A stretch of DNA of 39,341 bases, taken from NCBI GenBank assembly GCA_029267955.1, contig JAJUHI010000003.1:1-39341 (forward strand). Reading direction: 5' to 3'. The position numbers and the translations under genes were made by a program. The notes below the pieces were generated by a model. It did not search any database, was not told where the DNA came from, and saw nothing but the letters and a program-made list of their open reading frames with translations. Below, in pieces: positions 1 through 39,341 of this stretch. Source of the DNA: Sporobacter termitidis. GTDB lineage: Bacteria; Bacillota; Clostridia; Oscillospirales; Oscillospiraceae. Numbering within the stretch: the first letter of the stretch is position 1; each line of letters starts with the position of its first letter.

Positions 1-1
1 C

Positions 2-265
2 TGCGGCGGCATCATCAGGCCCGACGTGGTGCTGTATGAAGAGAAGCTTGATACCGATGTGATCAACGAGGCCTTGCATTACATCCGGGAGGCCGATATG
101 CTGATCATCGGCGGCACCTCGCTGGTTGTCTTCCCGGCGGCGCGGCTTATCGACTTCTACCGGGGCGACAAGCTGGTGCTGATCAACAAGGGCGCCACCA
201 GCCGCGACGCCGACGCCAATCTCCTGATCCAGGAAAAAATCGGTGAAGTGTTCGCGCAGGTGTAA
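2..265 (+). CDS. Sir2 family NAD-dependent protein deacetylase, C-terminal part (5' end outside window)
   Basis: Reading frame open to the window edge: CGGIIRPDVVLYEE...ADMLIIGGTSLVVFPAARLIDFYRGDKLVLINKGAT; Cys-Gly-Gly-x-x-RPxVVxxxE and GTSLxVxPA motifs typical of sirtuins. Confidence 0.9.
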   Translation, partial: CGGIIRPDVVLYEEKLDTDVINEALHYIREADMLIIGGTSLVVFPAARLIDFYRGDKLVLINKGATSRDADANLLIQEKIGEVFAQV

Positions 266-270
266 AATCA

Positions 271-294
271 GAGCCGGAGCTCAAACTCCGGCTC
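271..294. terminator. Perfect 9-bp hairpin between convergent genes (possible terminator)
   Basis: GAGCCGGAG-CTCAAA-CTCCGGCTC just after the Sir2 stop; poor T tract on +, TGATTTTA on -. Confidence 0.5.
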
Positions 295-369
295 ATGCAA
301 TACCGGGATACCGTCCATGCCCGCTTGGGTGATGGACGGCTTGAGTTTTCGGGAGCGTTTTATCAAAGC

Positions 370-1125
370 TCAGGCCAGGGTGACCCTCGGGTTTACGTAC
401 CGGCCCTTCTTCTGCGTGTCGTTTCCGTGCTGGACGGCCCTTTCCGGGCAGCGGTGCAGGCAGGCCAGGCACAGGGTGCAGGCGCCCTCCCAGACCGGTT
501 TTCCGCCCGCGCCGGCCTGGATGCAGCGCATGGGACAGATCTCGATGCACAGCCCGCAGGCGGTGCATTTCTCGTCGGCGTGGAGCTTGCTGGTGTTTTT
601 TGAAGTGCTGACCTCCTGCATGGGCATGAACAAGTCCTTGGGGGGCGCGCCGACAGCGCCGGGTTTTTTGGCCTTCACCGCGCTTATTATTTGCTCCAGC
701 TGCCGGTCGGCGTTATCGAGCATCGCCTCCAGCCGCTGGGGGGAGGGGACGTCTGACCAGACGATAAAGTTGTCCGGCATGACAAGGTCAAACCCGCCGG
801 AAAAACGGATGCCCTTTTCCTTTAACAGCGCGCCCAGGGCCCCCGCTTCGCCGCCGGTGCTCTCCCCGCAGGTGAAGACGCCATAGACATATTGGTCCGT
901 GAAGCCGGCGAGGTTCAGCTTCTCAAGAAAGCGGGCGACGGCGCCCGGCACCGTCCACGCAAAGGTGGGGATGACAAAGCCCAGGCGCTCGTCGCCGCCC
1001 AGGTCGAAATCGTATTGGCCCTCCCGAAGGGACGCGCCGATGGAGACGAGGCGGTCATTTGTGGCCGCGGCGATTTTTTCGGCGGCGTACTGGGAGTTGC
1101 CGGTGGCGGTAAAGTAGAAAATCAT
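370..1125 (-). CDS. EFR1-family flavodoxin/ferredoxin fusion protein
   Basis: N-terminal MIFYFTATGNSQYAAEKI (flavodoxin FMN loop), C-terminal CTACGLCIEICPMRCI and CTLCLACLHRCP 4Fe-4S motifs. Confidence 0.85.
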   Translation of the reverse strand: MIFYFTATGNSQYAAEKIAAATNDRLVSIGASLREGQYDFDLGGDERLGFVIPTFAWTVPGAVARFLEKLNLAGFTDQYVYGVFTCGESTGGEAGALGALLKEKGIRFSGGFDLVMPDNFIVWSDVPSPQRLEAMLDNADRQLEQIISAVKAKKPGAVGAPPKDLFMPMQEVSTSKNTSKLHADEKCTACGLCIEICPMRCIQAGAGGKPVWEGACTLCLACLHRCPERAVQHGNDTQKKGRYVNPRVTLA

Positions 1126-1159
1126 ATGATTAAACGGCTCCTTTCAAACGCTTAAAGGC

Positions 1160-2770
1160 TCAGTCGCTGCCCAGCGCCTCGAAGCGGCGGCTGCCGCCCT
1201 TCTCCAGGTAGGCTGTCAGAAGCGCCGACAGCAGGATGATCAGCCCGGCGCACAGCAGCAGAAACGTCTCCGCGTCCATAAACCGGCTGAGGAGAAAGAT
1301 GTACAATAGGCCCAGGGGGAGAATGACGGCGGCGGCCCCGGCCATCGTCAGGATGGTGGCCAGCCCCTGCTTGATGGGCTGGACCTCGTTTATCCAGTCC
1401 AGCCTGGGGAACAGCAGGTTGATCGCCACGCCTAAAAGCGCGGTAAAAACCGTAAACAGCAGCGGCAGGCACAGCATCAGGATAAACTGCAGCACCGTAA
1501 CGCGGAAGAAAACCGCGCAGATCAGGGCTGACAGCACGGCCGGCGCGCCGCAGACCAAAATGTGCATCAGCGCCTTGGCCAGCAGGATATCAAAGCTGCG
1601 CACCGGGAGGCTGCGGGCAATCCAGAGGTTTTTGCCTTCCAGCGAGACCGAGGGCGCCGAGACGATGTTCAGCGCGGAAACGGCGGTGAGCCCGGCGATA
1701 ATGAGGGCGGCCGGGGAGACGGTAACGCCGAAGCCGGCCAGCTGGCCGGTGATCTCAAGCAGCATGTCGCGCTTGAACCCCAGAAACACAGCCCCCACCA
1801 CCATGAACAGGCTGCCCAGCCACGTGTTCATGATGTATATCGGGCTGGAGATAAAGTGGCGCAGTTCCTTGAAGACAAAGGCCGCCCGCACGCTGGAGAC
1901 CTTCAGGGCCTTCCGGGTGTATTTGATTTTGGCGACGCCCCGGTTCGCCGTGGCGATTTTGATGAAGTTGGCAGAGAGCACCATGACCGCCAGGACAAAG
2001 GGCGCCACGGCGCAGATCACAAAAATCAGCATGCTGAGGGCGCTGCCGCTGGCGATGGCGTTGCCCAGGTGGTAAACGGGAAACAGCGCGTTTTTGAGGT
2101 CCTCGGCAATCCGGGTGCTGTTTAAAATCAGCGTCTGGATGTTCTTTTGAATATTGGAGAAGAACCAGATGTACACGGCAAAAAAGAGCAGCGACAGGAT
2201 CAGCGTAAAGATGTTTTTATTGCGCAGGCGCGACGTGATCAGCGCCACCAGCCAGGCAAAAAAGCTTGCCACCGCCAGGGACGTCAAGGGGATAACCAGC
2301 ATGGCGACGATGTAGAACACAACGCCCGCAGCGTTTACCGGCTGGGTCACGAGCCAGACCACAAACACCGGCACGGCGATAAACGCCGCAAACAGATAAT
2401 CCAGCATCAGCAGCGCGACAATCCGGCTCAACAGGATGCTGGAGGGCCGCAGCGGCAGGGACAGCAGCAGGTCGTTATCCCGGGCGCTGAAAATCTGGGC
2501 CTGTACGGCGAAAACGCTGCCCACAAAGCAGAAGGCGAAAACGAGAATCCCCGCCAGGGCGAAGTAAAACCACCCGAAGCCTGTTTGAAACAGCGGCCCG
2601 CTCAGCTGGTAGAACATCGTCCCGAACATCATGAAGAGGGCGCCCACAACGTAGACCACCAGCAGCGCAATGAGAACGGCGACAACCGGGCTGCGTTTTT
2701 TGGCCCTCCGGGCGTGCGGAAACATCTGCGAAAACAGCGCGCGCAGGTTGATTTTGATAAGCGACATCAT
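1160..2770 (-). CDS. ABC exporter permease (multi-TM)
   Basis: Start MMSLIKINLRALF overlaps the stop of the upstream ATPase gene (ATGA); many hydrophobic segments. The 702-aa ORF in the track is an upstream over-extension. Confidence 0.75.
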   Translation of the reverse strand: MMSLIKINLRALFSQMFPHARRAKKRSPVVAVLIALLVVYVVGALFMMFGTMFYQLSGPLFQTGFGWFYFALAGILVFAFCFVGSVFAVQAQIFSARDNDLLLSLPLRPSSILLSRIVALLMLDYLFAAFIAVPVFVVWLVTQPVNAAGVVFYIVAMLVIPLTSLAVASFFAWLVALITSRLRNKNIFTLILSLLFFAVYIWFFSNIQKNIQTLILNSTRIAEDLKNALFPVYHLGNAIASGSALSMLIFVICAVAPFVLAVMVLSANFIKIATANRGVAKIKYTRKALKVSSVRAAFVFKELRHFISSPIYIMNTWLGSLFMVVGAVFLGFKRDMLLEITGQLAGFGVTVSPAALIIAGLTAVSALNIVSAPSVSLEGKNLWIARSLPVRSFDILLAKALMHILVCGAPAVLSALICAVFFRVTVLQFILMLCLPLLFTVFTALLGVAINLLFPRLDWINEVQPIKQGLATILTMAGAAAVILPLGLLYIFLLSRFMDAETFLLLCAGLIILLSALLTAYLEKGGSRRFEALGSD

Positions 2771-3480
2771 GACTTGTCTTCCTCCAGCTCCAGAAAGACC
2801 GATTCCAGAGACGAATCGCCCTTGACCTCCTCCATGGTCCCGGAGACCACCAGCTTGCCGCGGCGGATGATGGCCACCTTGTCGCAGAGCTTTTCGGCCA
2901 CCTCCAGCACGTGGGTGGAGAAGAAGATGGCGGCGCCGCCGGCGCACATGTCCCGCATAATCGTTTTCAGGGAATGGGACGCCACGGGGTCCAGACCCAC
3001 AAAGGGCTCGTCTAAAATCATCAGACGGGGCTCGTGGATGAGGGCCGAGATGATGGCCAGCTTCTGCTTCATGCCGTGGGAGTAGGAGGAGATCGGCTGC
3101 GCCAGGTCGTCCGTCAGCCCGAAAAGGTCGGCATACCGGTGGATGCGCTCCTGCCGGATATCCGCCGGGACGCCGAAGACGTCGGCGATGAAATTGAGAT
3201 ATTTGATACCCGGCATAAACTCGTACAGATCGGGATTGTCGGGGATGTAGGCGATGCGCCGCTTGCACTCCAGCGGCTGCGTCCGGATGGACATGCCGTC
3301 GATGTAAATCTCGCCCGCGTCAAACTGCAGGATGCCGCAGACGGACTTGATGGTTGTCGTCTTTCCGGCGCCGTTGTGGCCGATGAAGGCGCAGATCTCG
3401 CCGCCGTTAATCGTCAGGGACAGATCGTCGACGGCCTTTTTGCCCCCGTAGGTTTTTGTAAGGTGTTCAATTTTCAGCAT
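2767..3480 (-). CDS. ABC transporter ATP-binding protein
   Basis: Walker A GHNGAGKTTT, signature-like SYSHGMKQKL, Walker B LMILDEP. Confidence 0.93.
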   Translation of the reverse strand: MLKIEHLTKTYGGKKAVDDLSLTINGGEICAFIGHNGAGKTTTIKSVCGILQFDAGEIYIDGMSIRTQPLECKRRIAYIPDNPDLYEFMPGIKYLNFIADVFGVPADIRQERIHRYADLFGLTDDLAQPISSYSHGMKQKLAIISALIHEPRLMILDEPFVGLDPVASHSLKTIMRDMCAGGAAIFFSTHVLEVAEKLCDKVAIIRRGKLVVSGTMEEVKGDSSLESVFLELEEDKS

Positions 3481-3511
3481 CTTTTAGCCTCCAATCAGTC
3501 GCAGTAGAGAC

Positions 3512-3540
3512 ATATTACCACATCATGGAATCGCATACAA
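3512..3540 (-). promoter_or_regulatory. Putative sigma-A promoter for the ABC exporter operon
   Basis: On minus: TTGTAT - 17 nt - TAATAT, followed by TTGGAGG upstream of ATG at 3480. Confidence 0.6.
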
Positions 3541-3572
3541 GGCGGATAAAATTAAGTTACGATTAAAAAGGA

Positions 3573-3596
3573 AAACGGGCGCCGCAGCGCCCGTTT
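3573..3596 (-). terminator. Intrinsic terminator at the end of the polyamine operon
   Basis: Perfect 10-bp stem AAACGGGCGC/GCGCCCGTTT, tetraloop, followed on minus by TTTTCCTTTTT. Confidence 0.85.
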
Positions 3597-3613
3597 ATTC
3601 ATAAACAGCCCGC

Positions 3614-4765
3614 TCACGACAGCCGGCTTTTAAAGTCCTCGTATCCGAAGGCTTTGACAAGCTGTACGGCGCCGTCCTGCCGCAGCAGGGCGATGGACGG
3701 CAGGTTGACGCCGTTGAAGGTGTTGTTTTTGACCATGGTGTAGATGGCCATATCGGTGAAGACCAGCTTGTCGCCGGGCGATAATGGCCGGTCAAAGCTG
3801 TAATCGCCGATGATATCGCCGGCCAGGCACGTGGGCCCGCCCAGGCGGTAATTGTATCTCTTTGTGCCCGGATAACCCGAGCCGAGAACGACGGGCCGGT
3901 ACGGCATCTCCAGCACATCCGGCATGTGGCAGGCGGCGGAAGCGTCCAGAATGGCGGTGCGGACGTCGTTTTCCACGATGTCCAGAACCGTGCTGACCAG
4001 ATAGCCGGCGTCCAGCGCCACCGCCTCGCCCGGCTCTAAGTAGACCTCGACGCCGTACGTGTCCCGGACGCGGATGATCTGGCGGACCAGCGTTTCTATG
4101 TCGTAATCCTGCCGGGTGATGTGGTGGCCGCCGCCGAAGTTGACCCAGGACATCCGGCGCAGAACCCTGCCGAAGCCTTTTTCAAAGGCCTCCAGGGTTT
4201 TAACCAGCGCGTCGGCGTTTTGTTGGCACAGGGTGTGAAAATGCAGGCCCGTCACGCCGTCCAGCCGGTCTTCATGAAAATGCGCCCGGGTCACGCCGAG
4301 CCGGGAGCCCTTCGCGCAGGGGTCGTACAGGGCGTGGCCCTGGGTGGAGCATTCGGGATTGACCCGGATGCCGATTTTTTTGCCCGCTTTCAGCGCGATA
4401 TCGCCGAACCGCTCCAGCTGGGCGAAGGAATTGAAGACGATATGGTCGCCGACCGCGGCGATCTCGTCAAACTCGTCCTCCCGGTAGGCCGCCGCGAACA
4501 CGTGGACCTCGCCGCCCATCTCCTCGCGGCCCAGCCGGGCCTCGTGCAGGCCGCTGGCGGCCGTCCCGCTGAGGTACCTGCCGATGAGCGGGTACAGGGC
4601 GTACATGGAGAACGCCTTTTGGGCCAAAAGGATCTTGCAGCCGGTCCTGTCCATCACGCTTTTTAAAATCTCCAGGTTTCGGATCAGGCGGCCCTCGTCG
4701 ACAATATAATACGGCGTTGGGATAGCGCCCAGGTCAAATCCGGCCTGAATCGAACCGGCCTGCAT
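3614..4765 (-). CDS. nspC: Carboxynorspermidine/carboxyspermidine decarboxylase
   Basis: Alanine racemase-fold PLP decarboxylase; VTGLHFHTLCQQ, WVNFGGGHHITRQDYD; adjacent to the CASDH-like gene with TGATG overlap. Confidence 0.9.
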   Translation of the reverse strand: MQAGSIQAGFDLGAIPTPYYIVDEGRLIRNLEILKSVMDRTGCKILLAQKAFSMYALYPLIGRYLSGTAASGLHEARLGREEMGGEVHVFAAAYREDEFDEIAAVGDHIVFNSFAQLERFGDIALKAGKKIGIRVNPECSTQGHALYDPCAKGSRLGVTRAHFHEDRLDGVTGLHFHTLCQQNADALVKTLEAFEKGFGRVLRRMSWVNFGGGHHITRQDYDIETLVRQIIRVRDTYGVEVYLEPGEAVALDAGYLVSTVLDIVENDVRTAILDASAACHMPDVLEMPYRPVVLGSGYPGTKRYNYRLGGPTCLAGDIIGDYSFDRPLSPGDKLVFTDMAIYTMVKNNTFNGVNLPSIALLRQDGAVQLVKAFGYEDFKSRLS

Positions 4766-5964
4766 CAGTCCACCAGCTCCGGATTAAAGCTCTCCCGCCA
4801 GGGCAGCCCCCACTTGTTGAGGGCGTCCATAAACGGGTCCGGATCAAACTCCTCCACATTGTAAACGCCGGGCTTCTGCCAGGTCCCGTTCATCACCAGC
4901 ATCGCGCCGATCATGGCGGGCACGCCCGTGGTGTACGAGATGGCCTGGGAGCCCACCTCCCGGTAGCTCTCCTGATGGTCGCAGACGTTATAAAGATAAT
5001 AGTGCTTGACCTTGCCGTCCTTTTTGCCGGTATAGATGCAGCCGATGTTCGTCTTGCCCTTCGTCCGGGGCCCCAGGGAGGCCGGGTCGGGCAGAACCGC
5101 CTTTAAGAACTGGAGCGGGACGATCTTTTTGCCCTCAAATTCAATGGGCTCAATGGACGTCATGCCCACGTTCTCCAGGCATTTGAGATGCGTCAAATAG
5201 CTCTGGCTGAAGGTCATGAAAAAGCGGATGCGGCGCACGCCGGGGATGTTTTTCGCCAGGGATTCCAGCTCCTCGTGGTGCAGCAGATACATGTCCTTGG
5301 GGCCGATTTCCGGGAAATTATAGACCCTCTTGATCTCCATGGGCTCGGTTTCGATCCAGCGGCCGTCCTCCCAGTAGCTGCCCTTGGCCGTCACCTCCCG
5401 GATGTTGATCTCCGGGTTGAAGTTGGTGGCGAAGGGGTACCCGTGGTCGCCGGCGTTGGCGTCCAGAATATCTATCTGCTCGATCACGTCAAAGTGGTGC
5501 TTGAGGGCGTAGGCGGTAAAGACGCCGGTGACGCCGGGGTCAAAGCCGCTGCCCAGAAGGGCCGTGATGCCCGCCTTTTCAAACCGGTCTTTATAAGCCC
5601 ACTGCCATTTGTACTCGAACTTGGCCGTATCCGGCGGCTCGTAATTGGCCGTGTCCACGTAATGGGTCTTTGTGGCGAGGCAGGCGTCCATAATCGTCAG
5701 GTCCTGGTAGGGCAGCGCCAGGTTCAGGACGACGTCGGGCCTAAATTTCTCGATGAGGGCGATCAGCTCGTCCACGTTGTCGGCGTTTACCTGGGCGGTC
5801 TGTATTTTCGTTTTGCCGCCGGAGAGCTTTTCCTTCAAGGCGTCGCATTTGCTTTTTGTCCGGCTGGCGATCATGATTTCCTCAAAGACATCGCTGTTTT
5901 GACAGCATTTGTGGATGGCTACGCTGGCAACGCCGCCGCAGCCGATGATCAGTGCTTTTCCCAT
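4765..5964 (-). CDS. Saccharopine dehydrogenase family protein; likely carboxy(nor)spermidine dehydrogenase
   Basis: MGKALIIGCGGVASVAIHKCCQ Rossmann start; LALPYQDLTIMDACLATKTHYVDTANYEPPD; partner of nspC. Confidence 0.88.
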   Translation of the reverse strand: MGKALIIGCGGVASVAIHKCCQNSDVFEEIMIASRTKSKCDALKEKLSGGKTKIQTAQVNADNVDELIALIEKFRPDVVLNLALPYQDLTIMDACLATKTHYVDTANYEPPDTAKFEYKWQWAYKDRFEKAGITALLGSGFDPGVTGVFTAYALKHHFDVIEQIDILDANAGDHGYPFATNFNPEINIREVTAKGSYWEDGRWIETEPMEIKRVYNFPEIGPKDMYLLHHEELESLAKNIPGVRRIRFFMTFSQSYLTHLKCLENVGMTSIEPIEFEGKKIVPLQFLKAVLPDPASLGPRTKGKTNIGCIYTGKKDGKVKHYYLYNVCDHQESYREVGSQAISYTTGVPAMIGAMLVMNGTWQKPGVYNVEEFDPDPFMDALNKWGLPWRESFNPELVD

Positions 5965-6041
5965 GGTTACTCCTCCGTTTCCCGCCGCCGACGCGGCGGT
6001 GTCATGAATTTTCCGGCTTGCCGGGGCATCGCTTTCGCGCT

Positions 6042-6896
6042 CTATATCATAAGCGAGAGCAGCAGCTCCCGCAGCAGCTTGCAGGCCGTTGCCGTGGACA
6101 CGCCGCTCTGGTCGTAAACCGGCGACAGCTCCACCAAATCGCAGCCGACCACCCTCAGCCCGCAGACCTCCCGGATGGCCGCGCGCAGCTGGTCAAAGCT
6201 CACGCCGCCGGGCTCCGGCGTCCCGGTGCCGGGGAAGACCGACGGGTCCAAAACGTCCAAATCCACCGTCAGGTACACGGGCTGATCCTTTAAGCGGCGG
6301 ACAACCGCGTCCAGGCCGCCGAAGTCGAACATCCGCAGGTGGGTATGGCCCTGTTTGGCAAAGTCGAACTCGCTGCGGTCCCCCGAACGGATGCCGAACT
6401 GGTAGATCCGCCCGTCGCCCACCAGCTCGTGGCAGCGGCGGAGGACGGCGGCGTGGGAATGGGCCGCGCCCAGATAGTCGTCCCGCAGGTCGGCGTGGGC
6501 GTCAAAGTGGATGATATGCGCCTCCGGGTATTTTTTAAAAACGGCCCGGAAAGCCCCCAGGGTCACCAAATGCTCGCCCCCCAGCATGACGGGGAGCTTG
6601 CCGTCGGCGACAATCCGCGACACGTAATCCTCTATCTGCTTTAGGGCCGGCGCGGGGTCCCCCAAGCTCAGCTCCAGGTCGCCGCCGTCGAAGACGGCGA
6701 TCTCGCTCAGGTCGCGGTTCAGGTACGGGCTGTAGGTTTCCAGCCCGAAGGACTGGGCGCGCATCTCCCGGCTTCCAAACCGCGCCCCCGGCCGGTAGGA
6801 GGTGGTGGAGTCGAAGGGCGCGCCGAAGATGACGATGTCGGCCTCCGAATACTCTTTGTCGCAGCCGAGAAAGGTCTCGATATTTCTACTCAACAT
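6042..6896 (-). CDS. speB: Agmatinase
   Basis: Ureohydrolase motifs GGEHLVTLG, HFDAHADLRDDYLG, SHAAVLRR, TVDLDVLDPSVFPGTGTPEPGG. Confidence 0.93.
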   Translation of the reverse strand: MLSRNIETFLGCDKEYSEADIVIFGAPFDSTTSYRPGARFGSREMRAQSFGLETYSPYLNRDLSEIAVFDGGDLELSLGDPAPALKQIEDYVSRIVADGKLPVMLGGEHLVTLGAFRAVFKKYPEAHIIHFDAHADLRDDYLGAAHSHAAVLRRCHELVGDGRIYQFGIRSGDRSEFDFAKQGHTHLRMFDFGGLDAVVRRLKDQPVYLTVDLDVLDPSVFPGTGTPEPGGVSFDQLRAAIREVCGLRVVGCDLVELSPVYDQSGVSTATACKLLRELLLSLMI

Positions 6897-7737
6897 CCTT
6901 TAAAAGCTCCCATACGTAGTTTGGCAGGGCAAAGGCGCCGGCGTGCAGCTTTGTGTTATAATATCTCGTTTTCAGGCCCAAAGCATTCCAGCGGCTCTCG
7001 TCCAGGTCGCCCACGGGGTGATACCGTTTGGAGGCGAAGCCGAAGAGCCAGTGGCCGCTGGGGTAGGTGGGGATGTGGGCCTGGTACACGCGGCTGATGG
7101 GAAAGCACTGGACAATCCGTTTATGGGCCCGCTGCATGGCGATGGCGTCGTTTTCATAAAAGGGGCTCTCGTGCTGGTTGATCATGATGCCGTGTTCCCG
7201 GAGCGCCTTGTAGCAGTTGCCGTAAAACTCCTTTGTAAAGAGCCCCTCGCCGGGGCCGAAGGGGTCCGTGGAGTCGACGATGATCAGGTCATACTGATCT
7301 TCGCAGCTCCTGATATATTTCAGCCCGTCCTGGATGAGGATGTTGACGCGCTTGTCGTCAAAGCCGCAGGCAGTCTGGGGCAAAAACTCCCGGCAGACCT
7401 TGATGACCATCTCGTCGATTTCCACCAGGTCGATTTTGCGGATGGCGTCGTACCGGGTCAGTTCCCTGGCCACGCCGCCGTCCCCCGCGCCGATGACCAG
7501 CACGTCCCGGACCAGGGGCGACACGGCCATGGCCGGATGGACGATCATTTCGTGGTAGATAAATTCGTCCTTCTCCGTGAGCATCATATAACCGTCCAGC
7601 GTCAAAAAGCGCCCGAACTCGGCGGACTCGAACACGTCGATGCGCTGGAAGGGGCTCTGCTCGGAGAACAGCTGTCTGTTCGTCCGGATGGAGAATTTAA
7701 CGTCCTTCGTATGCTTTTCAGAAAACCAGAGGTCCAT
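6886..7737 (-). CDS. speE: Polyamine aminopropyltransferase (spermidine synthase)
   Basis: MDLWFSEKHTKDVKFSI, DVLVIGAGDGGVARELTRY, IVDSTDPFGPGEGLFTKEFY. Confidence 0.94.
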   Translation of the reverse strand: MDLWFSEKHTKDVKFSIRTNRQLFSEQSPFQRIDVFESAEFGRFLTLDGYMMLTEKDEFIYHEMIVHPAMAVSPLVRDVLVIGAGDGGVARELTRYDAIRKIDLVEIDEMVIKVCREFLPQTACGFDDKRVNILIQDGLKYIRSCEDQYDLIIVDSTDPFGPGEGLFTKEFYGNCYKALREHGIMINQHESPFYENDAIAMQRAHKRIVQCFPISRVYQAHIPTYPSGHWLFGFASKRYHPVGDLDESRWNALGLKTRYYNTKLHAGAFALPNYVWELLKDVE

Positions 7738-9198
7738 TCACGCATCTCCTTTCAGCACGTTGAGCCGGTTGACCTCCAAATCCTCCGTGCCCGTCAGGAA
7801 ACAGCCCTTTTCCTTGGCATAGATGATATAGTCGATGATGTCGCCGGTGATCCGCTCTCCCGGCGCCAAAATCGGGATGCCGGGGGGATAGCTCATGACG
7901 TTCTCCGCGCAGATCTCGCCCCGGCAGTCAATAAGGGGCACGGATTTCTTCTCGGCGTAGAAGGCCTTTTGGGGCGTCGTGACAACGGCGGGGGAGATGT
8001 ATTCGTATTCCAGCATGCCCGCCCGGTCTTTTTTGTACAGGCGGCGGATGTCCGCCAGGGCGCTGACCAGGCGCTCGATGTTCTTGTCCGAGTCGCCGAT
8101 GGAAATATACGCGAGGAAGTTGCCGATATCCCCGAACTCCAGCTGGATATCGTATTCGTCCCGGAGAATATCGTATACCTCGATCCCCGCAAGGCCCACC
8201 TCCAGGGTGTGGACGGAGAGCTTGGTCATGTCAAAATCGAAAATCGTGTCGCCGTTGATAAGCTCCTTGGAATAGGCGTAATAGTCGCCGATTCTGTTGA
8301 TTTCATCCCGGGCGTACTGGGCCAGCTCCATGACCCGTTTAAAGATGTCGCGGCCCTTCAGCGCGAGGTTCTTGCGGGAGATGTCCAAGCTCGACAGCAG
8401 CAGGTACGAGCCGCTGGTGGTCTGGGTGAGGTTGATGACCTGCCGGACGTAGTGGGGGTTGACGTTTTCTCCCGTCAATAGCAACGAGCTCTGCGTCAGG
8501 GAGCCGCCGGACTTGTGCATGCTCACCGAGGCCATGTCCGCGCCCGCGGCCATGGCGGAAACCGGCAGATCGTCCCGGAAATAAAAGTGCGTGCCGTGGG
8601 CCTCGTCCACCAGCACCAGCATGCCGGCTTCGTGGGCCAGCTCTGTGATCCGGCGCAGGTCGGCGCAGATGCCGTAATAGGTGGGGTTGTTGACAAGAAT
8701 GGCCTTGGCGCCGGGATTGTCGCGGATTGCCTTTTTTATATCCTCTACGGACATGCCCAGGGCAATGCCCAGCCGGCGGTTGATGCCGGGATTGACGTAC
8801 ACGGGCTCGGCGCCGCAGAGGATCAGCGCGTTGATGACGCTGATGTGCACAGTCCGCGGGAGGATGAGCTTGTCGCCTTTTTTGCAGAAGGACATGACCA
8901 TGGCCTGAACGGCGGAGGTGGTGCCGCCCACCATGAAAAAGGCGTGGGCGGCGCCAAAGGCGTCCGCCGCCAGCGCCTCGGCGTCCTTGATGACCGAAAC
9001 GGGATGGCTTAAATTGTCCAGCGGCTTCATGGAATTGACGTCGATGCCCGTGCACTTTTCCCCCAGAAAGGCGGTAAGCTCCGGGTTGCCCAGGCCGCGC
9101 TTGTGGCCGGGCACGTCGAAGGGCACGATGCGCGCGCGCTTGACGGCGGTCAGGGCCTCCAAAATCGGCGTTTTGCTTTGATCGAGCGTATTTTTCAA
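7738..9198 (-). CDS. speA: Aminotransferase-fold Orn/Lys/Arg decarboxylase, likely arginine decarboxylase
   Basis: PFDVPGHKRG, SVSMHKSGGSLTQSSLLL (PLP lysine); likely TTG start at 9198 preceded by AAAGGAG, so the 9246 ATG in the ORF track is probably too far upstream. Confidence 0.88.
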   Translation of the reverse strand: MKNTLDQSKTPILEALTAVKRARIVPFDVPGHKRGLGNPELTAFLGEKCTGIDVNSMKPLDNLSHPVSVIKDAEALAADAFGAAHAFFMVGGTTSAVQAMVMSFCKKGDKLILPRTVHISVINALILCGAEPVYVNPGINRRLGIALGMSVEDIKKAIRDNPGAKAILVNNPTYYGICADLRRITELAHEAGMLVLVDEAHGTHFYFRDDLPVSAMAAGADMASVSMHKSGGSLTQSSLLLTGENVNPHYVRQVINLTQTTSGSYLLLSSLDISRKNLALKGRDIFKRVMELAQYARDEINRIGDYYAYSKELINGDTIFDFDMTKLSVHTLEVGLAGIEVYDILRDEYDIQLEFGDIGNFLAYISIGDSDKNIERLVSALADIRRLYKKDRAGMLEYEYISPAVVTTPQKAFYAEKKSVPLIDCRGEICAENVMSYPPGIPILAPGERITGDIIDYIIYAKEKGCFLTGTEDLEVNRLNVLKGDA

Positions 9199-9233
9199 CG
9201 GTTGCTCCTTTATACAGACTCCAAGGAGATGAC

Positions 9234-9289
9234 AATCAGTACACATTCATGGCGCTGAGGGGAATCAATACACGTTGATGGCGCTGAAG
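9234..9289. repeat. Imperfect tandem duplication (29-bp period) of the speD 3' end
   Basis: AATCAGTACACATTCATGGCGCTGAGG (9234-9260) vs AATCAATACACGTTGATGGCGCTGAAG (9263-9289): 23/27 identical; on minus it reads SAINVY* then SAMNVY*. Confidence 0.85.
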
Positions 9290-10029
9290 ATTTCAATCAT
9301 CTCTTTGCGGAGGAGGCTGCTTATTTGCAGGCGCGTCTTCGGCGGCAGCTCGTAGACGTCCGCGTTAAAGAGGTAATTCTGGAGATCCATTTCCTTGATG
9401 AGCATCTTTGTATGGAAAATGTTTGCCTGATACATGTTGATGTCGATGGTGTCGTACTTGGCCAGTATGGCGCTGTCGATGTAGTCCTGAATCGACGTGA
9501 TCGTATGGTCGATAAACAGCTTCTTGCCGTCGATATTGCGGGTAAAGCCCCGGACCCGGTAGTCCATGGTGATGATGTCCGAGTCGAAGCTGCCGATGAG
9601 ATAATCCAGGGTGGACAGGGGCGTGATGGCGCCGCAGGTGGTCACATCGATATCCACCCGGAAGGTGGCGATGGCGTTGTCGGGGTGGTATTCCGGATAG
9701 GTATGGACGGTGACGTGGCTCTTGTCCAGATGGGCCACCACCGTGTCGCCGCCCGCCTGGGCCAGCTGGGAGGGCTCGGCGATCAAAAAGGTCACGCTGG
9801 CCCCCTGGGGCTCATAATCCTGCTTGGAGATGTTGAGCACCGTGGCGCCGATCATCTCCGTCAGGTGGTACAGAATTTTTGTCAGGCGTTCGGAGTTGTA
9901 CTGCTCGCTGATATAGGCGATATAGTCCTTCTGAGCGCGCTCCGTCTTGGCGTAACAGACGTCGTAGATGTTGAAGCTTAGGGACTTTGTCAGATTGTTA
10001 AAGCCGTACAGGGTCAGTTTGTTTTCCAT
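9265..10029 (-). CDS. speD: S-adenosylmethionine decarboxylase proenzyme
   Basis: [44 protein letters not shown] (cleavage/active-site region); start supported by AAAGGAGCATCCGTT-ATG. Confidence 0.92.
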
Positions 10030-10199
10030 AACGGATGCTCCTTTGACTAGAAAAATAACGCCCAAGCGCTTATGGCGGAAGACCACAACACACTTGAGCG
10101 ATTATCATTGGAAATGTTTTATTTATATACGAATTTAAAAACTCGTTTTATTTATTCATTTCACCCGTATCAGAGTCTATATAGCAAGAATTACTTTTA

Positions 10200-10450
10200 C
10201 TACTCTTATTGATTTTTCACAAGTGTGTATGGCTTCTCGCAGAACACAAGCTCCGGCAAAGCCAAGGTTTTGGGTACCCCAACTTATAAAATTCAGCGGC
10301 GTGTGTGACACGCAACGCAGTGCACGGGGAGCGGCAATGCTGCCGTGCGCAATCAATAAGGCAACGAAAGTTGCCATTTCGGCATTTGACCCGGCTGTCC
10401 GTCCGGCCTTTGATGAAAATATAAAAGCTTTTGCTTTATATTTTCACGGT
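10200..10450 (-). other. Structured non-coding region, candidate leader RNA or dispersed repeat
   Basis: Several local hairpins: GGCAAC-GAAA-GTTGCC (10360-10375), GCACGG..CCGTGC (10322-10347), GCGTGT-GTG-ACACGC (10299-10313), 14-bp stem with one A bulge TGAAAATATAAA(A)GC/GCTTTATATTTTCA (10414-10446). Confidence 0.55.
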
Positions 10451-10489
10451 CAAAAATTCTGTGCTATGATCGTTTAATTAACAGAACGC

Positions 10490-10518
10490 ATACTAACATA
10501 TTACCGCGGCGATGTCAA
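10490..10518 (-). promoter_or_regulatory. Strong putative sigma-A promoter reading toward speD
   Basis: Minus strand TTGACA - 17 nt - TAGTAT. Confidence 0.7.
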
Positions 10519-10590
10519 TATGAACGCCTATTAGTTATATGCCGATTCTGCACTCTGATACATCAGAAGATGCTAAAAAGGTAAGGAGCC

Positions 10591-11334
10591 TCAGCCGTTG
10601 AGGAAACGGGACAAAAAGTCCTTTGTCTCCTGGCGGGAGGGGTTGATGAAAATCTGCTCGGGCGTCCCTTCCTCGCAGATGACGCCGTCGTTCATGAAGA
10701 CCACGTGGCTGGACACATCTCTGGCAAAAGCCATTTCGTGGGTGACGATGATCATGGTCAGGCCCTCTTTTGCAAGGGTCCGCATGACGGATAACACCTC
10801 GCCCACCATCTGGGGGTCCAGCGCCGAGGTGGGCTCGTCAAACAGCAGGATCTCCGGCTCCATGGCCAGCGCCCGGGCGATGGCCACCCGCTGTTTCTGG
10901 CCGCCGGAGAGCTGCCGGGGCTTGGCGTTGATATAGGGCGACATGCCCACCTTTTCCAGATAGTTAAGGGCTGTCTGCCGGGCGGTGTTCTTGTCCTGCT
11001 TTAGAACCTTTGTCGTGCCGATCATGCAGTTTTTCAGCGCCGTCATGTTGGAAAACAGGTTAAAGCTCTGGAACACCATGCCGACCTTTGCCCGGTAGGC
11101 CGGGACATCAAACCGGCCGGCGGTGATGTCTTTCCCGTGGAAAAGGATTTCGCCGCCGGTGGGCGTTTCAAGCAGGTTGATGCACCGCAGCAGCGTCGAC
11201 TTACCGGAGCCGGACGCGCCGATGATGCAGATAACGTCGCCCTTATTGACGGAAAAGTTGATATCCTTCAAGACAACGTTTTTGCCGAAGGTTTTGCTGA
11301 GATGGCGGATCTCAAGGAGCTTCTCAGTACTCAC
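10591..11334 (-). CDS. Polar amino acid ABC transporter ATP-binding protein
   Basis: [55 protein letters not shown] start at 11334 with GGAGGG upstream. Confidence 0.92.
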
Positions 11335-12130
11335 CTCTCGTCCCTCCGTTTCTGCCGAGGAATTTATACATGCCGCTGGTGTGGGCCAGCGTATCGGTGG
11401 TGGCCAGGTCGTAGTTTTTGGGGCCGTCCATCCGCCGTTCAAACCAGCGCAGCAGCTGGGAGAAGAACACGGTCATAATCAGGTACATGGCCATGGTGAC
11501 GGTATACGTCTCAAAGTAGATGTAATAGGTGCCGGAGACGGATTTGGACGTGAAGAACAGCTCCACCACGCTGATGACCGAGAGGACGCAGGTGTCCTTG
11601 ATGTTGATGATCAGGTTGTTGCCGATCTGGGGCATGATGTTCCGCAGCGCCTGGGGCAGGATAACGTACAGCATCGTTTGAAAGTGCGTCATACCGATGG
11701 CCTTGGCGCCCTCCGTCTGCCCCTCGTCAATGGACAGGATGCCGCCGCGCACTGTTTCGGCCATGTAGGCGCCGGTGTTGATGGAGACGATGAAAAAGGC
11801 GGCAAACCACATGGTCATGTCAATGCCGAACAGTATCGCCGAGCCGTAATAAATGAACATGGCCTGCGCCATCATCGGCGTCCCGCGGAAGACCTCCACA
11901 TAGACGTTGAGGATCAGCCGGACAAGCCACAGGACGCTTTTCTTGACGGCGCTGTCGTTTTTGGAGACGGGTATCGTCTGGATGACGCCCACGATAAACC
12001 CGATGATGCATCCAAAGAACGTACCCACCACGGCGATGATCAGGGTCGTCCCCGCCCCGCGCAGGAGGGACCCGCCGTAGTTTTGCAGTATAAAGAGGAT
12101 CCGGCCTAAAAAATCGGACGGCAGAGACAT
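11324..12130 (-). CDS. Polar amino acid ABC transporter permease (HisM/GlnP-like)
   Basis: [62 protein letters not shown] (EAA loop). Confidence 0.92.
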
Positions 12131-12154
12131 ACGGTCACCCTTTCAAGAAGTTAT

Positions 12155-12178
12155 GGGGGAGCAGCATGCCGCTCCCCC
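12155..12178 (-). promoter_or_regulatory. Intercistronic hairpin between binding-protein and permease genes
   Basis: GGGGGAGC/GCTCCCCC perfect 8-bp stem without a T tract on minus; position fits partial termination or mRNA stabilisation. Confidence 0.55.
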
Positions 12179-12195
12179 AACAGTTTTCGCTATCG

Positions 12196-13086
12196 TTATT
12201 CGGACAGGGGCTGGACCTTGATGGCTTCGTTCATCATGCGCACAAAGTCATCCGGGGTCAGTGTGGCGAGGGCTTCGTTGAGCAGGTCCTTAAGCTCGGT
12301 GTTGCCCTTTCTCAGCGAGATGCCGATGTTGATTTCCTCTTCGGACACCTCAAAGTTGTCCTCGGAACCCGTAAAGTTGAGAAGCTTCATATTGGGATAA
12401 ACCATCAGGGCGGCCAGCGCCGTGGGCTCGTCGGTGACGACAATGTTGCACTTGCCGGAATCCAAGGCCACCAGCATGGCGGCGGTGGTCTCCATGGCGG
12501 GCAGAATCTTGGCGTCCTTGATCTGCGGCAGGCACTCGTCGTACCAGACCGTGTTGATCTGGGAGGTGCAGGTGGCGCCCGCCAGGTCCGAAAGGCCTTT
12601 CGCGTTGGCATACGGCGAGTCCGCGGTGGTCAGCGCCACGATGGAGGCGTAATAATACGGGGTTGTGAAGTCCATGGTCTCAAGGCGCTCGGCGGTGATG
12701 GACTGGCCGCAGATGCCCACGTCAACCTTGCCGGACTGAACGGCCAGGGGGATGCTGTCCCAGTCCATCTTGTGGATTTCCAGCTTGTAGCCGATTTTTT
12801 CGGCCAGGTACTTGGCCATCATGACGTCATAGCCGTAGGCGTAGTCGGTGCTCTGGTAAATCGGCACGGCGCCGTTGGCGTCCGTCGACTGCGTCCAGTT
12901 GTAGGGCGCGTAGGCGCACTCCATGGCCACGCGGAGGACCTTTTCTTCACTGGGCTGCGCGTCGGCGGGCTCAGACGCGGCGGGGGAGGCCGTGTCGGCA
13001 GCCGGCGGCGTTTCAGCTTTCGGCGCGCAGGCAGCGATCCCGAAAACAAGAACCAGCGCCAGGAGCAGGGAAAGCAGTTTTTTCAT
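12196..13086 (-). CDS. Polar amino acid ABC transporter substrate-binding lipoprotein
   Basis: MKKLLSLLLALVLVFGIAACAPKAE lipobox; VDVGICGQSITAERLETMDFTTPYY (SBP family 3). Confidence 0.92.
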   Translation of the reverse strand: MKKLLSLLLALVLVFGIAACAPKAETPPAADTASPAASEPADAQPSEEKVLRVAMECAYAPYNWTQSTDANGAVPIYQSTDYAYGYDVMMAKYLAEKIGYKLEIHKMDWDSIPLAVQSGKVDVGICGQSITAERLETMDFTTPYYYASIVALTTADSPYANAKGLSDLAGATCTSQINTVWYDECLPQIKDAKILPAMETTAAMLVALDSGKCNIVVTDEPTALAALMVYPNMKLLNFTGSEDNFEVSEEEINIGISLRKGNTELKDLLNEALATLTPDDFVRMMNEAIKVQPLSE

Positions 13087-13142
13087 TACGATTACCATCC
13101 TTCGTAGAAACTTTTTTACTTTAACAGACGATAGTTGCATTC

Positions 13143-13171
13143 ATTTTAACATCCGACGGCGGACTGCGCAA
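13143..13171 (-). promoter_or_regulatory. Putative promoter of the amino-acid ABC operon
   Basis: Minus TTGCGC - 17 nt - TAAAAT. Confidence 0.5.
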
Positions 13172-13318
13172 TAACCAAGTTGACGCCCGCCCGCAGAAAA
13201 TCAGCTTAACTACCGATACGCCCGGAGGGACGCCCGGCGCCCCCGCGCATACAATGGAGTGTGCCGGCGCCGGAAGGGTGCGGCGAAGATTGCTGCCTTG
13301 CAGCGGAAGGGGAGTTTA

Positions 13319-13819
13319 ATGAGCTGGTTTTTAACGCACAGGTCGGCCTCGTACATAAAGCGGCTGTATGGGAAAAAGCCCGATGCCAAAGCGGATATCC
13401 GGGGGAGCGGCGCCTACCGGGACATTGTCGGAACCGCCGAGTTTTATCAGACGGGAGACGGCGTGCTCGTCAGCGTGGAGGTGACCGGGCTGCCGAGCCA
13501 GTCGGGGCCGTGTGGGGGCGGCATTTTTGCCCTCCATCTCCACGAGGGCGCGCCCTGCGCCGGGACGCCTGACGACCCCTATGCCGATGTGGGCGGGCAT
13601 TATAACCCCGGCGGCTGCCCGCACCCCCATCATGCCGGAGACCTGCCGCCGCTCTTTGAGACGAAGGGGCGGGCCTTCATGGTTGTGCTGACGGGGCGCT
13701 TTAAGGTGGCGGACATCATCGGCCGGTCGGTGATCATCCACGCCGGCCCGGACGATTTTACCTCCCAGCCCGCCGGCAACGCCGGCAGGAAAATCGCCTG
13801 CGGCGTTATCCGCAGATAA
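13319..13819 (+). CDS. Cu/Zn superoxide dismutase family protein, no signal peptide
   Basis: FALHLHEG, GGHYNPGG, HPHHAGDLPP, VIIHAGPDDF...GNAGRKIACGVI: metal-ligand motifs present; ATG preceded by AGGGGAG. Confidence 0.9.
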   Translation: MSWFLTHRSASYIKRLYGKKPDAKADIRGSGAYRDIVGTAEFYQTGDGVLVSVEVTGLPSQSGPCGGGIFALHLHEGAPCAGTPDDPYADVGGHYNPGGCPHPHHAGDLPPLFETKGRAFMVVLTGRFKVADIIGRSVIIHAGPDDFTSQPAGNAGRKIACGVIRR

Positions 13820-13822
13820 GGT

Positions 13823-13907
13823 GAAAGATTCTTCGCCGAAGGGCTCAGAAGGAAGGCGCTGTAGGCCGCCCGCGCTTCTGAGGGGCAGGAGCCCCGAAGA
13901 ATCTTTC
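13823..13907. repeat. Nested palindromic element between convergent SOD and gltD genes; may act as terminator for +
   Basis: 13-bp perfect outer inverted repeat GAAAGATTCTTCG/CGAAGAATCTTTC, inner CTCAGAAG/CTTCTGAG and GGGGC-AGGA-GCCCC, then GGTTTTATTT on +. Confidence 0.75.
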
Positions 13908-13911
13908 GGTT

Positions 13912-15369
13912 TTATTTCTCCGCCAGATACCGGGCCACGGCGTCGGCCGCGCCGCGGCCTTCCTTGATGGCCCAGACCACAAGGCTCTGGCCGCGCCGGG
14001 CGTCGCCCGCGGCGAAGACGCCGTCCAGATTCGTCGCGTAGCTGTCTTCCGGCGCGCTGATGTTGCCGCGCTGGTCCTGATTTAGGCCCAGCTCGCGGAT
14101 GACGGTGTCCTCGGGCCCCAAAAAGCCCATGGCGATCAGGACAAGCTGCGCCGGCCAGACCTTTTCCGTGCCGGGGACCTCCTGCATCTTGCCGCTGCTC
14201 CAGTCCACCTCCACGGTGTGCAGGGCCTTGACATTGCCCGCCCCGTCGCACTCGATTTTCTTTGTCGTCAGGCAGAAGTTTCTGGGGTCCTTGCCGAAAA
14301 GCTCGATGGCCTCCTCCTGCCCGTAATCGGTTTTAAAGGTCTTGGGCCACTGGGGCCACGGGTTATTATCGGTCCGGCCGACAGGGGCCGGCGGCATGAT
14401 TTCCAGCTGGTTTACCGACCGGCAGCCGTGGCGGATGGCGGTGGCCACGCAGTCGGTGCCCGTGTCGCCGCCGCCGATGACGATAACGTCTTTATCCTTG
14501 GCGGAGATATAATTGCCGTCGGCGAAATTTGAGGCCAGAAGGCTTTTTGTGCTGGCCGCCAGGAAATCAACGGCGAAATAGATGCCCTTGCAGTCTCTGC
14601 CCGGGACGGAGACGTCCCGCGGCTTCTTTGCGCCGATGCACAGAACGACCGCGTCAAATTCCTTTCGGAGGTCCGCGGCGGTGATGTCCCGGCCGATTTC
14701 CACGCCCGTTTTAAACACCACGCCCTCCGCCTGCATCAGGCGGATGCGCCGGTCGACAATCTGCTTCTCCAGCTTCATGTTGGGGATGCCGTACATGAGC
14801 AGGCCGCCCGGCCGGTCGTCCTTTTCAAAGACGGTGACCGAATGCCCCAGCTTGTTGAGCCTGTCGGCGCAGGCCAGGCCCGAGGGCCCGGAGCCGACGA
14901 CGGCCACCGTCTTGCCGGTCCGCGCCTTCGGCGGGTTGGGGACGACCCAGCCCATCTCAAAGGCGTGCTCGATGATGGCGCGCTCGTTCTGCCGGGTGGC
15001 CACGGCCTCGTCCGTCAGCCCCAGCGTACAGGAGCCCTCGCAGAGGGCGGGGCACACGCGGGAGGTAAACTCCGGAAAGCTGGAGGTTTTCATCAAGCGG
15101 CGGTAGGCCTTCTCGTACATGCCGTTGTAAAGAAGCTCGTTCCATTCGGGGATGAGGTTGTGGAGCGGACAGCCGGAGGCGGTGCCACCCAGCATCAGGC
15201 CCATCTGGCAGAAGGCGGTGCCGCAGTCCATGCAGCGGGCGCTCTGCTCCCTCAGCTTGTCAATGGGCATGACGGTGTGGAAGTCGTTCCAGTCGCGCAC
15301 GCGCTCGCGCACCGGCCGGTTTGGCGCCGTTTCCCGCTTGTATTCCATAAATCCTGTCGGTTTTGCCAT
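13912..15369 (-). CDS. gltD: Glutamate synthase small subunit
   Basis: [10 protein letters not shown]...[58 protein letters not shown]. Confidence 0.95.
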
Positions 15370-15381
15370 GATGGTGCCCTC

Positions 15382-19956
<4,575 letters not shown>

Positions 19957-20021
19957 AGAACCAGTCCTTTCAAAATGTCGGCTTTCCCGTGAAGGACCCA
20001 TGTGAGTTCCCTGAAAAGGAT

Positions 20022-20083
20022 AAAAAAACAGTATGATATCAAGCTGGCCCGCCCGCATTGCCGGACCAGCAAAATATCATACT
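20022..20083 (-). terminator. Intrinsic terminator/attenuator in the gltB leader
   Basis: Minus AGTATGATAT...GCTGG...CCAGC...ATATCATACT followed by GTTTTTTT; 66 nt before the gltB ATG and downstream of the putative promoter. Confidence 0.75.
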
Positions 20084-20129
20084 CCCCATTGAGTTCTTCA
20101 GTTTTTATATTTAAAGTGTGCTGTATGCT

Positions 20130-20169
20130 ATTTTAAGATATTTGCAAGTGTTTTGCAACACCCTTGCAA
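20130..20169 (-). promoter_or_regulatory. gltB promoter with triple TTGCAA operator-like array
   Basis: -35 TTGCAA (20153-20158), 17-nt spacer, -10 TAAAAT (20130-20135); TTGCAA copies at 20142-20147, 20153-20158, 20164-20169, each 11 bp apart. Confidence 0.65.
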
Positions 20170-20246
20170 AAATTAATTTAAAATGCCATAAATTACTGGT
20201 AACAGAGGACCTGTTATGAGACAATATAACAACGATATTGCATTAT

Positions 20247-21464
20247 TTACGATTCGGGGCTTGGCGTGGGCTGGGCGCCCGCCGGTTTTTGGCCGGAATT
20301 CTTGCTGCGGCTTCTGCCGCCCCTATGGTGGCGCTTCGGCCGTTTTGCCGCCGCGCCGTTGCCGCCGGAAGCCTGTGTCGCCGTTTCCTTGGCCGGGGCC
20401 GGCTGCTTTTTCTCCGCTTTCTGCTGCTTGGAGACGTTCTTCCCGCGCTTTTTGTCGCTTTTCTGCTGCGGCGGCTGCTCGGGCCTTTTCTGGGGTTTCG
20501 GCGGCGCCGGCTGCGGGTGCAAAACGGGCTCCGGCTCCGGTTCGGCGTCAGGCAGGGGGCTCGGCTCCGGCGCGGGCCGCGGCTTTTCAATAAAGCCGGC
20601 CTCCTCCAGCCGGCCCTCGGCTTTGGCGGCGATATACTCGGCCCGGCGGGCCTTGCCGCCCAAGATGTCCAGCTCGTCGAAGGAAAAGGTCTTCAGCGTC
20701 GTATCCAGACCGTCCTCCAGGCGCACCTTGGCCTGTCCGCGCAGGAGGTTGACGCTGATGACCGAGCCTTTGCCGGCGGGGGTGTCCACAAAAGCGTCCA
20801 CCTTGGGCGCTTTTTTCACCAGATCCTCGTAGGCGTGCTCCTCGTATTTCAGGCAGCACATGAGCCGGCCGCAGGTGCCGGAAATTTTGACCGGGTTGAG
20901 GGACAGGCCCTGGGTTTTCGCCATTTTGATGGAGACGGGGTGGAACTCGTCCAAAAACTGCGAGCAGCAGAAGGGCTTGCCGCAGATGCCGAGGCCGCCC
21001 AGCATTCTGGCCTCGTCCCGGACGCCGATCTGGCGCAGCTCGATGCGCGTTTTGAACATGGCGGCAAGGTCCTTGACCAGCTCCCGGAAGTCGACGCGGC
21101 CGTCCGAGGTGAAAAAGAAGAGGATCTTGTTGCCTTCAAAGCTGAACTCCACGTCTACCAGCTTCATGTCCAGCTTGTGCTCGGCGATTTTCTTCTGGCA
21201 GAATTCAAAGGCTTCGGCCTCCCGGGCCTTGTTGTCCTCGGCCCGTCTCTGGTCCTCCGGCGTGGCGATGCGGATCACCGGCCGCAGGGGCGGTATGATG
21301 GCCGTGTCCTCCACCATGTGGTTGCCATAGGTGCAGTAGGCGTATTCCAGGCCCTTTGACGTTTCGACGATGACGTTGGTGTTGGAGGGTATTGTCAATC
21401 CCGCGGGATCAAAAAAGTATACTTTTCCTTTATTTTTAAAACGTGCGCTGATAACCTCAATCAT
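20247..21464 (-). CDS. ricT: PSP1/RicT (YaaT) family protein with long Pro/Lys/Arg-rich C-terminal tail
   Basis: VISARFKNKGKVYFFDPAGL, GLGICGKPFCCSQFL, GTCGRLMCCLKYEEHAYEDL Cys-rich PSP1 signature; ATG 21464 preceded by GAGG. Confidence 0.88.
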   Translation of the reverse strand: MIEVISARFKNKGKVYFFDPAGLTIPSNTNVIVETSKGLEYAYCTYGNHMVEDTAIIPPLRPVIRIATPEDQRRAEDNKAREAEAFEFCQKKIAEHKLDMKLVDVEFSFEGNKILFFFTSDGRVDFRELVKDLAAMFKTRIELRQIGVRDEARMLGGLGICGKPFCCSQFLDEFHPVSIKMAKTQGLSLNPVKISGTCGRLMCCLKYEEHAYEDLVKKAPKVDAFVDTPAGKGSVISVNLLRGQAKVRLEDGLDTTLKTFSFDELDILGGKARRAEYIAAKAEGRLEEAGFIEKPRPAPEPSPLPDAEPEPEPVLHPQPAPPKPQKRPEQPPQQKSDKKRGKNVSKQQKAEKKQPAPAKETATQASGGNGAAAKRPKRHHRGGRSRSKNSGQKPAGAQPTPSPES

Positions 21465-21540
21465 GTTGTTCCTCATTTCAAGTCGGCGGGGAATGCCCGC
21501 GACTCTATTTTCATGCCGGCGGCTCTATTTTAGAGCCGTA

Positions 21541-22422
21541 TTACCGGTTTTTGCGCGGCAAGACGGCGGTCGCCGCTTCGGCCAGCTCGGCGCAGAGCAT
21601 CCCGGCGATGTGGCCGAGCCCCACGTTGGCGTTATAGTAGTCGTCGGCGCGGCTCAATGCGGCGAAGGCCTTTTTCGGGAAGTCCGGCGGGTAGGCGGCC
21701 GCTCCGGCGCGCGCGCCGTCCCGGAGCTTTTCCGCCAGGAGCGTCCGGACGCCGTCGACAAACAGGGGGAATTTGCTTTTGTCAAGATTCTCAAGTTGGA
21801 AGGAGAAGGCCGTGAGCGCCAGCGGACCTTCTGAAAAAGCCCTCACAAACTCGTCGGCAACCTCCATGACGCCGGACAGGTCCGGCAGGGCCTGGCCGGC
21901 CGGGAGCATCACGCAGCGGGACCGGACCGTCGCCAGCAAGGCCGAGGGGGTTTCCGCTTCTAAAATGATGGTAACGCGGGGCGGCGGCTCCTCCAGGAGC
22001 TTTAACAGCGCGTTCTGGGCGGCGGGATTCATGCTGTCCGCGTTTCTCAGGATATAAACCTTTTCCTCCGCCTCGTTGGGCAGTATCACCGCGTCCTCCC
22101 GCAGGGCGCGGATCTGGTCGACGACGATCTCCTTCTTGTCCGGCGGGCGGTCGATGACGGCGATGTCCGGATGAACGCCCCGCGCGGCTTTCTGACAATG
22201 GCGGCACAGTTGGCAGGGCTTATGATCGCCGCTTTCGCAGACGGCCGCCGCCGCCAGCGTTTCCGACGCGCGGGTCCGCTCCGCCTGGTCGCCGCCCCAG
22301 ATGATATACGCATGGGATTTTACGGCTTTATACGGGCTTGCATCCGTTTGGACATGACGGACAGTTTCATTTCCCTGCTGACTCATAGCGCCTCCGTCAT
22401 CCGGCGATTTTTGCTTACTCAT
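21541..22422 (-). CDS. holB: DNA polymerase III delta' subunit
   Basis: CQLCRHCQKAARGVHPDIAVIDRP, VYILRNADSMNPAAQNALLKLLEEPPPRVTIILEAE; exact start uncertain (22422 or 22386). Confidence 0.85.
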   Translation of the reverse strand: MSKQKSPDDGGAMSQQGNETVRHVQTDASPYKAVKSHAYIIWGGDQAERTRASETLAAAAVCESGDHKPCQLCRHCQKAARGVHPDIAVIDRPPDKKEIVVDQIRALREDAVILPNEAEEKVYILRNADSMNPAAQNALLKLLEEPPPRVTIILEAETPSALLATVRSRCVMLPAGQALPDLSGVMEVADEFVRAFSEGPLALTAFSFQLENLDKSKFPLFVDGVRTLLAEKLRDGARAGAAAYPPDFPKKAFAALSRADDYYNANVGLGHIAGMLCAELAEAATAVLPRKNR

Positions 22423-22622
22423 TATAGTATTTTACATTTGATTCCGGCTTTTAGTCAACTAAAATGTCAGAATTCGTATATATGGCAGCGTTTTTCACGG
22501 GCTTGCCGATATAAAACCGGTGATTGCCACGGGCCCAACTGGGGCGTATAATGAAATCTCATAGTAAAACTGCCAATCCGAGGCAGAATACATCTGTCGG
22601 GCTGCCGGCTGAAAACCATAAG

Positions 22623-22652
22623 TTGCATACGGCGGCAATAATATGCTATACT
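22623..22652 (+). promoter_or_regulatory. Putative metG promoter
   Basis: TTGCAT - 18 nt - TATACT upstream of AGAAAGGAAAGG-N6-ATG. Confidence 0.6.
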
Positions 22653-22706
22653 GCTCGTTACAGCACTTTGCATCGGCATTGATGATACAGAAAGGAAAGG
22701 ACAGTT

Positions 22707-24296
22707 ATGAGCAAGGGAACATTTTACATCACAACGCCCATCTATTATCCCTCCGACAAGCTTCATATCGGGCACACCTACTGCACGGTGGCCACCGACG
22801 CCATGGCGAGGTACAAGCGAATGCAGGGCTATGATGTCATGTTCCTCACGGGTACCGACGAGCACGGCCAGAAGATTGAGGAAAAGGCGAAGGCCGCGGG
22901 CGTGACGCCACAGGAGTTCGTGGACAACATCATCGAGGGCAAAGGCGGCATCCTGGACCTGTGGAAGCTCATGAACATCTCCTACGACCGGTTTATCCGC
23001 ACCACCGACGACTACCACGTGGCCGCCATCCAGCGGATATTCAAGGCCATGTACGACAAGGGCGATATCTACAAGGGCGCGTACAAGGGCCTGTACTGCA
23101 CCCCCTGCGAGTCCTTCTGGACCGAGAGCCAGCTGGTGGACGGCAAGTGCCCCGACTGCGGGCGGGAGGTCAGATACGCCGAGGAGGAGGCCTATTTCTT
23201 CCGCGCCTCCAAATATGCCGACCGGGTCCGGGAGCTGCTGCGGAGCGGTTTTCTGGAGCCCGCCTCCCGGGTCAACGAGATGATCAACAACTTTATCGAC
23301 TGTGAAGGCGGCCTGCAGGACCTCTGCGTGTCCCGCACCACCTTTACCTGGGGCGTGCCGGTGGACTTTGACCCCGGCCATGTGGTCTACGTCTGGCTGG
23401 ACGCGCTGTTTAATTATACGACGGCCCTGGGCTTTCAAAACGACAAATACAACGATTACGAAAAATACTGGCCCGCGGACGTGCATTTTGTGGGCAAGGA
23501 GATCGTGCGTTTTCACGCCATTTACTGGCCGGCTTTCCTCATGAGCATGGAGATGCCCCTGCCCAAAAAGGTTTACGGCCACGGGTGGCTCAACTTCCAC
23601 GGCATGAAGATGAGCAAGTCCATCGGCAACGTGGTGGACCCGGTGATTCTGGCCGACCGGTACGGGGTGGACGCCCTGCGGTATTTTCTCCTGCGCGACT
23701 TCCCCTTCGGCTCCGACGGCAACTTTACCAACGAGCTTTTGATCTCCCGGATCAACACGGACCTTGCCAACGACCTAGGCAATCTGGTGTCCCGGACGGT
23801 GGCCATGGTGATCAAATACTTCGGCGGCACGCTGCCGGAAGAGCGGACGGCCGACCCCATGGACGACGAGCTGATCTCCATGGCCGGCGCGCTGCGCGAC
23901 AAGTATGAGGCGCAGATGGAGAAGTATGCGTTCCAAAACGCCCTGACGGAAGTGTTCCGCGTCTCCTCCCGGGCAAACAAGTATATCGACGAGACGACCC
24001 CCTGGGTCCTGGCCAAGGACGAGGCCTTAAAGCCCCGTCTGGCCGCCGTCATGTACAATCTCCTGGAGACCATCCGCATCTGCGCCGTCCTCCTCAAGCC
24101 CTTCATGCCGGAAACCAGCGCGAAGATCGCCGCCCAGCTGAACGCCGGCGACGGCCTGATGACATGGGAGTCGGCCGCCGCCTTCGGCGAGCTGCCGAAA
24201 ACGGCATCGGTGACAAAAGGCGACGCCATCTTCCCGCGGATTGACATGGCCAAGGAGCTGGAGGCCCTGGCGGGCGCGGTGAAAACATCCGAATAA
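22707..24296 (+). CDS. metG: Methionine--tRNA ligase
   Basis: YYPSDKLHIGHTYCTV, CTPCESFWTESQLVDGKCPDCGREV zinc knuckle, KMSKSIGNV. Confidence 0.96.
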   Translation: MSKGTFYITTPIYYPSDKLHIGHTYCTVATDAMARYKRMQGYDVMFLTGTDEHGQKIEEKAKAAGVTPQEFVDNIIEGKGGILDLWKLMNISYDRFIRTTDDYHVAAIQRIFKAMYDKGDIYKGAYKGLYCTPCESFWTESQLVDGKCPDCGREVRYAEEEAYFFRASKYADRVRELLRSGFLEPASRVNEMINNFIDCEGGLQDLCVSRTTFTWGVPVDFDPGHVVYVWLDALFNYTTALGFQNDKYNDYEKYWPADVHFVGKEIVRFHAIYWPAFLMSMEMPLPKKVYGHGWLNFHGMKMSKSIGNVVDPVILADRYGVDALRYFLLRDFPFGSDGNFTNELLISRINTDLANDLGNLVSRTVAMVIKYFGGTLPEERTADPMDDELISMAGALRDKYEAQMEKYAFQNALTEVFRVSSRANKYIDETTPWVLAKDEALKPRLAAVMYNLLETIRICAVLLKPFMPETSAKIAAQLNAGDGLMTWESAAAFGELPKTASVTKGDAIFPRIDMAKELEALAGAVKTSE

Positions 24297-24304
24297 CCAG
24301 TATC

Positions 24305-24339
24305 AAAAAGGAGCGGACCTTGTTGTCCGCTCCTTTTTT
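24305..24339. terminator. Bidirectional intrinsic terminator
   Basis: AAAAAGGAGCGGAC-CTTGTT-GTCCGCTCCTTTTT, 14-bp perfect stem. Confidence 0.95.
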
Positions 24340-24388
24340 AACAAAGGGGAAGAACTTGTGTCTGCCCCTTAGGATATGTATACCATTA

Positions 24389-25153
24389 TTATTTTTCACG
24401 TTTTCGGTTCAGCTTTTCCCGCAGCTTGCATAGGGCCTCGTCGTAGCGGAGGGACCGGAGCTTGGGAAACGCCCGGAAAATCCGCATGTTCTGGATTCTG
24501 TCAAGACTAAAGAGCGTCCTGATCCGGTCGGAATAAAATTCGCTCTCCTCAAAGCTGTCCAGAAGGGAATTCTTGAATTCGCCGGCCCGGCGGGCATATT
24601 TGCCGAGAAAGCCGTTGAGCGCCAGCTGAATCTCGCTCAGGCGGCCGTTGAGGATAAACACGTGGCGCACCGTCAGCGACAGATCAATAAGCCCGTACAG
24701 GAGAATCAGCAGGACGAGCAGCGACTTGTAGCTGTCCGGGAACTGGTCCGTCAGGCTGCGGACGAAGGGGTGGATAAATTTCAGGTGCAGGACGGCCATC
24801 ACGCCGAACACGGACGAGGAGATGACGCTGATCCGGCCCTTGTAATTGAGCGGGAACATGGAGTAGTCCCACCATTTGGCCTGAAACAGCGTTTCCAGAA
24901 TCACGGCGGTCAGGTACTCCAGGGCCGTAGCCAGGACGACGGCCAGGAGGAATATGACGAGGATGCCCTCAAACCGCCCGGCCAGCAGCGAGAGGAACAG
25001 CAGCGCGCCGAAGCCGTAGATGGGGCAGAAGGGCCCGTTTAAAAAGCCCCGGTTGACAAAACGGCGCTCCTGGACCGTAAACAACGCCGTTTCCCACGCC
25101 CAGCCGATGAAGCTGTATATAAAAAACCACAGTATCCAATCCGTCAGATGCAT
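24389..25153 (-). CDS. Putative ABC transporter permease, CmpB-like integral membrane protein
   Basis: MHLTDWILWFFIYSFIGWAWETALFTVQERRFVNRGFLNGPFCPIYGFGALLF typical of the family; GGAG before ATG 25153. Confidence 0.82.
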   Translation of the reverse strand: MHLTDWILWFFIYSFIGWAWETALFTVQERRFVNRGFLNGPFCPIYGFGALLFLSLLAGRFEGILVIFLLAVVLATALEYLTAVILETLFQAKWWDYSMFPLNYKGRISVISSSVFGVMAVLHLKFIHPFVRSLTDQFPDSYKSLLVLLILLYGLIDLSLTVRHVFILNGRLSEIQLALNGFLGKYARRAGEFKNSLLDSFEESEFYSDRIRTLFSLDRIQNMRIFRAFPKLRSLRYDEALCKLREKLNRKREK

Positions 25154-25183
25154 ACAGTATCTCCGCAACAGAATTGTAAGGTC

Positions 25184-25219
25184 AAAAAAGCCGGAGATTT
25201 GATGGTATCTCCGGTTTTT
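25184..25219. terminator. Bidirectional intrinsic terminator
   Basis: AAAAAAGCCGGAGAT-N8-ATCTCCGGTTTTT. Confidence 0.9.
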
Positions 25220-25247
25220 ATAAACTGGGGCGCCGCGCCCCGGTTAC

Positions 25248-25757
25248 CTAACCGTTTAACAGGCTGTAAACCTGCTGCATCCGCTTGCTGCGCCGCAGCG
25301 GCAGCGCCTCCCTGACGCAGCAGAACTTGTCGACAAGGAGGACCACAAGGCTTTCCAGATGCTTTGGCAGGGCGGGGGTCAAGGGCCACATGTGCTTTCG
25401 GATCACGTCCTGCTCCTTTTTGTTGAGCGTAAAATGGCGGCTGGCGTTTATGGCCGCGATTTTCGGATGCCGGAAGCCGTGGAGGCCGCCGTAGGGGTTT
25501 TCCGTGTGCCAGTCGTACAGGAAAAAGTCGTGGAGCAGGCCGCCCCGGGCCGCGGAGCGGTAATCCAGGCCGAAGCGCCTGCAGATCAGATAGCTTTTAA
25601 AGGACACGTTCAGGCTGTGCTCCAGGCAGTCGACGCCCCGGTGCTGGTTGAACCGGCGCATGGACCGGACCGCGTCATGTTCTATCATATCTTTGACGCA
25701 GGCGTAATATTCCCTGTAAATGTCCGCCCCGGGCGGCGTTTTCGTTTTATCGCGCAT
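25248..25757 (-). CDS. HD domain protein
   Basis: CLEHSLNVSFKSYLICRRFGLDYRSAARGGLLHDFFLYDWH (H...HD) pattern. Confidence 0.85.
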   Translation of the reverse strand: MRDKTKTPPGADIYREYYACVKDMIEHDAVRSMRRFNQHRGVDCLEHSLNVSFKSYLICRRFGLDYRSAARGGLLHDFFLYDWHTENPYGGLHGFRHPKIAAINASRHFTLNKKEQDVIRKHMWPLTPALPKHLESLVVLLVDKFCCVREALPLRRSKRMQQVYSLLNG

Positions 25758-25876
25758 TTAACAGGCCTCCGGTCCCGACTGCTATAGGACCTAATATGCC
25801 ATAGTTCATAGCGTCTGTCAATAAAAGGCGCGGCTGCCGGTAACGGCTTACTATATGAAAAAAGCCTGCCCGGCGG

Positions 25877-26299
25877 TTAAGGGGCAAGCTTTCGGACGCC
25901 GGACAGCAGCCGCCGGGCCACAAGAAATTGCGGCTGCCGGAGGACGGCGGCGATTTGGCGGAGCTTCATTTTCCGGCGGCAGAACAGCAGGAGGACAAAC
26001 CGCTCGTCATAGGTCAGCCGGCAGAGGGCGTTATGAAGCGCCGTGTTCCCGCCGGCCGCCCTTGCGCCGGTTGCCTTGCCGTACCGATACAAAAACCGGA
26101 TGCCCAGGGCCTCGAGCTTTTCCATATCCGGCCCGGCCTTACCGCCGGAAGCCTTCTGATACGCCTTTGCAAACGCCGCCGCGGACGCCTCAAGAGCGTC
26201 TTTATCGTTGCCGAATATGTATAACGCCAGGCGGTAGAGCGCCCCGCCCGATGTCTCGCAGAGCTGATTCACCTGACAGCACAAAACGGGGTCTTCCAT
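25877..26299 (-). CDS. Degenerate sigma-70-family-like protein
   Basis: MEDPVLCCQ start with TAAGGA; GGALYRLALYIFGNDKDALEASAAAFAKAY (region-2-like), LTYDERFVLLLFCRRKMKLRQIAAVLRQPQFLVARRLLSGVRKL (region-4-like). Confidence 0.6.
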   Translation of the reverse strand: MEDPVLCCQVNQLCETSGGALYRLALYIFGNDKDALEASAAAFAKAYQKASGGKAGPDMEKLEALGIRFLYRYGKATGARAAGGNTALHNALCRLTYDERFVLLLFCRRKMKLRQIAAVLRQPQFLVARRLLSGVRKLAP

Positions 26300-26460
26300 A
26301 AAAGCATCCTTACCGACATCATTTTCCGGCCCTGCCCTTTGGCGGGCCATCTATATATTGATTGGGCACGACAGATTATTACAAAATTTTTATTGTCAAA
26401 AAAAGCTGAAAACACGGGGCGTTGCGGCGGGCGGCGCGCCCCGTAGTCCCGGCGCGGCGG

Positions 26461-26489
26461 TAGACAGGCGGGCGGGGTACCTATATAAT
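26461..26489 (+). promoter_or_regulatory. Strong putative promoter for the ECF sigma gene
   Basis: TAGACA - 17 nt - TATAAT. Confidence 0.7.
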
Positions 26490-26569
26490 ACGAAAAGGAT
26501 ATATCAGGAATTGATTGAAAGACGCATTTTTCGGACGTGCTGCGGCTTAACAAAACCGGGAGACTTTAC

Positions 26570-27067
26570 ATGCCGAATTTTGATCAATGGTTTGACAAGC
26601 TGTATATGGAAAACGCCCCCAGAATGGTCAAGCTGGCCGCGTATCTGCTCGGGGACCGGCAGGTCGCGGAGGAGCTGGTGCATGAGGCGTTTTTGATTCT
26701 GCTGTATAAGCGCGACCGGCTGGCGGACCACCCGAATCTGCCGGGCTGGCTGAGCCAGACCCTCAAAAACCTTGTGGCAGACGAGCTCAAGTCCGCCCGG
26801 CGCCGGCTTGAGCTGCCCTTAAATGAGGCCGCCGATGCCGGCGGGGAGGATACATACGAGCCGCCGCTGGAGGCGCTGCTCCCCCCGGGCCTGACGCCCA
26901 AGGAGCGGGAGATCCTCGTCTTATATTACGAGAAGCAGTTATCCTACGAGGAGATCGCGGCCCGGCTGAATATTACGGTCATCAATTGCAGGACCCGGCT
27001 TTTCCGGGCCAGGGCGCGTTATAAGCAGCTGAAAAATAACGATATGAAAATGACGCGGATGTTTTAA
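26570..27067 (+). CDS. ECF-type RNA polymerase sigma factor
   Basis: FDKLYMENAPRMVKLAAYLLGDRQVAEELVHEAFLILL; LTPKEREILVLYYEKQLSYEEIAARLNITVINCRTRLFRARARYK; ATG 26570 with GGGAG upstream. Confidence 0.9.
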   Translation: MPNFDQWFDKLYMENAPRMVKLAAYLLGDRQVAEELVHEAFLILLYKRDRLADHPNLPGWLSQTLKNLVADELKSARRRLELPLNEAADAGGEDTYEPPLEALLPPGLTPKEREILVLYYEKQLSYEEIAARLNITVINCRTRLFRARARYKQLKNNDMKMTRMF

Positions 27068-27118
27068 GCCTGTAATAAAACGCCGCGGTGAATCAATAGT
27101 CATAGGGGAGGTGGCGGG

Positions 27119-28006
27119 ATGTTAAAAAAACGGCTTGCTGAGAAAAGCGGTTATCCGGCGGATGCCGCGCGGCTTCATGAGCGGCTGAAGCACATGCCGC
27201 CGGAGGAGATTGCCGGGGAAATGGCCGATATATGGGAGGCCATGGGGGAAACCGATTTTGACCCCCGGCGGATTGACGCCTATCTGGCGGCGCTGGAGGA
27301 GAAAGACCCCAAAGCCGTTGATTTTAACGCGGAGGCGGCGCTTAAATCCTTCCGCGCACGGCACGCGGTGCTGTTTGAGCAGCTGGACGCCGGCGAAGAT
27401 GGCCGGAACCGGAAGATACGGCCGGCGCGGCGCCGGCGCTATGTGCGGCTGGCGGCGGCTTCGCTGGCGGTGGCGCTGGGCAGCATGATGACGGCGCAGG
27501 CCTTCGGCGTGGATGTGTTTGGCTTGATTGCCCGCTGGACGGATGAGACCTTCCGCTTTGACACGCTCGCCCAAAGCCAGGCGATAGATATACCGCCGCC
27601 CGCCGGGCCGGAGGAATACGCCAGCCTCCAGGAGGCGCTGGACGCTTATGAAATTACGGAAAAGGTCCTGCCCAAGTGGATGCCGGAGGGCTTCCGGCTG
27701 CTTGAAGTCAAGGTTACTCCCACGCCGAGATATGTAAGGTTCCACGCTGCGTACGAAAACGGGGAGAAATTCCTCTCCATCTCCGTCTGGCAGTATGGGT
27801 CGATCGAGGACGCAGCCAGCGTTATCTTTGAAAAGGACGATATGGAGGTCATCCATTACGAATACGCCGGCATTACCCATTATCTGATGTCGAACCTCGC
27901 GCAGAAGCGGGCCGTATGGGTAAGCGGCAACCTGATGGTCGACATTTCCGGCGACCTGACCCTCAGCGAGCTGGAAGAGATGGTCAGATCAATATATGAG
28001 GAGTAA
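27119..28006 (+). CDS. Anti-sigma-like membrane protein (DUF4367-like C-terminus)
   Basis: Follows the sigma gene; single TM (YVRLAAASLAVALGSMMTAQAFG); LPKWMPEGFRLLEVKVTPTP...YEYAGITHYLMSN...AVWVSGNLMVDISGDLTLSELEEMVRSIY. Confidence 0.75.
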   Translation: MLKKRLAEKSGYPADAARLHERLKHMPPEEIAGEMADIWEAMGETDFDPRRIDAYLAALEEKDPKAVDFNAEAALKSFRARHAVLFEQLDAGEDGRNRKIRPARRRRYVRLAAASLAVALGSMMTAQAFGVDVFGLIARWTDETFRFDTLAQSQAIDIPPPAGPEEYASLQEALDAYEITEKVLPKWMPEGFRLLEVKVTPTPRYVRFHAAYENGEKFLSISVWQYGSIEDAASVIFEKDDMEVIHYEYAGITHYLMSNLAQKRAVWVSGNLMVDISGDLTLSELEEMVRSIYEE

Positions 28007-28010
28007 AAAA

Positions 28011-28032
28011 CCCCGCGCCGAAAGGCGCGGGG
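28011..28032. terminator. Terminator between convergent genes
   Basis: CCCCGCGCC-GAAA-GGCGCGGGG with CCAGTTTTT on + and TTTTTTAC on -. Confidence 0.92.
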
Positions 28033-28049
28033 CCAGTTTTTCTGTTGTT

Positions 28050-30548
28050 TTATGCCGTTTCAATGGCGGCGGCCTTTTGCAGGCCCAGCTTGATGACGGC
28101 CTCCTCGCGCATTTTGTACTTGAGGATTTTGCCCGCGGCGTTCATGGGGAACTCCTCCACAAATTCGACGTAACTGGGCACCTTGTGCTTGGCCATGTTG
28201 GCGTGGACGAAGTCTTTGACCTCCTGGGCGGTCATGGTCTGGCCGTCCTTGAGGATAATGCAGGCCATCACCTCCTCGCCGTAAGATGCCGACGGCACGC
28301 CGATCACCTGCACGTCCCGGATCTTCGGGTGGGTGTACAAAAACTCCTCGATCTCCTTGGGGTAGATGTTCTCGCCGCCCCGGATGATCATGTCCTTCAG
28401 CCGCCCGGTGATGCGGAAGTTGCCCTCCGGCGTCCGGACGGCCAGGTCGCCCGTATGCAGCCAGCCGTCCTTGTCGATGGCGGCGGCGGTGGCGGCGGGC
28501 ATCTTGTAATAACCCTTCATGATGTTGTAGCCCCGGGCCACGAACTCGCCCGTCACGTTGTCCGGGAGGTCCCGGCCCGTCTCCGGGTCGACGATTTTGC
28601 ACTCGATCTGGGGCAGCGCCCGGCCCACCGTGCCGACGCGCACCTCCAGGGGGTCGTCCGTGGAGCTCATGGTGCAGCCGGGAGACGCCTCCGTCTGGCC
28701 GTAGACGATGGTAATCTCCGACATGTTCATCTTGTCAACCACGTCTCTCATGACGGAGATGGGGCAGGGGGAACCGGCCATGATGCCCGTGCGCATGTGC
28801 GCGAAATCGGCGGGATTGAAGTCCTTGTGTTCCAGCATGGCGATGAACATCGTCGGCACGCCGTGGAAGCACGTGATCCGCTCCTGCTTGATGCAGGCCA
28901 GGGCCGATTTGGGCGAGAAGTAGGGCAGCGGCGACATGGTGGCGCTGTGGGTCACGGCGGCCGTCATGGCCAGCACCATGCCGAAGCAGTGGAACATGGG
29001 CACGTGGATCATCATCCGGTCCGCGGTGGACAGGTCCATCCGGTCGCCGATGCACTTGCCGTTGTTGACGATATTGTAGTGGGTGAGCATGACGCCCTTC
29101 GGAAAGCCCGTGGTGCCGGAGGTGTACTGCATGTTGCACACGTCGTCGGGGTTGACCAGGGCCGCGCGCCGGTAGACCTCCTCCAGGGGCACCCTGGCGC
29201 CCAGCGCGAGGGCGTCGTCCCAGGTCAGGCAGCCCTTCTGGCGGGAGGAGACGGTGACGATGTGGCGCAGGAAGGGCAGGCGCTTGCAGTGGAGCGGCTT
29301 GTCGGCCGGCGTGTAGTCCAGCTCCGGGCACAGCTCCCTGATAATCGCCACATAATCGGAATCCCGGTAGCCGTCGATCATGACCAGCGTGTGCACGTCC
29401 GCCTGACGCAGCAGGTACTCCGCCTCCCGGATTTTGTACGCGGTGTTGACCGTCACAAGCACCGCGCCGATCTTCACCGCGGCCCAGAAGGTGATAAACC
29501 ACTGGGGCACGTTGGTGGCCCAGACCGCGACCTTGTCGCCGGCCTTGACGCCCAGCGCGATGAGGGCGCGGGCGAACCGGTCCACATCCTCCCGGAATTC
29601 GGCGTAGGTGCGCGTGTAGTCCAGCGTCGTATAGCGGAAGGCGACCTGGTCCGGGAACTCCTCCGTCACCCGGTCCAATAGCTGCGAAAAGGTCAGCTCG
29701 ATGAGCTCATCCTTGGGCCAGATAAACTTGCCGGTTTTGCGCTTGTTGGAAAAATATTTGTCGCCCTGCTCCCGGAGCCTGATAAACCGGCTGATGACGT
29801 TGACGTAGTGGGGCAGGACAATGTCCGGGTCGTCAAGGCCCGCCGCCGCTCCGTCATAATCCAGCGACAGGGCGCCGTTGTAATCGATGGACCGCAGGGC
29901 GGCCGCCATCTCAGCCACGGGGACGTCGCCGTCGCCGATGAGGCAGGGGCGGCGCGCGCCGTTAGCCTCCTCCGAATCGCCCACGCGGACGTGCTTGACA
30001 TAGGCGCCCAGGTTCGAGATGGTCTTGTCGGCCGATTCGTGCCCATAGATGTACGGGTGATGAATGTTCCAAAGGGCGGCCAGATGGTCGCAGGCGAAGC
30101 GGTCCAGCAGGCGGCACAGGGCGGCGGTGTCGGCGTAAATGCCCTTTGTCTCCAGCAAAAGCACGACGTCCTCCGACTCGGCCAGGGGGAGAAGCCCGGC
30201 GATGAGCGCGGCGGTCTGCTCCTCCGTATCGGGGCTGTCAAGGGGCAGGTCCAGGCAGACATAGGGCGCGTGCAGCGCGGACGCCAGCAATATGGCGTCG
30301 GCGCCGTCCTTTAAGGCGGCGGTCCTATGGGATTCTTCCACCGTCAGCGCGACGGCGACGCAGGAGACCACGAGCCGTCTGTCGCCCAGGCGGCGCAGGA
30401 ACTGCTGCCGCTGGCCGTCAAATATCCGCCGGGCCTCCGCCGCGTCATACCGCAGCTCAAGGGCGGAAAAGCCCATGCTTTCGGCCAGGTCGCAGTGTTC
30501 GCTCCAGGACAGGTCGGGCCAGTTGCCCGTACAGTAGGAGAGTTTCAT
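28050..30548 (-). CDS. Fusion protein: N-terminal sugar phosphate isomerase/epimerase-type TIM barrel + C-terminal AMP-dependent acyl-CoA synthetase
   Basis: Residues ~1-265 MKLSYCTGNWPDLSWSEHCDLAESMGFSALELRYD...LLLETKGIYADTAAL...ALWNIHHPYIYG...HVRVGD; then MQYTSGTTGFPKGVMLTHYNIVNN, YGQTEASPGC, GWLHTGDLAVRTPEGNFRITGRLKDMIIRGGENIYPKEIEEFL. Confidence 0.9.
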   Translation of the reverse strand: MKLSYCTGNWPDLSWSEHCDLAESMGFSALELRYDAAEARRIFDGQRQQFLRRLGDRRLVVSCVAVALTVEESHRTAALKDGADAILLASALHAPYVCLDLPLDSPDTEEQTAALIAGLLPLAESEDVVLLLETKGIYADTAALCRLLDRFACDHLAALWNIHHPYIYGHESADKTISNLGAYVKHVRVGDSEEANGARRPCLIGDGDVPVAEMAAALRSIDYNGALSLDYDGAAAGLDDPDIVLPHYVNVISRFIRLREQGDKYFSNKRKTGKFIWPKDELIELTFSQLLDRVTEEFPDQVAFRYTTLDYTRTYAEFREDVDRFARALIALGVKAGDKVAVWATNVPQWFITFWAAVKIGAVLVTVNTAYKIREAEYLLRQADVHTLVMIDGYRDSDYVAIIRELCPELDYTPADKPLHCKRLPFLRHIVTVSSRQKGCLTWDDALALGARVPLEEVYRRAALVNPDDVCNMQYTSGTTGFPKGVMLTHYNIVNNGKCIGDRMDLSTADRMMIHVPMFHCFGMVLAMTAAVTHSATMSPLPYFSPKSALACIKQERITCFHGVPTMFIAMLEHKDFNPADFAHMRTGIMAGSPCPISVMRDVVDKMNMSEITIVYGQTEASPGCTMSSTDDPLEVRVGTVGRALPQIECKIVDPETGRDLPDNVTGEFVARGYNIMKGYYKMPAATAAAIDKDGWLHTGDLAVRTPEGNFRITGRLKDMIIRGGENIYPKEIEEFLYTHPKIRDVQVIGVPSASYGEEVMACIILKDGQTMTAQEVKDFVHANMAKHKVPSYVEFVEEFPMNAAGKILKYKMREEAVIKLGLQKAAAIETA

Positions 30549-31978
30549 AGGCCTTGTTCCTCAAAGACGATCTTGTTGACGGCGGAGAGGTACGCCCGGA
30601 TGCTGGCGCCGACGATGTCGGTGGACAGCCCCCGGCCGGAATACAGCTTGCCCCCGTGGCGGAGCTTGACCAGCGCGTTGCCCATGGCCTCGTACCCCTC
30701 CGTCACGGCGTGAATCTGAAAATCGTCCAGCTCATATTGGCGGCCCAGCAGCTGCCCGATGGCCCGGAACGCCGCGTCGATGGGGCCGTCGCCGGCGGAT
30801 AAGGCCTGCAAGGGCTTACCGTCCTTCAAAACGCTGATAACGGCGGTGGCCGTGATGGCGCTGCCGCTGTTGATAACGTAATTGTCCAGAACGTAAGAGG
30901 GCGTCACCTGGCCGGCCGTCTCGGCGATCAGCGCCTCGATATCCCGGTCGTCAACCTTCTTGCGCCGGGCAATTTCCCGAATCTGCAGAAAAATTTCGTT
31001 CAAGTCCTCGGCGGAGACCTCATAGCCCAAATACTCGATTCTGGCTTTCAGCGCGTCAAAGTCGGCGTCCACGCCCAGAATTTCCAGGGCTTTGGCCGAA
31101 TCGGACGCGGCGCCGCTGTCGGAGTCGGCATAGGCGGAAAAGCGCCCGGCGCGGCCGCCGCCCGTCAGCGCGTCCAGCTGGCGGCAGGTCCGGTGCAGCG
31201 CCGTCACATTCACGCCGTGGGAAATGCCCAGCGCCTCGCCCCGCACCTTTAAAATCCCCAACAGCTGCTCCAGGGACAGCTGCGGGCTCCCGCCGAAGGC
31301 GACCTTGATCTGACGGACGCCCACCCCCAGAGCGGCGACCGCCGAGGCGGCGGCCAGCCCGAGGTTATCCCGCAGGTGCAGGGAGAGCGTCACGTTTTTC
31401 AGCGCCGGCACCTGCTCTGTGACGGCGGTCAGAAACGCGCAGATTTCGTCCGGCGTCTTCTCGCCGGTGGTGTCGCACAGCGTCACGGTCGAAACGCCCG
31501 CGTCGATGGCCGCGCTGATGACGGAACCTAAAAATTCCGGTTCGCTGCGGGTGGCGTCCTCGGCGGTAAACTCCACGTCCGGGCAGCGGGACACGCAGTA
31601 GCCGGCCAGGTCCCGCACCTGGTCGAGGACCGTGTCCGCCTTCAGCTTGTAAACGTACTCCATCTGGATGGTGGAGGTGGGGACGATGAGGTTCAGCCGG
31701 GGCTTTCTGGCCTTTACAAGGGCGGCGGCCGCCCGGTCCACCGAGTCCCTGCTCAGGGCGACGGGGACGCAGACGGTACAGTGCTCCAGCGTGGCCGACA
31801 GGGTCCGCACCAGGACGGCCTCGGCGGGCGCGTCGGACACAAAGCACGTTTCCAAAACGTCAATTCTCAGCTTTTCCAGGAGCTTTGCCATCTCGATCTT
31901 CTGCTTGAAGCCGAGACCGGAGGCAAACAGCTGTTCACTTTCGCGCAGGGAGATATCGGCGATTTTAACGTCTCTCAC
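30545..31978 (-). CDS. LeuA/HMGL-like family protein with alpha-isopropylmalate synthase regulatory domain; divergent active site
   Basis: ISLRESEQLFASGLGFKQKIEMAKLLEKLRIDVLE (cf. LRDGEQ), LSLHLRDNLGLAAAS (cf. HxHNDxGLA), C-terminal GDGPIDAAFRAIGQLLG...YELDDFQIHAVTEGYEAMGNALVKLRHGGKLYSGRGLSTDIVGASIRAYLSAVN. Confidence 0.85.
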   Translation of the reverse strand: MRDVKIADISLRESEQLFASGLGFKQKIEMAKLLEKLRIDVLETCFVSDAPAEAVLVRTLSATLEHCTVCVPVALSRDSVDRAAAALVKARKPRLNLIVPTSTIQMEYVYKLKADTVLDQVRDLAGYCVSRCPDVEFTAEDATRSEPEFLGSVISAAIDAGVSTVTLCDTTGEKTPDEICAFLTAVTEQVPALKNVTLSLHLRDNLGLAAASAVAALGVGVRQIKVAFGGSPQLSLEQLLGILKVRGEALGISHGVNVTALHRTCRQLDALTGGGRAGRFSAYADSDSGAASDSAKALEILGVDADFDALKARIEYLGYEVSAEDLNEIFLQIREIARRKKVDDRDIEALIAETAGQVTPSYVLDNYVINSGSAITATAVISVLKDGKPLQALSAGDGPIDAAFRAIGQLLGRQYELDDFQIHAVTEGYEAMGNALVKLRHGGKLYSGRGLSTDIVGASIRAYLSAVNKIVFEEQGL

Positions 31979-32003
31979 GATAGGACCTCCTGCCGGTTCC
32001 GGG

Positions 32004-33071
32004 TCAGACCGCGACGGTCCAGCCCATGTCGTCGGCGATCTTGCCGGTCTGGATGCCGTAGAGCGTCTCGTACAGCCTTGTGGCCAGCGGGCCCACCTTG
32101 CCCTCCCTGATGGTAATGTCGCTGTTTTTATAAACCAGCTTGCCCACGGGGGAGATCACCGCGGCGGTGCCCGTGGCGAAGATCTCCCGAAGGGTACCGT
32201 CGCCGGCGGCCTTGATGACATCCTCGATGCGCAGACGGCGCTGGGAGACCTGCATGCCCCATTTTTCAAGCAGGGCGATGACGGAATCCCGGGTGACGCC
32301 GGGGAGGATGGTGCCGGTCAGCGGCGCGGTGATGATCTCGTCGCCGATGACGAAAAAGGCGTTGGAGGTGCCGATTTCCTCCACATAGCTGCGCTCGATG
32401 GCGTCCAGCCACAGGACCTGCTCGCAGCCCATGGCGTTGGCCTTCGTCTGGGCCTTTAAGGAGCCAGCGTAGTTGCCGCCCACCTTGGCGTAGCCGGTGC
32501 CGCCGGGCGCGGCGCGGACGTATTCCTCCTCCACGTAGATGCTGGTGGCGGAGAAGCCTTTTTCATAATAGGGGCCCACCGGGCTCAATATGATGACAAA
32601 CTTATAGTGATTGGCCGCGTGAACGCCCAAAAACGCCTCGTCGGCGAAGATAAAGGGCCGGATATACAGCGAGGTGCCGGGCTTATCGGGAATCCAGTCC
32701 CGGTCAACGTTCACAACGGCCCGGATCGCCTCCACAAACAGCTCCTCGTCGATGGCGGGGATGCACATGCGCTCGTTGGTCCGGTTGGTGCGCGCGGCGT
32801 TCATATAAGGCCGGAACAGCAGCACGCGGCCGTCCGGCGTCTTGTAGGCCTTGAGGCCTTCAAACATCTCCTGTCCGTAATGGAGCACCGCCGCCGCCGG
32901 GTCCAGCATCAGGGGCCCGTAGGGGACGATCCGCCCGTCATGCCAGCCTTTGCCGGTCTCATAATCCATAATGAACATGTGATCGGTAAACGTCTTCCCG
33001 AATTTGAGGGTGTCGGGATCGGGCTTGGGTTTGGGGGTCGCGGTTTTTTGCACGGCAAACTGATATTTCAT
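32004..33071 (-). CDS. ilvE: Branched-chain amino acid aminotransferase
   Basis: LHYGQEMFEGLKAYKTPDGRVLLFRPYMNAARTNRTNERMCIP, GYAKVGGNYAGSLKAQTKANAMGCEQVLWLDAIERSYVEEIGTSNAFF. Confidence 0.93.
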   Translation of the reverse strand: MKYQFAVQKTATPKPKPDPDTLKFGKTFTDHMFIMDYETGKGWHDGRIVPYGPLMLDPAAAVLHYGQEMFEGLKAYKTPDGRVLLFRPYMNAARTNRTNERMCIPAIDEELFVEAIRAVVNVDRDWIPDKPGTSLYIRPFIFADEAFLGVHAANHYKFVIILSPVGPYYEKGFSATSIYVEEEYVRAAPGGTGYAKVGGNYAGSLKAQTKANAMGCEQVLWLDAIERSYVEEIGTSNAFFVIGDEIITAPLTGTILPGVTRDSVIALLEKWGMQVSQRRLRIEDVIKAAGDGTLREIFATGTAAVISPVGKLVYKNSDITIREGKVGPLATRLYETLYGIQTGKIADDMGWTVAV

Positions 33072-33123
33072 TCTCTATTCCTCCCTGCGGCCGTCACGCG
33101 GCCGAACTATTGACGGAAGCTTA

Positions 33124-33660
33124 TTATGCGTATTGCTTATAATACGCGAACGCCTGCATGTTGGCGTCATTGAGCTTTGCTTTTTCACCGGTGAAGGTCT
33201 TGTGCATCACCTGACGGATGGCGTCCTCGCTGACCACGTTTGTGGCCCGGACAAGGGCGCCCAGCATCACCATGTTGCCCACCTTGGGATTACCCAGGTC
33301 CATGGCGATATCGTTGACGGGGATCTCCAGCACCCGGATGTCGCTGCGTTTGGCGGGCTGGTTGACGATGGCGGTGTTGATGAGCAGCAGGCCGCCGGGC
33401 TTGACCATGGGCTCAAACTTGATAAGGGACGGCAGGTTCATCACCACGACCGCGTCGGCTTCGTAAATCAGCGGGCAGCCCACCGGCGCGTCGGAGACGA
33501 TGACGGTGCAGTTGGCGGTGCCGCCGCGCATCTCCGGCCCGTAAGAGGGGAGAAAGGTGGCGGCTTTGTCTTCCAGCATGGCGGCGTAGGTGATCATCTG
33601 GCCCATCAGCAGGATGCCCTGCCCGCCGGAGCCGGCGAAAAACAGTTTGGTCGTACTCAT
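33124..33660 (-). CDS. 2-oxoacid:ferredoxin oxidoreductase gamma subunit
   Basis: LFFAGSGGQGILLMGQMITYAAML...GPEMRGGTANCTVIVSDAPVGCPL; start at 33660 overlaps the preceding stop. Confidence 0.92.
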   Translation of the reverse strand: MSTTKLFFAGSGGQGILLMGQMITYAAMLEDKAATFLPSYGPEMRGGTANCTVIVSDAPVGCPLIYEADAVVVMNLPSLIKFEPMVKPGGLLLINTAIVNQPAKRSDIRVLEIPVNDIAMDLGNPKVGNMVMLGALVRATNVVSEDAIRQVMHKTFTGEKAKLNDANMQAFAYYKQYA

Positions 33661-34406
33661 GCGCGGACCTCCTCCGGATTCCTGAAAACGCCCAGCGGGT
33701 AATAGGGGATCATCTTGTCGCCGAGCCATTTCATGGCGTCCTGGGGCGTCACGCCCCAGTTGGTGGGGCAGGTGGACAAAAGCTCCACGAAGGCAAAACC
33801 GAGCTTTTTCTCCTGCACCTCAAAGGCCCGTCGCACGGCCTTCTTCGCCGCGCGGATGTTGGCGGGGGAGTTTAAGGCGACCCGCTCGATGTAGACCGCG
33901 CAGTCCAGGTTTGACAACAGCTCCGACATTTTGATGGGCATGCCGGCCTGCTCCCTGGTGCGGCCCTCCTGGGAAGTGGTTGTCTTCTGGCCGATCAGGG
34001 TGGTGGGGGCCATCTGGCCGGAGGTCATGCCGTAGATGCAGTTGTTGATGAAAAACGTGCAGATTTTCTCGCCCCGGGCCGCCGCGTGGACGATCTCGCC
34101 CATGCCGATGGAAGCCAGGTCCCCGTCGCCCTGATACGTGAAGACCAGCTTGTCGGGGTGGACCCGTTTGATGCCGCTGGCCACCGCCGGCGCGCGGCCG
34201 TGGGCGGATTCGCACATTTCCACATTCATAAACTTATGGGCCTGCACGGCGCAGCCGATGGGCGCGACGCCGATAGCGTCCCCCAGCTTCCCCATTTCCT
34301 CAAGGGTTTCCGCGATCAACCGGTGCGCAATCCCGTGGGTGCAGCCGGGACAATAGCTGGTGTCGACGGCCGTCATGCCCTTGGTATAAGTAAATACGGG
34401 CTTCAT
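33657..34406 (-). CDS. 2-oxoacid:ferredoxin oxidoreductase beta subunit (TPP-binding)
   Basis: YCPGCTHGIAHRLIAETLEE, YQGDGDLASIGMGEIVHAAARGEKICTFFINNCIYGMTSGQMAPTTL. Confidence 0.94.
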   Translation of the reverse strand: MKPVFTYTKGMTAVDTSYCPGCTHGIAHRLIAETLEEMGKLGDAIGVAPIGCAVQAHKFMNVEMCESAHGRAPAVASGIKRVHPDKLVFTYQGDGDLASIGMGEIVHAAARGEKICTFFINNCIYGMTSGQMAPTTLIGQKTTTSQEGRTREQAGMPIKMSELLSNLDCAVYIERVALNSPANIRAAKKAVRRAFEVQEKKLGFAFVELLSTCPTNWGVTPQDAMKWLGDKMIPYYPLGVFRNPEEVRA

Positions 34407-34416
34407 CTTGCCCCTC

Positions 34417-35505
34417 CTAACCCTTTATAATATCCTGATAAAGCTGCCGGGCCTTATCGGCAACCTCCACGGAGGTCGGCAGCATGCCGCCCGTCCGGTG
34501 AATCAGCGCCACCGGGTACCGGCCGTTGACGCCCAGCTTCACGTCCTCGATGAGCTGGCCCATGGACAGCTCGGCGGAAATGACGAGCTTGGTTTTCTTG
34601 CCCAGCGCGTCAAAGGCCGCGTAGGGGAAGGGCCAGAGCGATATCGGGCGGATGAGGCCGGCCTTGATGCCCTGCGCCGCCAGAAGGTCGATGGATTCCC
34701 TGGCGATGCGGGAGACGGTGCCGAAGGCCACAAAGACGATGTCGGCGTCCTCGATGCCGACGCTCTCATACCGGCAGAGCTCCTTTTGGGCCCGCTCGTA
34801 CTTGCGGAAGAGCTTTTCCACGTGGGCCTCCAGCTCGTCCGGCTGCATGCGCAGGGATTTGACGATGCGCCGACCGCTGTCGTCGCCGCCGTAGCCGGTG
34901 AGGGCCCAGGGCTTTTTGGCCCGAATGTCCTTTTCCTCCAGGAAGGGGCGCGGCTCGGGCAGCCGGACCGGCTCCATCATCTGGCCGAGGATGCCGTCGG
35001 CCAGAATAAACACGGGGTTCTGCCAGGCGTTTGCCAGAGGCACCGCCTCGTAGATGAGGTCAATGGCCTCCTGGACGCTGGCGGGGGCGAAGACGATCAG
35101 CTTGTAGTCGCCGTTGCCGCCGCCGCGGGTGGCCTGAAAATAGTCGGCCTGGCCCGGCTGGATGCCGCCGATGCCGGGGCCGCCCCGGGAGACGTTGAGA
35201 ATAACCACCGGCACCTCCGAGGAGCACAGAAAGCTCATGCCCTCCTGCATCAGGGCGATGCCGGGCGAGGAGGAGGAGAGAAAGACGTCGCCGCCGGCCG
35301 CGGCCGCGCCGTAGGCCATATTGACGGCCCCCAGCTCGCTTTCCGCCTGCAGGAAGGTGCCGCCGCGCCTGGGCAGTTCCCGGGACAGGTACTCGGGGAT
35401 CTCGCTCTGCGGGGTAATCGGGTACCCGAAGTAAAACCGGGCGCCGCCGCGGATGGCGGCTTCGGCAAAGGCCTCGTTGCCCTTCATGAGTACTTTTTCG
35501 GTCAT
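34417..35505 (-). CDS. vorB: 2-oxoacid:ferredoxin oxidoreductase alpha subunit, VorB-like (3-methyl-2-oxobutanoate type)
   Basis: MTEKVLMKGNEAFAEAAIRGGARFYFGYPITPQSEIPEYLS; NVSRGGPGIGGIQPGQADYFQATRGGGNGDY. Confidence 0.9.
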   Translation of the reverse strand: MTEKVLMKGNEAFAEAAIRGGARFYFGYPITPQSEIPEYLSRELPRRGGTFLQAESELGAVNMAYGAAAAGGDVFLSSSSPGIALMQEGMSFLCSSEVPVVILNVSRGGPGIGGIQPGQADYFQATRGGGNGDYKLIVFAPASVQEAIDLIYEAVPLANAWQNPVFILADGILGQMMEPVRLPEPRPFLEEKDIRAKKPWALTGYGGDDSGRRIVKSLRMQPDELEAHVEKLFRKYERAQKELCRYESVGIEDADIVFVAFGTVSRIARESIDLLAAQGIKAGLIRPISLWPFPYAAFDALGKKTKLVISAELSMGQLIEDVKLGVNGRYPVALIHRTGGMLPTSVEVADKARQLYQDIIKG

Positions 35506-35726
35506 TCGGACGTCTCCTCCTTATATATCTCTATCGCCCCGTCGGGACAGACAAGGGCGCAGGACTGACAGCCGACGCACGCTTCCTGGTCGGATATGGA
35601 CGCGGGAGAATACCCCTTGCTGTTGATCGCCGTGCTCATCACGATGATCCCCTTGGGGCAGAAGGCCCGGCACAGCTCGCAGCCCTTGCATTTGTCGCTG
35701 TTGAACCGGACTTGGAATTTTGCCAT
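35502..35726 (-). CDS. 4Fe-4S dicluster ferredoxin (delta) subunit of the oxidoreductase
   Basis: DKCKGCELCRAFCPKGII and EACVGCQSCALVCPDGAIEIY; ATG 35726 with AAAGGAG. Confidence 0.92.
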   Translation of the reverse strand: MAKFQVRFNSDKCKGCELCRAFCPKGIIVMSTAINSKGYSPASISDQEACVGCQSCALVCPDGAIEIYKEETSE

Positions 35727-35762
35727 GATGCTGCTCCTTTCGGTATGCATTGATGATGAAGT

Positions 35763-35782
35763 AAAAAGACCGCTGAGGGTCT
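35763..35782 (-). terminator. Weak terminator-like hairpin between the P-loop gene and the oxidoreductase genes
   Basis: Minus AGACC-CTCAGC-GGTCT followed by TTTT. Confidence 0.4.
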
Positions 35783-35783
35783 G

Positions 35784-36512
35784 TTATTTATCCAGCCAGG
35801 ACGGGCGCATGTACAGGCCCAGCGGCATCAGGTAACCGCTGACGCCTCTTAAAGCCTCCCGGGGAATGAGCGCCTGTGGGTAGCAGTCGCACCACAGCTG
35901 CCGGCCGGTTTTATCGCAGAGCGCCCTTGCCAGCAGGTGCCCGCCGATAACGGTTTCGGCCGTCGTTTTCCGCAGCAGGTGCGTGTTGCCCACGATGCCC
36001 CGGACAGGAAGCCCCGTGATGTCTTCGATGGCGCCGAGTTGGGATACGGCGCCGGCGATATCGCGCGTCTCATAGCGGTTGAAGTTGACGACCGCCAGCA
36101 TGGCCGCGTCTTCCGACGTCAGGTATTTTTTAAACTGGTTGAGGACCTTTGCCCCGGCGTCGTTGCCGCCGGCGTCGATGATGACGCGGCAGCCCTTGTC
36201 CTCCAGCGGCGTCCGGATATCCGCCGCCAGCTCCGGCAGCTCGGCGGTAATCTCGGTTTTGTAGACACCGCCGTAAACGCGGACGCCTGCTTCTTCCAGC
36301 TGTTCGATGCGCTCCCTGGAGCGGAAATAGGGGTTGACGATATCCAGGTCAACCAGCGCCAGGCGCGGATAACGGCGCCATCTCTGCCGTCTGCCCTCCG
36401 CGGCCAGGCGCATGGCCAGGCTGACGGAAAACTCGGTCTTGCCGCTGCCGTAATGGCCGGTGACAATCAAAATTCTGTTGCCGAAGGGGCGTATATAGGG
36501 TGTGCCGTTCAC
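35784..36512 (-). CDS. P-loop ATP-binding protein associated with the oxidoreductase operon
   Basis: ILIVTGHYGSGKTEFSVSLAMRLA, LVDLDIVNPYFRSRE, VIIDAGGNDAGAKVLNQF; GTG start at 36512 suggested because the -10 box at 36586-36591 lies just before the ORF-track ATG (36584). Confidence 0.8.
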   Translation of the reverse strand: MNGTPYIRPFGNRILIVTGHYGSGKTEFSVSLAMRLAAEGRRQRWRRYPRLALVDLDIVNPYFRSRERIEQLEEAGVRVYGGVYKTEITAELPELAADIRTPLEDKGCRVIIDAGGNDAGAKVLNQFKKYLTSEDAAMLAVVNFNRYETRDIAGAVSQLGAIEDITGLPVRGIVGNTHLLRKTTAETVIGGHLLARALCDKTGRQLWCDCYPQALIPREALRGVSGYLMPLGLYMRPSWLDK

Positions 36513-36585
36513 TGCTTCACCGCCTGAAGGCCGCGCACTGCCGCCCGACGCCTGAAGCGGGCCGCCGCCTGAGAGTTTGGTCATT

Positions 36586-36615
36586 AGTATACGCCTACCA
36601 AATGCCGTTTTGCAA
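36586..36615 (-). promoter_or_regulatory. Putative proximal promoter of the P-loop/VOR operon
   Basis: Minus TTGCAA - 18 nt - TATACT. Confidence 0.6.
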
Positions 36616-36673
36616 GGGCGAACAAAAAATTCGGCAGCGTATTAGCGAATTAATCCAATAATACGGCATATAT

Positions 36674-36825
36674 AAAAAAAGGACGGACCGCCCGGCGGTC
36701 CGCCAAAGAAAGGGTTGTGGGATAAAGATATGAGCTTATGTCCGAAATATCGTCCGCGGGCTGTCGTCAGCACCCACGGGCGATTTCGGGACCTGCGGCA
36801 TCCTCATGCCATTGGATAAGCTGCA
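36674..36825 (-). ncRNA. Candidate structured RNA (three-way junction) ending in an intrinsic terminator; riboswitch-like leader or stand-alone sRNA
   Basis: On minus: P1 AGCTTAT/ATAAGCT (36816-36822/36733-36739), P2 GGCAT-GAGG-ATGCC (36797-36810), P3 GTC(C)CGAAAT/ATTTCGGAC (36783-36792/36740-36748) capped by CCGTGGG/CCCGCGG and CTG-ACGA-CAG; then CGGACCG-N5-CGGTCCG-TCCTTTTTTT. Confidence 0.6.
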
Positions 36826-36830
36826 GGATA

Positions 36831-36859
36831 ATCATACGATATTTTACAGAAAGTGTAAA
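36831..36859 (-). promoter_or_regulatory. Strong putative promoter of the structured RNA
   Basis: Minus TTTACA - 17 nt - TATGAT. Confidence 0.7.
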
Positions 36860-37008
36860 TAGCGGTATTTGCCGGATTGCCACTAGTTTTGTCGAACAGC
36901 CGATCCCCCGGCCGGAAACCGCGGAAGAAAAACTTTGCGGGCGAGAACCGAAAGCCGCCAAACCCCGTCTAACAGGCGACCGGTCAAAAAACCAAAGGAG
37001 ATGAATGA

Positions 37009-37491
37009 GTGACAAGCGACGAGCTTGGGGCGCGGATAGCGGCCATGATGCAAACGCTGTACCGCGTCAGCTATACGTATTTATCGGAGAGCTGCGATCG
37101 GGAGGAGGCTGTCGCCGAGTGCCTGCTGAAGGCGTGGCAGAAACGCTGCCAGCTCCGGGATGAGCGGTACATGCAGACCTGGGTGATTCGCATCCTGATC
37201 AACGAGTGCCGCAACATAGGGAGACGAAAAAGCCGGGAGGTGCCGGTGGCGGAGCTGCCCCGGCGGACGGCGCCGCCGGATGCGGATGTGGAGCTGCACG
37301 ACGCGCTGTTCCGCCTGGACGAGTCGCTGCGCCTGCCCATTGTCCTGCATTATGTGGAGGGCTTTACCATAAGCGAAATCGCCAATATTCTGCGCTGGCC
37401 GCAGGGCACCGTCAAATCGCGGATGCTGCGCGGCCGCCGGGAACTGAAAAGAATATTATCCGGAGAGGAGCAACTGCCATGCCAGATATGA
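37009..37491 (+). CDS. ECF-type RNA polymerase sigma factor
   Basis: MQTLYRVSYTYLSESCDREEAVAECLLKAWQKRCQLRDERYMQTWVIRILINECRNIGRR; LRLPIVLHYVEGFTISEIANILRWPQGTVKSRMLRGRRELK; GTG start with AAAGGAG. Confidence 0.93.
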   Translation: MTSDELGARIAAMMQTLYRVSYTYLSESCDREEAVAECLLKAWQKRCQLRDERYMQTWVIRILINECRNIGRRKSREVPVAELPRRTAPPDADVELHDALFRLDESLRLPIVLHYVEGFTISEIANILRWPQGTVKSRMLRGRRELKRILSGEEQLPCQI

Positions 37492-38582
37492 AAGACTTGG
37501 AGCGGGCCTTCGGCCGGGCCGACGCCGGCTTTGTCGCCAGCGTCAACCGGACGCTTAATGGGCTGCAGGCGGACAGGCAAAGAAGGCCTGCGGTTAAAAG
37601 AACGGGCCTGCGCCTTGCCGCCGCCATCGCCCTTATCACCGCGCTGCTGACGGGGACGGCGCTGGCCTTAACGAGCAATTGGGGCGTGTTGGATTTTCTC
37701 CATCAGAGAAGAAGCGGCGCGGCCGTTTTGCCGCAGGTCGGCGAAATTGTGCAGACGGACGTGCCGCAGGTCCCGGTGGAGACGGATATTGCCCGTTTCT
37801 CCGTCCGCGAGGGCATCTACGACGGGAACAACTTCTACCTGATCGTCGACGTCAAGCCGGCAAGCGGTAAGTACCTGCTGCTGGGGCCGGACGCCTACCC
37901 CCAGGACCCGATGGCCGTCATGGACCCGCTGTTCGAGGGGACGGCAGGCACCATTTCAGATTATGCCCGGGAGAACGGCAAAGAAATCATTCAGACAACC
38001 GTCAGTGTGGACAAAGCGGGCGGCCAGGGCGTCGATTATCTCCTCCAGCAGGACGGGACGCTCACCTATTTTATAAACGGCAGCCTGATTCAGGAGTCTG
38101 ACACGGTCGATCTGGAGTTAAGCTGCATTCTCACCCGGTTTGTCAAAAACCAGGACGGCAAGGATATACGGGAAAACATCCGGAATTCTAAACTCGCCTT
38201 CACGCTGGAGAACACGGGCTTTAAAGAGATCGTCACCAGCATCGCCCCGGCGGAATACCCCAGCTGCGGCGTCCGTATTGACAGCATCACCCTCAAGGGG
38301 TCGGAGATGGCAATCTATGCCGTGGTCCAATATACCGTCACGGACAAGGAGCGCTATGACGCTGTCGAAGACGGGCTCATGTTCGAATTTCTGGACACGG
38401 CGGGCAACCGCCTGCCGGACGGCGCGACGTCGGGCGGCGGCATCACCACCGAGGACGGCGTGCATTATGTTCTGGAGCACGCCATCGGCGCGATGGAGAG
38501 CCTGCCGCGGGAAATCGCCGTCAGGGGCTTCAACTTCTGGGATATGACCGGTTACGAGACCCACACCTTTACCATGAGGTAG
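37479..38582 (+). CDS. Anti-sigma-like membrane protein (DUF4179-like)
   Basis: Overlaps the sigma gene 3' end; one TM (LRLAAAIALITALLTGTALAL), NWGVLDFL then large extracytoplasmic domain; ATG 37479 with GGAGAGGAG. Confidence 0.8.
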   Translation: MPDMKDLERAFGRADAGFVASVNRTLNGLQADRQRRPAVKRTGLRLAAAIALITALLTGTALALTSNWGVLDFLHQRRSGAAVLPQVGEIVQTDVPQVPVETDIARFSVREGIYDGNNFYLIVDVKPASGKYLLLGPDAYPQDPMAVMDPLFEGTAGTISDYARENGKEIIQTTVSVDKAGGQGVDYLLQQDGTLTYFINGSLIQESDTVDLELSCILTRFVKNQDGKDIRENIRNSKLAFTLENTGFKEIVTSIAPAEYPSCGVRIDSITLKGSEMAIYAVVQYTVTDKERYDAVEDGLMFEFLDTAGNRLPDGATSGGGITTEDGVHYVLEHAIGAMESLPREIAVRGFNFWDMTGYETHTFTMR

Positions 38583-38605
38583 ACCGCTCCGCGTTTGGGC
38601 AAAAA

Positions 38606-38632
38606 AAGGGGAAGGTACGAGGCCTTCCCCTT
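38606..38632. terminator. Terminator between convergent genes
   Basis: AAGGGGAAGG-N7-CCTTCCCCTT, preceded by A run and followed by TTAATTTATTT. Confidence 0.85.
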
Positions 38633-38635
38633 AAT

Positions 38636-39341
38636 TTATTTGCTTTCGCCGGCCTTCATGCTCAGGTAAGCGTTGATAAAGCCGTCCAGGTCGCCGTCCA
38701 TGACGGCGTTGATGTTGCCGTTTTCATAGTTGGTGCGGTGGTCCTTCACCAGCGTGTAGGGCATAAAGACGTAGGAGCGGATCTGGCTGCCCCACTCGAT
38801 TTTCATCTGCTCGCCCTTGATGTCGCTGATTTTGTCCAGATGCTCCCGCTCCTTGATTTCGATGAGCTTGGAGCGCAGCATGCGCATGGCCACCTCGCGG
38901 TTCTGGTGCTGGCTGCGCTCCATCTGGCAGGCCACGATGATCCCGGTGGGGATATGGGTGATGCGGACGGCGCTCTCCGTTTTGTTGACGTGCTGGCCGC
39001 CGGCGCCGGAGGAGCGGTAGGTGTCCACCTTCAAATCCTCGGGCCGGATTTCAACCTCCACGTCGTCGGAAATGAGCGGCGTCACCTCGACGGCCGCGAA
39101 GGAGGTGTGCCGCCGGCCGGAGGAGTCGAAGGGGGAGATGCGCACCAGCCGGTGGATGCCGCTTTCGCTTTTGAGGTAGCCGTAGGCGTTTTCGCCCTCA
39201 ATCTCGATGGAGGCGGATTTGATGCCCGCCTCCTCGCCGTCGAGATAATCGAGGACTTTGTATTTCATGCCGTGGCGCTCGGCCCAGCGGGTGTACATCC
39301 TGTACAGCATTTCCGTCCAGTCCTGGGCCTCCGTGCCGCCC
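38636..39341 (-). CDS. prfB: Peptide chain release factor 2, C-terminal part (5' end beyond window)
   Basis: [24 protein letters not shown] (open to the window edge), [26 protein letters not shown] (GGQ motif). Confidence 0.95.

Follow-up and report, generated by a model that had tools for sequence, protein, structure and literature searches.

The leader of the polyamine operon in the window (the whole stretch of DNA analyzed here, 39,341 nucleotides from Sporobacter termitidis; assembly GCA_029267955.1, contig JAJUHI010000003.1) spans positions 10030 to 10518 on the minus strand and is probably a polyamine-sensing OFF riboswitch that terminates transcription, a full-length member of Rfam family RF02440 serving as a cis attenuator of the operon. 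Computation establishes the family membership, the large domain with its helices, the intrinsic terminator, the complementarity of the antiterminator, and the gene association. We consider it very likely that the leader is a cis-acting attenuator of the RF02440 class and likely that it works in the OFF direction, whereas a polyamine as the direct ligand is a somewhat favored assignment. The original prediction had proposed either a structured leader RNA or a dispersed repeat, and only the former stood; the structural conservation by which it was to be judged was found upstream of speD and also before other polyamine genes in many Bacillota. The element belongs to an already catalogued orphan family. 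Relative to the Rfam entry, the analysis adds the full extent of the RNA, its long-range closing helix, the 3' domain, the covarying antiterminator, the associations with potA and CASDH, and the reinterpretation of a pneumococcal sRNA, although part of this is possibly contained in the original ldcC description.

The promoter, the ribosome-binding site, and the genes of the operon are as follows.

10490 to 10518, minus strand: extended promoter, with -35 TTGACA at 10513 to 10518, a 17-nucleotide spacer, and a TG-extended -10 TAGTAT at 10490 to 10495
10038 to 10044, minus strand: Shine-Dalgarno sequence AAAGGAG of speD, from the sequence
9265 to 10029, minus strand: speD, S-adenosylmethionine decarboxylase, first gene of the operon (TIGR03331, 395 bits)
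7738 to 9201, minus strand: Orn/Lys/Arg decarboxylase (PF01276)
6886 to 7737, minus strand: speE, spermidine synthase
6042 to 6896, minus strand: speB, agmatinase (TIGR01230)
4765 to 5964, minus strand: carboxy(nor)spermidine dehydrogenase-like protein (PF03435/PF16653; below the curated cut-off of NF043000)
3614 to 4765, minus strand: nspC, carboxynorspermidine decarboxylase (TIGR01047)

The operon (3614 to 10029) combines the SpeD/SpeE route with the carboxyspermidine dehydrogenase/decarboxylase route to spermidine-type polyamines. Directly upstream of the leader, and on the same strand, lie the genes of a polar amino acid ABC transporter (ATPase, permease, and binding protein; 10591 to 13140), which is lysine/arginine/ornithine-like by TIGR01096, below the cut-off, and may supply the decarboxylase substrate.

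The consensus promoter predicted ~455 nucleotides before speD (TTGACA-17-TAGTAT, minus strand) is present with a score of 10/12, and from its position transcription is expected to start near 10483. It is kept in the nearest relatives, L031 and L047, and promoters scoring at least 10/12 were found within 110 nucleotides 5' of the element in 93 of 117 relatives but in none of 117 control stretches. The fold of positions 10030 to 10480 has an energy of -145.5 kcal/mol (z = -6.2), and none of 100 shuffled sequences was equally stable. All of the hairpins originally named exist in the leader, but the GAAA tetraloop sits on the plus strand, which is not transcribed; the loop of the transcribed RNA at this site is UUUC, in the hairpin GGCAAC-UUUC-GUUGCC (P3). 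The AU stem with one bulge corresponds to P2a (10412 to 10447), and GCACGG..CCGTGC (10322 to 10348) and GCGTGT..ACACGC (10299 to 10313) occupy the position of P5.

The Rfam scan identified the leader as RF02440 (SpF59_sRNA, or ldcC RNA), the sole match across the whole window (10379 to 10452, minus strand), with a covariance-model score of 50 bits against the gathering score of 37.2 bits that delimits the family. In the window's own family, RF02440 is present in 33 of 151 genomes, once in each. A single copy of the leader itself is present in the 2.64-Mb assembly (469 contigs, 87% complete; E values up to 0.001), and there is one copy per genome in every relative carrying the element. The inverted repeats and variable hairpins would suit a MITE or other dispersed repeat within the leader, but this explanation retains practically no probability in view of the single copies, the conserved core, and the constant position before polyamine genes.

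The leader was also said to contain no convincing gene, and its ORFs are indeed open but noncoding. Ribosome stalling at upstream ORFs is known for other polyamine operons, and a 66-codon ORF (10177 to 10377) is open here. However, the length of the equivalent stretch in 127 relatives falls evenly into the three classes modulo 3 (48/40/39), and in the relatives the LLI frame is interrupted by a stop after a median of 10 codons, so that control by stalling on a translated upstream ORF is highly improbable; a hidden gene was rejected on the same ground, the frame being unconserved. The peptide ATFVALLI is the translation of P3 and the P4 5' strand, and it recurs in relatives (e.g., as ATFVALLIELKAQFYKL in L015) because the ORF translates a conserved RNA, which would explain a recurrence of such products among hypothetical proteins.

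In Rfam, the family is represented by a 54-position model of the type "Gene; sRNA," in which the GGC..GCC segment is not base-paired. The conserved unit, defined here from ~165 oriented loci that include some duplicates, is ~250 nucleotides long in most genomes and ~300 nucleotides in the window (about 10168 to 10471). The comparison set consisted of oriented leaders of relatives and 118 stretches from named genomes; carriers among the latter include Paenibacillus, Bacillus, Neobacillus, Kurthia, Blautia, Faecalibacterium, Gemmiger, Acidaminococcus, Phascolarctobacterium, Erysipelotrichaceae, one Spirochaetes MAG, and one Synergistaceae MAG. Near-invariant sequence runs far beyond the Rfam positions, through the P3 hairpin, UUAUUGAUUGAGUUAAAAGCUCAAAUUUUAUAAGUUGGUUACUUUAUAACC, a variable hairpin, and ACUUGUGAAACGGUCAAUAAGAGUAGUAAAAGU...UUGCUAUAUAGACUCUG. 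A long-range helix, P1, closes the unit, whose 3' domain is missing from Rfam. The working helices were designated P1 (closing), P2, P2a, P2b (GGC..GCC), P3, P4, P5, P7, P8, and P9, and in the window they are located as follows.

10455 to 10471, minus strand: P1 5' strand, AGCACAGAATT (10455 to 10465) and outer GATCA (10467 to 10471), from the test of own versus permuted pairs
10379 to 10452, minus strand: RF02440 core, with P2 (UGACC/GGUCA), the AU-rich hairpin P2a (10412 to 10447), GGC-loop-GCC with ACGGACA (10393 to 10408), and UGCCGA (10379 to 10384)
10360 to 10375, minus strand: P3 hairpin, GGCAAC-UUUC-GUUGCC, from covariation
10353 to 10359, minus strand: P4 5' strand, UUAUUGA
10299 to 10348, minus strand: P5 position, filled in the window by a larger insert that is GC-rich and carries hairpins at 10322 to 10348 and 10299 to 10313
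10281 to 10291, minus strand: P7 5' strand, UUUUAUAAGUU
10235 to 10280, minus strand: P8 region (10266 to 10280) and the greater part of the P9 region, enlarged in the window
10214 to 10224, minus strand: P7 3' strand, ACUUGUGAAAA, the predicted switching strand
10206 to 10212, minus strand: P4 3' strand, UCAAUAA
10168 to 10207, minus strand: 3' closing segment, with GAGUAGUAAAAGUA (10192 to 10207), the P1 3' strand AAUUCUUGCU (10183 to 10192), and CUAUAUAGACUCUGAUA (10168 to 10184)

A longer core model of 165 positions (R1) matched the window at 10202 to 10452 with 87 bits (E = 1.6e-28), the window being one of the sequences used to build it. A second model (R2), restricted to sequence not covered by Rfam's 54 nucleotides, served as an independent check of the 3' domain. 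R2 and RF02440 each matched 19 of 399 genomes of the phylum, 17 of which were common to both, and in these the R2 match was always directly downstream; the R2 score of the window (40 bits) was the lowest of the matched genomes. The two genomes matched by R2 only (G420 and G173) have a diverged 5' part. Those matched by RF02440 only are G386, with a weak match in apparent coding DNA (L170), and G517, with an element that lacks P7 to P9 (L169). The L170 match, as well as an RF02440-like match in the GC-rich DNA of a Thermomonosporaceae MAG (L036), was judged to be due to chance because the 3' domain is absent. L169, unlike L163 to L165 of the same family, has no P7 to P9 and yet retains P1, P2, P4, and the terminator region. 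In L157 and L161, P1 and the 3' domain are intact and the RF02440 core is strongly diverged; these are perhaps variant aptamers with altered ligand specificity. The search of the 3' domain revealed no second Rfam family and no T-box.

In an alignment made from sequence only, 90.3% of the cells were paired and 23 of 51 pairs had changed on both sides. The double-change cells numbered 212, versus 62 expected, a value reached in none of 500 shuffles, and sliding the partners by one base reduced pairing to 42 to 49%. Most of the covariation comes from P2a, P3, and P5, the last of which most relatives carry as the short hairpin GAGUUAAAAGCUC. P4 and P7, being nearly invariant, hardly covary, and their pairing (UUUUAUAAGUU/AACUUGUGAAA in P7) rests on complementarity and G-U exchanges. 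Within the alignment P2b is invariant, but genus g324, which is Streptococcus-like, has GCC/GGC and L166 has AGC/GCU. P9 scored poorly on the sequence-only alignments (33.9 to 57% of cells paired) because its length varies. Since MAFFT misaligned P1, this helix was assessed by duplex energies with permuted partners: over 126 loci, the strands of the same locus gave -18.1 kcal/mol, versus -13.9 kcal/mol for permuted pairs and -14.9 kcal/mol for the best of 5,000 permutations, with the relatedness among the loci left in these figures. In P1 of the window, AGCACAGAAUU faces AAUUCUUGCU and the outer part is weaker; the window copy is atypical in its enlarged P5 and P8/P9 positions. The pentamers AGAGU (about 10202 to 10206) and ACUCU (about 10172 to 10176) are complementary, almost invariant, and placed across P1; a pseudoknot is one possibility, competition with the 5' GAGUC strand that occurs in relatives another.

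The first matching gene 3' of the element in the 165 oriented loci (some of them duplicates) encodes SpeD in 56, a decarboxylase in 41, PotA in 38, and CASDH in 20, i.e., a polyamine gene comes first in 155, the association expected of RF02440. As in riboswitches, the genes that follow are metabolically related and have a conserved structured domain in their 5' leaders. The other 10 loci comprise six cut by the end of the stored DNA, the chance match L036, and three that precede a lipoprotein gene (L020, L073, and L107). The one lipoprotein checked, that of L107, matches peptidase M28, and in these loci the element may control a new function, the scavenging of peptides as a source of arginine or lysine.

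In the conserved domain and between it and speD, the following elements of a putative switch were recognized.

10217 to 10234, minus strand: predicted antiterminator 5' half, AGCCAUACACACUUGUGA, forming a duplex with 10082 to 10099
10082 to 10099, minus strand: predicted antiterminator 3' half, GCUCAAGUGUGUUGUGGU, the same bases as the terminator left arm
10050 to 10100, minus strand: intrinsic terminator, a 42-nucleotide hairpin (10059 to 10100; -23.3 kcal/mol) and a U tract (10050 to 10058)

Intrinsic terminators were identified in 129 of 133 distinct leaders, 44 to 208 nucleotides past the conserved domain, and 119 of the 129 had -15 kcal/mol or better, compared with 1.3% of dinucleotide shuffles. 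When the complementarity of the terminator left arm was followed across the aptamer in 16-nucleotide windows, the minimum (-12.7) was at the P9/P7 3' strand, and values elsewhere were about -3 to -9. The antiterminator strands also fit their own partners (-13.8) better than random pairings of loci (-11.4; best of 5,000 permutations, -12.3), again with relatedness among the loci retained, and thus change together. In the window, the antiterminator has about -19.5 to -19.9 kcal/mol, the terminator -23.3 kcal/mol, and the local P7 about -8.4 kcal/mol; genus g324 has a weak antiterminator, with duplex energies of -5 to -7.5 kcal/mol. As far as the sequence goes, the expression platform and the aptamer are mutually exclusive, as in a riboswitch, and the layout fits a switch in which stabilization of P7 would free the terminator. 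A hairpin with AAUAAAUAAA on either flank is located between the aptamer and the terminator (10115 to 10158) and, being also present in L031, L162, and L163, is common to distant families.

In the proposed mechanism, RNA polymerase would start near 10483 and synthesize the aptamer from P1 to P9 (about 10168 to 10471). A ligand, most likely spermidine or a related polyamine, would hold the aptamer together, so that the P7 3' strand (10214 to 10224) stays on the P7 5' strand (10281 to 10291), the terminator (10050 to 10100) folds, and transcription ends before speD. Without ligand, the P9/P7 3' strand (10217 to 10234) would pair with the terminator left arm (10082 to 10099), blocking the terminator and allowing the operon to be transcribed. 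The element of G517, which lacks P7 to P9 and keeps the rest, is unexplained by this simple P7-switch model. From the model, it can be predicted which mutations would keep the operon permanently on or off. With the 54-nucleotide Rfam fragment, a ligand assay could fail because P1 and the whole 3' domain are absent from it.

The complementarity of terminator and antiterminator is silent on what tips the balance, and the same attenuator might be worked by a factor in trans (an RNA-binding or antiterminator protein) or by another metabolite of the pathway (arginine, agmatine, dcSAM, or methylthioadenosine); several metabolites are common to the regulated genes. However, the first genes cover uptake (potA, 38 loci) as well as both spermidine routes (speD and CASDH), which points to their common product as the signal, and the core is large and highly conserved, as is typical of metabolite-binding RNAs. 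We regard control by a trans factor or another metabolite as unlikely, though deserving some weight. Returning to the polyamine-sensing riboswitch, a response of the leader to polyamines is plausible, and we infer that it binds a small molecule directly; spermidine is the first candidate because both of its synthesis routes and its uptake are controlled.

RF02440/F59 is filed by Rfam and in the pneumococcal papers as a small RNA, so that it might act in trans and merely lie 5' of a decarboxylase gene. A discrete RNA is detected in pneumococcus, among sRNAs with in vivo phenotypes, but an attenuated leader also leaves a discrete RNA behind. Moreover, the element is found directly 5' of polyamine genes in the same orientation, in several classes and before several different first genes, and the complement to the terminator left arm is conserved; this anatomy favors a cis leader and makes a purely trans-acting RNA very unlikely, although the terminated product could have a second role in trans.

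As a cis-acting leader, the element can be compared with pneumococcal data. F59 is located between SP0915 and SP0916 (PMC3395615), SP_0916 encodes arginine decarboxylase (PMC7531197), and the sRNA M7 (srn235/F59/Spd_sr49) maps to TIGR4 positions 869478 to 869804 and is syntenic in 385 strains (PMC12323649). Like the leader described here, F59/srn235/Spd_sr49 is thus 5' of a decarboxylase gene of polyamine synthesis, SP_0916, and its 327 nucleotides compare with 320 to 339 nucleotides from leader to U tract in the Streptococcus-like g324 loci; the likeness to RF02440 is one of name (by which F59 is the type member), gene position, and mapped length. Unlike the pneumococcal papers, which treat F59/M7 as an sRNA, we read this unexplained RNA as the possible terminated leader of the arginine decarboxylase operon. 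Deletion of potABCD, by which putrescine and spermidine are lowered, raised SP_0916 16.9-fold and SP_0918 (speE) 14.4-fold in qRT-PCR, whereas RNA-seq in the same study did not call the rise (PMC8540371), and other regulators could be its cause. A polyamine-transport inhibitor modestly raises the synthesis genes (PMC10887117). The pneumococcal data fit a leader that represses when polyamines are abundant, without proving a riboswitch.

The existence of natural polyamine riboswitches, though claimed, has long met with doubt, since any RNA is bound by polyamines. The leader provides a common candidate polyamine riboswitch with precise boundaries and a predicted switching strand. The ldcC/SpF59 RNA may be a second class of polyamine riboswitch, unrelated in structure to the first and far more widespread, with an aptamer of ~250 nucleotides and a terminator/antiterminator, that controls polyamine synthesis and uptake in Bacillota, has members among MAGs of Spirochaetes and Synergistaceae, and has so far been catalogued only as a 54-nucleotide sRNA fragment; the chances that it is and that it is not seem to us evenly balanced. 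RF02440 shares the 5' core (10379 to 10452), and the gene associations agree with the name ldcC, whereas the entry lacks P1, P3 to P9, and the terminator/antiterminator that the conserved unit has. The accepted spermidine riboswitch, a rare class described from 13 representatives, is a variant of SAM-I that responds to spermidine and turns transcription off via a terminator/antiterminator (PMC10853860). It is also located 5' of ldcC/speB/speE-type genes and shares the proposed mode of action, but the leader described here differs in core sequence and fold and is a different RNA; it gave no match to the SAM-I family (RF00162) even at E values up to 10, nor to the other polyamine-related Rfam families. 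The speF and odc1 motifs of alphaproteobacteria and the potE motif of Veillonella (PMC11477304, PMC8632094) are likewise leader RNA motifs of polyamine genes.
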